The position numbers were made by a program, and so were the translations under genes. Shown piece by piece: positions 1 through 64,000 of a stretch of DNA of 64,000 nucleotides (position 1 is the first letter of the stretch; every line of letters begins with the position of its first letter). Source of the DNA: Yaniella halotolerans DSM 15476 (GTDB lineage Bacteria; Actinomycetota; Actinomycetes; Actinomycetales; Micrococcaceae); assembly GCF_000420805.1 (NCBI RefSeq), contig NZ_ATVQ01000002.1, positions 124,001-188,000 on the forward strand, read 5' to 3'. The notes beneath the pieces were generated by a model. That model was not told the DNA's origin, did not search any database, and saw only the letters and a list, made by a program, of their open reading frames with translations.

Positions 1-2135
1 GCGAAGTCAACGGTGTACTGCGCGCCTACCCAGATACCTGTGTTGGTACTGACTCCCACACCACCATGGTCAATGGTCTCGGCGTGCTTGGCTGGGGCGT
101 CGGCGGTATTGAAGCCGAAGCAGCAATGCTTGGTCAACCCGTCTCGATGCTTGTACCACGCGTAGTCGGTTTCAAGCTCACTGGTGAAATTCCAGCCGGC
201 GCGACCGCAACTGACGTTGTACTGACCATTACCGAAATGCTTCGCGAACACGGCGCCGTGGGCAAGTTTGTTGAATTCTACGGTGAAGGTGTTGGCTCAG
301 TACCACTGGCTAACCGAGCAACCATCGGTAACATGTCGCCAGAGTTCGGCTCGACTGCAGCCATGTTCCCGATTGATGAAGTCACCCTGGACTACCTGCG
401 TCTGACCGGTCGTTCCGAAGAGAACATTAAACTGGTTGAGGCCTACGCCAAGGAACAGGGCATGTGGCATGACCCATCCAACGAAGTTTCCTACTCCGAA
501 TACATGGAACTGGATCTATCGACGGTCGTTCCGTCGATCTCAGGACCACGTCGCCCACAGGATCGCATCATTCTCGACGATTCCAAGGAACAGTTCCGCA
601 AGGATATCCATGACTTTGCAGACGCCGATGAGGTTGGCGTCGGACGTCCATCCCGGACCGCCGATGTGGCACTCAGCAATGGTGACGAATTTGAACTGGA
701 CCACGGTAAGGTAGCGATCGCATCGATCACCTCGTGCACCAACACCTCCAACCCATCGGTCATGATGGCTGCTGCTGTCCTGGCACGCAACGCCGTCGAG
801 AAAGGTCTCACCTCGAAACCATGGGTGAAGACCTCCGTGGCACCTGGCTCACGCGTTGTGACCGAGTACTACGAAAAATCCGGTCTCATTCCACACCTGG
901 AAGAACTTGGTTTCTCCATCGTTGGTTATGGTTGCACGACTTGTATCGGTAACTCTGGCCCACTTGCTCCAGAAATCTCCCAGGCGGTTAACGATAACGA
1001 CCTGGCAGTGACCTCGGTGCTGTCTGGTAACCGTAACTTCGAAGGTCGAATCAACCCAGACGTCAAGATGAACTACTTGGCCTCACCACCTCTGGTCGTT
1101 GCATACGCACTCGCCGGCACCATGGACTTCGATTTTGAAAACGAACCACTGGGACAGGACAGCGAAGGTAACGACGTCTTCCTGTCTGAACTGTGGCCAG
1201 ACCCAACCGAAGTTCAGCAGATCATTGATCGTTCGATCGATACTGATATGTTCAACGAAGAATATTCGACTATCTTCGACGGCGACCACCGCTGGCAAGA
1301 ACTTGATACCCCAGAAGGCAAGACCTTCGAATGGGATCCAGAATCCACATACGTACGGAAACCTCCCTACTTCGAAGGTATGACTCTTGAACCAGAACCA
1401 GTCGAAGACGTTGCTGGCGCACGGGTCCTGCTGAAACTCGGTGATTCGGTAACTACTGACCACATCTCTCCTGCAGGTGCCTTCAAGTCCGATACTCCAG
1501 CTGGCCGGTACCTCATTGAGAACGGTGTAGCACGTAAGGACTTCAACTCCTACGGCTCGCGCCGTGGTAATCACGAAGTCATGATTCGCGGAACCTTCGC
1601 AAACATCCGTATCCGCAACCAGATGTTGGATGGCGTCGAAGGGGGCTTCACCCGTGACTTCACCCAAGAAGGTGGACCACAGGTCTACGTCTATGACGCC
1701 GCGATGAACTACCAGGAAACCAATACACCACTGGTTGTTCTTGGTGGCAAGGAGTACGGCTCCGGTTCGTCACGTGACTGGGCGGCTAAAGGTACAGCAC
1801 TCTTGGGCGTGAAGGCAGTTATCACCGAATCATTTGAACGTATTCACCGTTCAAACTTGATCGGTATGGGGGTTCTACCGCTTGAATTCCCAGCGGGCGA
1901 ATCAGCAGATTCACTCGGACTGACCGGTACTGAGACCTTCGATATCGCAGGTATCAGCGAACTTAACAACGGCACGACCCCCGAGACTGTCCATGTCACT
2001 GCAACCAGTGAAGATGGCAACAAGGTTGAATTCGACGTCAAGGTCCGTATTGACACTCCAGGTGAAGCCGATTACTACCGTAACGGTGGAATCCTGCAGT
2101 TCGTACTACGTCAGATGGCGACAAAGAACGACTAG
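1..2135 (+). CDS. acnA: Aconitate hydratase A, 3' part (5' end outside window)
   Basis: Interconverts citrate and isocitrate in the TCA cycle, in the cytoplasm. The reading frame is open from base 3, so the first ATG at 66 is internal and the true start lies upstream. Visible family motifs are [12 protein letters not shown] at the start, the iron-sulfur cluster cysteines in SCTNTSNP and [12 protein letters not shown], and, in the C-terminal swivel domain, [20 protein letters not shown] and [13 protein letters not shown]. About 710 residues are visible of the roughly 900 usual for AcnA/IRP-type aconitases. A strong hairpin terminator follows 40 bases after the stop. All cluster and substrate loops that can be seen are intact. 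Confidence 0.97.
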
Positions 2136-2175
2136 TCTCCATGCGACGTACCGCACGTCAATAATCTGACACCTG

Positions 2176-2211
2176 GATGGCCCGAAACCCACACGTGGGT
2201 TTCGGGCCATC
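2176..2211 (+). terminator. Rho-independent terminator after acnA
   Basis: An almost perfect inverted repeat: GATGGCCCGAAACCCAC at 2176-2192 pairs with GTGGGTTTCGGGCCATC at 2195-2211, followed by TGTTTTGTTT. It lies 40 bases after the aconitase stop. Confidence 0.9.
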
Positions 2212-2286
2212 TGTTTTGTTTACTCCATCTGAGCTGAGGACTGTAGAATTTCAATAGAACCTTCAGCCCGAGACCCAAGGACGACA

Positions 2287-2790
2287 GTGACAATAGTTCG
2301 CATGTACCTTCAGAGCCCAGACTTCAAACGCCCGACGCACTACAGAGAAGCTTGGTGGGAAGAAGAAACCAAGGAGTTCGTACTTCATTACGGCAAAGTG
2401 GGGGAGATAGGTACCACGAAAGTTGAATCAGTTTCCAAGCCGAACGAAGCAGAAACCTTGCTATCGTCTTTCCTCGAGCAATGCCAAAACGACAGCTACG
2501 TTGATGTTGATCAGATCGTCCAAGAGAACTGTACGGTCACGATCAAACAAAAGGGTCAAGACCCAACTTCTGTGGAATTCACGAACGCGGAAAAGTTTCT
2601 CCAGGAATATACAGCGTTACTAGCTTGGCGTGGGATCGGAGCGGTTCAAGACTGGCAAGCAGTTCCAGGTCAAGGAAAATTTGTGTTCGAGGTTCGAAGT
2701 GTCCACCGCAATAAGGCCATGAAGTTAGCTTCGCAGGCAATACAAAAGACGGACATCCGTGCAGACCGTCTCAGCATGGAAGGGCGGTAA
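2287..2790 (+). CDS. WGR-domain-like hypothetical protein
   Basis: A protein of 167 residues with a GTG start and AAGGAC just upstream. Residues about 20-50 (HYGKVGEIGTTKV and the following helix) resemble the WGR fold found in poly(ADP-ribose) polymerases and in small bacterial proteins: an aromatic strand, a YGKVG turn, then a Lys/Thr strand. The rest, about residues 60-167, matches no family I recognise. There is no signal peptide or membrane segment, so it is probably cytoplasmic. Its stop is 2 bases before the ATG of the aldo/keto reductase, so the two are probably co-transcribed. The function is unknown; the WGR assignment is by eye and weak. Confidence 0.7.
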   Translation: MTIVRMYLQSPDFKRPTHYREAWWEEETKEFVLHYGKVGEIGTTKVESVSKPNEAETLLSSFLEQCQNDSYVDVDQIVQENCTVTIKQKGQDPTSVEFTNAEKFLQEYTALLAWRGIGAVQDWQAVPGQGKFVFEVRSVHRNKAMKLASQAIQKTDIRADRLSMEGR

Positions 2791-2792
2791 CC

Positions 2793-3767
2793 ATGCAGTT
2801 TCGACGTGTCGGTGACTCTGGTCTCGTCGTCTCGGCTATCGGTTTTGGCTGTAATAATCTTGGGCGTCCTAATTCTCCAACGCAGGACATAACAACGGCT
2901 GTAAGAGTTGTTCGGGCAGCGGTAGACGCAGGGATAACCTTTTTCGATACAGCAGATGCATATGGAAAAACCCCAGGCCAATCCGAGCAGTACCTTGGCG
3001 AAGCACTCAACACGGTGCGTGAGCAAGTGATCATCGGGACAAAGTTTGGCATGGACATGCGAGGCAGTAACGGTGTAGATTTTGGCGCTCGAGGATCGAG
3101 ACAGTACATAGTCAAAGCTGTAGAAGCTTCTTTGCGCAGGCTGGACACCGAATACATAGATCTGCTGCAATACCATACCCCGGATCCACTTACCCCTATC
3201 GACGAGACCCTCGGTGCACTAGACCAACTGATTGCAGACGGTAAAGTGCGCTATATTGGACACTCGAATATGTCCGGGTGGCAAATCTCTCAAGCCCACT
3301 ATGTAGCCAAAGAGTTGGGACGAGAACGCTTTATCTCGGCACAAAATCATTACAATCTTATGGATCGTCGTGCCGAACTTGAAGTGCTCCCGGCAGCAAA
3401 GACCTTTGGACTAGGTGTCTTTCCATACTTTCCGCTGAACAATGGTCTGCTCACTGGAAAATATCGTCAGGATGCAGCACCGGAAGGGTCGCGACTTTCC
3501 TATGTGCGCCAGCATATGGTCACCGAGGCTAATTGGGAGCAGCTGACGCAGTACGCTAATTTTGCTAGAGAACGTGGAATTACCGAAGTTGAGGCATCAT
3601 TTAGCTGGCTTTCGGCTCAGCAACCTGTGGCATCAGTTATTGCGGGGGCCACACGAGTGGAGCAAGTACAGCAAAATGCGAGTGCTCTAGACTATGAAAT
3701 GACGTCCCACGATTTGGCTATCCTCGATGAGATGTTCCCGTCACCCGACCGAGTTGCCCTTTATTAG
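2793..3767 (+). CDS. Aldo/keto reductase
   Basis: A cytoplasmic NADPH-dependent oxidoreductase of 324 residues, full length for the family. The AKR tetrad is visible: Asp and Tyr in FFDTADAYG, Lys in GTKFGMD and His in LLQYHTPDPLTP. The phosphate-binding C-terminal segment VASVIAGATRVEQV is present. It resembles the YghZ/Gpr-like and Kvbeta-like subfamilies (AKR11-14) acting on aldehydes or sugars; the substrate cannot be read from sequence. The start ATG follows AGGGCGG directly, overlapping the end of the WGR-like gene. No transcription terminator is obvious after the stop. Confidence 0.93.
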   Translation: MQFRRVGDSGLVVSAIGFGCNNLGRPNSPTQDITTAVRVVRAAVDAGITFFDTADAYGKTPGQSEQYLGEALNTVREQVIIGTKFGMDMRGSNGVDFGARGSRQYIVKAVEASLRRLDTEYIDLLQYHTPDPLTPIDETLGALDQLIADGKVRYIGHSNMSGWQISQAHYVAKELGRERFISAQNHYNLMDRRAELEVLPAAKTFGLGVFPYFPLNNGLLTGKYRQDAAPEGSRLSYVRQHMVTEANWEQLTQYANFARERGITEVEASFSWLSAQQPVASVIAGATRVEQVQQNASALDYEMTSHDLAILDEMFPSPDRVALY

Positions 3768-3898
3768 GGGCGTCGAACATGTTTCGTCAAACCCATTTGA
3801 AACTTCTTTGTACATGGCTCAGCCGAAAGTAGATAGAAATCATAAGTAGCATTATCGATATCGCGGTAACTCTGGGTGCAATCGCACTTGTTGTCTTT

Positions 3899-4147
3899 AT
3901 GACGTGGTCGTTGTGGAGTCTGAGCCGCTCACCGTTGAACCCGACCCAACGCGTCTGGTGGATGCTAGCTGTCCTCATCTTGCCCGGGGTCGGAACCTTT
4001 GCATGGTGGTGGTGGATCAAATGTCATTACCCCCGTCGCAAAGCTCTTGATCCTGATTGGGATCCTTCAGTGAACAAGTATGCTCGCGGACACCAAAGGC
4101 GACCACGACCGAGCCGGGGCCGGTACAAACAGGTCGGCGACTCGTAG
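3899..4147 (+). CDS. Small membrane protein, PLDc_N-like; 5' part apparently frameshifted
   Basis: The ATG-initiated frame gives 82 residues with one membrane segment (RVWWMLAVLILPGVGTFAWW) and a basic cytoplasmic tail. This matches the second helix and W-x(n)-P-x-x-G pattern of the PLDc_N (cardiolipin synthase N-terminal) family. The same frame stays open upstream to 3833 and encodes a second hydrophobic helix (IIDIAVTLGAIALVVF), giving the expected two-helix hairpin, but that part has no ATG, GTG or TTG start. An ATG at 3814 in the neighbouring frame would supply the N terminus MAQPKVDR if one base were removed from the AAA run at 3837-3839. It is either a frameshift, a sequence error or a non-standard start. 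The next gene is convergent. Confidence 0.6.
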   Translation: MTWSLWSLSRSPLNPTQRVWWMLAVLILPGVGTFAWWWWIKCHYPRRKALDPDWDPSVNKYARGHQRRPRPSRGRYKQVGDS

Positions 4148-4152
4148 GCAGA

Positions 4153-4590
4153 CTACTTTGGCTCTACCTCAACTAAGATCCAGCCGTCTTCTGTCGAAGC
4201 ATTGTGTTTGGTCAGCGGTAATTGCGCAGGGCCGGCGATAGCCTCGCCAGTTGTCTTATCAAATTTTGAGGAATGACAAGGACATATAAAGGGGTCAGTT
4301 GTGTCTTCGCTTGCTCCAACTATGCAACCTTGATGCGTACATACGGCCGAATAAGCTCGGACGGTTTCGTCGGACTCCCGATATATGAGGATCTGGTCGC
4401 CGCCTACGGCTTGCTGTATGGCTTTGCCCACGGGGAGCTCATCCAATTTAAGAGCTTGAGTCCGGACGCCGCCCGAGAACGTTTCTTGCTCGGGACCACT
4501 GGAACACGCTCCCAGAGTTACGGCTGCCGTGGCAAGGCCGCTTGCTGCGAGAAAGGTTCGTCTTGAGGGGTTATGCTGACAACAACTCAT
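4153..4590 (-). CDS. Rieske [2Fe-2S] protein, Tat-exported lipoprotein
   Basis: A 145-residue secreted electron-transfer protein. The N terminus carries a twin-arginine signal (SRRTFLAASGL) ending in a lipobox-like GACSSG, so it is probably exported folded by Tat and lipid-anchored on the outer face of the membrane. The Rieske cluster ligands are complete: CTHQGC and CPCHSSKFD, about 20 residues apart. Homologues in Actinobacteria are annotated as Rieske (2Fe-2S) protein or QcrA/ubiquinol-cytochrome c reductase-like; it is too short to be the three-helix QcrA. The partner is unknown. It follows RNase D by 11 bases on the same strand, so it may be read from the same transcript. Confidence 0.92.
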   Translation of the reverse strand: MSCCQHNPSRRTFLAASGLATAAVTLGACSSGPEQETFSGGVRTQALKLDELPVGKAIQQAVGGDQILIYRESDETVRAYSAVCTHQGCIVGASEDTTDPFICPCHSSKFDKTTGEAIAGPAQLPLTKHNASTEDGWILVEVEPK

Positions 4591-4601
4591 GAGACCTGCG
4601 C

Positions 4602-5984
4602 TTATTCTTCTAAAGGGTCGGGATCAAGTAAGGCAACAGTGATGACAGCGGAGGTTGCCTCTATTTGCCATGGACGTGCTCCCAAATCGGTGAGCCGACG
4701 TTCGACTGATTCAGGCGTAATAGGTTCAGGAGGACGCCAGCAGATTTCCCGTAAGGTTTCGGGAAGTAGGAGATTCTCTAGTGGCATGTTCTGATCAGCA
4801 GCCACTCGTGCTAGACGATTGCGGCAGGTTTGGAGTCGGCGCGCTGCCAGAGGTTCCTTGTCACGCCACGCCTTGACGGCCGGTGGCGATTGGGAGGACG
4901 CCCTCATGGGAGGCACCTTGTCCGGATCCTGAGCAATCTTTATGCCGTCCTGGATCGCCTGTAACCAGCGCCTTGCGTCACGAGAGGCAGCCTTGCGACG
5001 CATCCGTGGAATTTTCATAAGCTGCGGAACAGTTCTTGGCTTTGCTTTTGCGACCGCTACCAGAGACCGGTCATTCAGGAGTTTTCCTGGTGGGAGATCT
5101 CGCGACCTGGCCAACTTCTCACGAGTTGTCCACAATGACTTTACGATCGCCAGAGTCCGACGATCAGTGATCTCATGGATTCCCGACGTGCGTCGCCACG
5201 GATCTTTACGTGGCGGTTTGTGCGGTCTAGTAAGGAGGGAGTTGAACTCTTCGTAAGCGATTTCTAGCTTATGAGCTGCTTCGAGTTCTTGGATGATTAC
5301 TTCGCGAAGTTCGTGCAAGAGTTCTACATCGAGTGCCGCATAGTTTCGCATATCCTCTGGGAGAGGGCGGACTGACCAATCGGCAGCTGAGTGTTCTTTG
5401 GCCAAGGTGATATTGAGTTTGTGCTCAAGAAGCGCAGATAAACTCACTTTGTGGTAGCCGAGGAGACGCCCGGCTAACTCAGTATCAAAGAGGCGGTCGG
5501 GCCATAAACCGGCCTGTCGCAACGATGGAAGATCTTGGATGGCAGCGTGCAGAATCCATTCGACACCTTCGAGCGCTTCCTGAACCGGGCACAGACTGTC
5601 CAACGCTTCGGGATCCAGCAGCCATATTGAATCATCTTGACGTTTGAGCTGAATGAGGAAAGCGCGTTGTCCGTACCGGTAGCCACTTGCCCGTTCAGTA
5701 TCAACTGCTACCGGGCCGGTCCCGGAGCGAAGTTTATTGGCAACGTGCGCAAGCTGGGTTTGGGTATCTACGATTGGGGGTATCCCACCGACTGGCTGTT
5801 CTATGAGGGTCGGTTCGTTGTTGTGATCTTGAGAATCTTGACGGGCGTGCTCGCGAAATTCCTCAAAACCATCTGCGGTGAGATGCCTGCTAGAAATCGT
5901 TACTTCCTTCGGATTGGATTCAGCGGGATTACGCCCTCTGAAACGGGTGGCAAACCGGCGAACGTGCACACCATATCGGTCCAA
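4602..5984 (-). CDS. Ribonuclease D-like 3'-5' exonuclease with HRDC domain
   Basis: A DEDD-family exonuclease for 3' trimming of structured RNAs such as tRNA precursors. The exonuclease domain shows Exo I (AVDTERA), Exo II (HAAIQDLPSL) and Exo III (YAALDVELL), followed by an HRDC helical domain at about 290-370 and a further C-terminal helical repeat, as in actinobacterial RNase D. The ATG at 5984 would make the N terminus overlap DUF3000 by 85 bases in another frame, which looks unnatural. After the DUF3000 stop there is GAAGGAAG (5903-5910), then in-frame ACG (5900) and ATT (5897), but no ATG, GTG or TTG before the catalytic domain. The true start is therefore uncertain. The DUF3000-RNase D pairing is typical of Actinobacteria. 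Confidence 0.9.
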   Translation of the reverse strand: MDRYGVHVRRFATRFRGRNPAESNPKEVTISSRHLTADGFEEFREHARQDSQDHNNEPTLIEQPVGGIPPIVDTQTQLAHVANKLRSGTGPVAVDTERASGYRYGQRAFLIQLKRQDDSIWLLDPEALDSLCPVQEALEGVEWILHAAIQDLPSLRQAGLWPDRLFDTELAGRLLGYHKVSLSALLEHKLNITLAKEHSAADWSVRPLPEDMRNYAALDVELLHELREVIIQELEAAHKLEIAYEEFNSLLTRPHKPPRKDPWRRTSGIHEITDRRTLAIVKSLWTTREKLARSRDLPPGKLLNDRSLVAVAKAKPRTVPQLMKIPRMRRKAASRDARRWLQAIQDGIKIAQDPDKVPPMRASSQSPPAVKAWRDKEPLAARRLQTCRNRLARVAADQNMPLENLLLPETLREICWRPPEPITPESVERRLTDLGARPWQIEATSAVITVALLDPDPLEE

Positions 5985-6493
5985 GCTGTTAAATGTCTAT
6001 TTAGGTTATCACCGGCGGGTGTCCACGAGGCCCGGAGTTCAAGATCGGTGGTTTCGGTTTGCTGATCGAGTATGCCGAAGCCTTTAGAGAGAACTCTAGT
6101 GGCGGTGCCACCTGGTTGCCGGTACGTGGCTGAAGCTTCGTCGAGCGATTCTAGGATCCAGGTCCAAGCGACCTCCGTTAGGAGGGGATCTTCTCCAAGG
6201 TCAGTCTCTACACTCGTCCGAATGTAGGTGACGATACGAAAATTGCCATCCCAAACATCAGAATGTTGACTGTCGTATAGCAGGATAAAACGACCTACAG
6301 CATGCGCTTCGCCGTTCTCATCCGCGATCTCGGCGGCCATTGCGACTGCATACGGGGCCAGCTTGGAAGGAGCGGGGACTTCCACAATATCAACCTCGGC
6401 GCGCGTGTCTGCTTGCCGCAGCTCATCAAGGGCGACTCGAAAAGTCTGCGGTGCATCATGGAGTGCTTGCGCGTGGGATTCTTGTGGATTCAC
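5900..6493 (-). CDS. DUF3000 family protein
   Basis: A 197-residue actinobacterial protein of unknown function, nearly always found upstream of RNase D. The family signature near the C terminus is clear: RASWTPAGDNLNRHLTAW, then TFAGLPPVSEGVIPL. There is no signal peptide or membrane helix. The start is GTG. Six bases upstream is the hexamer TAACCT, compatible with a leaderless transcript; AGGA just before the GTG is too close to be a good ribosome site. The stop TAA is followed by the RNase D frame, so the two are co-transcribed. Confidence 0.93.
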   Translation of the reverse strand: MNPQESHAQALHDAPQTFRVALDELRQADTRAEVDIVEVPAPSKLAPYAVAMAAEIADENGEAHAVGRFILLYDSQHSDVWDGNFRIVTYIRTSVETDLGEDPLLTEVAWTWILESLDEASATYRQPGGTATRVLSKGFGILDQQTETTDLELRASWTPAGDNLNRHLTAWTDMVCTFAGLPPVSEGVIPLNPIRRK

Positions 6494-6499
6494 ATTCCT

Positions 6500-6505
6500 A
6501 GGTTA
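6500..6505 (-). promoter_or_regulatory. Candidate -10 box (TAACCT) for DUF3000-RNase D
   Basis: TAACCT on the minus strand, six bases before the GTG start at 6493. The spacing fits a leaderless mRNA. No convincing -35 box is seen. Confidence 0.35.
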
Positions 6506-6559
6506 AACCCGTACTTGAAGGATTCGGTGGCGGCGCGCCGCATGAAAACAATGACACGT

Positions 6560-7015
6560 TTATTCCGTCGATTTTGTCAAGTTCAAGCTGAGCGAATTGA
6601 GACAATAACGCAGGTCAGTTGGAGTGTCGAAGCCCTCGCCGGCAAATACGTGCCCGAGGTGCGATTCGCAGTTTGCGCAGAGAACTTCGACGCGAGTCAT
6701 TCCCATGGAAGTGTCCTCGACGTAGGTGATTTTCTCGTTGTCTGTTGGCGCGTAAAACGAAGGCCAACCGCAACGTGCATCAAATTTTGTGTCGGACTGA
6801 AAGAGCTCTTCACCGCAAGCTCGGCAAGAATACGTTCCTACGTCTTCGGTGTCCCAATATTTTCCGGTATACGGTCGTTCAGTACCTGCTTGACGGAGCA
6901 CATGGAAGGCTTCCGGGCTGAGGCGTTCTTGCCATTGCTTGTCGGAAAGCGACTGAGCTTCTTCACGAGACAATCGTGGGGTAGCATCGGCGGGAAGATC
7001 TGAGGGAGTAGTCAT
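6560..7015 (-). CDS. msrB: Peptide-methionine (R)-S-oxide reductase
   Basis: Repairs methionine-R-sulfoxide in proteins in the cytoplasm, using thioredoxin. At 151 residues it is full length. Visible are the zinc ligands CRAC and CANC, the substrate-binding CGWPSF, the GHVFAGEG segment and the catalytic cysteine in RYCLNSLSL (usual motif RYCINSASL). The ATG at 7015 has no ribosome site, but TAGATT lies six bases upstream, as in a leaderless transcript. It is divergent from the hydrolase at 7145 and a short gap separates its stop from the DUF3000 promoter. Confidence 0.96.
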   Translation of the reverse strand: MTTPSDLPADATPRLSREEAQSLSDKQWQERLSPEAFHVLRQAGTERPYTGKYWDTEDVGTYSCRACGEELFQSDTKFDARCGWPSFYAPTDNEKITYVEDTSMGMTRVEVLCANCESHLGHVFAGEGFDTPTDLRYCLNSLSLNLTKSTE

Positions 7016-7021
7016 GAGAAC

Positions 7022-7027
7022 AATCTA
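7022..7027 (-). promoter_or_regulatory. Candidate -10 box (TAGATT) for msrB
   Basis: TAGATT on the minus strand, followed by six bases and then the msrB ATG at 7015. No Shine-Dalgarno sequence lies between. This fits leaderless transcription. Confidence 0.4.
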
Positions 7028-7144
7028 TCGTGGAGAAAAGTGTGGTGGCTAGAGATTTGCCTGACTGCAAAACAGCCATATTTGGTGAGGTCTCTTGTGA
7101 CAGAGATACTAGCGAAATATGTGCGTACGGGTGACAATGTAGTT

Positions 7145-8446
7145 ATGGGTGAAAGCAACCTTTCTAACGTCGTTCGACTGCCTTCTTTTGGATCAAAGCA
7201 ACAACCAGTAAAACGGACTGTACGCTGGTCGGCCGTGGGGGCAATTACCGGTGCTCTTGTGGGTACCGCACTTGCTATCATCCCTACATTGGCTTCCATC
7301 TTTGCTCGCACCGTCGTAACACCAGACCCGAAACCTACTGAAGACGTGCAGGTTTATAACTATCTCCCTACCCGTGGCGTATCTGGAGCGGGCTTAATTG
7401 AATTATCCGTTACGCCGCAGACCACTGTGCGCGGCCAGTACGCTTTGGTGTTTAATGAGGGCACCGGTGTCGCGCGTATTGGTGAAATCGTAGCTACAGA
7501 GCGAAAACGCGATACGATAACGCGAATTGTTGAAGAGGTATATAGCGGAGATCTCACCCAGGCAGTTCGTGGCAGATGGGCGGGGTTTGTGTGGCCAACT
7601 CCCAAAGAAGCCGGTTACGTGTATCGGAATGTTGAGATTCCAGTCGATGACGGTTTAGCCCCAGCTTGGCTTATCGAACCAAAGCGCTCAACGCAGCATT
7701 CCAACACTTGGCTGATCACTGTGCATGGACGCGGGTCCAAGCGTAATGAGGGGCTCCGTATGATGGGGGTTGCCCAACGGATGGGGATGCCTGGCTTAAT
7801 GGTCTCGTATCGAAACGATGGTGACGCTCCCGATGCTAGAGACCGAAAATTCGGCCTAGGAGCTACAGAATGGCCAGATATTGAAGCGGCCATCCTGTAT
7901 GCCCTCAACCATGGGGCCACCTCCGTCGTGCTGGGCGGTTTTTCGATGGGTGGGGCAGTCAGCCTGCAAGTCATGTACCGATCGGCATTATCCAGCTACA
8001 TTCGTGGGCTTGTCCTGGTGGGGCCCGTCATTGACTGGTTGGATGTCCTGCGACATCAGGCCCGTATCAATAGACTGCCGCACATTGCTGGAAAGCTAGG
8101 AAGCTGGCTGATCGAGTCGCCCTGGGGGAAGACCATCACTGGCTTGGCCTCACCTGTGGACCTGCAACGCTTAGACTGGGTGACGCGGTCCGACGATATT
8201 ACTCATCCGATCCTGATCTTGCACTCTGAAAACGATGACTTTGTGCCGATCGGTCCTTCAGAGCAACTCGCGGCAAAGAACCGCAAGTTGGTCAGTATGG
8301 TTCGTTTTCAAGAGGCCCGTCACACCCGGGAATGGAATGTGGACCCCGAGAGATTCGATTCCGCCATGCTTACCTGGTTGCATGTTTTGTTGACCGGCCC
8401 CCAGCACTCCCGATTAAGCCTGTCCAGCCCAAAGACTGCTGAATAG
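7145..8446 (+). CDS. Membrane-anchored alpha/beta hydrolase
   Basis: A predicted serine hydrolase of about 433 residues from the ATG at 7145 (the frame is open upstream, with an ATG at 7040). An N-terminal helix (AVGAITGALVGTALAIIP) suggests a membrane anchor with the hydrolase domain outside. The domain has the nucleophile elbow GGFSMGGAVS, an acid residue in SENDDFVP and a histidine in ARHTREW, in the right order. The oxyanion strand LITVHGRGSKR precedes the elbow. It resembles the prolyl-oligopeptidase-like alpha/beta hydrolases of Micrococcaceae; the substrate is unknown. The start at 7145 is chosen because family conservation appears to begin after it; there is no clear ribosome site. 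Confidence 0.85.
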   Translation: MGESNLSNVVRLPSFGSKQQPVKRTVRWSAVGAITGALVGTALAIIPTLASIFARTVVTPDPKPTEDVQVYNYLPTRGVSGAGLIELSVTPQTTVRGQYALVFNEGTGVARIGEIVATERKRDTITRIVEEVYSGDLTQAVRGRWAGFVWPTPKEAGYVYRNVEIPVDDGLAPAWLIEPKRSTQHSNTWLITVHGRGSKRNEGLRMMGVAQRMGMPGLMVSYRNDGDAPDARDRKFGLGATEWPDIEAAILYALNHGATSVVLGGFSMGGAVSLQVMYRSALSSYIRGLVLVGPVIDWLDVLRHQARINRLPHIAGKLGSWLIESPWGKTITGLASPVDLQRLDWVTRSDDITHPILILHSENDDFVPIGPSEQLAAKNRKLVSMVRFQEARHTREWNVDPERFDSAMLTWLHVLLTGPQHSRLSLSSPKTAE

Positions 8447-8458
8447 TCGGCTTGCATC

Positions 8459-8464
8459 TATAAT
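8459..8464 (+). promoter_or_regulatory. Candidate -10 box (TATAAT) for yebC-ruvCAB
   Basis: A perfect TATAAT, 60 bases before the yebC GTG and just after the hydrolase stop. The -35 region is poor (CTGCTG at 17-base spacing). Confidence 0.45.
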
Positions 8465-8523
8465 GGGAGCAGTCAGTTTTCCCACATTGCCCGTGACTAC
8501 ACACGGGAGAGGAGTTCTATACA

Positions 8524-9285
8524 GTGGCAGGTCACTCAAAATGGCATACAACGCGACATAAGAAGGCAGCGTTGGACGCCAAGCGTGCCAAAATGTATGC
8601 CAACCACATTAAGGCGATTGAAGTTGCAGCACGTGCCGGCGGACCGGACCTTGACGGTAACCCAGGGCTAGAAGTCGCGGTTACAAAAGCGAAGAAGCAG
8701 TCGGTGCCCAATGACAATATTGATCGCGCCATTAAACGTGGTGCTGGACTCACCGGTGAAGTTATTGACTACGCCGAAATCATGTACGAAGTCCGCGGGC
8801 CCGAGGGGTCTGCGTTGTTAGTTGAATGTCTAACGGATAATCGCAACCGCGCGGCCTCGGAAGTGCGTGCGACCGTGACACGTAACGGTGGCTTTATGGC
8901 AGATCCAGGTTCCGTCGCTTTCATGTTCCAACGCAGGGGAGTCGTTCGCGTGCCTGCTGAAAATCACACCGAGGACGACATCATGATGGCCGTAATCGAA
9001 GCGGGCGCCGATGAGATCCTTCGTTCCGGCACAGCGTTTGAAATTGTCTCTGACCCTTCGGATATCCAGGCGGTAGCCAAGGCACTAGACGAGGCAGAAA
9101 TTGCCTACGACTCTGATGATGTCGAGTTTTTCGCTGATATGAAAGTCGAACTGGATGCAAAATCAGCCCAGTCCTTCATAGAGCTTTGGGATGCAGTAGA
9201 GGAACTCGACGACGTGCAGAATGTCTACGCCAACGTCGAAATTACCGCCGAAGTTCTTGAAGAACTATCGGCGCAGGACGCTTAA
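8524..9285 (+). CDS. yebC: YebC/PmpR family protein
   Basis: A cytoplasmic protein of 253 residues, standard length, of the YebC (TACO1-like) family. It is classically called a transcriptional regulator; more recent work links the family to translation of difficult peptide stretches. The signature N terminus [15 protein letters not shown] and the motif [15 protein letters not shown] (with preceding [11 protein letters not shown]) are visible. The GTG start is preceded by GGGAGAGGAG. It heads the ruvC-ruvA-ruvB cluster, the usual position of yebC; the ruvC GTG starts at the next base after the yebC stop. Confidence 0.97.
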
Positions 9286-9930
9286 GTGTTAGACGCCGGT
9301 CGCCGTTCCCAGCCGGTGAGCCAACTTCGAGTTTGCGCAGTCGACCCCGGACTAACCCGGTGTGGTATCGCAGTCGTCGATATTGCCGCCAACCGTAGAG
9401 CCCAACTTGTGGATGTTACTGTCGTTGGAAGCCCGGGGACTGACCCCATTGGTGAACGTTTATCGGTCATCGATACGACCATGGATAGTTGGCTGGACAA
9501 GTATCAACCCGATCATTTAGCGATCGAACGTATGTTTGCGCAAAATAACACGCCAACGATTATTGGTACCGCTCAAGCTTCGGGAGTGGCCATTGCCGCA
9601 GGCGCGAGGCGCAACGTACCAACGGCGCTGCTGACGCCTTCGGAGGTTAAGGCTGCTGTTACTGGTTCCGGCTCAGCAGATAAGAAGCAGGTTACTTCGA
9701 TGGTCATGCGAATCTTAGGAATACACACCGCGCCGAAGCCTGCTGATGCTGCCGATGCCATCGCCATCGCCATCGCACATGCATGGCGAGGTGGTCTCTT
9801 CGGTAGGGGTCTAGATACCGGCAAGCTCACCAGCCGTAGCGCTGCTTCAAAATTTTCAAGTGCGCGGCCAGAAACGAATCTGACCCCAGCGCAGAAACTC
9901 TGGCTTGCCGCAGAACGGCGCGCTAGATAA
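9286..9930 (+). CDS. ruvC: Holliday junction endodeoxyribonuclease RuvC
   Basis: Resolves Holliday junctions during recombinational repair, with RuvAB. At 214 residues it is slightly longer than the enterobacterial form because of an N-terminal extension and a tail after residue 175. The catalytic acidic residues are in CAVDPGLTRCG, LAIERMFAQNN and PADAADAIAIAIAH. The start is GTG, directly abutting the yebC stop, so translation is probably coupled. Confidence 0.97.
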   Translation: MLDAGRRSQPVSQLRVCAVDPGLTRCGIAVVDIAANRRAQLVDVTVVGSPGTDPIGERLSVIDTTMDSWLDKYQPDHLAIERMFAQNNTPTIIGTAQASGVAIAAGARRNVPTALLTPSEVKAAVTGSGSADKKQVTSMVMRILGIHTAPKPADAADAIAIAIAHAWRGGLFGRGLDTGKLTSRSAASKFSSARPETNLTPAQKLWLAAERRAR

Positions 9931-10008
9931 TAGAATTTAGTGGGCGTTGGGACGCCAACTTAGATTCACACTGATGTGATGGCTCTATTGCTATCAGAGG
10001 GAGAACGC

Positions 10009-10638
10009 ATGATCTCGTCGCTAACCGGCGAAATTCAACACGTCACAGTCAATAGCGCTGTCATCGCTGTCGGCGGGGTCGGTTATCTTTTTTCGGCAAG
10101 CCCAAACACGCTCTCGATGTTACGCACCGGCCAAGAAGTCACCGTACAAACGCAATTACTGATCCGAGATGATAATCCGGTGTTGTACGGCTTCAGTACA
10201 GCCGATGAGCGTGAAATTTTTGAAGTGATGATGAGCGTTTCAGGCATCGGACCTCGCATCGCATTAGCCGTGCTCTCCGTATTTGATCCCGACGAGGTTC
10301 GCCAGCATATCGACCAACAGGACGATAAGGCCTTTACCAAAGTTCCCGGAATTGGTCCAAAATCGGCCCGACGTATCATCCTTGAACTCTCCGGAAAACT
10401 TGTTCCTCGTGAGGAAGCTGAGACCGGTACGAAATCGGCTCGCAGCGGAGAGCCGGTTTGGAAAGAGCAAGTTCATCAAGCATTGATCGGACTTGGTTGG
10501 AAGGAAAAAGATGCCACGAAAGGTATTGAACAAGCGCTCGAGGCTGATCCGGAACTTGCCGCGTCTGCAGATGTTTCGGCTGCATTGCGCGCTACACTCC
10601 GGAATCTCGGTGAAGGACAGGCAAGGCAGCGACTCTAA
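10009..10638 (+). CDS. ruvA: Holliday junction helicase subunit RuvA
   Basis: Tetrameric junction-binding protein that loads RuvB for branch migration. With the ATG at 10009 it has 209 residues, starting MISSLTGEIQHV as in the family; GAGGGAGAA upstream supports this start over the GTG at 9976. Domain I (OB fold) covers about 1-65, domain II has two helix-hairpin-helix motifs (VSGIGPRIALAVL and VPGIGPKSARRII), and domain III follows an acidic linker and ends near ATLRNLG. It lies between ruvC and ruvB. Confidence 0.96.
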   Translation: MISSLTGEIQHVTVNSAVIAVGGVGYLFSASPNTLSMLRTGQEVTVQTQLLIRDDNPVLYGFSTADEREIFEVMMSVSGIGPRIALAVLSVFDPDEVRQHIDQQDDKAFTKVPGIGPKSARRIILELSGKLVPREEAETGTKSARSGEPVWKEQVHQALIGLGWKEKDATKGIEQALEADPELAASADVSAALRATLRNLGEGQARQRL

Positions 10639-10641
10639 TAT

Positions 10642-11814
10642 ATGACTGAATCCGCATTTCCCTCAAACTCCGATGAAGATCGCATTGTTGCAGGTAGCGC
10701 TGCGAATGAAGAACGAGAAGTTGAAGCGGCGCTGCGACCTAAAAATCTCGCAGACTTTGTTGGTCAGCACCGCGTTCGAAATCAGCTATCCCTAGTTTTG
10801 GAAGCGGCTAAGCTGCGTGGTGCAACTGCCGATCACGTTTTGTTGTCAGGCCCGCCTGGCCTAGGAAAAACCACGCTGTCGATGATCGTCGCAGAAGAAA
10901 TGGGTGCTCCTCTACGTATCTCTTCTGGCCCGGCAATCCAGCATTCCGGTGACTTGGCAGCCATCTTGTCTTCCCTGACCGAGGGCGAAGTCCTCTTCCT
11001 TGATGAGATACATCGAATGTCACGTCCCGCGGAAGAAATGCTCTATATGGCGATGGAGGACTTTCGTGTCGATATCGTGGTCGGCAAGGGAGCGGGTGCG
11101 ACCTCGATCCCACTGGAGCTTCCACCATTCACAATTGTCGGAGCCACCACCAGAGCGGGCCTTTTGCCGGGACCGCTCCGTGATCGGTTCGGTTTTACTG
11201 GGCATCTTGACTTCTATACAAACGAGGAACTTGAGCTTGTGCTGCGACGCTCTGCAGCCATGCTCGACATGCGGTTGAACAGTGCAGCGTTTACTGAGAT
11301 TGCATCACGCTCACGGGGGACCCCGAGGATCGCAAATCGTCTGTTGCGACGTGTACGGGATTGGGCGTTAGTCAGTAAGCTCCACGACGTCGATGAACAT
11401 GCTGCAGCAGCCGCGCTAGATATGTATGAAGTTGATTCACGGGGGCTAGACCGCTTAGACCGCGCCGTGCTCGATGCCCTGTGTACCAAATTCCATGGGG
11501 GACCGGTGGGCCTATCTACTCTGGCGATAGTGGTAGGGGAAGAAGTCGAGACAGTTGAAACTGTGGCGGAGCCATACCTGGTTCGTGAGGGTCTATTGGG
11601 CAGGACCCCGCGTGGTCGTATAGCGATGCCTGCAGCTTGGGAACATCTCGGTCTGACGCCACCGGATGATTCAACGACGAAAGGTTTATGGTCGTTAATG
11701 GTTGACGGATCCGGGGGCGAAGGCGACACCACGTCGAGACTTAAGGAACAGTCCACTGATGCGGTTCAGGGGCGCGTGGACGATATTTTGTTTACCGACG
11801 ACGGCGATGACTAA
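10642..11814 (+). CDS. ruvB: Holliday junction helicase subunit RuvB
   Basis: AAA+ ATPase that drives branch migration on RuvA-bound junctions. It has 390 residues, with an N-terminal extension and a C-terminal tail beyond the usual 340. Walker A is [11 protein letters not shown], Walker [10 protein letters not shown], sensor 1 is in GATTRAG and the arginine finger region is [10 protein letters not shown]. The C-terminal winged helix ends around [17 protein letters not shown], followed by a variable acidic tail. It starts 3 bases after the ruvA stop, completing a yebC-ruvC-ruvA-ruvB operon. Confidence 0.97.
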
Positions 11815-11985
11815 TTCACAGACGGTGATCTTATACGGGCTGAATCTTCACGGAATTCACGCTATTTCGGTGTGCACATTAGGATAGGCTGAGACATTAT
11901 ATGTAGATTGCCGGGCTCCCGGCTGATTTTCTCGTGGACACTGCCCAGTGTCCGAGTACGACAACAAGATAGATGGTAGACGTTT

Positions 11986-12447
11986 ATGACTTACAATTCC
12001 GAAATGGCCACCGTTATTGCGCAGGCTGGGGGCGGTGAACAAGGCGGCTCCAGCATGTTCATGCTCATCATGTTGGCTGTATTGGGCCTATTGTTCTTTA
12101 TGATGATTCGCCGCAGCCGTAAAGCCGTGAAAAAGCAGCAAGAGCAGCGTGCATCTATGGAACCGGGCATGGAGGTTATGACGACCTTCGGCCTGTACGG
12201 CACGGTCGTTGATGTGAACCATGACGACAATAAAGCCACGCTTGAACTGTCACCTGGCCAATACGCAACAATTCACCTGCAGGCTGTCGGTCAGGTTGTG
12301 GAAGAACCTACTGAGGATGAGCTCCCAGAATCTGATATCACGATTGATGATGTTCCTGATTATCCAGAGCAGTCCTCAACCGAAACGTTAGACAACGAAT
12401 ACGGATCAGAATACAAAAACGATCCACGCGATGACAGAGACCGCTAA
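11986..12447 (+). CDS. yajC: Preprotein translocase subunit YajC
   Basis: Small accessory subunit of the SecDF-YajC complex at the membrane. From the ATG at 11986 it has 153 residues. One membrane helix (SMFMLIMLAVLGLLFFMMI) is followed by the RRSRKAVKKQQ basic stretch and the EPGMEVMTTFGLYGTV domain typical of YajC; the tail is acidic and variable. An alternative start is the ATG at 12004, six bases after TACAAT, which would be a leaderless start; neither has a strong ribosome site. It lies directly upstream of secD and secF, its usual neighbours. Confidence 0.94.
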   Translation: MTYNSEMATVIAQAGGGEQGGSSMFMLIMLAVLGLLFFMMIRRSRKAVKKQQEQRASMEPGMEVMTTFGLYGTVVDVNHDDNKATLELSPGQYATIHLQAVGQVVEEPTEDELPESDITIDDVPDYPEQSSTETLDNEYGSEYKNDPRDDRDR

Positions 12448-12493
12448 CTCACTCCGTATTCCATAACGAACAAGCATCGAAGGCCCCTGACCT

Positions 12494-14233
12494 ATGGCGT
12501 CTAAGACCCCTCAATCCCGTGCCCGGCGATCCCTGGCGTGGCTAACTGCAATTCTTGTTGGCTTAGGAATCATCCTGGGCATCGGTATTGCAACCAATAA
12601 CTCCAACGGTGTCCCCCTGTTGGCGCTTGACCTTGAGGGCGGTACCCAAATGGTATTATCCCCAGAAACATCGACCGGCGAAGCCGTCACTTCGGACCAG
12701 ATGAGTCAGGCAGTCGAAATTATTCGGCAGCGTGTCGATGGTTCAGGAGTTTCAGAAGCCGAAATCAATACTCAGGGCGACAACAATGTCGTGGTATCGA
12801 TGCCGGGTTCTCCAGATGAGCAAACACGCCAGCTGATTCAGGCCTCCGCTAACATGGAGTTTCGTTCGGTGATTACTTCGGGTCCATTTACCGCTGTCCC
12901 GGAAGAAGAACGCACTGACGTATCAGATGTCCCGGAACCTGATGCAGAGCCTGAACACGGTTCGGACCCCAACTGGATTACTCCAGAGCTGTACGAAGAA
13001 TTCCAGAGCACCGATTGCACGGCATCCGATGCTAACCAGATCCGTGAGAACCTCCCCGCTGACGAAGCCATCGTTGCTTGTGACTTCGACACCGGTTCAA
13101 AATATATCTTGGGACCATTAGAAATTTCTGGTGATCAGATCGATTCGGCCGATCACGGAATGTCTCAGACACCGACTGGTGTTTCTGCTAGTTCATGGGT
13201 CGTCAATATTGCCTTCGAAGATGAAGGTGCTGAGAGTTTTCGCGAAGTTACCCAGCGTCTGACCGGTATGAACCCGCCGCAAAATCAGTTCGCTATTTTA
13301 CTTGACGGTCAGATCGTCTCCGCCCCGGCTTCACAGGCAGTAATCACTGATGGCCGAGCCCAGATTTCTGGAGATTTCAACGAAGAAAGCGCAGCGCAAC
13401 TTGCTGAACAGCTCGAATACGGTGCGCTGCCTATTTCCTTTGAAGTGGAATCAGAGCAACAGATTTCGGCGACTTTAGGCCAGGACCAATTATTCTGGGG
13501 TCTTGTTGCAGGTCTCATCGGACTCGGGTTGGTTGCGATTTATCAGTTCTTCCAATACCGCGCGTTGGGCTTGGTCACGTTGTCATCGATCGTGATTATG
13601 GGCTTATTGACATATCTGTCAATTGTTCTACTCGGTTGGTCAGACAACTACCGGCTCTCGTTGGCAGGCATCGCAGGGATCATCGTCTCGATCGGTCTTA
13701 CTGCAGACTCCTTTATTGTCTACTTTGAACGCATCAAAGATGAGATGCGCAATGGTCGACCAATCGAATCAGCCGTGAACTATGGTTGGGATCGAGCGAA
13801 GCGAACAATTACTGTATCGAAGCTCGTAAACGTGCTGGCCGCGGTGGTCTTGTATTTTGTAGCCGTCGGGAACGTTCGCGGATTCGCTTTCACACTTGGG
13901 CTCACCTCTATAGCGGATCTTATTGTGGTGTTCTTGTTTACGCACCCGGTGATGAAGTTATTGGCAACGACCAAATTCTTCGCAGGTGGGCACCCGATGT
14001 CAGGCATGGACCCTTCGTTGCTTGGACAAAAGCCTCTTTACCAAGGTGCTGGACGTGTTCGTGAATTTCGCCCGGATGACGCCGTGGCACCAAAGCGTGG
14101 GAAAAAGAACACCAGATCGAGCAAGGAAGCTCAGAAGCGACAAACTATCGCTGAACGGCGTGCCGCCGAGAGAGCTGAAGTATTGCAAACGACCACATCA
14201 TCGGACCAGAAGCCTGCGCGGGAGGACTCATGA
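12494..14233 (+). CDS. secD: Protein translocase subunit SecD
   Basis: Membrane subunit of SecDF, which uses the proton gradient to pull exported proteins across the membrane. It has 579 residues: an N-terminal helix at about 15-35, the extracytoplasmic P1 domain beginning with LDLEGGTQMVLSPE, then five helices from about residue 330. The conserved loop GLTADSFIVYFERIKDE is visible, as is the basic tail RGKKNTRSSKEAQKRQ. An acidic, proline-rich insert near residues 135-165 is lineage-specific. Its stop overlaps the secF ATG by four bases (ATGA), so translation is coupled. Confidence 0.97.
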   Translation: MASKTPQSRARRSLAWLTAILVGLGIILGIGIATNNSNGVPLLALDLEGGTQMVLSPETSTGEAVTSDQMSQAVEIIRQRVDGSGVSEAEINTQGDNNVVVSMPGSPDEQTRQLIQASANMEFRSVITSGPFTAVPEEERTDVSDVPEPDAEPEHGSDPNWITPELYEEFQSTDCTASDANQIRENLPADEAIVACDFDTGSKYILGPLEISGDQIDSADHGMSQTPTGVSASSWVVNIAFEDEGAESFREVTQRLTGMNPPQNQFAILLDGQIVSAPASQAVITDGRAQISGDFNEESAAQLAEQLEYGALPISFEVESEQQISATLGQDQLFWGLVAGLIGLGLVAIYQFFQYRALGLVTLSSIVIMGLLTYLSIVLLGWSDNYRLSLAGIAGIIVSIGLTADSFIVYFERIKDEMRNGRPIESAVNYGWDRAKRTITVSKLVNVLAAVVLYFVAVGNVRGFAFTLGLTSIADLIVVFLFTHPVMKLLATTKFFAGGHPMSGMDPSLLGQKPLYQGAGRVREFRPDDAVAPKRGKKNTRSSKEAQKRQTIAERRAAERAEVLQTTTSSDQKPAREDS

Positions 14234-15258
14234 GTCGCTTAGCAACTTGGGGTAATGAACTGTATGCGGGCAAGAAATCGTATCCGTTCGTACAAAAATG
14301 GAAGACTTGGTTCGCAGTAGCGCTGATCTTATTGGCTGTGGCTGCCGGTATCACTGCTTTGCGCGGTGGCTTCAACATGGGTATCGATTTCCGTGGTGGT
14401 TCGGAATTCACAGTCTCAGGCGTTGAGAATACGGATCCAGTTATCGGCGAAGAAGCAGTGACAGAAGTTATATCGGAAGCCGAGGCAACAGCAACGAACA
14501 TTGCCGGTGGCACTATTCGAGTTCAGACAACAGAGCTCTCCGATGAACAAACTCTTGAAGTTGCGGAGAATCTACAACAGGGATACAACGTAACCGCTGA
14601 AGACGTGACGTCCAACTTCGTTGGCCCCACTTGGGGGCAAGCGGTCTCAGAGCAGATGTTTATAGGCCTGATCGTTTTTCTGGTCCTGGTCTCCCTGTAC
14701 TTGGCTATTTACTTCCGAACATGGAAGATGTCTGCTGCCGCCATCGTTGGCCTGCTATATGTCGTGATGTTGACGGTGGGCATTTACGGTGCCGTTGGTT
14801 TCGAAGTTACCCCGCCTGCCATTATCGGCTTCCTGCTTATCTTGTCGTATTCGCTATATGACACGGTGGTGGTTTTCGACAAGATACGCGAGAACACCCA
14901 GAATCTAGCGGAGGACCGCCAGCGAACCTTTGACGAGCTTGTAAACTTAGCCGTCAATCAGACGTTGGTTCGGTCTATCACAACGTCTGTCGTAGGTATA
15001 CTGCCCGTTGGTTCGATTTTGTTTATTGGTGCGGGCCTTCTCGGAGCGGGAACGCTGCGTGATATCTCTCTTTCCATCTTCGTTGGTATTATCGTGGGAA
15101 CTGTCGCAACCCTGTTTATTCAAGCGCCACTGTATGCTCTCTTCCGCAAAAGCGAGGATGACCTTCAAGCGCGGGACGAGCGTATTTTGCGCCGCCGGGG
15201 AACTGACGCAGAGCAAGAGATTGAAAATGAGTCAACAGAGTCCGCTGCGTCGCAATAA
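14230..15258 (+). CDS. secF: Protein translocase subunit SecF
   Basis: Partner of SecD in proton-driven post-translocational pulling. It has 342 residues: helix 1 near 25-45, then the conserved MGIDFRGGSEFTV strand of the small extracytoplasmic domain, then five helices from about 135. The SecF signature ILSYSLYDTVVVFDKIREN is intact, as is the region NQTLVRSITTS. The start codon ATG overlaps the secD stop. A hairpin terminator follows, so the yajC-secD-secF unit ends here. Confidence 0.97.
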   Translation: MSRLATWGNELYAGKKSYPFVQKWKTWFAVALILLAVAAGITALRGGFNMGIDFRGGSEFTVSGVENTDPVIGEEAVTEVISEAEATATNIAGGTIRVQTTELSDEQTLEVAENLQQGYNVTAEDVTSNFVGPTWGQAVSEQMFIGLIVFLVLVSLYLAIYFRTWKMSAAAIVGLLYVVMLTVGIYGAVGFEVTPPAIIGFLLILSYSLYDTVVVFDKIRENTQNLAEDRQRTFDELVNLAVNQTLVRSITTSVVGILPVGSILFIGAGLLGAGTLRDISLSIFVGIIVGTVATLFIQAPLYALFRKSEDDLQARDERILRRRGTDAEQEIENESTESAASQ

Positions 15259-15278
15259 GCAGCAGTAGTGGAATAAAC

Positions 15279-15319
15279 GCGCTGTCCTGTAACCTTGAAA
15301 TCAAGCTGCAGGACAGCGC
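15279..15319 (+). terminator. Rho-independent terminator after secF
   Basis: Stem GCGCTGTCCTG (15279-15289) with CAGGACAGCGC (15309-15319), an inner CTTGA/TCAAG stem, then TTTATTTTAT. It lies 21 bases after the secF stop. Confidence 0.88.
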
Positions 15320-15428
15320 TTTATTTTATAGAAGGGCCCAGTGGTAGCTGGGAAGTAGTGGAAACGTTATTGCACGAAGTAAGCTAAGTCTCTCAAGTAC
15401 ATCTTCAATACACACAAAGGGAGAAATC

Positions 15429-17696
15429 GTGGCTTCATCTCACGGCGGTCAGGCAGGCTCCGATGCCCTAGTGCCTGCACGTGGTTTTGGCCGGTTCTCT
15501 CGGTTGGCCGGTCGCGGTTACTCACCGTTATTGGAACCCCTGATCCGGACATTGAAAGTGCGTCAGCCGAAAGACGATATTGGTCCGATTATACGTGCTT
15601 TTAACGTGGCCAACTATCATCATCGGGAGCAATATCGGAAATCTGGCGATCCTTACATCACGCATCCGGTGGCAGTGGCCACGATCCTTGCGGAACTAGG
15701 ACTCACTGGCGAGACACTCATTGCCGCACTTCTTCACGACACTGTCGAAGATACTGAATACACGCTAGAACAGCTTGATAAGGACTTTGGCCCCGATGTG
15801 ACACTGCTAGTGGATGGGGTCACGAAACTTGACCGTGTGAAGTTTGGGGCTGCAGCCGAAGCTGAGACAGTCCGAAAAATGATCATCGCCATGGCCAAGG
15901 ACGTTCGTGTCCTAATGATTAAACTTGCGGACCGTCTTCATAATGCTCGAACGTGGCGTTATGTTGCCCCCGAATCGTCTGCTCGCAAGGCCAAAGAGAC
16001 TCTTGAAATATATGCCGCCCTCGCGCACAGGCTTGGTTTGAACACCATTAAGTGGGAGCTTGAAGATCTATCATTTGCAGCTCTTTCGCCAAAGGTCTAT
16101 ACAGAGATCGTTCGGTTAGTTGGAGAACGCACTCCTCAACGTCAGAAGATCGTAGCGAATTTGACAGAGCAGGTTGATAAGGAACTGCGGTCTTCAAAAA
16201 TTCGTGCCACGGTTACTGGGCGACCGAAACATTATTACTCCATCTATCAAAAAATGCAGGAGCAGGACAAAGAATTTAACGAAATCTATGACCTGCTAGG
16301 AATCAGAGTATTAGTCGAGTCGGTACGTGACTGTTATGCCGTACTTGGAGCTCTGCATTCACGGTGGTCGCCGATACCAGGGCGATTCAAAGATTATATT
16401 GCAATGCCCAAATTCAATATGTACCAGTCACTTCATACGACGGTGATCGGGCCCGGTGGGAAGCGGATCGAGATTCAGATTCGCACTCATGAAATGCACC
16501 ATCGAGCTGAATACGGTGTGGCGGCACACTGGGCTTATAAGCGTGCTGGAACTGCAGATGCAGAAACTCCTGGCTGGTTGAAGACCGTATTGGATTGGCA
16601 AGAAGATGCTGCTGATCCAAACGATTTTCTCGATTCATTGCGGACCGAGATCGGTTCGGCAGAGGTTTACGTATTTACCCCGAAAGGGGAGATCAAGGCG
16701 TTGCCGTCTGGATCTACACCAGTTGACTTTGCTTACAGTGTGCATACACAAGTTGGACACCGAACCGTTGGTGCACGGGTGAATGGTCGTCTCGTACCGC
16801 TGAATACAGTGCTGAACCACGGCGACTCCGTCGAAGTCTTTACCGATAAGGACGAGAGCGCCGGCCCCTCTCAAGACTGGCTAGGGTTTGTCCGTTCTGG
16901 TCGCGCCCGCAATAGGATCCGGCACTGGTTCTCTAAAGAGCGTCGGGATGAAGTCATTGAACGAGGAAAAGAGCTCCTGACAAAAGAAGCTCGCAAGCAT
17001 ACGCTTTCTCTTCAGCAGATGTTGAGTACCGATACGTTAACGAAAGTCGCTACCGGTCTGCACTACGAAGATATCCAAGGGCTCTATGCTGGCATCGGTG
17101 AGGGCTCTGTATCTCTGCAAAACGTTTTGCGGAGAATCGAAAACATTCTGGTACCAGAGCCCCACAAGGATGAACCTGAACCTGATACGGTATCGATCCC
17201 CACAATTCCTCAACCCTCTCGTCATGCAGATTCAGGGGTGGTGGTCCCTGGTGCAGGCGACGTACTTGCCAAACTTGCACGGTGTTGTGCTCCTGTACCA
17301 CCAGATCATATCGTGGGGTTCGTTACGAGAGGATCGGGGATTTCCGTTCATCGAAACGACTGCCCCAACGTGGTCCACACCCCCGAAGCGGATCGTCTTA
17401 TTGAGGTCGAATGGGCACCGACTTCGGAGGCAGCATTTACAGTAGATATTCTTGTCTTGGCCTTGGACCGAAAACAACTGCTTTCCGATTTGACCGTCGT
17501 ACTAGCTGAGCATCATGTAAATATTCTTTCAGCAAATGTGAAGACTCGGCGTGATCGGGTGGCAGAAACAAGCTTCGTATTTGAGATGGGAGACACTGGT
17601 CATTTGCAGCACTTGATGAATACGGTGCGGCAAGTTGATGGTGTCTACGATGTCTACCGTCGATCAGACCGCAAAAAGAATCCTTCCGCCAACTAG
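15429..17696 (+). CDS. rel: Bifunctional (p)ppGpp synthetase/hydrolase Rel
   Basis: Makes and degrades the stringent-response alarmone (p)ppGpp on the ribosome. It has 755 residues. The hydrolase domain has its HD motif in LLHDTVEDTEY (about 105) and intact ALAHRLGLN; the synthetase domain has GRPKHYYSIYQKM and MYQSLHTTV; then TGS (VFTPKGEIKALPSGSTPVDF), a helical/zinc-finger region with CCAPVPPD, and a C-terminal ACT domain. As both catalytic domains look intact it is a Rel rather than a RelA or SpoT with one dead half. GTG start after AGGGAGAAATC. The 170-base gap upstream holds the secF terminator. Confidence 0.97.
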   Translation: MASSHGGQAGSDALVPARGFGRFSRLAGRGYSPLLEPLIRTLKVRQPKDDIGPIIRAFNVANYHHREQYRKSGDPYITHPVAVATILAELGLTGETLIAALLHDTVEDTEYTLEQLDKDFGPDVTLLVDGVTKLDRVKFGAAAEAETVRKMIIAMAKDVRVLMIKLADRLHNARTWRYVAPESSARKAKETLEIYAALAHRLGLNTIKWELEDLSFAALSPKVYTEIVRLVGERTPQRQKIVANLTEQVDKELRSSKIRATVTGRPKHYYSIYQKMQEQDKEFNEIYDLLGIRVLVESVRDCYAVLGALHSRWSPIPGRFKDYIAMPKFNMYQSLHTTVIGPGGKRIEIQIRTHEMHHRAEYGVAAHWAYKRAGTADAETPGWLKTVLDWQEDAADPNDFLDSLRTEIGSAEVYVFTPKGEIKALPSGSTPVDFAYSVHTQVGHRTVGARVNGRLVPLNTVLNHGDSVEVFTDKDESAGPSQDWLGFVRSGRARNRIRHWFSKERRDEVIERGKELLTKEARKHTLSLQQMLSTDTLTKVATGLHYEDIQGLYAGIGEGSVSLQNVLRRIENILVPEPHKDEPEPDTVSIPTIPQPSRHADSGVVVPGAGDVLAKLARCCAPVPPDHIVGFVTRGSGISVHRNDCPNVVHTPEADRLIEVEWAPTSEAAFTVDILVLALDRKQLLSDLTVVLAEHHVNILSANVKTRRDRVAETSFVFEMGDTGHLQHLMNTVRQVDGVYDVYRRSDRKKNPSAN

Positions 17697-17699
17697 TGG

Positions 17700-18320
17700 C
17701 TAACGGACATCTGCCAAATCTTTAGATGGCGTTAGAAGATGCTCTAGACGTTGCCTAGCTTGCTCCACACCGTATAGGTGACGCTTGTGGTGGAAACGTT
17801 GCTGAAGATTATCAAGATCTACCAGGTCAGCGAGTTCTTCCGCGCATTTGTAGTGACGAGCTGTGCGTCCACTACGCAAGAGATCCTCCAAAGTTAACTC
17901 CAAACTAGTGACAATGGTGCCTCCGATGACGAGGAGGTCTTGCTCTGCAATGTCGCTGCGTTGCATATAGTCGATGTGTCGAAATGCCGTTGGGATGATC
18001 TTTGTACGTGACCTAGTTTTTTGATACGTGGCAGTAGAGGCTTCAAACATTTCAGGTGCGAGTCCTCCAAGGTGAATCCAAGCGGCCGTGAGCATCGTAG
18101 CAGTCCAGTCTCTATCGATAAGCTGTTCACCTGCGTAACGCACAGCCTTGGCGCGTTGAGCTGCGGTATCGGGCGTTGTCGCATCAACATAGTACGGACC
18201 GAATTGAGGGCGTAGGAGCCCATGGTAAGCCATCGCCGAGAGTTCCGATGGTGAAAATGGATCGTCAGGGACATAGAGATCGTAGCGGTTCGTGATCGAA
18301 TCTAGTGCAAGAAAAGCCAT
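17700..18320 (-). CDS. AbiEi-like hypothetical protein, no toxin partner visible
   Basis: A 206-residue cytoplasmic protein. The middle (TAAWIHLGGLAPEMFEAST, then RHIDYMQRSDIAEQDL, GTIVTSLELTLEDLLR) follows the pattern of the AbiEi antitoxin C-terminal domain-like proteins, in which a TAAW-H motif precedes a V-T-x-x-x-T-x-x-D-L strand-helix. No AbiEii-like nucleotidyltransferase is next to it, so it is either an orphan or a member of the large actinobacterial family that shares the fold without being an antitoxin. It is convergent with rel: the two stops are only 3 bases apart. No ribosome site is seen upstream of the ATG at 18320. Confidence 0.7.
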   Translation of the reverse strand: MAFLALDSITNRYDLYVPDDPFSPSELSAMAYHGLLRPQFGPYYVDATTPDTAAQRAKAVRYAGEQLIDRDWTATMLTAAWIHLGGLAPEMFEASTATYQKTRSRTKIIPTAFRHIDYMQRSDIAEQDLLVIGGTIVTSLELTLEDLLRSGRTARHYKCAEELADLVDLDNLQQRFHHKRHLYGVEQARQRLEHLLTPSKDLADVR

Positions 18321-18341
18321 AGAACCATGATGACAAAGACC

Positions 18342-18372
18342 AGCCCCAGCCGAAGGTGTGTCGGCTGGGGCT
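18342..18372 (-). terminator. Hairpin terminator after the DUF349 gene
   Basis: AGCCCCAGCCGA (18342-18353) pairs with TCGGCTGGGGCT (18361-18372). Read on the minus strand it is followed by GGTCTTTGTC, a weak T tract. It sits between the DUF349 gene and the AbiEi-like gene. Confidence 0.75.
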
Positions 18373-18414
18373 GTGGATAACTAACTTGCAGAATCTATGC
18401 GTTCAATAGATGTA

Positions 18415-19776
18415 CTATTCACTAGCTGCTTGAACAACTTGCAACCACTGGCGGCGCGCCTCAAGAGCTTCTTTGGCAGCATCGATCTTCTGCTGATCGC
18501 CTGCCTGTTCGGCATCCGCTAAATCTGTCTCTAATTGCGCGATGGCATCTTCTAGCTGCGCTTGCGCTGAGGTAGTCCGAGCCTTCGTTTCAGGATCGCT
18601 GCGACGCCAATGCTCTTCTTCTAGGTCTGTCAAAGCACGTTCAAATTTGCCGATCTCAGTTTCCATACGGCTCATGTCCTTGCGCGGGACCCGACCAGCT
18701 GCTTCCCAACGTGTGCGAAGATCTTTCATGACGCTACGTGCTGACTCGACGTCAGTAAACGGAAGGTGCTGCTGAGCGTCTTTAAGGATCTGCTCCTTGG
18801 TGGCGAGGTTAGCCTCATACTCTCGGTCAACCTCGGCGTTGGCCGCATCGCGGGCTTTGAAAAAGACATCTTGGGCACCACGGAAACGAGCCCATAGTGC
18901 ATCGTCATCTTTTCGTGAGGCACGAGGGGATTGTTTCCACTCGTTCATCAGGTCCCGATACTTCAGCGTGGTTGGGCCCCATTCTGTGGAGTTCTGAAGA
19001 GCTTCCGCGCGGGTGATCAGCTCCTCTTTGACTTTCTTTGCTTCAGCATTCCGGGCGTCTAACTGTGAGAAAAATGCCCGACGATTTTTTTCGAAAGTAT
19101 TTCGAGCGGATCGGAAACGTTTCCATAGAGCGTCTTCGGTCGCACGAGGTAGGCGCGGACCAGCTTTTTGAACGGTCTGCCATTGGTCAAAGAGCTCGCG
19201 CATCTTCGCAGTGGACTGTTTCCATTGCGTTTTTGCGGGATCTTGGGCTGAGATTTCCTCGGCCTGTGCAATGATTTCTTCGCGGGCGCTCTGCTGCTCA
19301 GCGAGTGCTTTGTCTCTCTGTGCTTGCTGCTGAGCCTGACGCTCAACGAGCGCGCTTCGCAGTGTCTCTGCCTGCTCGCGAAGTTTCGCCATATCGCCAA
19401 CCATCTGACGTTGGTCTATGACCGCGTCAATCTGGGCGAGCGTCTTTTCTAGCTCCTTATTGGCCGCATCCGTCTCGAGACGCTGTTTGAGGAGCAATAG
19501 CTGCGTCATGACATCGTCATATTTGCGAACAAAGTAGGCGAGTGCATCATCTTTGGACGCCTCAGGGACTTGGCCCACCTCAACTTTGTCATTGCCATCA
19601 AGGAGAGTTACGACTCCCTCCTCGGAAATTTCCGTAAATTGCTGAGCTTCCGTAAGATTCGAAGTATATGCCGGAGCTGGTGCAACTGGGGCCGCTGGGG
19701 CTACCTTGGCCGGTGTTACAGAGCTTGGTTTGGGAGCCGCCGGTTTTGGGACGTCGGGCTGTTGACTAGGTGTCAC
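18415..19776 (-). CDS. DUF349 domain-containing protein
   Basis: A 453-residue protein built of repeated DUF349 helical units, seen as recurring W-[KR]-x-L-x(n)-R-x-x-D-D-x-L-W-x-R-F blocks: ATEDALWKRFRSARNTFEKN, then KDDDALWARFRGAQDVFFKA. A third, degenerate unit ends near ERALTDLEEEHW. The N terminus is a Pro/Ala-rich low-complexity segment and the C terminus (about 405-450) is a coiled coil. No enzyme motif is present. The family is widespread in Actinobacteria downstream of rel, but its role is unknown. The GTG start is preceded by AGGAAGAAAG on the minus strand. It is divergent from hisS. Confidence 0.93.
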   Translation of the reverse strand: MTPSQQPDVPKPAAPKPSSVTPAKVAPAAPVAPAPAYTSNLTEAQQFTEISEEGVVTLLDGNDKVEVGQVPEASKDDALAYFVRKYDDVMTQLLLLKQRLETDAANKELEKTLAQIDAVIDQRQMVGDMAKLREQAETLRSALVERQAQQQAQRDKALAEQQSAREEIIAQAEEISAQDPAKTQWKQSTAKMRELFDQWQTVQKAGPRLPRATEDALWKRFRSARNTFEKNRRAFFSQLDARNAEAKKVKEELITRAEALQNSTEWGPTTLKYRDLMNEWKQSPRASRKDDDALWARFRGAQDVFFKARDAANAEVDREYEANLATKEQILKDAQQHLPFTDVESARSVMKDLRTRWEAAGRVPRKDMSRMETEIGKFERALTDLEEEHWRRSDPETKARTTSAQAQLEDAIAQLETDLADAEQAGDQQKIDAAKEALEARRQWLQVVQAASE

Positions 19777-19840
19777 CGCTAAAACTTTCTTCCTAGGTGG
19801 AGATCCCGTCAGCCATCGGAGGACTGTTCTGAGATGGTCA

Positions 19841-19868
19841 CTGTTAGCTTACGGGAAACGCATACAAT
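19841..19868 (+). promoter_or_regulatory. Candidate promoter for hisS
   Basis: CTGTTA (19841-19846) and TACAAT (19863-19868) with a 16-base spacer, followed by a short GCAC-GAAA-GTGC hairpin at 19891-19902 in the leader. The -35 is weak. No T-box specifier or terminator/antiterminator pair is seen. Confidence 0.35.
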
Positions 19869-19946
19869 GGCAGAGTACTTTAAAAAGCAGGCACGAAAGT
19901 GCTCATTGCAGCGCAGACGTGCTTAACCCTTGGAGAATATACCGAC

Positions 19947-21308
19947 ATGTCCCGTAAGACTTCATTATCTGGATTTCACGAATGGTTGCCACAAGAGCGT
20001 CTCGTTGAACTCCATGTGCTCAATACACTTGCAGAAGTCTTCGAACTCCATGGATTTTCCAGTATCGAAACTCGCGCCGTCGAGTCGTTGGGGACGCTAC
20101 TTCGTAAAGGCGAAATCGATAAAGAGGTGTACACCGTTTCGCGTATCCATGAAACGGATGCACCGGACCCCAATGATACTTCGCGCTTGGCATTGCACTT
20201 TGATCTGACAGTGCCATTTGCCCGTTACGTGACCGAAAACGCCGGTCATCTAACTTTCCCTTTCCGGCGGTATCAAATACAAAAAGTATGGCGTGGTGAA
20301 CGTCCGCAAGAAGGTCGAGCCCGTGAGTTTACCCAGGCTGATATCGATGTGGTGGGTGACGGTGTACTTGATTTCCGACACGATATCGACGTTGCGCTGG
20401 TGATGTCTGAGGCACTGTCCAAATTGCCGATTGGGCAGTTCGTCATTCGAATCAATAACCGCAAGCTAGCTGAAGGTTTTTATCAGGGTATTGGACTAGA
20501 TGACACCGCTGGAGTGTTACGTCATATCGATAAATTAGAAAAAATTGGGGCGCAGAAGGTCACTGATGAACTTCAGAAAGAACTCGGAGCGTCGGAGGAG
20601 CAGGCTAGTCTCGCCTTGGCACTGGCACAGATTCGTGCTGAAGACTCTTCGTTTGTTACCGAGGTCCGCGCGCTTGGTGTTCAAAACGCGTTGTTAGAAG
20701 AAGGGCTACAGGAACTAGCTGAAGTTATTGATGAACTTCACAAGCGTGCACCGGGCACCGCTGTAGCGGATCTCTCAATTGCCCGCGGGCTCGATTACTA
20801 CACAGGTACGGTCTATGAGACACACCTAGTTGGACATGAGCAATTGGGGTCCATATGCTCCGGTGGCAGATACGACTCGCTAGCCACTAAAGGTAAACGT
20901 ACCTTTCCAGGTGTAGGCCTTTCCATCGGTGTCACCAGATTGATCTCGCGCATGTTCTCGCAAAATATGGTCGAAACGACCCGGAAGGTGCCAACGGTCG
21001 TATATGTCGCGTTGACCTCTGACGATGATTGGTCTGCAGCACAAGATATTGCCCAAACCCTGCGCGCACGGGGGATTAATACCGAAGTCGCAACCAAAGC
21101 TGAGAAGTTTGGCAAGCAGATCCGCCATGCTGATCGCCGCGGTATCCCATACGTATGGTTCAGGACATACGACAACGAGGGACGAGCCAGTCACGAGATA
21201 AAAGACATCCGCTCCGGCGAGCAAGTTAGGACAGATCCGTCAACCTGGATGCCACCAGCAGATGATCTGCAGCCTGCCATCGTAGAGGTCGAACACAACG
21301 GCGAGTAG
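19947..21308 (+). CDS. hisS: Histidyl-tRNA synthetase
   Basis: Charges tRNA-His. With the ATG at 19947 (GGAGA upstream) it has 453 residues; the frame opens at 19899 but that extension lacks a ribosome site. Class II motifs are present: motif 1 region GFHEWLPQERLVEL, motif 2 FRRYQIQKVWRGERPQEGRAREF, the histidine loop ARGLDYYTGTVYET, and motif 3 GVGLSIGVTRL. The C-terminal anticodon-binding domain begins about TVVYVALTSDDD. It is followed 77 bases later by aspS, a common pairing. Confidence 0.97.
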   Translation: MSRKTSLSGFHEWLPQERLVELHVLNTLAEVFELHGFSSIETRAVESLGTLLRKGEIDKEVYTVSRIHETDAPDPNDTSRLALHFDLTVPFARYVTENAGHLTFPFRRYQIQKVWRGERPQEGRAREFTQADIDVVGDGVLDFRHDIDVALVMSEALSKLPIGQFVIRINNRKLAEGFYQGIGLDDTAGVLRHIDKLEKIGAQKVTDELQKELGASEEQASLALALAQIRAEDSSFVTEVRALGVQNALLEEGLQELAEVIDELHKRAPGTAVADLSIARGLDYYTGTVYETHLVGHEQLGSICSGGRYDSLATKGKRTFPGVGLSIGVTRLISRMFSQNMVETTRKVPTVVYVALTSDDDWSAAQDIAQTLRARGINTEVATKAEKFGKQIRHADRRGIPYVWFRTYDNEGRASHEIKDIRSGEQVRTDPSTWMPPADDLQPAIVEVEHNGE

Positions 21309-21385
21309 CCTTGCCGTCGGTAGACTGACTACGAACAATTTATAGTTTTTATTCAACACGTAGAACTCAAAAGGGGAAACACAAC

Positions 21386-23206
21386 GTGCTTCGCACCCAT
21401 AAACTCGGCGTGCTCAACGCCGAATACATCGGACAGACCGTCACCGTGGCAGGCTGGGTTGCTCGCCGCCGTGATCACGGTGGGGTAGCTTTTATCGACC
21501 TTCGTGATGCCTCCGGTGTTGCTCAGATCGTGGTTCATGACGAAAACCAATTCGATCATTTGCGAAATGAGTATGTCCTTCAGGTCATCGCAGAAGTCAA
21601 AGCACGCCCAGAAGGCAGCGAGAATACCAATATCGCCTCGGGTGCGGTTGAACTCTACGCTTCCGAAGTGACCGTGTTGAATACCTCAGCTCCGTTGCCA
21701 TTCCAGATTGATGAGCACGTCGAGGTTGGCGAAGAAGTTCGCTTAGCCCACCGCTACCTGGACCTGCGCAGACCACAACCAGCTCGAATCATGCGATTGC
21801 GCTCTGAAGTTAACCGTGTTGCTCGCAACCTTTTGGCCGACCAAGAGTTCATCGAAGTTGAAACCCCAACTCTGACGCGCTCGACGCCCGAAGGCGCACG
21901 AGACTTCCTCGTTCCTGCACGACTTGATCCGGGTTCCTGGTATGCCCTCCCGCAGTCACCTCAACTGTTCAAGCAGTTACTTCAAGTCGGGGGGATCGAA
22001 CGGTACTATCAAATCGCCCGTTGCTATCGCGACGAGGACTTCCGAGCCGATCGGCAGCCAGAATTCACTCAATTGGACATTGAAGCATCGTTTGTCGAGC
22101 AAGATGACATCATCGAACTCGCGGAACAGCTGCTAGTGGCCATCTGGAAACTCATAGGCGTAGAAGTTCAGACGCCAATCCCACGTATGACGTACCGCGA
22201 AGCCATGGAAAAATACGGTACCGACAAACCAGACCTTCGGTTTGGTTTAGAACTGACGGACATGACGGAGTACTTCAAAGACACTCCATTCCGGGTATTC
22301 CAAAATGAGTACGTTGGCGCGGTCGTGATGCCCGGTGGAGCATCGCAGCCTCGTCGTCAGCTTGATGCCTGGCAAGAATGGGCCAAACAGCGAGGCGCCC
22401 ACGGACTTGCCTATGTGCTGGTCCAGGAGGATGGTGAACTGACCGGACCAGTCTCCCGAAACATCTCCGAAACAGAGCGTGAAAACTTGGCTGAAACCGT
22501 TGGGGCGAACCCCGGCGATGCGATCTTCTTTGGGGCTGGAAAACCGACTGATTCGCGCGCGTTGCTCGGCGCCGCGCGTGTTGAAATCGCGCACCGCGTT
22601 GGTCTGATCAAGCCGAATTCTGAAGTTCCCGCTGAAGAGCAGGATTGGGCATTTGTTTGGGTCGTTGATGCACCGATGTTTGAGTCAGCGGCAGCAGCCG
22701 AAGCTGAAGGCGATGTCGCCGTAGGCGATGGTGCGTGGACAGCAGTCCACCACGCTTTTACCTCACCGAAACCAGAATTCCTCGAGACGTTTGATGCGAA
22801 TCCTGGGGACGCTTTGGCGTATGCCTACGATATTGTCGCCAACGGTAACGAAATTGGCGGCGGCTCGATTCGTATACACAACCAAGATGTCCAGAAGCGG
22901 GTCTTCAACATTATGGGCATCTCAGAAGAAGATGCTCAGGAGAAGTTCGGCTTCCTTCTCGACGCATTCCAGTATGGTGCGCCACCGCACGGCGGTATCG
23001 CGTTCGGTTGGGACCGTATCATCGCGCTCTTGGCCGGAACTGACTCGATTCGCGAAGTTATCGCATTTCCGAAAACGGGGAACGGTCATGATCCGCTAAC
23101 TGCTGCGCCAACACCGATCACTGATGAACAGCGCTCTGAAACAGGCGTGGACTTTGTTCCTGAAGACGATGAGGAAGCCCAAAAGCAAGAGGGCTCAGGC
23201 GCTTAG
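21386..23206 (+). CDS. aspS: Aspartyl-tRNA synthetase
   Basis: A 606-residue class IIb synthetase. The N-terminal OB fold ([20 protein letters not shown]) binds the anticodon. The catalytic core shows motif 2 ([20 protein letters not shown]), the aspartate-binding [14 protein letters not shown], the bacterial insertion domain at about 290-430 and motif 3 ([13 protein letters not shown]). GTG start after AAAGGGGAAAC. It may also charge tRNA-Asn if asparaginyl-tRNA synthetase is absent, which the window cannot show. A bidirectional terminator separates it from dtd. Confidence 0.97.
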
Positions 23207-23224
23207 CGCAACACTCGAATAAGA

Positions 23225-23268
23225 AAAAGTACCGGTCTTGATCACACGATGATCAGACCGGTACTTTT
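23225..23268. terminator. Bidirectional terminator between aspS and dtd
   Basis: AAAAGTACCGGTCT (23225-23238) pairs with AGACCGGTACTTTT (23255-23268); TGATCA appears on both sides of the loop. The A-rich and T-rich flanks make it work for both convergent genes. Confidence 0.88.
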
Positions 23269-23290
23269 GCGTTCTGGGCCAGGGCTGTCC

Positions 23291-23743
23291 TTAGCCGCGA
23301 CGAGGAGCAGCCAGGTCGTCCGAATCAATAACGAGGGTAAATGGACCACTGTTTACCAATCCGACGTCCATCATTGCACCAAACTGGCCGGTGTGAACCT
23401 CGACACCGTGTTCACGCACTCTGGTCACAAAATATTCATAGAGTGGCTCTGACTGTTCAGGTCGTGCTGCTTTTGACCAGGAGGGGCGCCGTCCCTTTCG
23501 CACGTCGGCATTCAACGTAAACTGCGAGACGACGAGGACGGGTGCATTGAGGTCTATTGCGGATTCTTCGTCTCCCAAAATGCGAAGGTTGACAATCTTG
23601 TCGACTAAAACATCAGCTTCCGCCTCGCTATCGTCAACGTGAACCCCCAAAAGGATCATCAACCCCGGGCGGGGGAGTTCACCGACTACCTGATCATCAA
23701 CGGTCACACTGGCGGAAGAAGCTACTTGAATAACTGCGCGCAT
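23291..23743 (-). CDS. dtd: D-aminoacyl-tRNA deacylase
   Basis: Removes D-amino acids (and misacylated glycine) from tRNA. From the ATG at 23743 it has 150 residues and begins MRAVIQVASSASVTV as expected; the frame is open further upstream but that extension overlaps rarA. The active-site motifs are SQFTLNADVRKGRRPSW and NSGPFTLVID, with the cross-subunit Gly-cisPro pair in the second. The hexamer TACACT stands seven bases before the ATG with no ribosome site, so a leaderless mRNA is likely. It is divergent from rarA. Confidence 0.96.
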   Translation of the reverse strand: MRAVIQVASSASVTVDDQVVGELPRPGLMILLGVHVDDSEAEADVLVDKIVNLRILGDEESAIDLNAPVLVVSQFTLNADVRKGRRPSWSKAARPEQSEPLYEYFVTRVREHGVEVHTGQFGAMMDVGLVNSGPFTLVIDSDDLAAPRRG

Positions 23744-23750
23744 GGCCCCA

Positions 23751-23756
23751 AGTGTA
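23751..23756 (-). promoter_or_regulatory. Candidate -10 box (TACACT) for dtd
   Basis: TACACT on the minus strand, seven bases before the dtd ATG. It lies only 32 bases from the candidate rarA -10 box on the other strand. Confidence 0.42.
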
Positions 23757-23787
23757 GTCCTGGATATCCGTTCAAGTTCATAATCAC

Positions 23788-23793
23788 TAGAGT
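23788..23793 (+). promoter_or_regulatory. Candidate -10 box (TAGAGT) for rarA
   Basis: TAGAGT, six bases (AGGGGC) before the rarA GTG. The GGGG is too close to the start to act as a ribosome site. Confidence 0.4.
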
Positions 23794-23799
23794 AGGGGC

Positions 23800-25227
23800 G
23801 TGCACGATTTGTTCTCCTCGGCTCGTGATGACGACCAAGACGGCCCAGATACTTCCAGTAAAACATCGGCAGCAGCCCCGCTGGCGGTGCGAATGCGCCC
23901 GCGGAGTCTGGACGAAATAGTTGGCCAACGGCATTTACTAACACCCGGTTCACCGCTGCGTAAGTTGACTGAAGCGCATGGTCCATCTGGAGTAGGTCCC
24001 TCATCGATCATGCTGTACGGGCCTCCGGGTACTGGCAAGACCACTCTGGCACACGTTATTTCTCAAGCGCCTGATCGTAAGTTTGTGGAGCTATCTGCGA
24101 TCTCTGCGGGTGTAAAAGACGTCCGCCGGGTGATGGAACAGGCCCTCGACAATAGAGATCTTTACGGCCGGACCACTATCTTATTCTTGGACGAAATACA
24201 CCGATTCAACAAAGCTCAGCAGGATGCGCTCTTGCCCGGAGTAGAAAATCGCTGGGTCGTCCTCGTTGCCGCGACCACAGAAAATCCATCCTTTTCCGTC
24301 ATATCTCCGCTCCTGTCCAGATCGATCATGCTGACGCTTGAACCATTGACCGATGACGATATCGGTGAGCTGATCGATCGTGCACTGTCAGATGAACGCG
24401 GCCTCAATCAAACCGTGGAGCTCGACGACGAGGCCAGGGACTACTTGATTCGGATGGCTCAGGGTGATGCACGGCGGGCCTTGACAACACTAGAAGCAGC
24501 CGCAGGCGTTGGGTTTGACCAGGCAGCAGGGGAGCAGCCGCCCGTGGTAACCGTGGAACATGCTGCTCAAGCGATGGACCAAGCTGTCTTGCGTTATGAC
24601 AAAGATGGCGATCAGCACTACGACGTAATATCAGCCTTCATCAAGTCCATTCGAGGATCTGATGTTGACGCAGCGTTGCATTACCTGGCGCGAATGATTC
24701 ATGCCGGTGAAGACGCACGATATATCGCACGACGCCTGATCGTCCACGCATCAGAAGATATTGGCATGGCTGACCCTACTGCTCTGCAAGCGGCGGTTGC
24801 TGCAGCACAAGCCGTTCAGTTGATCGGTATGCCCGAAGGCAGAATCCCGTTAGCTCAAGCCGTGGTCCATTTAGCCACTGCTCCGAAATCCAGTGGTGCC
24901 TATGACGGCATTAACAGTGCGTTAGCTGATGTCCAATCCGGCCGGGCTGGGGTGGTGCCCAAGCATTTACGGGATTCGCATTATGCAGGTGCGAAGGCTC
25001 TCGGCCACGGAGAGGGGTACAAATTCCCCCATTCCTATCCACATTCGATTGTCGCTCAGCAATATCTGCCAGATGAACTTCAAGACCGGCAGTATTATCA
25101 TCCAACAACCAATGGTCGTGAGCACATGATCTCGGAACGCGTCGCCAGACTTCGTGCCGTTCTACGGAACGAACCGCCCCCACAGCAAAAGCCCGAGCAA
25201 TCCCCAGATCAGACGACTGACGATTAG
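23800..25227 (+). CDS. rarA: Replication-associated recombination protein A (AAA ATPase)
   Basis: AAA+ ATPase of the MgsA/RarA/WRNIP1 family that acts at stalled forks and single-strand gaps. It has 475 residues. Walker A is [14 protein letters not shown], Walker [15 protein letters not shown], sensor 1 region AATTENPSF and sensor 2 region [11 protein letters not shown]. The C-terminal tetramerisation domain includes [20 protein letters not shown] and [23 protein letters not shown] start; the first 20 residues are acidic and variable. It is divergent from dtd, and 219 bases separate it from rpsD. Confidence 0.96.
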
Positions 25228-25446
25228 GTCGACACTTCGGCGTCTGCTAGGCTATCCCCTTGTCTGGCACGTTTCTGCCCAACGGTAGGAACGGTAGTTA
25301 TGACGGTTGGCGGTATAACCCTCAGCTCTCTGGAAAACATTGACATCAGAGGCCAGGATTCATCTACATCATAGCTAGTCGGCTCTGTCGTGCAGATGAT
25401 GCAAAAACCAATCAATACCGCATGACAAGAAAAGGAAGCCACAAAC

Positions 25447-26073
25447 ATGGCAAAAGGTCTACGTACCCGTCGCACCGTGCGCCACTCACGCGCGCTCGGC
25501 ATTGCGCTCACCCCTAAAGCTGAAAAATACATGGAGCGCCGTCCGTACGGCCCAGGTCAGCACGGTCGCGCACGTCGCCGCGCCGATTCTGACTACTCGG
25601 TCCGTCTGAAGGAAAAGCAGCGTCTTCGCGCGATCTACAATATCCGTGAAGCCCAGATGCTGCGCTACTTCAACGAGGCCAACCGTCGTGCTGGTCTAAC
25701 CGGTGAAATCCTAGTTGAGCTCCTGGAATCACGTCTCGACGCCCTCGTGCTGCGTGCAGGCTTTGCCCGCACCATTGCGCAAGCACGTCAGCTCGTTGTT
25801 CACCAGCACATCTTGGTGGATGGCCAGCGTGTTGACCGTCCATCATTCTTGGTTTCGGAAGGTCAGCTGATTCACGTTGCTGAACGCAGCGAAACCATGG
25901 TTCCGTTTCAGATTGCTGCAACCGGTGCACATCAGGAAGTCCTACCAGATGTGCCAGGCTACCTCGACGTAGAAATCGACAAGCTTCGCGCAACCCTGGT
26001 TCGTGAACCAAAACGCGCCGACATTCCTGTGTCGATCCAAGAAAACCTGGTTGTCGAGCACTACTCGCGCTAA
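25447..26073 (+). CDS. rpsD: 30S ribosomal protein S4
   Basis: Primary 16S rRNA-binding protein of the small subunit, 208 residues. The actinobacterial form is clear: LGIALTPKAEKYMERRPYGP at the N terminus (no zinc-binding cysteines) and the S4 RNA-binding domain LVELLESRLDALVLRAGFAR. AAAAGGAAG precedes the ATG. It stands alone, outside the rpsM-rpsK-rpoA cluster, as in many Micrococcales. The 219 bases upstream hold the leader; I see no obvious S4-binding pseudoknot by eye, and S4 autoregulation remains possible. Confidence 0.97.
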   Translation: MAKGLRTRRTVRHSRALGIALTPKAEKYMERRPYGPGQHGRARRRADSDYSVRLKEKQRLRAIYNIREAQMLRYFNEANRRAGLTGEILVELLESRLDALVLRAGFARTIAQARQLVVHQHILVDGQRVDRPSFLVSEGQLIHVAERSETMVPFQIAATGAHQEVLPDVPGYLDVEIDKLRATLVREPKRADIPVSIQENLVVEHYSR

Positions 26074-26232
26074 ACACCCAGTTCTACACTTTGAAACCGG
26101 CTCGGTGGATCTTGCTCTGGCAAGGCCCCGGGCCGGTGGTGTCTTGATTCCTAAAGTATCGACTTCAATAGCCCATCCTGATTATGGGTTGGTAGAGTAA
26201 GTACGGTTACGAAACAGAAAGGGTTGGCAGTT

Positions 26233-26556
26233 GTGAAACGAGTCTTACTTGTTGGCGTAGGTGCTGCAATCGGATGGTACGGGCACTCTAAGTTGTCCAA
26301 GGGGCGGGATGAAGCAGCGCTACGTGCTGAAGAAGCCCTACGTACATCACTCGCTCCAGAGAACCTCGGCCGTACCATCGGCGAGGGAGCCGCAAATATT
26401 ATCGTGGAATCAACGCGAGGCTTCTTTTCTACGGTTCGAGAGCAGATTCCAGCGCTGAATCGTGGACAGCCCATCCCTCCGGTATTGGAGAACTACGAAA
26501 CCGTGCAGCCCTTGCAGGGCGAAGTCACCGACCCAGCCGCAGATCGCACCGAATAA
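26233..26556 (+). CDS. Conserved hypothetical protein upstream of alaS (DUF6167-like)
   Basis: A 107-residue protein from the GTG at 26233, with GAAAGG 8-10 bases upstream; the TTG at 26224 is too close to that site. It has a short hydrophobic N terminus (VLLVGVGAAIGWYGHSKL), probably a membrane anchor, then a helical region ending GFFSTVREQIPALNRG. Small proteins of this kind sit immediately upstream of alaS in many actinobacteria; I place it tentatively in DUF6167. The function is unknown. Confidence 0.75.
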   Translation: MKRVLLVGVGAAIGWYGHSKLSKGRDEAALRAEEALRTSLAPENLGRTIGEGAANIIVESTRGFFSTVREQIPALNRGQPIPPVLENYETVQPLQGEVTDPAADRTE

Positions 26557-26628
26557 CGTTTCGTTCTAAAAGATTTTGACCTTCAACCGGTGTGTCCACC
26601 GGTTTCTAAGATGTGATGGAAAACAGTT

Positions 26629-29316
26629 ATGCAAACACATGAAATTGCCCGCCGTTGGAACGCCTTCTTTCAAAAGCACGACCACAGTGTAGTTCCATCG
26701 GCGTCGTTAGTTTCTCCGGACCCTTCGTTGCTGTTTACCGTCGCTGGTATGGTCCCCTTCATTCCGTACTTCCTAGGTCAGCAAACCCCGCCCTACCTCC
26801 GTGCTGTATCGGTGCAGAAATGTATTCGGACCGCTGACATTGAAGAGGTTGGTAAAACGGCTCGTCACGGTACGTTCTTTCAAATGGCCGGAAACTTCTC
26901 CTTCGGTGATTACTTCAAAGAAGGCGCGATCACCATGGCCTGGGAGCTGCTGACCACACCGCAGGAAGACGGTGGATACGGTCTCGACCCAGAACGGCTG
27001 TGGGCGACGGTTTATACCGAAGATGAAGAGGCCTATAGCATCTGGCGTGATGTTGTGAAGCTCCCAGCAGAGCGCATTCAACGCATCGGAAAAGAAGACA
27101 ACTACTGGCACACCGGCCAGCCCGGTCCCGGTGGCCCGTGTTCTGAAATATTTTATGACCGTGGCCCCGAGTATGGTGTTGCCGGAGGACCGGCAGCAAA
27201 TGACACCAGATACCTCGAGATCTGGAATCTTGTTTTCATGCAGTATCAGTTGGCTGATGTGCGTAGCCAAGCTGATTTCGACGTCGCGGGAGAACTTTCC
27301 AACAAAAACATCGACACCGGGCTTGGGCTAGAACGCTTGGCCATGGTTTTGCAAGGTGTTGAAAACATGTACGAGACGGACCAGGTCCGGCCGGTACTTG
27401 ATCGCGCTGCCGAACTTGCCGGTGTTAAATACACCTCAAGCGAAGATACCCAGGATCCGAATTTCGCCAATGATATGCGGTTGCGGTATATCGCCGATCA
27501 TATTCGTTCCGCATTGATGTTAATTAGCGACGGAGTTGTACCCGGCAACGAAGCCGGTGGCTACGTGCTGCGTCGCTTGATTCGTCGTGCAGTCCGTGCC
27601 ATGCGCCTCATGGGCGTCACTGACGCGGTACTACCAGAACTCCTCCCGATCTCCCGAGATGCAATGCGCGGCACCTATCCGCAAGTCGCAGAAGATTTCG
27701 ACCGTATTTCACGCATTGCTTATGCGGAAGAACGCGCTTTCTTGCGCACGATCGCTGCCGGCACGACGCGCCTGGAATCTTCAGTTGCCCAGGCGCGGTC
27801 AACCGGAACACAGCTATCGGGGAAAGCAGCCTTTGAGCTCCATGACACCTATGGCTTTCCAATTGACTTGACCCTCGAGATGGCAGAAGAAGCCGGCGTC
27901 TCAGTAGACCAAGGCAAGTTCACGGAACTGATGCAAGAACAACGTGAGCGTGCACGCAAGGATGCTAAAGCCAAGAAAACAGGTCACGCCGATACCAGCC
28001 TTTACTATCAGGCACATGCTGGCCAGGACACAGTATTTACCGGTTATACCGAGCACACAACGGAATCCCAGATCCGTTCTCTATTAGTCAATGGGGAAGC
28101 AGCCGGGTTTGCGGAACAGGGACAGCAGGTAGAAGTCGTCATGGACGCTTCACCTTTTTACGCTGAAGCTGGGGGACAAGCGGCCGATACCGGCCTCATC
28201 AGCGGTAACGGTTTCGTCATCGAAATTCAAGATGTGCAGTCGCCCATTAACGGCCTCTCGGTGCACCAGGGCATTATTCGCGAAGGTGAAGCGCCTGTTG
28301 GGGCTCAAGCCGTAGGAGCCATCGATTTACGGCGTCGACTGGACGCACAAAAGTCGCACTCGGCGACCCACATTATTCACGCTGCGTTGCACCAAATTCT
28401 CGGTGATGATGCCGTCCAGGCGGGATCTTTCAACAAAGAGGGCTATTTACGCTTCGACTTCCGCTGGCAAGACGCGATGTCCGACTCGGCACGTCAAGAG
28501 GTTGAAGAACTCGCAAATATTGCCATTCGCGACAATTTCTTTGTGAACACCATTGAAACCAGTTTGCAAGACGCCCAGGCTATGGGTGCCATGAGCCTGT
28601 TTGGGGAAAAATACGGTGACCGGGTTCGAGTTGTAGAAATTGACGGTGCTTGGTCACGTGAATTGTGCGGTGGTACCCACGTCACCAGTACCGCTGAAAT
28701 TGGCACGCTTGCCTTACTCAACGAGCAGTCCGTTGGTTCCGGAAATCGTCGTGTAGAAGCGCTTGTCGGCTTGGACGCATTCGATCATTTTGCGGCCGAG
28801 CGTACTCTTGTGAATCAACTCTCGAGCATGCTCAAAGCACCGACTGCTGAGATTCCAGGTCGCGTTGAGCAGACACTACAGAAACTCCGTCAGGTCGAAA
28901 AAGAACTGGCTGATCTTCGTGCACAACAAATGCTCGCTCAGGCAGGTCAACTGGTCGACAAAGCTGAAACTGTCGGCAACGTGACACTTCTGACTCATAA
29001 CATGGGTGATGTATCGAGTGCTGACGCCCTGCGCTCAACCGTACTTGATTTACGCGACCGCCTGACGAAAGCTGGCAATCAGAATATTGTTGTTGGCATG
29101 GTGGGAACATCAAATAATAGGCCACTCTTGGTGATCTCGGTGAATGAGGGCGCCCAGGCTGTTGGCCTTAAAGCCGGTAACCTCGTCAAGACCGCTTCGC
29201 AAATCCTAGGCGGTGGAGGTGGCGGAAAACCTGACCTTGCCCAAGGTGGGGGACAAGACGTCTCGAAACTCGATGACGCTCTGGCGAGCATCCGTCAAGA
29301 AGTCGAATCGGCATAA
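26629..29316 (+). CDS. alaS: Alanyl-tRNA synthetase
   Basis: Charges tRNA-Ala and edits Ser/Gly mischarging. It has 895 residues. The catalytic domain begins MQTHEIARRWNAFFQKHDH and includes CIRTADIEEVGKTARHGTFF and NIDTGLGLERLAMVLQG; the editing domain has the zinc-binding HSATHIIHAAL and RELCGGTHVTSTAEIG; the C-Ala domain ends with the glycine-rich GGGGGGKPDLAQGGG. All catalytic and editing motifs are present. It leads the alaS-ruvX-mltG-aroE-aroC-aroKB run. Confidence 0.97.
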   Translation: MQTHEIARRWNAFFQKHDHSVVPSASLVSPDPSLLFTVAGMVPFIPYFLGQQTPPYLRAVSVQKCIRTADIEEVGKTARHGTFFQMAGNFSFGDYFKEGAITMAWELLTTPQEDGGYGLDPERLWATVYTEDEEAYSIWRDVVKLPAERIQRIGKEDNYWHTGQPGPGGPCSEIFYDRGPEYGVAGGPAANDTRYLEIWNLVFMQYQLADVRSQADFDVAGELSNKNIDTGLGLERLAMVLQGVENMYETDQVRPVLDRAAELAGVKYTSSEDTQDPNFANDMRLRYIADHIRSALMLISDGVVPGNEAGGYVLRRLIRRAVRAMRLMGVTDAVLPELLPISRDAMRGTYPQVAEDFDRISRIAYAEERAFLRTIAAGTTRLESSVAQARSTGTQLSGKAAFELHDTYGFPIDLTLEMAEEAGVSVDQGKFTELMQEQRERARKDAKAKKTGHADTSLYYQAHAGQDTVFTGYTEHTTESQIRSLLVNGEAAGFAEQGQQVEVVMDASPFYAEAGGQAADTGLISGNGFVIEIQDVQSPINGLSVHQGIIREGEAPVGAQAVGAIDLRRRLDAQKSHSATHIIHAALHQILGDDAVQAGSFNKEGYLRFDFRWQDAMSDSARQEVEELANIAIRDNFFVNTIETSLQDAQAMGAMSLFGEKYGDRVRVVEIDGAWSRELCGGTHVTSTAEIGTLALLNEQSVGSGNRRVEALVGLDAFDHFAAERTLVNQLSSMLKAPTAEIPGRVEQTLQKLRQVEKELADLRAQQMLAQAGQLVDKAETVGNVTLLTHNMGDVSSADALRSTVLDLRDRLTKAGNQNIVVGMVGTSNNRPLLVISVNEGAQAVGLKAGNLVKTASQILGGGGGGKPDLAQGGGQDVSKLDDALASIRQEVESA

Positions 29317-29353
29317 TGAGTATGAAACGACGATACGGTAATTAGTACATTTC

Positions 29354-29875
29354 ATGACCACATTGAACGCTCGCGAGACGCTGTATGGTTCTCGCCTCGG
29401 AGTAGATGTAGGCCGGGCCCGCGTGGGCTTGGCCGCAACGGACCCTGCTGGCATCTTAGCTACTCCAGTAGACACTTTGAAACGCGATACCCGTCACTTC
29501 AGTGACCTTCATCAGATTGTTGCTGAAGCAACTGAGCGAAATGCAGTTCGCGTCTACGTTGGTGACCCAATTAATATGCGCGGCAAAAAGACGGCCTCGA
29601 CCGAGGACGCGCATCTATTTGCACGCCAGTTGGCTCAACTCCTGGCTGAGGAAGAGTTGGCAACTCAGGTGCGGTTAATTGATGAACGGTTGTCTACCGT
29701 GAGTGCATCTCAAAAACTGCACCAGGCGGGAGTGTCGTCACGAAACCAACGCTCAGTCATCGACCAACTTGCAGCAGTAGCGATTCTGGAACATGCCCTG
29801 ACGCTAGAGAACAATACCGGTGCCGATACCGGAACCTTGGTCTCAGCGGAACAGGAGGACAATAGTGACGGATGA
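29354..29875 (+). CDS. ruvX: Holliday junction resolvase-like RuvX (YqgF)
   Basis: RNase H-fold nuclease of 173 residues; YqgF homologues process the 5' end of pre-16S rRNA and the name as resolvase is historical. Visible are the first acidic strand RLGVDVGRARVGLA, the RVYVGDPINMRGKKTAS segment, VRLIDERLSTVSA and the final DQLAAVAILEHAL. It overlaps mltG by 11 bases, so the pair is translationally linked, as is usual in actinobacteria. Confidence 0.94.
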   Translation: MTTLNARETLYGSRLGVDVGRARVGLAATDPAGILATPVDTLKRDTRHFSDLHQIVAEATERNAVRVYVGDPINMRGKKTASTEDAHLFARQLAQLLAEEELATQVRLIDERLSTVSASQKLHQAGVSSRNQRSVIDQLAAVAILEHALTLENNTGADTGTLVSAEQEDNSDG

Positions 29876-31367
29876 GCATCTGTCTGGTGAATCTCCTGAA
29901 CCGCAATTCATGAGCCGTCGTGAGCGACGCGAATATGAACAGGCTCAGGAACGATCACGTCGGGCTCGAGGGGCCCGTAGCACTGTCGATGGACAGGATG
30001 CCTCAGAAGAGGATATTTTTGATTCGCGCGTCGACGACGGTTCTGACCAGCCAGAAACTCCTTCGCATCACGATGACGTACTACGTTCAGGCCGTTATGA
30101 TACCGATCAAAACGAGGACCTAGGTGATCTCTACCCGCTGCCCGAAGACACTCGTGATTATCCAGACTTAGTCTCTGAGGTTGCCGCCTATTCACCAAAG
30201 GAAGTCACAGAAGACGAGACGGACGAGAGTCTTTTGGGGTACGTTCTGGTAGCAGATGGCAGTGAACCTGCGCCACAAGTTGATGACGAAGCTCTCCAAG
30301 CCCGTAAGATCCGCAAACGTCGTCGTACGCTCATTATGCTGAGCAGTTTTGGTATTTTTCTTGGACTCCTTGTTGTCGTTGGCCTTGGTGTGAGCCAGCT
30401 CGTTGGCTGGACAAACAACGACTATCCTGGCCCGGGTGGCAAGGAAGTGCAGTTTCAGGTCAATCCGGGCGAAGGTGCAATCGTCATCGGGAACCGGTTG
30501 GTGGAACAAGATATCGTCGCATCGACCAAAGCGTTTCGAGACGCCTTCGAAGCTGCTGATAGTGACGCGCAGATTCAACCAGGCGAGTACACACTTCGTG
30601 AAGAGATGCCAGCTCGCGATGCAGCTTCCATTCTGTTTGGAGAAGATGCGGAAAGTCAGCACTACGTCTACGTCAACTCAGGCCACCGTATCGATGATGT
30701 CTACGACAACATTGCTGAGCAAACTAGCTATACAGCCGAAGAGATCGAAGAGGCAGCCGAACCGACTGATTTCGGGCTTCCTGAGCATGCACCCTCCCTG
30801 GAAGGATATGTTGCTGTCGGTGAGTACCGTTTTCCAGTAGGTGCCGGCATTGATGAGATTCTGGAACAAATGATCGAACCGACCATGGAAGAGTTCGAGC
30901 GGCTCGAGATCGAAGACCCAGAAGAGCAATTCCGTATCGTCACAATCGCATCGATTTTAGAAGCCGAAGCTCGGACTGAAGATTTTGAAGAAGTCGCAGG
31001 CATCATTGAAAATCGCCTCGACCGTTCAAACTCCGAGACAGCCGGCTATCTACAAATTGACGCCACCGTCATCTACGGCATGGGTGTGCGCCAGTTGCAG
31101 TTCTCGTCAGAGGACCGACAAGATGAATCCAACCCGTACAACACGTACCAACATCCTGGTTTGCCGCCTGGCCCAATCGGCGCTCCATCCATCGCCGCAC
31201 TCGATGCTGCAGCGGAGCCAAATGATTCCGATAACTACTACTGGATCACGACCAATATTGAAACCGGTGAAACCAAATTCTCCGCTACCTATGAGCAGCA
31301 CAGGGAGTACCAACAAGAATATCGTGAGTATTGCGATGATAACCCTGAAATTTGTGGGCGTGGCTAA
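29865..31367 (+). CDS. mltG: Endolytic murein transglycosylase MltG
   Basis: Cuts nascent glycan strands of peptidoglycan at the membrane. With the GTG at 29865, placed 6 bases after AGGAGG, it has 500 residues. A long acidic cytoplasmic segment (about 1-150) precedes one helix (TLIMLSSFGIFLGLLVVVGL); the outer part carries a LysM-like region and the YceG domain, with the catalytic Glu in IASILEAEARTED and the conserved LQIDATVIYGMG and PYNTYQHPGLPPGPIGAPS. Its stop is followed directly by the GTG of aroE. Confidence 0.95.
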   Translation: MTDEHLSGESPEPQFMSRRERREYEQAQERSRRARGARSTVDGQDASEEDIFDSRVDDGSDQPETPSHHDDVLRSGRYDTDQNEDLGDLYPLPEDTRDYPDLVSEVAAYSPKEVTEDETDESLLGYVLVADGSEPAPQVDDEALQARKIRKRRRTLIMLSSFGIFLGLLVVVGLGVSQLVGWTNNDYPGPGGKEVQFQVNPGEGAIVIGNRLVEQDIVASTKAFRDAFEAADSDAQIQPGEYTLREEMPARDAASILFGEDAESQHYVYVNSGHRIDDVYDNIAEQTSYTAEEIEEAAEPTDFGLPEHAPSLEGYVAVGEYRFPVGAGIDEILEQMIEPTMEEFERLEIEDPEEQFRIVTIASILEAEARTEDFEEVAGIIENRLDRSNSETAGYLQIDATVIYGMGVRQLQFSSEDRQDESNPYNTYQHPGLPPGPIGAPSIAALDAAAEPNDSDNYYWITTNIETGETKFSATYEQHREYQQEYREYCDDNPEICGRG

Positions 31368-32261
31368 GTGGTAGAAGCACAAAAGACTCAAGGATGGTTT
31401 CAGGCGGCAGTACTTGGTTCGCCAATCCAGCATTCGAAATCTCCGATTATGCATCGCGCTGCCTACGACGTTTTGGGCGTACCGATCACCTATCAACGCT
31501 TCGAACTGACCGTCAGTGAAGTTGAAGACTTTATGTCTTCGTTGAGCCAACGCTATGGTTCAGTCCAGCAAATTGCAGGGTTTTCGGTGACCATGCCGTT
31601 AAAGGCGGCACTGGTACCGCACATGAACAACGTATCGAATCGTGTTGCCCGGTTAGGTGTGCTCAATACCGTGGTCTTCGACCGCAACGGCATCCCTTCG
31701 GGACATAATACTGACGTCGACGGGATTCGGCGTGCTCTCGCTTTGTCAGACTCCCGAGCAAACCTGGGTAGTTCGATGGGAATTCTTGGTGCTGGCGGTA
31801 CTGCATCGGCTGCTATAGCTGCTGCAGCAGAAACCGGAATGGATGCCGTGGTGCTGTATGTCCGGAATCCGGAAAAAGCACAAGACTCGCTGGACGTAGC
31901 ACACCATTACGGACTGTCGGCGCAGGTCAAAATGCTCACAGACCTTCCACGGTATGTTCAAGAACATCGTGCCGTGGTATCCACCCTTCCGGCGGGAGCT
32001 GCCGACTGGTTGGCTGCGCAACTACCCGAGTACGATCTGCCGCCATTGTTAGATGTTATTTATGAACCGTGGCCTACGGTTCTTGTCGAGCGTTGGAAAG
32101 CCTCTGGAGTCAGTGTTGCGTCTGGTTTAGACATGCTGCTTCATCAGGGCGTGGAACAGGTGAAACTGTTTACCCAGAAACTCGTGGATCCACGCACAAC
32201 GATAGATTGGCAGCCAGTGACGTCACACATGGCTAGAGCACTTGGTCTACCCGGTCACTAG
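31368..32261 (+). CDS. aroE: Shikimate dehydrogenase
   Basis: Reduces 3-dehydroshikimate to shikimate with NADPH in aromatic amino-acid synthesis. It has 297 residues. The substrate site includes SPIQHSKSPIMHRAAYD and the catalytic Lys in FSVTMPLKAAL with the catalytic Asp in NTDVDGIRRAL. The nucleotide-binding fold is GILGAGGTASAAIAAA. GTG start immediately after the mltG stop. It leads aroC and aroKB. Confidence 0.95.
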   Translation: MVEAQKTQGWFQAAVLGSPIQHSKSPIMHRAAYDVLGVPITYQRFELTVSEVEDFMSSLSQRYGSVQQIAGFSVTMPLKAALVPHMNNVSNRVARLGVLNTVVFDRNGIPSGHNTDVDGIRRALALSDSRANLGSSMGILGAGGTASAAIAAAAETGMDAVVLYVRNPEKAQDSLDVAHHYGLSAQVKMLTDLPRYVQEHRAVVSTLPAGAADWLAAQLPEYDLPPLLDVIYEPWPTVLVERWKASGVSVASGLDMLLHQGVEQVKLFTQKLVDPRTTIDWQPVTSHMARALGLPGH

Positions 32262-32331
32262 GAACGTTGTCGGTGGACAGAAATCGACATGAAGTAAGCG
32301 CTCACGCGCTGGACATGAAAGAATCGAGCGT

Positions 32332-33564
32332 ATGATGCGTTGGTTAACTGCAGGAGAGTCCCATGGTTCTGGACTCGTAGGAATTATTGAAGGATTACCG
32401 GCCGGTATTGAAATTACTACCGCTGATATCCAAGAAGCATTGCTACGCCGCCGACTCGGATACGGTCGCGGAGCACGGATGAAATTCGAAAAAGATGAAG
32501 TCACGATCATCTCAGGTGTCCGTCACGGCGTCACGCTTGGCTCACCCGTTGCCATCCATATTGCGAATACCGAATGGCCGAAATGGGAAAAGGTTATGAA
32601 CCCGGATCCCGTGCCCGCAGAGGAAATCGAAGGTCTTGCCCGCAATGCTGCTCTGACGCGTCCTCGGCCAGGCCACGCAGACATGGCCGGTATGCAAAAA
32701 TTCGGCTTTGACGAGGCTCGTCCGCTGCTGGAAAGAGCTTCCGCCCGTGAGACTGCAACTCGTGTTGCACTTGGCCGCGTGGCACAGCACTTCCTTACAC
32801 AGCTGGGGATCACAACAGTGTCACATACTGTGCAGATGGGTGAGGTGGCACTGTCCGACGGGTACGAATTCCCAACTGTTGGTGACGTCGAAGCACTCGA
32901 CGCCGATCCGCTGCGCTGCATCGATCCGGAGGTTTCCGCTCGAATGGTCGACGCCGTCGATGCGACCAAGAAAGCTGGTGAAACACTCGGTGGAGTTACC
33001 GAGGTGCTTGTCCATAATGCACCGGTTGGTTTGGGCTCCCACATTCACTGGGATCGCAGACTGGACTCCAAGCTTGCTGGTGCTCTGATGGGTATCCAGG
33101 CTATGAAAGGCGTCGAGATCGGTGATGGCTTTGACACGGCGAGTCGAGTGGGTTCAGATGCCCATGACGCGATTACTCGGAATCCTGACGGCTCAGTAGC
33201 CAGGACAACTCAGCGTGCCGGTGGTATCGAAGCCGGGATGTCAACCGGTGAACCTATCCGTGTTCGTGTTGCTATGAAACCCATTGCTACTGTTCCACGG
33301 GCACTACAAACCGTTGATCTGGCAACCGGTCAGGCCACCAAAGCACATCATCAGCGTTCCGACGTAACCGCTGTCCCCGCTTCGGGAGTCGTCGCGGAGG
33401 CCATGGTGGCACTTGTGGTCGCAGAAGAAGTGTTGGAGAAATTCGGTGGTGATTCTGTTGACGAGACCTATCGGAATATGCAGGCCTTCATCGCAGCCCT
33501 GAAGCCTGTGCCAGAACCCGCAGAAAATGCAGTGGCTGACAACGATATGGGTGACCCACTCTAA
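32332..33564 (+). CDS. aroC: Chorismate synthase
   Basis: Last step of the shikimate pathway: EPSP to chorismate, needing reduced FMN. It has 410 residues. Family signatures [38 protein letters not shown] and [15 protein letters not shown] are present, as is the C-terminal signature [18 protein letters not shown]. Its stop is three bases before the ATG of the aroK-aroB fusion. Confidence 0.97.
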
Positions 33565-33566
33565 CC

Positions 33567-35231
33567 ATGTCAGACCAGTCATCTCCGATCATTTTGATTG
33601 GTCCCATGGGGTCGGGCAAGTCCACCGTGGGACAACATATAGCTCAACACCTGAACGCATCGTATGCCGATACTGATGCGCTATTCGTGGAGCGTCACGG
33701 TGTGATAAGCACATATTTTTCGACTCACGGAGAGCCGGCCTTTCGCGATGCAGAGCAACACATCATTGCAGAGGCTATGCAGGCGCCTCAGCTGGGGGTC
33801 ATTTCGCTAGGCGGCGGAGCAGTCCTTCGGAGTGCTAATCGCGAAATTATTCGTGACCGCGGCTATGTCATATTTTTGGATGTCAGTGAAGATCAGGCCT
33901 TGGAACGGCTCGGCGATGCCTCGGCACGCCCTGTGCTGGCGGGGGATCCAGCCCGTAACTGGTCGAGGATCCGTGCCGACCGACTCGACCTTTTTCGGAT
34001 AACAGCCCACAATGTGATTGATACGACCGGATTAGACGTCGATGACGTGGCTACTAAGATTATCGACGGACACCAACAATTTTTGTCAAGGAAAACGATT
34101 ACCCCTATGTCTGAAAACACGACAACTGATAGTACCGACCAGCCCACCGTGATCCCGGTCTCCGGCGGGGGAGAACATGAGGTCACCGGCGGCTATGACG
34201 TCGTCATTGGTCGTGGACTACTGTCGAAACTGCCTGCAATCCTGGGCCCACATCCATACCGCGTAGCGATCATTCTGCCTCGAGCCCTGCGTGCCACCGG
34301 TGACGTTGTGAAATCCGCCCTTGATGATGCTGGGTATGACGCCATCCTGGTAGAGATCCCAGACTCGGAAGAGGGCAAACATATTGAAGTCGCCTCGTTT
34401 TGCTGGCAAGTCCTTGGACAAAGCGACTTCACGCGCTCAGATGCAGTGGTATCAGTAGGCGGGGGAGCGGTCTCAGACCTGGCCGGATTCGTCGCAGCCA
34501 CCTGGCTGCGCGGTGTACGCGTCGTGCATATGCCAACAACGCTACTTGGCATGGTGGATGCTGCAGTTGGTGGTAAAACCGGCATCAATACAGCTGAAGG
34601 CAAAAACCTTGTGGGCTCGTTCCACCCACCTGCAGGAGTTTTAGCTGATCTTGACACATTACTCACCCTGCCCAAAAACGAAATCATTTCAGGCCTGGCA
34701 GAGGTCGTAAAGTGTGGTTTCATCTCCGACGAACGCATCCTGGAACTCATCGAAGAAAACGAGAGCCAGGTCACCAACCCGCATTCACCCGTTCTGCGGG
34801 AACTGATTGAACGGGCCATACAAGTCAAAGCCGACGTCGTGACGAAGGACTTTAAGGAGTCCAATGAGCGGCACATGCTGAACTATGGACACACCCTTGG
34901 CCACGCAATTGAGTTGGCAGAACGCTACCAGTACCGCCATGGGGCTGCTGTGGCTGTCGGTATGGTGTTTGCGGCAGAACTCGCCCGTTCCGTCGGACGC
35001 CTTGATGACGCTACGGTCGAACGCCATAAGACTATTCTCGAAGGCATCGGCCTCCCAACCTCATATCACGGTGACCGCTGGGCAACACTGCTTGACGGTA
35101 TCCGTCGTGACAAGAAAAACCGTGGCGAACAATTGCGCTTCATCTTGCTTGAAGCACAGGGATCGCCGATCATTTACGATGTGCCAGATGAGTCACTCCT
35201 GTTTGCGGCTTACCAAGAAATTGCCGACTAG
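33567..35231 (+). CDS. aroKB: Fused shikimate kinase / 3-dehydroquinate synthase
   Basis: One reading frame of 554 residues joins two shikimate-pathway enzymes that are usually separate. Residues 1-175 are shikimate kinase: Walker A GPMGSGKSTVG, DTD, and the glycine-rich ISLGGGAVL with the lid region. Residues about 200-554 are 3-dehydroquinate synthase: NAD-binding VVSVGGGAVSDLAGFVAA, VVHMPTTLLGMVDAAVGGKT, and metal ligands in VVKCGF, MLNYGHTLGHAIE and YRHGAAVAVGM. There is no stop between them. An internal ATG at 34107 (residue 181) has only a distant AAGGA, so AroB could also be made separately. Similar AroKB fusions are known from Bifidobacterium. Confidence 0.94.
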   Translation: MSDQSSPIILIGPMGSGKSTVGQHIAQHLNASYADTDALFVERHGVISTYFSTHGEPAFRDAEQHIIAEAMQAPQLGVISLGGGAVLRSANREIIRDRGYVIFLDVSEDQALERLGDASARPVLAGDPARNWSRIRADRLDLFRITAHNVIDTTGLDVDDVATKIIDGHQQFLSRKTITPMSENTTTDSTDQPTVIPVSGGGEHEVTGGYDVVIGRGLLSKLPAILGPHPYRVAIILPRALRATGDVVKSALDDAGYDAILVEIPDSEEGKHIEVASFCWQVLGQSDFTRSDAVVSVGGGAVSDLAGFVAATWLRGVRVVHMPTTLLGMVDAAVGGKTGINTAEGKNLVGSFHPPAGVLADLDTLLTLPKNEIISGLAEVVKCGFISDERILELIEENESQVTNPHSPVLRELIERAIQVKADVVTKDFKESNERHMLNYGHTLGHAIELAERYQYRHGAAVAVGMVFAAELARSVGRLDDATVERHKTILEGIGLPTSYHGDRWATLLDGIRRDKKNRGEQLRFILLEAQGSPIIYDVPDESLLFAAYQEIAD

Positions 35232-35345
35232 AGGACGGCATATGTTCGCGGGTGGTCTACACTAGACCAAGGTCAAGTTATATGGCCGCGCCTGGAATCT
35301 GCCAGAATATGCACTTAACGAAAACTTCAACGGAGAATACGCCTT

Positions 35346-35915
35346 ATGGTTATGCTCACCAGTAACGACATTAAAAATGGTTCGGTCGTCGTTGTCGACG
35401 GCCAACTGTGGCAGGTCCAAGAGTTCCAGCACGTCAAACCAGGTAAGGGTGGGGCATTCGTCCGCACCAAAATTAAAAACCTCACGTCCAATAAGATCGT
35501 AGATCGGACATGGAACGCCGGAGCAAAGCTTGAATTTGCTACCGTAGATCGCTCTGAGTACCAGTACTTATACCGTGATGGCGATGAGTTTGTCTTCATG
35601 GATCTCACGACCTTTGACCAGGTTATGGTCCCGGCCAACGTCGTAGGAGATGCAGCGAACTTCCTGCTCGAAAACGACAACGCGCAGATCGCGATTTCGG
35701 ACGGTACGCCACTTTATCTTGAACTCCCACCATCGGTGGTCCTTGAAATCACATACACAGAACCAGGCCTTCAGGGCGATCGCTCTTCTGGCGGTACAAA
35801 ACCAGCAACGCTGGAAACCGGGTACGAAATCCAAGTACCGCTGTTCATGGAAGTTGGAACCAAGGTTAAAGTAGACACCCGCAATGGTGAATACCAAGGC
35901 CGGGCGACAGAATAA
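35346..35915 (+). CDS. efp: Elongation factor P
   Basis: Relieves ribosome stalling at polyproline stretches. It has 189 residues (187 if the second ATG at 35352 is used), with GGAG 10 bases upstream of the first. The KOW-like domain I begins [18 protein letters not shown] and contains [14 protein letters not shown]; Lys in PGKGG is the position modified in some bacteria. Domains II and III (OB folds) end [14 protein letters not shown]. It sits between aroKB and nusB, the common actinobacterial order. Confidence 0.97.
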
Positions 35916-35938
35916 CGCTGGCACGGAGCAACACCACA

Positions 35939-36382
35939 TTGTCTAAGAACTCAAAAGATCAGCCACGAAAGATCGGCTCCCGAGGTCGGGCACGTCGTCG
36001 TGCCCTCGAAATCCTCTTCGAAGCTGAACATCGCAGCGTCCCGCCACTTGAGGCGTTGCAACGTCGGCGCGATTACACTGAACAAACCATCAACCCTTAC
36101 ACCACAAGCATTCTTGATGGGGTCATCACGCATCAAGACCAGATTGATGAATTACTCGCCCAGTACGCTCATGGGTGGACTATGGAGCGTATGCTCCCCA
36201 TGGACAAGTCGATCTTGCGCTTAGGTGCTTGGGAACTGCTGTTCAACGAGGATATGCCTGACGGTGCCGCCGTCAATGAAGCCGTGAACATGGCTCGTGA
36301 GTATTCCAACGATGATTCGCCAACCTATATCAACGGTGTACTCGGCAGACTCCAGGAATTGAAGCCGACGCTCTTTCTGTAA
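35939..36382 (+). CDS. nusB: Transcription antitermination factor NusB
   Basis: Binds boxA RNA with S10 in rRNA antitermination. It has 147 residues from a TTG start with GGAG upstream. The N terminus SRGRARRRALEILFEAEHR, the middle GVITHQDQIDELLAQY and the C terminus MDKSILRLGAWELLF and INGVLGRLQ are characteristic. It follows efp by 23 bases and ends the aro-efp-nusB run before the pyr leader. Confidence 0.95.
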   Translation: MSKNSKDQPRKIGSRGRARRRALEILFEAEHRSVPPLEALQRRRDYTEQTINPYTTSILDGVITHQDQIDELLAQYAHGWTMERMLPMDKSILRLGAWELLFNEDMPDGAAVNEAVNMAREYSNDDSPTYINGVLGRLQELKPTLFL

Positions 36383-36459
36383 CCGTCCGGTCATCGCTAC
36401 CAGCCGGTGCTACAGTTACATTCAGTGAAACTGACGGGAACACCACATATCCCGCAGAT

Positions 36460-36494
36460 CCTTTAATGCTCCGTCCAGTGAGGCGGGAAAGGAG
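36460..36494 (+). promoter_or_regulatory. PyrR-binding leader covering the pyrR ribosome site
   Basis: The loop GTCCAGTGAGGC (36473-36484) closely matches the PyrR-binding loop consensus, in which TCCAGAGAGGC is common. CCG at 36471-36473 pairs with CGG at 36484-36486. CCTTT at 36460-36464 can pair with AAAGG at 36488-36492, which is the pyrR ribosome binding site. PyrR bound to this RNA would therefore hide the site. No terminator hairpin follows, so the control is probably translational, as reported for mycobacterial pyr operons. Confidence 0.72.
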
Positions 36495-36500
36495 ATCGTC

Positions 36501-37085
36501 GTGGTGCAAGAACCCGTGCGTGAAGCACGTACCGTGATGTCCGAATCCGATATTCAACGGGTCCTGACTCGCATTGCCCATGAAATTTTAGAAGCCAACC
36601 GCGGTGTCGAAGACTTAATCTTGCTTGGGATCCCACGCCGTGGAGTTCCGCTGGCAAACCGTCTGGCCCAAAAACTTGCCGAGATTGAGCCTGAATATGT
36701 TGTTCAGGAACGCACCGGACAACTTGATATCACCCTGTATCGCGATGATCTGGCACGAGCGGAATCGCGTATCCCCGCTACAACGATGATCCCGCCCGCT
36801 GGTGTCGATAACACTGTCGTAGTGTTGGTCGATGACGTGCTATATTCCGGTCGCACGATTCGGGCCGCTCTCGATGCACTGGCCGACATTGGTCGTCCGC
36901 GAACAGTCCGGCTGGCCGTCCTCGTGGATCGAGGACACCGTCAGCTTCCGCTACGCGCAGATTATGTTGGTAAGAATCTACCAACAGCATCCACCGAACG
37001 CGTGATGGTTCAACTTGCAGAAATCGATGGCGCCGACGCTGACTACACCTCGGATCAAGTCCAGATCGTGGATGTGATGGACTAA
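36501..37085 (+). CDS. pyrR: PyrR: pyr mRNA-binding regulator / uracil phosphoribosyltransferase
   Basis: UMP/UTP-responsive RNA-binding protein that represses the pyr operon and has weak uracil phosphoribosyltransferase activity. It has 194 residues. The PRPP-binding loop [19 protein letters not shown] is intact, as are [18 protein letters not shown] and [19 protein letters not shown]. Starts GTG (36501) or GTG (36504) after AAAGGAGATC. It heads the pyr operon and overlaps the pyrB ATG by one base. Confidence 0.95.
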
Positions 37086-38035
37086 TGCGCCATCTTCTTG
37101 CAACACGGAATCTCTCATACGATAACGCCATGGCGATTCTGGACACGGCTCAGGAGATGGCCACTGTATCGGATCGGTCCATCAAAAAGTTACCGACCTT
37201 GCGCGGTCAGACAGTGGTGAATCTCTTCTTCGAAGACTCCACCAGAACCAGGACCTCATTTGAAGCTGCAGCCAAACGGCTATCGGCAGATGTCCTGAAC
37301 TTTGCGGTCAAAACTTCGTCAGTCTCCAAAGGGGAGTCCCTGAAAGACACGGTTCAAACGCTTGAGGCTATCGGTGGGGACGCCATTGTTATGCGGCACT
37401 GGGCCTCTGGGGCTGCGCAACAACTGGCGAACTTTGGTTGGTCCTCATCGGCTGTGATCAACGCGGGAGATGGGACACACGAGCATCCCACACAAGCCCT
37501 CTTAGATGCCTTTACACTGCGTGACCGTATACACGGTCAACATGCATCCGGTAAGGACCTCGAAGGTCTCCACATAGTAGTCGTTGGCGACATCTTGCAC
37601 TCGAGAGTAGCTCGCTCAAATGTATGGCTCTTGCATACTCTCGGGGCCAAAGTGACCCTTTCTGGGCCACCAACACTTATGCCCGTCGGCGTTACGACCT
37701 GGCCGGTGGAGATCAACTATGACCTGGACGCTCTGCTCGCCGAACAACCCGATGCGATCATGATGCTGCGGGTCCAGGCTGAACGCATGTCGGGGGACTT
37801 TTTCCCGTCCGCAGCCGAATACACACGAGGCTGGGGGCTCACCAATGACCGGTATAAGCGCATTGAAGGTTGCAACACACTGATCATGCACCCAGGACCG
37901 ATGAACCGCGGGCTGGAGATTTCCGCTGCTGCAGCCGATTCAGCACAAAACACGGCGCTTGAACAAGTCGCCAACGGCGTATCCGTGCGTATGGCAGTCC
38001 TCTATCTGTTACTTGCGGGTCAACCAGGGCAATGA
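37085..38035 (+). CDS. pyrB: Aspartate carbamoyltransferase catalytic subunit
   Basis: Condenses carbamoyl phosphate with aspartate. It has 316 residues. The carbamoyl-phosphate loop [19 protein letters not shown] and the [10 protein letters not shown] motif are intact, as is [11 protein letters not shown] in the aspartate domain. No pyrI regulatory gene is present, as is normal for Gram-positive operons. Its stop overlaps the first possible start of pyrC (ATGA). Confidence 0.96.
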
Positions 38036-38046
38036 AAGGCCACATC

Positions 38047-39375
38047 ATGAACATCACTTACCTCATCACCGGTGGCACTACTCCGGACGGAGTCCAGACT
38101 GACATCGCCCTTGACGCAGACGGTCTGATTGCGGAACTTGGTCAAGGACTCATGGCACAAGGCGCCGTGGTCATCGACGCGACAGATAAAATTGTGCTCC
38201 CGGGACTTGTAGATCTTCACACTCATCTGCGTGAGCCAGGCAATAATGACGCAGAAACTGTCGAAACCGGCACAAGAGCAGCAGCCAAGGGTGGCTTCAC
38301 CGCCGTGCATGCCATGGCCAACTCGAATCCGGTAGCTGATACCGCAGGTGTCGTCGAACAGGTCTACAGCCTAGGAAAACAGGCCGGCTGGACGGACGTG
38401 CACCCGGTCGGAGCTGTGACCGTGGGTCTGGCGGGAGAACGTTTGGCTGAGCTCTCTGCCATGCATGATTCCGCGGCCAACGTGACGATGTTTTCCGACG
38501 ACGGCATCTGCGTTTGGGACCCGGTGCTCATGCGACGAGCCCTGGAATATGTGAAATCTTTTGATGGCTTTATTGCCCAACACGCACAGGAACCCCGGTT
38601 AACAGAAGGCGCGCAGATGAACGAGTCGGCGTTATCTTCTGAACTCGGTTTGACGGGGTGGCCAGCGGTTGCTGAAGAATCGATTATTGCCCGCGATGTA
38701 CTCCTCGCACAGCACGTGGACTCGCGTGTACATATCTGCCACGTCTCAACGGCCGGATCAGTTGAATTGATTCGTTGGGCAAAATCACAAGGCATCAACG
38801 TAACTGCAGAAGTCACACCGCACCACTTGCTCCTGACTGAAGACTACGTCAAAACATACGATCCGGTGTACAAAGTCAATCCACCGCTGCGAAAAGACTC
38901 TGATGTGCATGCCCTGCGGCAGGGCCTCGCTGACGGCACGATTGACACGGTGGGTACAGACCATGCCCCGCATACAGAAGAAACCAAACAGTGTGAATGG
39001 GTTGTTGCGGCCATGGGTATGACCGGATTGGAAACTGCACTACCTGTTATTCAGCACACCATGGTTGATACCGGTCTGCTGAGCTGGCATGACGTCGCCC
39101 GTGTGATGTCCGCCAACCCCGCGCGAATCTATCGTCACTCGGATCAAGGTCAGCTGACCAAGACCGGGGGACTAGTCCAGGGCGCAGTGGCCAATATAGC
39201 CGTCTACGATCCAACACATACATTTGTGGTCAACCCAGCCGAGCACGACTCAAAGTCAGCAAACTCACCCTATAAAAACATGGAATTGTCGGGTCAAGTT
39301 ACTGACGTGTTCTATCGTGGACACCAGGTCGTAGCTGATGCGCGCATGACCACACCATTTCATCACAGCCGATAA
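38047..39375 (+). CDS. pyrC: Dihydroorotase
   Basis: Cyclises carbamoyl-aspartate to dihydroorotate; a zinc enzyme. From the ATG at 38047 it has 442 residues; AAAGG stands 8 bases before it, so I prefer it to the ATG at 38032 that overlaps pyrB. Metal and substrate motifs VDLHTHLREPG, HICHVSTAGSVELI, EVTPHHLLLTE and GTDHAPHTEETK are intact. It belongs to the class I, Bacillus-type dihydroorotases. Confidence 0.95.
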   Translation: MNITYLITGGTTPDGVQTDIALDADGLIAELGQGLMAQGAVVIDATDKIVLPGLVDLHTHLREPGNNDAETVETGTRAAAKGGFTAVHAMANSNPVADTAGVVEQVYSLGKQAGWTDVHPVGAVTVGLAGERLAELSAMHDSAANVTMFSDDGICVWDPVLMRRALEYVKSFDGFIAQHAQEPRLTEGAQMNESALSSELGLTGWPAVAEESIIARDVLLAQHVDSRVHICHVSTAGSVELIRWAKSQGINVTAEVTPHHLLLTEDYVKTYDPVYKVNPPLRKDSDVHALRQGLADGTIDTVGTDHAPHTEETKQCEWVVAAMGMTGLETALPVIQHTMVDTGLLSWHDVARVMSANPARIYRHSDQGQLTKTGGLVQGAVANIAVYDPTHTFVVNPAEHDSKSANSPYKNMELSGQVTDVFYRGHQVVADARMTTPFHHSR

Positions 39376-39390
39376 GGAAAGACCCCACAC

Positions 39391-39900
39391 GTGGACGAGA
39401 CAACATTCACCGTAACGTTGAGTGCAATCCTCATCGCAGCGATCGTCATCGGTATTATCGTTGGTTTTAGAAACCGCACGAAACGGCAACAGTACATTGC
39501 TGTACCAGCTGCTGTGCCAGAATCCCTGCTGACGCAGCAACCCTTGGGCGCAGCTGAAGGAATATACGTCACCACTGTGCTTGGGCAGGAACTTCTTGAA
39601 CGGGTGATGGCTCACGGCTTGGGAAACCGGAGCCAGGCTCAGGTTGAAGTTCATAATGCCGGAGTGGCCGTGATGCGCGCAGGCGAGCCAAACTTTTTTA
39701 TTCCAACCGGTGACATTACCAAGGTTTCCACCATTTCCGGGATGGCCGGAAAGTTTGTCGAGAAAGATGGCATCTTGGCTATCACCTGGAACCTTGGTGA
39801 TATTGACGTCACCACTGGTTTCCGCACCGAAACCATTGCGGAGCACCAAGAACTTCGCACACAACTTGAGATCCTCACCAACGGAAGGCAGACAGCATGA
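39391..39900 (+). CDS. PH-like domain membrane protein in the pyr operon
   Basis: A 169-residue protein with one N-terminal helix (VTLSAILIAAIVIGIIVGF) followed by a soluble domain with a PH-like beta pattern (GIYVTTVLGQELLERVMAHG to EHQELRTQLE). Genes of this family occupy the same place between pyrC and carA in many Actinobacteria, but their role is unknown; the link to pyrimidine synthesis is by position only. GTG start after GAAAGACC. Its stop overlaps the carA start by four bases. Confidence 0.9.
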   Translation: MDETTFTVTLSAILIAAIVIGIIVGFRNRTKRQQYIAVPAAVPESLLTQQPLGAAEGIYVTTVLGQELLERVMAHGLGNRSQAQVEVHNAGVAVMRAGEPNFFIPTGDITKVSTISGMAGKFVEKDGILAITWNLGDIDVTTGFRTETIAEHQELRTQLEILTNGRQTA

Positions 39901-41021
39901 GCACATCAGCCAAACTTGTCCTGGCGGATGGCACCATCTACGCCGGGACCACCTATGCCGCAACCGGCAGCGTACTTGGCCAACTGGTTTTCGACACCTC
40001 CATGACCGGGTACCAGCACAGCCTGACCAACCCGTCGAATGCTGCCACCATCATGGTGTTCACCTTTCCACACATCGGGAATGTCGGTGTCAATACCAGC
40101 GATGCTGAATCCGAACACTACTGGCCCAGCGGCGTCGTCGTGCGTGATCCGGCCCGCGTGCGCTCAAATTGGCAGGCTGAACAAGGCCTTGACGAGGTCC
40201 TAACCGAAGCGGAAGTTGTGGGTATCGCTGGGGTCGACACCCGTGCTCTTACTCGACACATCGCAATGATGGGACAGGTAACCGCCGGAATTTTTTCTGG
40301 TGAAGCAGCAGCTCAATCTGATGCAGAGCTCATTGCTAAGGTGCGAGATTGGACTCCACCGACAGCAAGCTCGTTGGTGGAAACCGTTTCTACCTCCACA
40401 ACCTATGTGGTCAAGGCCGAGAATCCTCAAGCTACCGTTGCACTCATCGACCTCGGTGTACGGCAAGCAACTATCAACCAGCTGGTAGAACGTGGCAATA
40501 CTGTGCAGGTTATGCCGGCCGCTACAACAGCAGCTGATATTGCTGTAGCCGGTGTTGACGGAGTCGTGCTCTCTTCGGGACCGGGAAACCCCGCGGAATT
40601 ATCGGACCATATCGATCTGGTAAAAGACTTGCTGAATGCAAAGACTCCTATTCTGGGGATTGGCTTGGGACACCAGCTGATCGGCTTGGCATTAGGCTTT
40701 GAAACATACTTGTTGCCACAAGCTCAAAGGGGCCCGAACCAGCCGGTCTACGACGTGGCATCGGGCCAGAGTGCCATCACCTCTCAAAACCATGCGTATG
40801 CACTGCAGGCTGAACTGGGGACTCAAATCGCCCCAATGGCTGACTACGGGGAGGCTACGGTCACCCAATACAGCCTCAATGACAATTCGGTCGAGGCTCT
40901 AGAACTGACTGACCTTCCGGTTGTCACCGTGCAGTACTACCCAGAAAATTCGGCGCTGGAAGTTGATGAACCGCATACGGTGTTTGACCGTTTCGCAACT
41001 CTGATGGCCACCGGCGAGTAA
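39897..41021 (+). CDS. carA: Carbamoyl-phosphate synthase small chain with inactive-looking glutaminase site
   Basis: By family, CarA hydrolyses glutamine and passes ammonia to CarB. It has 374 residues, and the N-terminal domain (GQLVFDTSMTGYQHSLTNPS) and class I amidotransferase fold are intact. The glutaminase triad is not: the nucleophile motif GICLGHQ reads GIGLGHQ, with Gly256 (40662-40664) for Cys; the motif YHPE reads YYPE, with Tyr348 (40938-40940) for His; only Glu350 remains. The usual GHRG reads QRG and the PGPHD segment after YHPE is also changed, while SQNHAYAL and RGPNQPV are kept. The frame is undamaged, so this is a retained protein, not a simple pseudogene. It overlaps the PH-like gene and precedes carB by 19 bases. 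Confidence 0.93.
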   Translation: MSTSAKLVLADGTIYAGTTYAATGSVLGQLVFDTSMTGYQHSLTNPSNAATIMVFTFPHIGNVGVNTSDAESEHYWPSGVVVRDPARVRSNWQAEQGLDEVLTEAEVVGIAGVDTRALTRHIAMMGQVTAGIFSGEAAAQSDAELIAKVRDWTPPTASSLVETVSTSTTYVVKAENPQATVALIDLGVRQATINQLVERGNTVQVMPAATTAADIAVAGVDGVVLSSGPGNPAELSDHIDLVKDLLNAKTPILGIGLGHQLIGLALGFETYLLPQAQRGPNQPVYDVASGQSAITSQNHAYALQAELGTQIAPMADYGEATVTQYSLNDNSVEALELTDLPVVTVQYYPENSALEVDEPHTVFDRFATLMATGE

Positions 41022-41040
41022 GACGAAGGAACTCTAGACC

Positions 41041-44000
41041 ATGCCAAAACGCACAGATCTCTCATCCGTACTAGTCATCGGTTCAGGTCCGATTGTTATC
41101 GGCCAAGCGGCTGAATTCGACTACTCAGGAACCCAGGCCATCCGGGTGCTCAAAGAAGAAGGCATTCGAGTGGTGCTGGTTAACTCCAACCCGGCCACGA
41201 TTATGACTGATCCAGAGATGGCCGATGCGACCTATGTTGAACCGATTACTGCCGACGTCGTCGAAAAGATCATTGCCGAAGAACGACCAGATGCCCTTTT
41301 GCCCACTCTGGGCGGCCAAACTGCTTTGAACACTGCGATCCAGTTGGATGAGCGCGGTGTCTTAGAACAATATGGTGTCGAACTTATCGGTGCCAATATT
41401 GCCGCAATTGAACTGGGCGAAGACCGCGAAGAATTCAAAGGTGTCGTCGAGCGTTGTGGCGCTGAATCGGCGCGTTCAGTCATCGTCAATACGATGGACG
41501 AAGCACTTGAAGCTGCACACGAACTCGGCTATCCGATGGTCGTGCGCCCTTCGTTTACGATGGGCGGTCTGGGCTCGGGTATGGCGTACGACGAAGCAGA
41601 CCTCCACCGTATTGCCGGTGCCGGTCTACAGTACTCGCCAACTTCAGAGGTCTTGTTAGAAGAGTCGATTCTGGGTTGGAAAGAATATGAATTCGAAATG
41701 ATGCGCGATAGCGCCGATAACGTTATCGCGCTGTGCTCGATCGAAAACTTTGACCCTGTCGGAGTTCACACCGGCGACGCCATCACCGTAGCCCCTGCTG
41801 TGACACTGACCGACCGCGAATACCAGAAGATGCGCGATATCTCGATCAAGATCATTCGTGAGGTCGGTGTGGCCACAGGTGGCTGTAATATACAGTTCGC
41901 AGTGAACCCCGCAGATGGCCGCATCATTGTTATTGAAATGAACCCGCGTGTATCACGTTCCTCTGCGCTGGCGTCGAAAGCCACCGGATACCCGATAGCA
42001 AAAATCGCTACCAAACTCTCACTGGGTTACACACTGGATGAGATTTCCAACGACGTTACGGGTACGACCACCGCGGCATTTGAACCTGCGCTCGATTACG
42101 TGGCGGTAAAAGTCCCACGTTTTGCTTTCGAGAAATTCCCAGCAGCAGATGCCACGCTGACCACCACAATGAAGGCTGTCGGCGAAGTGATGTCCATAGG
42201 ACGGAATTTTGCTGAAGCACTCCAGAAAGCGCTACGTTCGCTCGAACAGGATAACGATGCTGAACTAGACTTCACCGTGCCAGACGCAGCGGAAGTCGCC
42301 GAACTACTGGAATCCTCCAAAACCGCGACGACATCGAGACTCGGTCAAGTGCAGCGAGCCCTGCTGGGCGGTGCCACTCCAGAGCAGATTTTTGCTACGA
42401 CCCAGATTGACCCGTGGTTCATTGACCAGCTGATGTTGATCAACGAGGTCGCCACCGAGATTCGTGCCGCCAAAGAACTCACCCAGGACCTGCTTCGTTA
42501 CGCCAAGCGTCATGGGTTCTCCGACCGTCAGATCGGCGAACTGCGTCACATGGATGAAGCCGTGGTGCGTGGTGTGCGCCATGCTCTTGGTGTTCGCCCC
42601 GTCTATAAATCGGTGGACACCGCAGCCGGCGAACATATTGCTCAAGCTCCTTACCACTACTCGTCTTATGACGGCCAGGAAAGTGAAGTTGCAGAACACC
42701 AACGCCGCACGGTCGTGATCCTGGGCTCCGGGCCAAACCGTATCGGTCAGGGTGTGGAGTTCGATTATTCATGCGTTCACGCAACCATGGCGATGCAACA
42801 GGCCGGCTACGACACCGTGCTGGTCAACTGCAACCCTGAAACTGTGTCGACAGACTCCGATATGTCAGACCGTCTATACTTCGAGCCACTGACCTTGGAA
42901 GACGTCCTAGAGATCATCCACGCTGAGGAACAAACCGGACCCGTCGAAGGTGTCTTTGTACAGTTGGGCGGCCAAACGCCATTGAAACTGGCCCAAGATC
43001 TTGCTGACGCCGGCGTGACCATTCTCGGGACGTCACCAGAGGCCATTGATTTGGCTGAGCACCGTGGACTATTTGCTCAGGTGCTGCAGCAAGCAGACCT
43101 CGCTGCGCCAAAGAATGGGACCGCCGTGTCCTTTGAAGACGCGAAAACCATTGCTGACGAAATCGGCTACCCCGTTCTGGTACGCCCTTCGTATGTACTG
43201 GGCGGTCGCGGTATGGAGATCGTCTACGGCGAAGAGCAGCTGTCGGACTACATCACAAACGCCACCGCCGAAATCACAGCAGAACATCCCGTGCTCGTCG
43301 ACCGTTTCCTCGATGACGCGATCGAAATCGACGTTGATGCGCTGTATGACGGCCACGAACTGTTTATGGGTGGCATCATGGAACACATCGAAGAAGCCGG
43401 GATTCATTCCGGTGACTCCGCATGTGTGTTGCCCCCAACAACGTTGGCGCCAGACGTGCTAGCCCGGGTTCGTGAAGCAACAGAAGCCATCGCTAAAGGT
43501 GTCGGAGTGCGGGGGCTGATCAATATCCAGTTCGCGCTGACGGCAGATATTCTGTACGTGATCGAAGCGAACCCACGTGCGTCCCGAACCGTGCCATTTG
43601 TCTCCAAGGCCACCGGCGTTGCCCTCGCCAAGGCGGCTGCAAAAATTGGTGTTGGGTCTACGATCGCCGAACTTCGCGAGACCGGTGGCCTCCCTGCGAC
43701 CCACGATGGTTGGTCGCTACCACTTGGTGCTCCCATCGCTGTCAAAGAAGCTGTACTCCCGTTCACCCGCTTCCGTACTCCAGAAGGTCGTGTGGTTGAT
43801 TCTCTACTGGGACCGGAAATGCGTTCAACCGGTGAGGTCATGGGTATCGACAAATACTTCGACACCGCTTATGCCAAATCGCAGGACGCTGTTGGCGGAA
43901 AACTCCCAACGACCGGCCGGGTTTTCATCTCAGTGGCAAACCGCGATAAGCGCGGCATCGTTGCGCATGCTAAACGGTTGACTGAGTTGGGTTTTGAACT

Positions 44001-44349
44001 GGTTTCAACCGGTGGTACCGCCGACGTGCTAGCACGCAACGGGATCAGCACTGAAACCGTGGATAAAATTACTAGTGATGCAGATCAGCCTGGAGAAACC
44101 ATTCTTGATCAGCTCGAGGACGGCAGAGTCGATCTGGTCGTCAACACGCCATCGGGCTCGGAAGCACGTGGAGACGGCTACGAGATCCGCGCCGCTGCAA
44201 ATTCACTAGGTGTGCCGATTGTGACCACCCAGGCTGCTTTCGGCACCGCCTTGCAAGCTATACAAGCCCAGCGCGACTACTCCTGGGATGTCACCAGCCT
44301 GCAGGAACATGATCGTCGTCTTGCCGCAGTGATTGAAAACCAACGGTAG
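41041..44349 (+). CDS. carB: Carbamoyl-phosphate synthase large chain
   Basis: Makes carbamoyl phosphate from ammonia, bicarbonate and two ATP for pyrimidines and arginine. It has 1102 residues, full length. Two ATP-grasp halves are present: the first with [34 protein letters not shown] and [19 protein letters not shown]; the second with [35 protein letters not shown] and [19 protein letters not shown]. The C-terminal MGS-like regulatory domain starts [12 protein letters not shown]. It looks fully functional, in contrast to the CarA beside it. AAGGAA precedes the ATG. Confidence 0.97.
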
Positions 44350-44357
44350 GATCCGCC

Positions 44358-45200
44358 ATGTCACAGTCGTTTGGAGCACGTTTAGCTGAGGCGATGGACC
44401 GCCAGGGACCCCTGTGTTTGGGCATTGATCCCCATGCGGAGTTGTTGCAGACGTGGGGTCTTAATGATGATCCTGCCGGTCTTGAGACGTTTTCGAAAAC
44501 TATTGTCCAAGCAGCAGCCGAGACTACCGGTGTTGCTGCGCTGAAACCCCAAGTAGCTTTGTATGAGCGATTTGGTTCAGCGGGTTTTGCCGTGCTGGAA
44601 GAGACGTTAGAGCTTGCACGACAAGCCAATATTGTCACTATCGCTGATGCAAAACGTGGTGATATTGGTTCGACTATGGCCGGCTATGCACAAGCTTGGC
44701 TTGCTGATGGCTCTGCCCTGGCTGCAGATGCCGTAACGTTGTCGGCCTACCTGGGGTATGAATCACTGCGGCCTGCACTCGACCTAGCACTTGCGAATAA
44801 CCGCGGAGTTTTCGTGCTTGCTCTGACTTCGAATCCCGAAGGTGCAAGTGTTCAACATGCGGCAGAGAATGGCGAGTCCGTGGCAAAACGTATTGTTGAG
44901 GCGGTGGCACATGACAACGCCGATAGTGAAGAACTCGGATCGATTGGATTGGTTGTCGGTGCCACGGTGACCAGCGCTGCTGAACGATTGAATATCGACT
45001 TGGCGAGGGCAAATGCCCCTATCCTGGCACCTGGGTATGGCTCTCAAGGAGCACAGGCTGCGGAAATTCGGGCAGGATTCGGTCAGGCATGGGACAACGT
45101 CCTAGTCAACTCGTCTCGTGCGATTCTGCGACAGGGTCCAGAAATCTCTGCATTACACGCTGCAATTGAGCACTCCCGTAAAGACCTAAGTGTGAAGTAG
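44358..45200 (+). CDS. pyrF: Orotidine 5'-phosphate decarboxylase
   Basis: Converts OMP to UMP. It has 280 residues and is of the longer, type 2 kind found in Actinobacteria. The catalytic Lys-Asp motif is in IADAKRGDIGSTM, with LCLGIDPHAELL and APGYGSQGAQAAEI (phosphate loop) intact. It starts 8 bases after the carB stop and ends the pyr operon before a hairpin terminator. pyrD, pyrE and pyrG/pyrH are not in the window. Confidence 0.95.
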   Translation: MSQSFGARLAEAMDRQGPLCLGIDPHAELLQTWGLNDDPAGLETFSKTIVQAAAETTGVAALKPQVALYERFGSAGFAVLEETLELARQANIVTIADAKRGDIGSTMAGYAQAWLADGSALAADAVTLSAYLGYESLRPALDLALANNRGVFVLALTSNPEGASVQHAAENGESVAKRIVEAVAHDNADSEELGSIGLVVGATVTSAAERLNIDLARANAPILAPGYGSQGAQAAEIRAGFGQAWDNVLVNSSRAILRQGPEISALHAAIEHSRKDLSVK

Positions 45201-45240
45201 ACTACATTTCACTAGGCAATATGTAGGTCAATACACGGAG

Positions 45241-45267
45241 TAGTCACTCTCTATGCGGGAGTGACTA
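45241..45267 (+). terminator. Terminator after pyrF
   Basis: TAGTCACTC (45241-45249) pairs with GAGTGACTA (45259-45267), followed by TCCTTACCTTTT. It ends the pyr operon before mihF. Confidence 0.78.
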
Positions 45268-45312
45268 TCCTTACCTTTTGTAGGGTAGGGTTGGGCGCGA
45301 AAGGCAGAACCA

Positions 45313-45627
45313 ATGGTCCTTAAAGATCTGACACCCGCCGAACGACAAGCTGCGCGTCAAAAGGCGCTTGATGCCCGGACAGCGCGCGCTAAAGTGAAAA
45401 CGGATTTTGCTAGTGGAGCGTTGTCCCTAGCAGCGGTTTTTGAGCAAAGTGACATCGATGATGCTGTCGCACGTATGCGTACCATTGACTTATTGACGTC
45501 CCTCAAAGGGATCGGTGAAATCCGCGCTCAAGGCATTATGGAGCAATGCGATATTTCACCAAATCGTCGTCTGCGAGGCTTGGGCCACCGGCAACGCAAA
45601 GCGTTAATCGAAGCGCTTGGCCGCTAG
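45313..45627 (+). CDS. mihF: Integration host factor, actinobacterial type (mIHF)
   Basis: A 104-residue nucleoid-associated protein specific to Actinobacteria, unrelated to the IHF/HU fold. Visible are the basic N-terminal helix TPAERQAARQKALDARTARAK and the helix-two-turn-helix DNA-binding region TSLKGIGEIRAQGIMEQCDI, ending NRRLRGLGHRQRKALIE. It lies upstream of gmk, its usual place. The gene has its own region after the pyrF terminator. Confidence 0.96.
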   Translation: MVLKDLTPAERQAARQKALDARTARAKVKTDFASGALSLAAVFEQSDIDDAVARMRTIDLLTSLKGIGEIRAQGIMEQCDISPNRRLRGLGHRQRKALIEALGR

Positions 45628-45657
45628 GCGAAATTATGCGCAAATGTATTCTCGCTT

Positions 45658-45686
45658 TTGGGGATCGACTAACATTGGGGTACCCT
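45658..45686 (+). promoter_or_regulatory. Candidate promoter for gmk-rpoZ
   Basis: TTGGGG (45658-45663) and TACCCT (45681-45686) with a 17-base spacer, in the 110-base gap between mihF and gmk. The match to consensus is moderate. Confidence 0.35.
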
Positions 45687-45737
45687 GCTCCATAGCGTAA
45701 TTGCAGTCATGATGAACCCAGTCAGCTGAGGATAATT

Positions 45738-46370
45738 TTGCCAGATCAGAAGCCACCGGTCATTCCCGGTCCACGAGAACTGACCCTGCGCCCTGAGCAC
45801 GCTGGCAGTATTCCTGCCGTGACGGTCTTGGCTGGCCCCACTGCTGTTGGAAAAGGAACTGTAAGCCAGTATATTCGCGAGCACTACCCACAAGTCTCAC
45901 TGTCGGTCTCCGCCACTACGCGCGAGCCCAGACCTGGTGAGGTAGATGGAATACATTACTCATTTCTCAGCCATCCCCAGTTCGACCACTTGATAGAACA
46001 GGGCAAAATGCTGGAATGGGCCGAAGTACATGGCTTAAACAAGTACGGCACGCGTCGGGACACGGTGGAGGCGGCGATACGAGATGGCCAGCACGTCCTG
46101 TTGGAGATCGATCTACAAGGCGCTCGGCAGGTTCGGCAGAGCATGCCGGAAGCAACATTCGTTTTCTTAGCACCGCCCAGCTGGGATGAACTTGTTCGAC
46201 GACTTGTTGGGCGGGGGACAGAATCAACGCACGAGCAGCATCGAAGGCTAGAAACCGCTAGACTGGAACTGGCTGCAGAACCAGAGTTTGATGCCGTGAT
46301 TGTCAACGATACAGTTGGACAAGCTGCTTCCAGACTGGTAGAAGTCATGCAGTTACCTGCACAGCAGTAG
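45738..46370 (+). CDS. gmk: Guanylate kinase
   Basis: Phosphorylates GMP to GDP. It has 210 residues from a TTG start with GAGG seven bases upstream. The P-loop region VLAGPTAVGKGTVSQY is present, with SVSATTREPRPGEVDGIHY (GMP binding) and LLEIDLQGARQVRQ. The P-loop reads GPTAVGKGT rather than the usual GPSGVGKGT, a conservative change. rpoZ follows 62 bases later. Confidence 0.95.
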   Translation: MPDQKPPVIPGPRELTLRPEHAGSIPAVTVLAGPTAVGKGTVSQYIREHYPQVSLSVSATTREPRPGEVDGIHYSFLSHPQFDHLIEQGKMLEWAEVHGLNKYGTRRDTVEAAIRDGQHVLLEIDLQGARQVRQSMPEATFVFLAPPSWDELVRRLVGRGTESTHEQHRRLETARLELAAEPEFDAVIVNDTVGQAASRLVEVMQLPAQQ

Positions 46371-46432
46371 CCATGGCATAGAATATTACATCCACGATCC
46401 CCGGTCGCTACGGGGGACTAATTGGAGAGTCA

Positions 46433-46807
46433 GTGACTGAACAAAACACTCAAGGTATCGTCAACCCACCACTAGACGAATTGCTAGAAAAGGTTGATTC
46501 GAAATATGCGCTGGTGCTCTTCGCCGCACAGCGTGCACGCCAAATCAATGCCTACTACTCTCAGCTGCACGAAGGCCTCTTTGAGTACGTTGGGCCGCTC
46601 GTAGATACCGAACTTAATGAAAAAGCAATGTCGATCGCACTGCGTGAAGTGGATGCCGGCTTGCTCGAAATGAAGCCCGTCGAAGAAGTACAGGCTGCCG
46701 CTGCCGAGGAACTCGACGAAGAGTTCCCGACTTTTGAACTTCCATCAAATGATGATGATCCGTTTGCGCTGCCAGAAGAAGACGCTGCTGGCTCGACAGA
46801 CGAATAA
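46433..46807 (+). CDS. rpoZ: RNA polymerase omega subunit
   Basis: Assists folding of the beta' subunit and completes RNA polymerase. It has 124 residues; omega motifs [20 protein letters not shown] and [12 protein letters not shown] are clear, followed by the actinobacterial [15 protein letters not shown] and a long acidic tail. GTG start with GGAGAG upstream. It lies between gmk and coaBC, the common order. Confidence 0.95.
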
Positions 46808-46835
46808 AGCTTAATTTAGCTCGATAGGGGACAAC

Positions 46836-48056
46836 ATGCGGATCGTCCTTGGTGTATCCGGCGGCATCGCCGCTTATAAAGCAGCTTTGCTGTTGCGTCT
46901 CATGACCGAAGAAGGACATGAGGTGCATGTAGTCCCCACCAATTCAGCACTAAATTTTGTTGGTAAAGCCACCTGGGAAGCTCTCTCAGGTCGGCCTGTT
47001 TACAACGACACGTTTGAGGCCGTTGAAGAAGTCAACCACGTTTTGCAGGGCCGTCTCGCAGATCTTGTGCTTCTTGCACCGGCAACAGCAAACTCGTTGG
47101 CGAAAGCTGCACACGGCTTGGCTGATGATCTGATCGGAAATATTTTACTGACGGCGACGGTGCCGGTGGTCATGGCACCAGCCATGCATACAGAAATGTG
47201 GGAGAACGCGGCGACCCAAGCCAATGTTGCCACTCTGCGTGCCCGTGGTATCCACATCATAGAACCGGCTACTGGCCGGCTGACCGGTAGCGATACCGGT
47301 AAAGGACGCTTTCCTGAACCGGAAGATATTTGGTCACAGACCAAAGACCTTCTAGACCGAGGTGCCGCGAAGCGACATCTCGAGGGGAAGAGCGTTGTCG
47401 TTAGTGCCGGAGGTACCCGTGAAGCCCTGGACCCCGTTCGATACCTCGGCAATCGCTCGTCCGGCAAACAAGGCGTCGCCTTGGCTCTGGCAGCCGCCAG
47501 AGCTGGTGCTGACGTAACGCTCATTGCTGGAGCCATGGATATTGCGGCACCGCAAGATCCAAATATCTCTGTGGTAGCTATTGAATCGACTCGTGATCTG
47601 CTGGATGCTGTACTGCACCACGCAGAAGGCAAGGACGGATTGATTATGGCAGCAGCCGTGGCCGATTTTCGTCCTGCAGCAGTAACCGACGAAAAGATGA
47701 AGAAACAAGACGGTAACACTGCGCCAACCATAGTGCTGGAACAAACTGAGGATGTTTTACGGACTACGGTCGAACAACGTGCAGCTGGACAGCAGTTGCC
47801 GCGCGTCATTGTTGGATTTGCGGCGGAGACTGGTGACGCAGACACCACCCCCTTGGAATACGGGCGTGCCAAGCTACAGCGTAAGGGATGCGAAATCCTC
47901 GTAGTCAACGAGGTTGGTGTTGGAAAAGTCTTTGGACAAGACGACAATGATGCAACCATCATCTTCGCTGATGGCAGCGATGATGTGCCGATTCAAGGCA
48001 GTAAAGACCGTGTAGCCGTGGAGATTATCAATCAACTCGCCGACGCGTTTGCCTGA
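46836..48056 (+). CDS. coaBC: Phosphopantothenoylcysteine decarboxylase / phosphopantothenate-cysteine ligase
   Basis: Two consecutive steps of coenzyme A synthesis in one protein of 406 residues. The CoaC (decarboxylase) half has the FMN-binding GVSGGIAAYKAALLLR, and APAMHTEMWENAATQ; the CoaB (ligase) half has VVSAGGTREALDPVRYLGN, AAAVADFRPA and the substrate-binding KLQRKGCEILVVNEV. The ATG at 46836 is preceded by AGGGG. Its stop is 61 bases before metK. Confidence 0.96.
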   Translation: MRIVLGVSGGIAAYKAALLLRLMTEEGHEVHVVPTNSALNFVGKATWEALSGRPVYNDTFEAVEEVNHVLQGRLADLVLLAPATANSLAKAAHGLADDLIGNILLTATVPVVMAPAMHTEMWENAATQANVATLRARGIHIIEPATGRLTGSDTGKGRFPEPEDIWSQTKDLLDRGAAKRHLEGKSVVVSAGGTREALDPVRYLGNRSSGKQGVALALAAARAGADVTLIAGAMDIAAPQDPNISVVAIESTRDLLDAVLHHAEGKDGLIMAAAVADFRPAAVTDEKMKKQDGNTAPTIVLEQTEDVLRTTVEQRAAGQQLPRVIVGFAAETGDADTTPLEYGRAKLQRKGCEILVVNEVGVGKVFGQDDNDATIIFADGSDDVPIQGSKDRVAVEIINQLADAFA

Positions 48057-48103
48057 AGTTTACGATCCATGAACCACGGTAGGCCCTTCGAGGCCTCAAC
48101 AGG

Positions 48104-48109
48104 TAAACT
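48104..48109 (+). promoter_or_regulatory. Candidate -10 box (TAAACT) for metK
   Basis: TAAACT, eight bases (CTCCTACT) before the metK GTG. No ribosome site lies between, which fits a leaderless transcript. No -35 box or SAM riboswitch is seen in the 61-base gap. Confidence 0.42.
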
Positions 48110-48117
48110 CTCCTACT

Positions 48118-49368
48118 GTGACTGCTAAAAATACTTCTTCCTTGTACGAGCCCTACTCCGGCATCGGTGATGGCGAGCTCCGTCTGTTCACCTCTGAATC
48201 AGTGACCGCTGGTCACCCAGACAAGATCTGCGATCAAATTTCTGACGCCGTTCTTGATGCGATCATCGCAAAGGACTCCAACGCTAAAGTAGCTGTTGAG
48301 ACGTTGGTGACCACCGGCTTGGTCCAAGTCGCTGGTGAAGTGAGCACGTCTGCGTATGTGGAAATACCCGAAATCGTACGTAAGACCATCCTAGATATTG
48401 GGTACGACTCTTCGGCCAATGGCTTTGACGGTGCAACGTGTGGCGTCAACGTGTCAATCGGCCAGCAGTCCACAGATATCTACGATGGTGTCTCTACCTC
48501 GCTAGAATCCCGTGACGGCTCTGTCGACGAAATCGACAAACAAGGTGCTGGGGACCAAGGCCTGATGTTTGGTTATGCCTCAAATGAGACACCGGCATTA
48601 ATGCCAGCACCCATCTATCTCGCACATCGCCTGTCAGAGCGCCTCACCAATGTGCGTCAGCAACCCAAATCACCAATGCCTTACCTGCTGCCAGACGGCA
48701 AAACGCAAGTAACCATTGGATACGACGAGAACCATGTGCCACAAAGCGTGGAAACTGTCGTTGTATCGACACAGCACGTCGCTGAGGTTACACAGGAACA
48801 ACTGCACGAAGATCTCCGAACACACGTTATTGAGCCCGTGCTGAAAAACTTTGGTTTGAAATACTCCAGTGCCGAGTTCATCATCAACCCTTCCGGCCCG
48901 TTTGTGATCGGTGGACCCGTAGGCGATGCCGGTCTAACAGGACGAAAAATCATTGTCGACACCTACGGTGGGATGGCCCGGCACGGCGGTGGTGCCTTCT
49001 CTGGAAAAGATCCGTCCAAAGTTGACCGTTCAGCGGCCTACGCCACCCGTTGGGTTGCTAAAAACATTGTGGCAGCTGGACTGGCTGAACGAGCAGAAGT
49101 ACAAGTGGCATACGCGATCGGTAAAGCGCGTCCGGTCGGGTTGTATGTGGATACCTTCGGCACGGAGAAAACTAGTCACAAGGATATTGTGGCGGCAATC
49201 AACGAAGTTTTTGACCTGCGTCCTGCTGCAATTGTTCAGGATCTTCAACTGCTACGTCCCATTTATCAAGCAACAGCAGCGAACGGTCACTTTGGTCGGG
49301 AATTGCCTGACTTTACCTGGGAACGTACAGATAAGGTTGACGAGTTGCGGGCCGCTGTAGGCTGGTGA
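48118..49368 (+). CDS. metK: S-adenosylmethionine synthetase
   Basis: Makes SAM from methionine and ATP. It has 416 residues. Signatures [52 protein letters not shown] and [19 protein letters not shown] are intact. The start is GTG with TAAACT eight bases upstream and no ribosome site. The priA GTG follows 2 bases after the stop. Confidence 0.97.
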
Positions 49369-49369
49369 C

Positions 49370-51454
49370 GTGCCCGAAACAGATGCTCTCTTCGACCTTC
49401 CAGAATCGCGTGCCAAACTACCGCCGGCACGGGATGGTTGGCCGGAACAACCGGTGGCCAAAATCCTATTGGAAACACCGGTGCCGCATCTGGATAGGCT
49501 CTTTGACTACCTTATTTCCAGGGAGCTAGACGAAGCTGCTCAACCCGGTGTCAGAGTCAAAGTACGGTTCGGACACCAGCAACTTTTTGGCTGGCTCATT
49601 CAACGCTCAGAGACCATAGACACAACATCCCGACTGACGACCATCCAAAAAGTGGTATCGGTTATGCCGGTCCTTGAACCCAACGTCTTAGCCCTGGCAC
49701 AGCAGGTCGCACAACACTACGGATCAATTACCGCAGATGTGCTGCGAGCAGTTATCCCGCGGCGCATGGCTGGTGTCGAACGCGAAGTAGCCCAACAACG
49801 CGATGACGGAAGCACCCCTCAGCCACCGGCCATTGAACACCCTGGTGAGATACCTCTATCGGAAGGCTCGGGCCCAGAATTTCGTTGGGACCTAATTGAA
49901 GGTGCCGACCAGCTATTTAGCCCCGGCCACGCCGAGCACTATGCACTGAGCCTGCCGTCAGCGTTTGGCAGCTGGGACGCAATGGGGGTACTCGCAGACG
50001 CCGCACAACGGTTGGCCGCTACAGAACAAACGAGTCTGCTCATCGTGCCGGATCATAAACACCTCTCCCGGTTGCAACGCCAGCTCGAGGAACGAGTCGG
50101 GAAACACGGTTTCGGCCTGCTCAGTGGAGAACAAGGCAACACCGCCCGATACCGGACATTTCTCAAAATATTGACCGGACAGTATCGCATCGTCATTGGC
50201 ACCCGATCAGCGATCTGGGCGCCCCTGGAACACATTGACCTGATTGCGGTATGGGAGCCCACCAGCGACCATCTCATCGAGCCACGCACCCCGTACTTTC
50301 ATGTGCACTCTGTTGCTAGACTGCGGGCAGTACAGCACGGGGCCCGTTTATTACTTGCATCGACTTCTCGGGCCATCGAAGTGCAACAGCTGGTTGCGAA
50401 TGCCGAAGTGACCCAGATCGGCGTCGACCGCAGTGTTCGCAACGCCTTAGCGCCACGCGTCGTAGCGACGTCCGACTCGTTTCATGCGGAACGCGATCCG
50501 CTTGCACAAATCGCCCGGATTCCACACAATGCCCACCGTGCCGCGCGTGAAGCCCTCGAAGGGAAACACGGTCCGCCCGGTCCCGTACTCGTTCAGGTTG
50601 CACGTGCGGGGTTCATCCCAGGCCTATTTTGCGCCCGCTGTGGTGAGTCTGCCCGCTGTCGACACTGTGTAGGGCCCCTGGGGTATACAGACCGCCTCGC
50701 CGTGCAAAAACACGAAGCTACATGTCGATGGTGCGGAATCAAAGAACGAAACTTCGCGTGCCCTCAATGCGCCTCGAGACAATTGCGTGCTGGAGCCAGG
50801 GGAGTGCACCGTACCGCCGATGAGCTGGGCAGAGCATTTCCGATGATTCCGATTATGTCGTCGTCAGCGGACCATTTACTAGTGACTATTGAAGATCGTC
50901 CTGCGCTGGTCATCGCGACTCCGGGTGCAGAACCTATCGCCCCTAACGGTTATGCCGCTGCATTACTGTTGGACGGCGACGCACAACTGCAACGTGAGGG
51001 TCTCAACGTACCCGAACAGGTTCTGGGGCATTGGATGCGTGCCGCAACACTTGTGCGGCCCGCTACCGACGGGGGAGTCGTAGTGGTCACGGCCGAATAC
51101 GACGACGCAGTGGCATCCCTGGTGCAAATGAATCCGATCGCGTGGGCGACTCGACAATTAGCACAGCGCCAACAACTGGGTCTTCCGCCGGCTATGAGGG
51201 TTGCGGAACTGTTGGGACCCCTAGATGAGATCCAACGAATGATGCGACAAACCCCGCTGCCGTACCAATCAGAAGAGTCACCGTGGATCGGACCCGTCCT
51301 CGTAGACGACCGAACACATCGGGCTCTGCTCTTCTTCCCGCAGCATGTTGCTGATCAAGTGATTCCAACACTGAAAACCACCCGCGCCCAGCTGTCGGCA
51401 CGAGGAGAATCTACGGCGGTGCGGCTGCGAATCGATCCGACGGATGTGCTCTAG
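49370..51454 (+). CDS. priA: Primosomal protein N' PriA, actinobacterial type without helicase motifs
   Basis: Replication-restart protein; 694 residues. The N-terminal 3'-end-binding domain (AKILLETPVPHLDRLFDYLI, VKVRFGHQQLFGWL) and the zinc-binding cysteines (CARCGESARCRHC; CRWCGIKERNFACPQC) are present. The ATPase motifs are degenerate: no Walker A Gly-Lys-Thr is seen after QLFSPGHAEHYALSLPSAFG, and the DEAH box reads VWEPTSD. This is typical of actinobacterial PriA and suggests it binds forks without unwinding. It is convergent with the hydrolase at 51451, their ends overlapping by four bases. Confidence 0.93.
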   Translation: MPETDALFDLPESRAKLPPARDGWPEQPVAKILLETPVPHLDRLFDYLISRELDEAAQPGVRVKVRFGHQQLFGWLIQRSETIDTTSRLTTIQKVVSVMPVLEPNVLALAQQVAQHYGSITADVLRAVIPRRMAGVEREVAQQRDDGSTPQPPAIEHPGEIPLSEGSGPEFRWDLIEGADQLFSPGHAEHYALSLPSAFGSWDAMGVLADAAQRLAATEQTSLLIVPDHKHLSRLQRQLEERVGKHGFGLLSGEQGNTARYRTFLKILTGQYRIVIGTRSAIWAPLEHIDLIAVWEPTSDHLIEPRTPYFHVHSVARLRAVQHGARLLLASTSRAIEVQQLVANAEVTQIGVDRSVRNALAPRVVATSDSFHAERDPLAQIARIPHNAHRAAREALEGKHGPPGPVLVQVARAGFIPGLFCARCGESARCRHCVGPLGYTDRLAVQKHEATCRWCGIKERNFACPQCASRQLRAGARGVHRTADELGRAFPMIPIMSSSADHLLVTIEDRPALVIATPGAEPIAPNGYAAALLLDGDAQLQREGLNVPEQVLGHWMRAATLVRPATDGGVVVVTAEYDDAVASLVQMNPIAWATRQLAQRQQLGLPPAMRVAELLGPLDEIQRMMRQTPLPYQSEESPWIGPVLVDDRTHRALLFFPQHVADQVIPTLKTTRAQLSARGESTAVRLRIDPTDVL

Positions 51455-52404
51455 AGACGCCACGTTATCAGCGCTGCAGCAGCGGCTGAACGTTCATAGT
51501 GCAACAGGTGACCGGTTCGTTGCAGTATATGTGTCTCGACGTCGTTATTGCTTCTGCCGATGTGGTCCGCGAGCGCAGCGATGTCTTCGGGTGAAGATAA
51601 CTCGTCGCCGTCACCACCGATGATGGTGACGGGTAGCTTCAGTGCTGGCGCGACATCGGAGACCGTATGTTCTATCGAGGCGCGGTAGGCTTCCAGGAGT
51701 ACTTTCGGAGAATCAAATGCTGAGAAATATGCTTGGTGTTGATCATGGGTGTAGGCCAAAATCCGCGGGTCATCAGTCTTGGTCATAAATGCGCCCGTGG
51801 CCCAAACAATCAAGCGGTTGCTCAAGAGCCGGCGACCTAGTGCTGTGGGCAGGGTGGCGGCCACCTGATAAAAACCGTTGGTGACGGCCGTGGCAGTCCG
51901 ATCGGTGCAGGATTGCGCAGCCAGTGCTGGGCGAGCGATTGGATTCAGCAGCACGAGATGACGATACTTGAAAGCCTCTTGCTGCACTGCGTGAGCCGCA
52001 ATGACGGAACCAAAGGAATGCCCTAACAGCGCAGGAGCGTCTAAGCGATCTGCAACCTGATTGACCACATGAGCCAGGTTTTCAACGGTGTGTTCGGCAT
52101 CGGGCATGGCCGGTGATGCCCCGAAGCCGGGCAGATCTGGCACCCACGCGTCGTATTGCGATAAACCATCAACCACAAGTTCCAAACCGTGGTGATCACC
52201 GCGGAACCCGTGCATCGCTAAGAGCTGGCGACTACCTGGAGGTCCGGGATACTGAAAGACTGTTACCTCGAAGGGAGCCCCGCTGACCGGATCGGTAACT
52301 TCTAGCCCGAAGCGGTTCGGAGCTCGTTGCGAATTGCCGGTCAGTAATGCTCTGTCGCGAACCAGATGTTGTGGTCTCAACCGCGGCCAAATGCCAAATG
52401 TCAT
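51451..52404 (-). CDS. Alpha/beta hydrolase
   Basis: A cytoplasmic hydrolase of 317 residues from the ATG at 52404. Motifs in order: oxyanion HGFRG, nucleophile elbow LLGHSFGSVIA, acid residue in GGDGDELSSPED and His in TGHLLHYE. The family includes epoxide hydrolases, haloalkane dehalogenases and lipases; the substrate is not apparent. An ATG at 52461 is also in frame, but TAGACT lies seven bases before the ATG at 52404, consistent with a leaderless start there. It is divergent from glpK; a link to glycerol or ester use is only positional. Confidence 0.85.
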   Translation of the reverse strand: MTFGIWPRLRPQHLVRDRALLTGNSQRAPNRFGLEVTDPVSGAPFEVTVFQYPGPPGSRQLLAMHGFRGDHHGLELVVDGLSQYDAWVPDLPGFGASPAMPDAEHTVENLAHVVNQVADRLDAPALLGHSFGSVIAAHAVQQEAFKYRHLVLLNPIARPALAAQSCTDRTATAVTNGFYQVAATLPTALGRRLLSNRLIVWATGAFMTKTDDPRILAYTHDQHQAYFSAFDSPKVLLEAYRASIEHTVSDVAPALKLPVTIIGGDGDELSSPEDIAALADHIGRSNNDVETHILQRTGHLLHYERSAAAAALITWRL

Positions 52405-52411
52405 ACGGGCC

Positions 52412-52417
52412 AGTCTA
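52412..52417 (-). promoter_or_regulatory. Candidate -10 box (TAGACT) for the hydrolase gene
   Basis: TAGACT on the minus strand, seven bases before the ATG at 52404. It supports that start over the ATG at 52461. Confidence 0.38.
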
Positions 52418-52482
52418 TAAAAACTGGGCGCACCAGGGCAGCGAAGTGACCAATACGACACACGTGTGGTTAAGTAACGCCT

Positions 52483-54015
52483 ATGGCCGCCAAATCATCT
52501 GCACAGATCATCATGTCGTTAGACCTCGGCACGACCTCGACCCGTGTTGCGCTCTACGACACCGAGGGGAACGCCGTGACCATCGTGGCGCGAGAACACC
52601 AACAATACTTTCCCCATCCCGGTTGGGTCGAACACGACGCAGCTGAAATCTGGGCAAACATCCGCGAGCTTGCTGCCTTGTCACTAGCTCGTGCCCAGCT
52701 CACTGCGGACGATATCGTCAGCATCGGCATTACAAATCAACGCGAGACCGTCGTGGCGTGGGACGCTGATACCTCACAGCCTGTGCACCGCGCTATTGTC
52801 TGGCAGGATGCCCGCACTGACACGGTGGTCGAACGGCTCATTGCAGCAGGACACAACGAGTTGGTGCAAAAAAGGACAGGTTTGAATCTGTCAGCGTATT
52901 TTTCTGCGCCGAAAATGGCCTGGATATTGCAGCATAGTGACCAGGCCGCCCGCCTTGCAGCTCGTGGCCGTTTGCGTTTCGGCACGATCGACGCCTGGAT
53001 TATCTGGAACTTGACCGGCGGGACGGTGCACGCAACCGACATCACCAATGCATCACGGACTTCGTTGATGGACATTCAAAATGGACAGTGGGATCTAGCA
53101 TTGGGTGAAGTCTTCGACTTGGACCCCAAGGTACTGGAGACGGCCCTGCCAAGAATTTACCCGTCAATACACAACTTCGGCACGGTAGTTAAAGGGTTAC
53201 CTGTGGCGGGCATACCTATCACCGGTGTGTTGGGGGACCAACAAGCGGCGAGCTTTGGTCAGACCATCTTTGCGGCGGGCGAAGCCAAAAACACCTATGG
53301 CACCGGCTGTTTCTTGTTATATAACACCGGCACGGAACCAGTTGTTTCAACCAGCGGGCTACTGACCACCGTTGCCTACCAGTTGCCGGACGAACCACCC
53401 GTTTATGCGCTTGAAGGGTCCATTGCTCAAGCGGGTTCGGTGGTCCAGTGGTTACGTGACCAACTCGGCATCATTCGCAGTTCAAAAGACGTTGAAGCCC
53501 TTGCCAATAGCGTTACTGACCACGGAGGCGTGTATTTCGTCCCAGCATTTTCCGGACTGTTTGCACCGTGGTGGCGTCCTGATGCTTCCGGGACGATCAT
53601 CGGACTGACCAGTTATGCCACATCGGGTCATATTGCCCGGGCTGCTTTGGATGCCACAGCCTATCAAACACTTGATGTAGTCAAAGCAGTAGAAGCCGAT
53701 ACCGGTGAGAAGCTGCAGCGTCTTAGCGTCGACGGGGGAATGACCATCAATGACCAGCTGATGCAGTTCCAGTCCGATATTTTGGACGTCGTCGTTGAAC
53801 GCAGCGCAGATGTCGAAACAACCGCACGCGGGGCCGCTTATGCCGCGGGGCTCGGCATTGGAGTATGGCAGGAGATTTCACAACTTCGTGAACTGTGGCA
53901 ATCAGGTGGGGTATGGTATCCGCAAATTGACCCGACGAGACGTGATCGACTTATCCGAGGCTGGCGTGCGGCAATTGAGCACACGATTGGCTGGCCGGTT
54001 GATGAGACCAGCTAG
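52483..54015 (+). CDS. glpK: Glycerol kinase
   Basis: Phosphorylates glycerol to glycerol 3-phosphate. It has 510 residues, full length. FGGY family motifs: MSLDLGTTSTRVALYD, GITNQRETVVAWD, WQDARTD and GVLGDQQAASFGQ in the N-terminal half, NTYGTGCFLLYNTG and LSVDGGMTINDQLMQFQSD in the C-terminal half. No glpF, glpD or glpR is next to it. Divergent from the hydrolase with about 78 bases between the two starts. No clear ribosome site. Confidence 0.96.
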   Translation: MAAKSSAQIIMSLDLGTTSTRVALYDTEGNAVTIVAREHQQYFPHPGWVEHDAAEIWANIRELAALSLARAQLTADDIVSIGITNQRETVVAWDADTSQPVHRAIVWQDARTDTVVERLIAAGHNELVQKRTGLNLSAYFSAPKMAWILQHSDQAARLAARGRLRFGTIDAWIIWNLTGGTVHATDITNASRTSLMDIQNGQWDLALGEVFDLDPKVLETALPRIYPSIHNFGTVVKGLPVAGIPITGVLGDQQAASFGQTIFAAGEAKNTYGTGCFLLYNTGTEPVVSTSGLLTTVAYQLPDEPPVYALEGSIAQAGSVVQWLRDQLGIIRSSKDVEALANSVTDHGGVYFVPAFSGLFAPWWRPDASGTIIGLTSYATSGHIARAALDATAYQTLDVVKAVEADTGEKLQRLSVDGGMTINDQLMQFQSDILDVVVERSADVETTARGAAYAAGLGIGVWQEISQLRELWQSGGVWYPQIDPTRRDRLIRGWRAAIEHTIGWPVDETS

Positions 54016-54026
54016 AATATTAGACT
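53999..54026 (+). promoter_or_regulatory. Candidate promoter for leuS
   Basis: TTGATG (53999-54004) and TAGACT (54021-54026) with a 16-base spacer, overlapping the end of glpK; TAGAAT at 54013 is an alternative -10. A 40-base leader with AGGAC precedes the leuS GTG. Confidence 0.42.
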
Positions 54027-54070
54027 GACACTAGATCTGACCTTTTCGTAGAAATTGTAGACAGGACATC

Positions 54071-56563
54071 GTGACGAACACATCGAATCAGGCCGATACT
54101 GGGCGCGAAGAATACTCATTTTCTGCCATCGAGCAGCGCTGGGCCGGTTATTGGGAAAAGAACAAAGTATTTCAGCCGGCTGACGACGGTCAGCGACCGC
54201 GGAAATATGTGCTCGATATGTTCCCTTATCCTTCCGGGGACCTCCACATGGGGCACGCTGAAGCCTTTGCCATGGGCGATGTTGTTTCTCGCTACTGGAT
54301 GCTGCGTGGCTACGACGTCTTGCACCCCATCGGCTGGGATTCTTTCGGTCTGCCAGCCGAGAATGCTGCGATCGCTCGGGATGCACATCCTGCCGAATGG
54401 ACTTACAAGAATATTGCGACACAGCGAGCATCATTTGAACGCTACGCAATCTCCGTAGACTGGGACACAGTTCTGCACACTTCGGATCCAGAATATTATC
54501 GGTGGACCCAGTGGCTCTTTCTAAAATTCTACGAACGCGGTCTGACATACCGCAAAAACTCGCCGGTGAACTGGTGTCCTAAAGACCAAACCGTGCTGGC
54601 CAATGAGCAAGTAGTCGACGGAGCCTGCGAACGCTGTGGCACCGAGGTGACCAAGAAGGCCCTTGAGCAGTGGTACTTCAAGATTACTGACTACGCCGAT
54701 CGGCTACTCGAGGACATGGACGCTCTGGAAGGTAAATGGCCAGATCGCGTGCTGAATATGCAGCGCAATTGGATCGGCAAATCCACCGGTGCAAGCGTCA
54801 CCTTTGCTATTGAAGACGGCCCGGCGATTGAGGTCTACACGACCCGTCCGGACACCCTGTACGGCGCCACATTTATGGTCGTTGCTGCCGATGCAGAACT
54901 CGCCGAAGAACTCGTCACCCACGAGCACGCAGCAGCCCTCAAAGCCTACCGGGAAGAGCTGAGGCACGTCTCAGACATTGATCGTCAGTCAACAGACCGA
55001 CCAAAAACCGGAGTGTTTTTGGGGCGGTATGGCATCAACCCTCTGTCGGGTGAGAGAGTCCCCATTTGGGCGTCAGATTATGTGCTATCTGATTACGGTA
55101 CCGGTGCCATTATGGCCGTGCCCGCACACGACCAGCGAGATATGGACTTCGCTCGTGCCATGGGACTCCCTGTTCGAACGGTCGTAGATACCGGTGAAGA
55201 CAACCCAGAAGAGACCGGTCAAGCTACAACCGGTACCGGTGCCAACATCAACTCCGGTGAGCTCGATGGCCTTACAGGGCAAGCCGCTATCGATAACGCC
55301 ATCGCACTGCTAGAGGCCAAGGGCACCGGCTACAAATCCGTGAATTACCGGTTACGTGACTGGCTATTATCCCGGCAACGGTTCTGGGGTGCACCTATCC
55401 CTATCATTCACTGTGATACCTGCGGCGAAGTACCGGTGCCAGATGACCAACTGCCTGTCGAATTGCCGAAAAACCTGCACGGACAGCAACTTGCTCCCAA
55501 AGGTAAATCCCCTCTTGAAGCAGCTGAAGACTGGGTCAATGTTTCCTGCCCAACCTGTAATGGTCCGGCGCAGCGTGACACCGACACCATGGACACGTTT
55601 GTGGACTCGTCGTGGTACTACATGCGTTTCGTATCGGCAAATAATGCCGAAAAGATCTGGGACCGGGACAAACTCGACCGGTGGGGCCCAGTTGATCAGT
55701 ACGTGGGTGGCGTCGAGCATGCAATTCTGCACCTGTTGTATTCACGCTTCTTCACCAAAGCGCTGTACGACATGGATATGGTGAATTTCACCGAACCCTT
55801 TACCCGACTGCTTAACCAGGGGCAGGTCCTCAACGGTGGCAAGGCCATGTCGAAATCTCTTGGAAACGGTGTAGCACTTGGTGAACAGCTCGATGCCTTC
55901 GGCGTCGATGCGATTCGTCTGACCATGGTATTTGCCTCGCCGCCCGAAGATGACGTCGACTGGGCCGATGTATCGCCCGCCGCGTCGCTCAGGTTTTTGG
56001 CTCGTGCCTGGCGGCTCGCCCAAGACGTACACTTCGCTGATTCTGCACCGGGAACAGATGCCAGCGGGGCAGCCACTGCACTTCGTCAGATCACCCACAA
56101 AGTAGTCCACGAAGCAGAATCACTGTTGGACGATCAGAAGTTCAACGTCGTCGTGGCCCGGACCATGGAGTTGGTTAACGCGACACGGAAAGAGGTCGAC
56201 AAGGGCGAGGGTGCCGCCAGCCCGGCAGTCCGAGAAGCCGTTGAGGTTATTGCACAGTTGCTGTCTCTCGTGGCGCCATACACGGCCGAAGACATGTGGG
56301 CTCTTCTCGGCCACGAACCGTCAGTCTCCCGCTCAGCATGGCTGACTGTTGACGAGTCGCTGCTTGTTGAAGACAAGATCACTGTCATCGCCCAGGTCCA
56401 AGGCAAACTGCGAGACCGCTTCGAAGTACCCGCAGACATCTCAGACGAAGACCTTGAAGAAGTCGCACGAAACTCGCCAAACGTCCAACGGTCCATCGGC
56501 GACAAAGACATTCGAAAAGTCATTGTGGTCAAGGGCAAACTCGTCAACTTCGTAGTTGGCTAA
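54071..56563 (+). CDS. leuS: Leucyl-tRNA synthetase
   Basis: Charges tRNA-Leu with editing of isoleucine and norvaline. It has 830 residues. The HIGH motif is in [20 protein letters not shown], and KMSKS reads [14 protein letters not shown]. The CP1 editing domain (about 220-400) includes [14 protein letters not shown] and [15 protein letters not shown]. The zinc region CDTCGEVPV and CPTCNGPAQ has intact Cys pairs. GTG start after AGGACATC. It is followed closely by the DegV gene. Confidence 0.97.
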
Positions 56564-56570
56564 CCACAAT

Positions 56571-57524
56571 ATGTCGGATGTAGCAGCGTGGATCGCCAGA
56601 CTCGCCGCCACGTCGCGTGATGTACGCGGCGAGGCGGTCGGCTGGGCGCGCTACATCAAACCAGCTCGTAAAGACCGGGTTGCCATTGTCACCGACACCT
56701 CGGCGGCCCTACCTGATGAGGTCTACAAGCTACCTAACGCGTCAGAACTCTTCATGATCCCGATCCCGGTCATGATCGGCGACCAAATTTATAATGAAGA
56801 CGACGAAGTCCTACATCAGGATCTTTCCATTGCCCTGGCCTCGGGAACGACACTGCGGACCTCACGACCATCACCCGGGCAATTTTCGTCAACGTATAAG
56901 CGAGTGGCCGAACAAGGGTATTCCCGCATCTTGTCTATCCACCTGTCATCACGTCTATCAGGTACCACAGATGCTGCGCGTATCGCCGCCGAAAACTCGC
57001 CCATTCCGGTCACGGTCATCGACTCATATAACGCAGGCATGTCACTTGGTCACGCAGTCTTAGACGTGCTGATGCGGACCCGACTAGGACTCACGTCAGA
57101 TTACCTGGCGAATATCGCCCAACGGCAAGCAGAAGTCGGCCAAACAATTTTTACGGTGCCCAACCTTGATGCTCTACGGAAGGGTGGCCGCATACCCGCC
57201 CTGCCTGGCCTACTTGGCCAGCTCCTTCAAGTCCGACCCGTGATGCATCTTAAAGACGGGGCAATCGAACTCCTCGACAGACCCAGAAGTCAGGCAAAAG
57301 CACTTGCAATGATCACCGAGATCGCCAACTCCGCCGAACAACCAGTGCGCTTAAGCGTCCAAACCTATGGCGATTTTGCTACAGCTCACGACCTAGCAGA
57401 TGCGTTAGAAGAGCACTCAACGATGCCCGTACCGGTATTGCAACTGCCCGCTGTTTTAGCAGCCCACCTAGGATTAGGTGCACTGGGCGTCTCGATGAGC
57501 CCTGTGCTCGATTACACAGGATAA
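56571..57524 (+). CDS. DegV family fatty-acid-binding protein
   Basis: A cytoplasmic protein of 317 residues from the ATG at 56571 (an in-frame TTG at 56556 overlaps leuS). DegV/FakB proteins hold one fatty acid and, with FakA kinase, feed exogenous fatty acids into lipid synthesis. Family motifs: VAIVTDTSAALPDEV, TLRTSRPSPGQFSSTYKRV, ILSIHLSSRLSGTTDAARIA, VIDSYNAGMSLGHAVLDVL and the C-terminal RKGGRIPALPGLLGQLLQVRP. No fakA is adjacent. The function is inferred from the family alone. Confidence 0.93.
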   Translation: MSDVAAWIARLAATSRDVRGEAVGWARYIKPARKDRVAIVTDTSAALPDEVYKLPNASELFMIPIPVMIGDQIYNEDDEVLHQDLSIALASGTTLRTSRPSPGQFSSTYKRVAEQGYSRILSIHLSSRLSGTTDAARIAAENSPIPVTVIDSYNAGMSLGHAVLDVLMRTRLGLTSDYLANIAQRQAEVGQTIFTVPNLDALRKGGRIPALPGLLGQLLQVRPVMHLKDGAIELLDRPRSQAKALAMITEIANSAEQPVRLSVQTYGDFATAHDLADALEEHSTMPVPVLQLPAVLAAHLGLGALGVSMSPVLDYTG

Positions 57525-57731
57525 GCAGGCCATAATGCTCCGCGGCTGTTAACCTCAGTCATGCTGCCCAACGTATGAACGACGTGGATACGGGCTGGCT
57601 CGATAGCCGGTTTAACAGCCCAGGAGACGATCCGGTGCGAGGTGTATCCACAACACACGCCGAATAGAACCTTTTCCACAACCTGACTTGAAGCACAGCG
57701 TGCACGAGCGCGCATATTCCAAGCTGTAGGT
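57525..57731. other. 207-base gap between degV-like and comEA
   Basis: No coding sequence or RNA gene recognised. It contains the imperfect repeat GGCTGGCTCGATAGCCGG near 57591-57608, which can form a short hairpin, but no T tract. A promoter for comEA is probably here but no clear -35/-10 pair stands out. Confidence 0.5.
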
Positions 57732-58445
57732 ATGGCTAAACATTTGGCGGAGCCCAGCGAACATCAGCCGCGGGCGCCACTCTGGCGCACTAAAGTCGCG
57801 CTGTCTGCGGTGTTGATGCTGGCCCTAGTCATTGGAACGATATTTGGATTTCGGTGGTTGATAACAGAACAGCCCGGCACCCAAGACACCACCCTGGCGG
57901 TGAACAACAACCAAGAAGACACACCCGGTTCTGCATCCCAGGAAGATCCAACAGCAGAGCAAGATGGTGAGGAGTCTGCTGCACCTGACGAACCCGGCGA
58001 GACCTTACTTATCGTCCACGTTGCCGGTGAGGTGCACGAACCTGGAATAGTAGAACTTACTGCACAGGATCGAGTCGTCGACGCAATCGAAGCAGCGGGT
58101 GGCCCAACGCAGCAGGCCCAGCTCGATGCGTTAAACTTGGCTGCCGTGGTTTCTGACGGGGACTATATCCTTGTCCCTGACCTCGAAGCGGAGGGGTCAA
58201 ACCTTGGGGCCAACTCTGTGCCCTCAACGCCCGGGTCCGCTGGTACAGACAACGGCCCGGTGAATCTCAATACCGGTGACACTGCGGCCTTGGAAACACT
58301 ACCAGGAGTAGGCCCGGCGACGGCCGCTGAGATTATTGCCCATCGGGAACAACACGGGGATTTCACTGATCTGGCCAGCCTGGAAGCAGTTTCCGGTATC
58401 GGCCCTGCAACGCTCGAGCGCCTGGATGGATTGGTGAGTTGGTGA
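57732..58445 (+). CDS. comEA: ComEA-like DNA-binding competence protein
   Basis: A membrane-anchored receptor that binds DNA outside the cell for uptake. It has 237 residues: one helix (VALSAVLMLALVIGTIFGF), an acidic disordered linker, a SLBB domain (LLIVHVAGEVHEPGIVEL to LVPDLEAEG), then a helix-hairpin-helix domain (LNTGDTAALETLPGVGPATA and LEAVSGIGPATLERL) at the C terminus. It overlaps comEC by one base (TGATG), so translation is coupled. Competence has not been shown for this organism. Confidence 0.95.
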   Translation: MAKHLAEPSEHQPRAPLWRTKVALSAVLMLALVIGTIFGFRWLITEQPGTQDTTLAVNNNQEDTPGSASQEDPTAEQDGEESAAPDEPGETLLIVHVAGEVHEPGIVELTAQDRVVDAIEAAGGPTQQAQLDALNLAAVVSDGDYILVPDLEAEGSNLGANSVPSTPGSAGTDNGPVNLNTGDTAALETLPGVGPATAAEIIAHREQHGDFTDLASLEAVSGIGPATLERLDGLVSW

Positions 58446-60934
58446 TGGAGCACGACCATATCAAGCCTGGTGACATCGCACCTCCCTTAGACATCAGACT
58501 CATTCCAGCTGCGATCTTGACCTTTTGCATTTGCTTTTATATACCCGAACTTCCAATGTTTTGGGTGCACTGGGTTCCGGCCATTTTAGTGTTGATGGGT
58601 GCGATAACGACGCTGGCATTGTTGTTTTTCAGATTTTCCAAAAAGCGGCGCCTGGTGAACTTCGCGCTCATTTTCGCGATCGCCTGCTGGATGGCAACCC
58701 CTGCCGCTTTTCTGGTGCAACAGCAGCGCATCGCTGCAGAAGATTCTGGGTGGTTGCAATTCGTTGAAGATCTAGGGACGGCCAAAATATCCGCAAAACT
58801 CAGCACAGATCCCGTTGAACGTCAGGGCCCATTTGGCACCAACTGGTTCGTAACGGCCAATGTTGAGCACTTCGGAAAAGACTTCCTGGCTACAGACCAT
58901 CCGGCGAAGATAGTCGTTTCCGGCGATGAGACTTGGGCTGAACTCAGCGCGGAAGACGCAGTGTGTTTTATGGGGCGGGTCTCGGATAACGAATCTAGCG
59001 TCTTTGTGAGCTCAATTACTGAAGCCAGTCCAGGCACATGTTTGGAACCCGATAGCACCCAGATTCCGACGGGGCGGGACCAAATGCGAACGAGCTTGCG
59101 AAATCAAGCTGATGAAACATGGGGGTATGCCCCAGAGCTCTTGCCGGGACTGATCCTAGGGGACCGCTCGCAACAGTCTGAATCTCTAGATGAAGCCATG
59201 AAAATATCGGGACTCAGCCATCTTTCGGCCGTATCAGGAGCCCACACATCACTGATCGCTGCCGCAGCAACCCTACTATTTCGCAGTTTGCGCTTACCAC
59301 GCCCAATCGTGATCATCGCCTTCTTTTGCACGCTACTGTTATTTGTCCAGATCGTTGGAATGCAACCCTCAATTATTCGAGCTGCAACTATGGGTGCAAT
59401 CGGCGCCTGGGCATTATTTTTCGGACGAGGTGCGCAAGCGCTACCTATTCTTGCCCTCTCAACTATGCTGATCCTCACGATCTCACCACAGCTAGTACAT
59501 GACGTGGGCTTTCAACTATCCGTCGCGGCTACTGCTGGAATTGTGTTGGGCGCACAGCCAGTCGAGCGGTGGTTATATGGTTACCTAAATAAGGCACTAC
59601 CGGATTTCTGGGCGTCGATGCTCAGCTCGTCGTTAGCAATATCGACGACAGCCCAACTCGCGTGCCAACCTATATTGCTAACTTTTATTGATTACGTCAG
59701 CGCCTATTCTTTGCTGGCGAATCTGCTCGCCACGCCGTTGTTGCCACTGATTACGGTGCCCGGAACACTTGCAGCTGGAATCGCAATCGTGCTGCCGCAG
59801 GCTTCTCAAGTCATGTTGTATCTTGTGGCGTTCCCCGCTTCCGGCATCGGGTGGGTTGCAATGACTGTGACAGATCTACCCGGATCGAAATTGCCCTGGC
59901 CGGAAGGTATAGCCGGCGTTGCCCTCATCATCTTGCACTGGGCGGCTTGCGCCATTTTCATCGTGCGACTCTTACGTTCGCAACGTCGGCCAAAACCTCC
60001 GGTTAAACTCGATGACCGTGCGCCCGCCTGGCAACGCGCACTCTATGCGCTCTACCGCCAACACCGTGGTGCGATGAGTTTCGCACAGTCCACGGTCCTT
60101 GTGATTGCTGTCGTAGCACATGTAGCGGTGTTCTGGCCTGTTAACAGTGGGGGAGTCGATGATAACTGGGATATTGTTGGGTGCGATGTGGGTCAAGGAG
60201 ATATGTTCCTGGTTCGAACAGGTGCTACATCGGCAATGGTTATCGACACGGGTCCAGACGAAGCGTTGGCACAGCGCTGTCTTGCCGAAGCGAACGTCGA
60301 ATCGGTAGATGTTCTGGCGGTTACCCACCTCCATGCAGACCACGTCGGAGGTCTAGCAGGTGTCAAAGCAAAGATACAGCCAAATCAAGTGGTGTATTCC
60401 ACGGGGACTGATCCTACATACGAGGCTGCTGCCGTTGGCCTAACTGATGACGCGCAACAGATTACGGAACCGGTTGTCCAAGTCATCGACGATGCGGTTG
60501 GCCAAGGCGAGCATCCCGTACAGGTTCGTTGGACGGTTTTAGCGGCTGACTCACAATCAGCTCAGGAGAATAATGCTTCGATGGTTCTTCTCGTGGAAAT
60601 CTATCGATATGGAGGAGTCGTCAAAGCGCTTTTCACAGGTGATCTGGAGGAAGACGCGGCAGCTCGTCTAATAGCGCAGGACCTGGTGCCCGACGATATC
60701 GATATTTTGAAACTTTCTCATCACGGTGCACAAAATGGTGGTATAGAGCTGATAGAACATACCGCTCCAAAGATGGCACTGATTGGTGTTGGTGCAGAGA
60801 ATAGTTACGGCCATCCCCATGATGACATTTTGTCTGCATTGGGACCGAACGTAGAAATTCGCCGAACCGACATGGACAGCACATTTTCAGTGACGTTCGA
60901 ACAGAATCAAACCTACTTGGCACTGGACCGTTAG
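58445..60934 (+). CDS. comEC: ComEC/Rec2 family DNA uptake channel
   Basis: Forms the inner-membrane DNA channel and has an outer metallo-beta-lactamase domain thought to degrade one strand. It has 829 residues from the ATG at 58445. Order: N-terminal helices, an OB-like domain (about 105-200), the ComEC competence domain with AEL-type helices including MKISGLSHLSAVSGAHTSL, and the C-terminal MBL domain with the metal motif VTHLHADHVGG and LKLSHHGAQNG. All metal ligands are visible. It is followed by holA. Confidence 0.95.
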   Translation: MEHDHIKPGDIAPPLDIRLIPAAILTFCICFYIPELPMFWVHWVPAILVLMGAITTLALLFFRFSKKRRLVNFALIFAIACWMATPAAFLVQQQRIAAEDSGWLQFVEDLGTAKISAKLSTDPVERQGPFGTNWFVTANVEHFGKDFLATDHPAKIVVSGDETWAELSAEDAVCFMGRVSDNESSVFVSSITEASPGTCLEPDSTQIPTGRDQMRTSLRNQADETWGYAPELLPGLILGDRSQQSESLDEAMKISGLSHLSAVSGAHTSLIAAAATLLFRSLRLPRPIVIIAFFCTLLLFVQIVGMQPSIIRAATMGAIGAWALFFGRGAQALPILALSTMLILTISPQLVHDVGFQLSVAATAGIVLGAQPVERWLYGYLNKALPDFWASMLSSSLAISTTAQLACQPILLTFIDYVSAYSLLANLLATPLLPLITVPGTLAAGIAIVLPQASQVMLYLVAFPASGIGWVAMTVTDLPGSKLPWPEGIAGVALIILHWAACAIFIVRLLRSQRRPKPPVKLDDRAPAWQRALYALYRQHRGAMSFAQSTVLVIAVVAHVAVFWPVNSGGVDDNWDIVGCDVGQGDMFLVRTGATSAMVIDTGPDEALAQRCLAEANVESVDVLAVTHLHADHVGGLAGVKAKIQPNQVVYSTGTDPTYEAAAVGLTDDAQQITEPVVQVIDDAVGQGEHPVQVRWTVLAADSQSAQENNASMVLLVEIYRYGGVVKALFTGDLEEDAAARLIAQDLVPDDIDILKLSHHGAQNGGIELIEHTAPKMALIGVGAENSYGHPHDDILSALGPNVEIRRTDMDSTFSVTFEQNQTYLALDR

Positions 60935-60944
60935 ACTCGATTGC

Positions 60945-61943
60945 ATGGCTTCCCCTCGTCGCTCGAAAAATTCTGGAGCATCCTGGCGCGATGTAACCGT
61001 TTCACCATTGATCTTGGTCCAAGGCGGTGAAGAATATATCCACACCAGGGTGACGGACTCGGTCAAAGCCCAGCTCAAAAAGGCCGAACCTGACACCGAA
61101 ATTCATCATCTCTCCGCAGCAGAATACCAAGCGGGTGAGCTACAGGTCTTGGCCAGTCCCTCGCTATTTGGCGAGAAGAAACTGCTGGTCTTCGACGACA
61201 TGCATAAGATGACCGACGCGTTTGTGGTGGACGGTCTGGAATACATTCAACACGAAAACCCAGATGTGACCTTTCTAGGTTTGCACGGTGGAGGCAATCG
61301 CGGCAAACGACTCTTAGATGCGCTCAAGAAAGCCGGCCAACACATTGAGGCAAAACCCATAAAATCGGACCGGGACCGGATCGAATTTCTGCAAGCAGAA
61401 TTCCGCGAGGCACGTCGCAGAATCGATACCGATGCTCTCCGGGCATTGGCTGATGCAATTGGACAGAATCTCGGTGAACTTGCGGCTGCTGCCCATCAGC
61501 TCATCTCAGATACGCAAGGGACCATTACCGAAGACACGGTTGAACAGTACTATGGAGGCCGAGTTCAAGCCACCGCGTTCAAAGTGGCCGATAGCGCATT
61601 GGACGGTCAGCTTGGCCCTGCCACCGCCTTATTGCGCCATGCGTTAGCGACCGGAGTGCAACCTGTGGCAATCACGGCATCATTTGCGATGAAAGCTCGG
61701 CAGGTTGCACGAGTGGTGGACGCGAAACTGTCACAGGGACAACTTGCCTCTGCTTTAGGCATGGCTCCCTGGCAGGCCCAGCGCATCATGGCTACTGCCC
61801 GGAACTGGACACCCGTAAATATTGCCGGCGCTATTGAACTCATTGCACGAGCAGATGCCGAAGCCAAAGGCCAGGCGCGTGACGCTGCCTTTGCTGTTGA
61901 ACGGATGGTGACGAAAGTAGCTGGTATGGCTGGGCGCCATTGA
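60945..61943 (+). CDS. holA: DNA polymerase III delta subunit
   Basis: Clamp-loader subunit that opens the beta clamp. It has 332 residues, of the AAA+-like HolA family. Visible: LVQGGEEYIHTRVTDSV, FGEKKLLVFDDM, the middle helical domain (LADAIGQNLGELAAAAHQLI) and the C-terminal collar (VADSALDGQLGPATALLRHA). There is no Walker A, as expected for delta. It lies just after comEC, in the common actinobacterial comEA-comEC-holA-rpsT order. Confidence 0.94.
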   Translation: MASPRRSKNSGASWRDVTVSPLILVQGGEEYIHTRVTDSVKAQLKKAEPDTEIHHLSAAEYQAGELQVLASPSLFGEKKLLVFDDMHKMTDAFVVDGLEYIQHENPDVTFLGLHGGGNRGKRLLDALKKAGQHIEAKPIKSDRDRIEFLQAEFREARRRIDTDALRALADAIGQNLGELAAAAHQLISDTQGTITEDTVEQYYGGRVQATAFKVADSALDGQLGPATALLRHALATGVQPVAITASFAMKARQVARVVDAKLSQGQLASALGMAPWQAQRIMATARNWTPVNIAGAIELIARADAEAKGQARDAAFAVERMVTKVAGMAGRH

Positions 61944-61956
61944 TTATTGCTTAAAT

Positions 61957-61993
61957 GTTTGAGGCCACTACGTGAACCGTAGTGGCCTCAAAC
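61957..61993. terminator. Bidirectional terminator between holA and rpsT
   Basis: GTTTGAGGCCACTACG (61957-61972) pairs perfectly with CGTAGTGGCCTCAAAC (61978-61993) around TGAAC. The two genes are convergent, so it probably serves both. Confidence 0.88.
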
Positions 61994-62016
61994 AGGTATC
62001 AAAGTTCCGTTAGAAC

Positions 62017-62283
62017 TTAGGCATCCATTGCGTTTACGCGAGCTGCAATACCGGATTTGCGGTTAGCAGCCTGGTTACGGTGGATAGCGCCCTTGCTGAC
62101 GGCTTTGTCGAGCTTACGGTCAGCAATTGAAAGAGCCTTCACCGCAGCTTCTTTATCGCCAGCGCTAACCGCTTTATTTACTTTGCGAATTACAGTCTTG
62201 ACTTCAGACTTAATTGCGGTGTTGCGTTCACGACGTTTCTCGTTCGTGATTGCGCGCTTCTTCGAAGATTTTAGATTAGCCAA
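62017..62283 (-). CDS. rpsT: 30S ribosomal protein S20
   Basis: An 88-residue small-subunit protein that binds 16S rRNA. Characteristic are [20 protein letters not shown] and [20 protein letters not shown]. The start codon is TTG with AGGA eight bases upstream. In Enterobacteria the rpsT start is also non-ATG and is linked to autoregulation, so the TTG may matter here. It is divergent from lepA, with 338 bases between. Confidence 0.96.
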
Positions 62284-62621
62284 TGTATGGTCCTATCATT
62301 CTAAAAATTATGGGTCGGTGAGGGGTATTCTTGCCCAAGCGACTGAGCGGTGTGGGGGTACCTAGGTAAGCCTGGTCAAGAGTGCCCGTCGACCTGCGCG
62401 GACACACAGCCGTCAAGTCTATCAAACCCTGGGGCGATCGGCGAATCCGCAAACAAGCGCGAGTGTTGTTTGACCGGGAAGTTCGGAATCTCACGTATTG
62501 ACGCGATATGTAGTCGCCCCACGTTGTGAAACGTGAAAGAATAGAGCAACGACAAAAGCTGCTGCAATGGCAGAGCTTTCATGATCTTACAAGTCTATGA
62601 AGATATCTAAGGATGGTGCAC
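62284..62621. other. 338-base gap between rpsT and lepA
   Basis: No coding sequence seen beyond short chance frames. It must hold divergent promoters for rpsT and lepA; TTTTTAGAAT on the minus strand about 10 bases before the rpsT ribosome site may be a -10. I see no tRNA, riboswitch or hairpin terminator. It is the longest gene-free stretch in the window. Confidence 0.5.
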
Positions 62622-64000
62622 GTGTCGCCAGTGGCGTCCAATCCGCCTCAGCCAGGTTCTACTCATTCATCTGTGATTCGGAACTTTTGTATTGTCGCGC
62701 ATATCGATCACGGCAAGTCGACGCTTGCTGACCGGATGCTACAAAGCACCAAGGTCGTCACACCTCGTGAGATGCAAAATCAATTCCTGGACAACATGGA
62801 TATTGAGCGAGAGCGCGGGATCACCATCAAATCCCAAGCTGTGCGTATGCCATGGCAGGTCGGCAACGAGGACTACATTCTCAACATGATCGACACTCCT
62901 GGCCACGTGGACTTTGCCTATGAGGTTTCGCGTTCGTTGGCGGCCTGTGAAGGCGCCATCCTCCTGGTAGACGCAGCCCAAGGGATCGAAGCGCAAACAC
63001 TGGCGAACCTGTACATGGCCATGGAGCACGATCTGGAAATTATTCCAGTCTTGAACAAGATCGATCTTCCAGCAGCCGAACCAGAGCGCTACGCACTGGA
63101 AATTTCCAATCTGATCGGCATCGATCCCGATGACGTGCTCAAAGTTTCAGGCAAGACTGGAGAAGGCGTCGAAGAGCTGTTGGACCGTGTCGTGCGAGAC
63201 GTGCCAGCACCATCGGGTGACGCAGAGGCCCCTGCCCGCGCTATGATTTTTGACTCGATCTACGACACCTACCGCGGTGTAATTACGTATGTTCGTATGG
63301 TTGACGGCAAACTCGAGCCACGACAGGGTATTCAAATGATGGCTACCGGGTCGACATATGAGCTGCAGGAGTCCGGAATCTATTCGCCGGATGCTATCCC
63401 AAGCAAGGGCCTCGGCGTGGGCGAAGTTGGGTATCTGATCACCGGTGTCAAAGACGTTGCCGAGTCCAAGGTCGGTGATACCGTCACGTCAAAGAAGCAG
63501 CCCGCGGAAGCACCAATCGGCGGTTACCGAGAACCTCAGCCCATGGTTTTCTCCGGCCTGTATCCAATCGATGGTTCGGATTATCCTGCACTTCGTGAAG
63601 CGCTCGAGAAATTGCAGCTCAACGATGCTGCCCTCTCGTATGAACCTGAGACGTCGGTGGCACTTGGCTTCGGATTCCGTGTCGGATTCTTGGGCCTATT
63701 GCACCTCGAAATCGTCCGTGAGCGGCTTGAGCGCGAATATAATCTGGACCTGATTTCCACTGCACCGAACGTCATTTATAACGTCACGACTGAAGACGGG
63801 ACCGTCGTTCGTGTCACGAATCCCTCAGAGTTTCCAGAAGGAAAAATCACCGAAGTAGACGAGCCTATGGCGATGGCAACAGTGATTGTGCCGTCAGAAT
63901 TCATCGGTTCGGTAATGGAGTTGTCGCAGAATAAACGCGGCCAACTCAGCGGTATGGATTACTTGTCGGAAGAGCGCGTCGAAATTCGCTACTGGATCCC
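62622..64000 (+). CDS. lepA: Elongation factor 4 (LepA), 5' part
   Basis: Ribosome-associated GTPase that acts in translation or ribosome assembly. The first 459 residues or so are visible and the gene runs off the window. G-motifs: AHIDHGKST (G1), [11 protein letters not shown] (G2), [10 protein letters not shown] (G3), [13 protein letters not shown] (G4) and [14 protein letters not shown] (G5). The C-terminal LepA-specific domain is not reached. The start is probably the GTG at 62622, 9 bases after AAGG; GTG at 62616 and ATG at 62613 are in frame but too close to AAGG. Confidence 0.95.

Follow-up and report, generated by a model that had tools for sequence, protein, structure and literature searches.

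The 64,000-nucleotide stretch analyzed here, referred to as the window (G000:C2:124001-188000), belongs to a Yaniella genome of 2.78 Mb that is assembled in 6 contigs and 100% complete, and contains a pyr operon with the gene order pyrR-pyrB-pyrC-PH protein-carA-carB-pyrF, all on the + strand. The first gene (36501..37085) is pyrR-like and was named by appearance and position. It is followed by pyrB (37085..38035), encoding aspartate carbamoyltransferase, a user of carbamoyl phosphate; by pyrC (38032..39375), encoding dihydroorotase; and, in the interval between pyrC and carA, by a gene whose small product carries a bacterial PH-like domain (PF25362; 39391..39900). carA (39897..41021) and carB (41041..44349), which encode the small and large subunits of carbamoyl-phosphate synthase (CPSase), precede pyrF (44358..45200), encoding orotidine-5'-phosphate decarboxylase.

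The carA reading frame (39897-41021) translates into 374 amino acids without interruption or stop codon, and its product scores 346.6 bits against the CarA family model TIGR01368 (cut-off 307.35). The protein comprises a CPSase_sm_chain domain, which binds CarB (residues 7-131; 39915..40289, +; 80.8% identity within Yaniella), and a class I glutamine amidotransferase (GATase) domain (residues 183-366; 40443..40994, +; 72% identity within Yaniella), which matches PF00117 with 105.8 bits and is predicted to be catalytically dead. The original prediction held that the catalytic Cys and His had been lost while the frame remained open, and both codons and alignment bear this out. Instead of the Cys-His-Glu of a functional class I GATase, CarA has Gly256 (codon ggc, 40662..40664, +) at the site of the E. 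coli nucleophile Cys269 and Tyr348 (codon tac, 40938..40940, +) at the site of the E. coli catalytic His353, with the third triad member kept as Glu350 (E. coli Glu355; 40944..40946, +). Each replacement could have arisen by a single base change (TGC to GGC and CAC to TAC). Neighboring motifs are altered relative to those of relatives, as had also been claimed; AQRG (residues 276-279; 40722..40733, +) replaces GHRG, and PENSALEVDE (residues 349-358; 40941..40970, +) replaces PEAAAGPHD. In addition, Ala300-Tyr301 (40794..40799, +) replaces the Gly-Phe found in relatives and in the glutamine pocket of E. coli CarA (G313-F314). By sequence and by its position beside carB in the pyr operon this protein is CarA, yet, judged by its residues, it is predicted not to be a functional glutamine amidotransferase. 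Retention of Glu350 and of the E. coli-like L270, Q273, and N311 (E. coli numbering) indicates that the pocket has not been erased, as would be expected if the altered site cleaved glutamine by a different mechanism or bound another nitrogen donor; we regard this as extremely improbable, since class I GATases need a Cys thioester, Gly and Tyr remove nucleophile and base, G313-F314 of the glutamine pocket is also changed, and the same Cys-to-Gly replacement in three other enzymes (see below) points to loss. An AlphaFold model of CarA, built from a 4-sequence alignment, reached a mean pLDDT of 35 and was not used. The idea that the tunnel is blocked at the position of E. coli CarA G293, as it is in human CPS1, was rejected; Pro280 of Yaniella CarA is uninformative in this respect because relatives with an intact triad share it.

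Gly256 and Tyr348 are present in all eight Yaniella CarA proteins with a readable position (including that of the single-contig genome G005), while the aligned proteins of other Micrococcaceae have Cys and His at these sites in 22 of 22 cases. The named Yaniella species in the public collection have CarA proteins with 71-88% identity to the one studied here, and no stops or frameshifts were found in CarA across Yaniella species. Throughout the genus, 46 CarA columns that are conserved at ≥90% among relatives are altered, several of them near the glutamine site; genus-wide motif changes include GHRG to AQRG, NHGF to NH[A/E/H/Q]Y, and loss of PEAAAGPHD. Both residue changes are real and far beyond chance. 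A sequencing or assembly error, against which the original prediction had argued, and an intact carA elsewhere, which it had left as an alternative, together have practically no chance of being correct; we found no point in their support, and both are refuted by the sharing of the changes among eight species, one represented by a single contig, and by the recovery of a single carA from the 2.78-Mb genome, each intact relative genome likewise giving one full-length CarA match. With regard to other lineages, the pattern GI-x-[LF]GHQ with a non-Cys residue at x, which misses FGNQ-type CarA as well as T-initial codons for Ser, Phe, Tyr, and Trp and was counted as one match per genome, matched in 60 of 396 Micrococcales genomes; the 20 non-Yaniella matches that were translated all lay outside a CarA context and revealed no loss of the CarA Cys outside Yaniella.

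CarB (1102 aa) is full length and intact, in agreement with the original prediction, and all catalytic and ammonia- or carbamate-tunnel residues that were checked are retained (R129, R169, E215, C232, A251, Q285, E299, N301, R303, R306, S307, A309, A314, R675, R715, E761, E841, and others; E. coli numbering). The operon thus encodes what is expected of an ammonia-dependent CPSase, i.e., a GATase domain kept without its catalytic Cys together with a large subunit in which active sites and tunnel gate are intact. E. coli CarB can use NH3 to produce carbamoyl phosphate, and Cys269 and His353 are essential solely for the hydrolysis of glutamine; without glutamine, however, free ammonia is effective only at very high concentration (PMC6245113), and Yaniella CarB would therefore need to make better use of NH3. 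There are 12 genus-specific columns in Yaniella CarB, including a cluster at E. coli positions 528-540, and no obvious adaptive residue for better NH3 use was seen among the Yaniella CarB sequences.

The other class I GATases of Yaniella were reached through a PF00117 search over the genus, and three of them show comparable changes. In GuaA, the catalytic Cys is replaced by Gly (Ser in one species) and the His by Asn in 6 of 6 Yaniella, such that VLGLCYGFQ and VQWHPE of relatives correspond to VLA[I/V/A][G/S]GGF and LWNPG-like motifs; the synthase part is intact, and identity within the genus is 66% for the GATase part versus 90% for the synthase part. In the PabA part of a PabA-PabB fusion, VCLGHQ has become IGAGYQ-like (Cys to Gly) and FHPES is lost in 7 of 7 Yaniella (62% identity within the genus versus 72% for its partner). 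In PurQ, encoded adjacent to purL, GICNGFQ has become GLGNGFQ and PHPEH has become [S/N]PEY (His to Ser or Asn) in 4 of 4 Yaniella; these proteins fall under the PurQ equivalog cut-off but have a GATase_5 domain, and are 79% identical within the genus versus 91% for PurL. The nucleophile elbow of the class I GATase fold is a strained turn in which Gly is a plausible replacement, which would explain why Cys-to-Gly recurs in four proteins. HisH, by contrast, keeps Cys and FHPE in 8 of 8 Yaniella; because it is only 75% identical within the genus and yet has its catalytic residues, low identity alone is no proof of a dead glutaminase, and it is the residues that decide. PurF likewise retains its catalytic Cys. 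The studied genome also encodes, at L107:3633-16796 (G000:C1:1303000-1322000), three class I GATases of PuuD-like type in which Cys and His are intact; they lie near glutamine-synthetase-like and aldehyde dehydrogenase genes, in a cluster that resembles one for gamma-glutamyl amine catabolism. HisH, one of these three enzymes, or a separate glutaminase could be taken as a source of ammonia for CarAB and the other synthases, and the original prediction had named another amidotransferase as a possible donor. We consider such a supply very unlikely; several other amidotransferases of Yaniella are themselves inactivated or missing, HisH serves HisF exclusively, the substrates of PuuD-like enzymes are gamma-glutamyl conjugates, consistent with the genes that adjoin them, and free ammonia accounts more simply for losses that occurred independently in four different complexes.

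Among amidotransferases of other classes, the single AsnB-type gene read in G005 encodes a protein that starts with MSAIVAAHG and is without an N-terminal Cys, as are two of four larger asparagine-synthetase-like proteins; in this set (L202:5093-6661 in G005, and L215-L218), MSAIVAAHG, MLTAIAGE, and MLSAIAGE are the Cys-less starts, and MLCGIAGE and MVCAIAGE the Cys-bearing ones. Divergent GatA proteins of G000, G001, and G008 were considered as a further dead amidotransferase, but proved to be unrelated amidases whose Lys-Ser-Ser motif is intact; a true GatA was not found in these three genomes. G005 has a gatCAB operon beside a gene for a siderophore-interacting protein (G005:C1:2255000-2274900, L237), which is missing from the corresponding region of the studied genome (G000:C1:1393000-1412900, L239), and no GlnRS match was seen in G000. 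In many actinobacteria, pdxS-pdxT lies near yebC-ruvC-ruvA-ruvB; at window positions 8446-10638, an alpha/beta hydrolase gene lies upstream of yebC-ruvC-ruvA-ruvB, and pdxS-pdxT is not at that spot.

Several further glutaminase genes were not found in Yaniella at the sensitivity used, i.e., with family profiles or with single queries from two joined query proteins run over seven Yaniella genomes and over G009 and G024, two relatives. TrpG was detected in Yaniella neither by PF00117 (nine genomes) nor by an E. coli TrpG query (seven genomes), and is present, with its Cys, in G009 and G024. Yaniella TrpE (L143, L136, L139) carries PIGGSKPKDP and LAKAE in place of PIAGSRPRG and LARND, while TrpE of a sister genus (L156) keeps the usual motifs; these changes may perhaps represent an adaptation to work without TrpG. 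The isomerase part of GlmS, queried with the G009 domain, was found in none of seven Yaniella (99% identity in G009 and 84% in G024), and in a family survey GlmS was present in 68 of 68 other Micrococcaceae genomes and in none of the three Yaniella drawn. A NagB-type protein, on the other hand, occurs in 7 of 7 Yaniella but in neither G009 nor G024; it is 82-98% identical within the genus and is encoded alone, outside any nag operon (L201:2956-3714; L202:2862-3716; L203:2914-3666), and the family survey found more distant NagB proteins (43-50%) in further genera, which have GlmS as well. The Yaniella protein is a candidate ammonia-dependent GlcN6P synthase that may replace GlmS. CTP synthase (PyrG, PF06418) was not found in seven Yaniella (G000, G001, G003-G006, and G008) or in G024, and was found in G009, G010, G022, and 14 of 14 control genomes; the family survey did not list PyrG for 10 of 71 genomes, three of them from genus g12. 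Nothing that could stand in for CTP synthase was identified in Yaniella.

Ammonium assimilation shows a related pattern. GltB (GOGAT) was found in 0 of 7 Yaniella, with G009 the only positive among the nine genomes queried, while GdhA and GlnA, the latter in two copies, are present in 7 of 7. A canonical Amt (E < 1e-100 in relatives) was found in 0 of 9 Yaniella, and a divergent PF00909 protein in 7 of 9, the studied genome having none; because other relatives with intact CarA also are without Amt, this absence is no more than consistent with use of ammonia. Synthesis of carbamoyl phosphate via carbamate kinase was rejected, since no match above cut-off was obtained in Yaniella and the weak matches, far under the cut-off, had lengths that fit other amino-acid kinases. 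A locus in G005 (L111:4641-11838) contains glutamine-synthetase-like genes, a divergent Amt-type transporter gene, and GlxB/C/D-like genes, and resembles the N-methylglutamate (methylamine) pathway.

Evolutionary rates differ markedly between the two CPSase subunits. CarA and CarB are 73% and 93% identical, respectively, within Yaniella, 46% and 75% between Yaniella and relatives, and 67% and 78% among relatives; in trees, the Yaniella stem branch measures 0.97 versus 0.16 substitutions per site, and the summed branches inside Yaniella 1.35 versus 0.32. Pairwise omega (NG86), for which dS is near saturation in wider pairs, is about 0.09-0.13 for CarA and about 0.01-0.03 for CarB. Because omega is approximately 0.1 for CarA as compared to approximately 0.02 for CarB, CarA is relaxed but still constrained; the relaxation amounts to roughly five- to eight-fold in close pairs, and purifying selection persists. 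Such residual constraint is as expected of a scaffold that CarB needs. Rapid evolution of CarA, the GuaA GATase part, and PabA, along with rich habitats and the missing PyrG, could also be read as decay of whole pathways in organisms that obtain pyrimidines, purines, arginine, tryptophan, and amino sugars from their surroundings, with the amidotransferase parts eroding first. This we consider unlikely, given that the synthase partners show strong conservation (CarB 93%, PurL 91%, and GuaA synthase part 90%, with a CarB omega of approximately 0.02), that CarA has an omega of approximately 0.1 and is free of stops and frameshifts across species, and that PurF, PurL, TrpE, and PabB are all retained.

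Overall, Yaniella CarA is very probably a retained subunit with a dead glutaminase in an ammonia-dependent CPSase and one case of a coordinated, genus-wide shift to NH3 on the Yaniella stem. The evidence thus favors the proposal in the original prediction of a relaxed glutaminase and use of free ammonia; the main point, beyond what could be seen in the window, is the genus-wide scope and the whole set of amidotransferase losses, in that at least five other glutamine-cutting enzymes are broken or missing, which suggests that much of Yaniella biosynthesis runs on free ammonia. In the CPSase, free NH3 would diffuse into CarAB and reach the carboxyphosphate site of the intact CarB, such that ammonia instead of glutamine would supply the nitrogen of carbamoyl phosphate for pyrimidines and arginine. 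GuaA, PurQ, and PabA would have kept their synthase partners and lost their glutaminase residues on the same stem; anthranilate would be made by TrpE alone after loss of TrpG, GlcN6P perhaps by the NagB-type enzyme after loss of GlmS, and, with GOGAT lost, ammonium would be assimilated by glutamate dehydrogenase and glutamine synthetase. It seems likely, although with less confidence than for CarA itself, that most glutamine amidotransferases of this free-living genus have been dismantled (CarA, GuaA, PurQ, and PabA by inactivation, TrpG, GlmS, and CTP synthase by loss, and gatCAB too in some species) and that nucleotide, arginine, folate, tryptophan, and amino-sugar synthesis depends on free cytoplasmic ammonia, with assimilation through glutamate dehydrogenase and neither GOGAT nor a canonical Amt. 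Glutamine would not have been wholly abandoned, because the catalytic Cys persists in HisH (8/8) and in PurF and because Yaniella has two glutamine synthetases. The setting for this shift may have been a cytoplasm plentiful in ammonium, in an ancestor that lived in ammonia-rich habitats; titles and records report Yaniella from poultry litter, faeces, and cheese rinds, and these habitats, along with the lack of GOGAT and a canonical Amt and the retention of glutamate dehydrogenase, indirectly support high internal ammonium. We found no published description of such a multi-enzyme loss in the openly licensed literature.

The usual rationale for glutamine amidotransferases that have an ammonia tunnel is that ammonia which is scarce or would be wasted has to be protected and delivered. 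Yaniella offers a natural experiment on the dispensability of this machinery, as the same pair of catalytic residues has disappeared from four enzymes and, in two to three further cases, the entire glutaminase gene is gone. It becomes testable at which ammonia level the need for glutamine is abolished, how these cells make CTP, and how a dead glutaminase subunit supports its partner, given that CarA, PurQ, and the GuaA domain remain under constraint. These enzymes are also predicted to be naturally tolerant of inhibitors that are glutamine analogues (DON, acivicin, and azaserine). Annotation pipelines call these proteins glutamine-hydrolyzing despite the missing residues.

Compared to known systems, the Yaniella CPSase shares with the glutamine-dependent E. 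coli CarAB its gene pair, the order of its domains, the active sites of CarB, and the tunnel gate (C232, A251, and A314), and differs from it in the replacement of Cys269 and His353 and the change of G313-F314, with 37% identity between the CarA proteins. An E. coli-type NadE without a glutaminase is present in both Yaniella and its relatives; members of this family use either ammonia or glutamine (PMC3376133), and ammonia use by NadE represents a long-standing family trait that lies outside the Yaniella change. Akkermansia muciniphila, like Yaniella, has a NagB-type enzyme and no GlmS, although its NagB made no GlcN6P at physiological conditions (PMC5902328); A. muciniphila needs N-acetylglucosamine and is an isolated amino-sugar case, whereas in Yaniella many glutaminases were lost together. 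Human CPS1, which has Ser294 at the position of the catalytic Cys, takes external ammonia (PMC4655335), and CPS III of Alcolapia fish from an extreme habitat was shifted to ammonia by changes in the pocket (PMC7657897); as in Yaniella, the GATase part of these enzymes is kept but is dead or weak on glutamine. Animal CPS1, however, is a single fused, N-acetylglutamate-activated enzyme of the urea cycle and the only enzyme changed, whereas Yaniella has a two-subunit biosynthetic enzyme, encoded by separate carA and carB genes, that has lost both Cys and His and is accompanied by changes in many other amidotransferases. As judged from these features, the Yaniella CPSase would function in the manner of CPS I without being CPS I proper.
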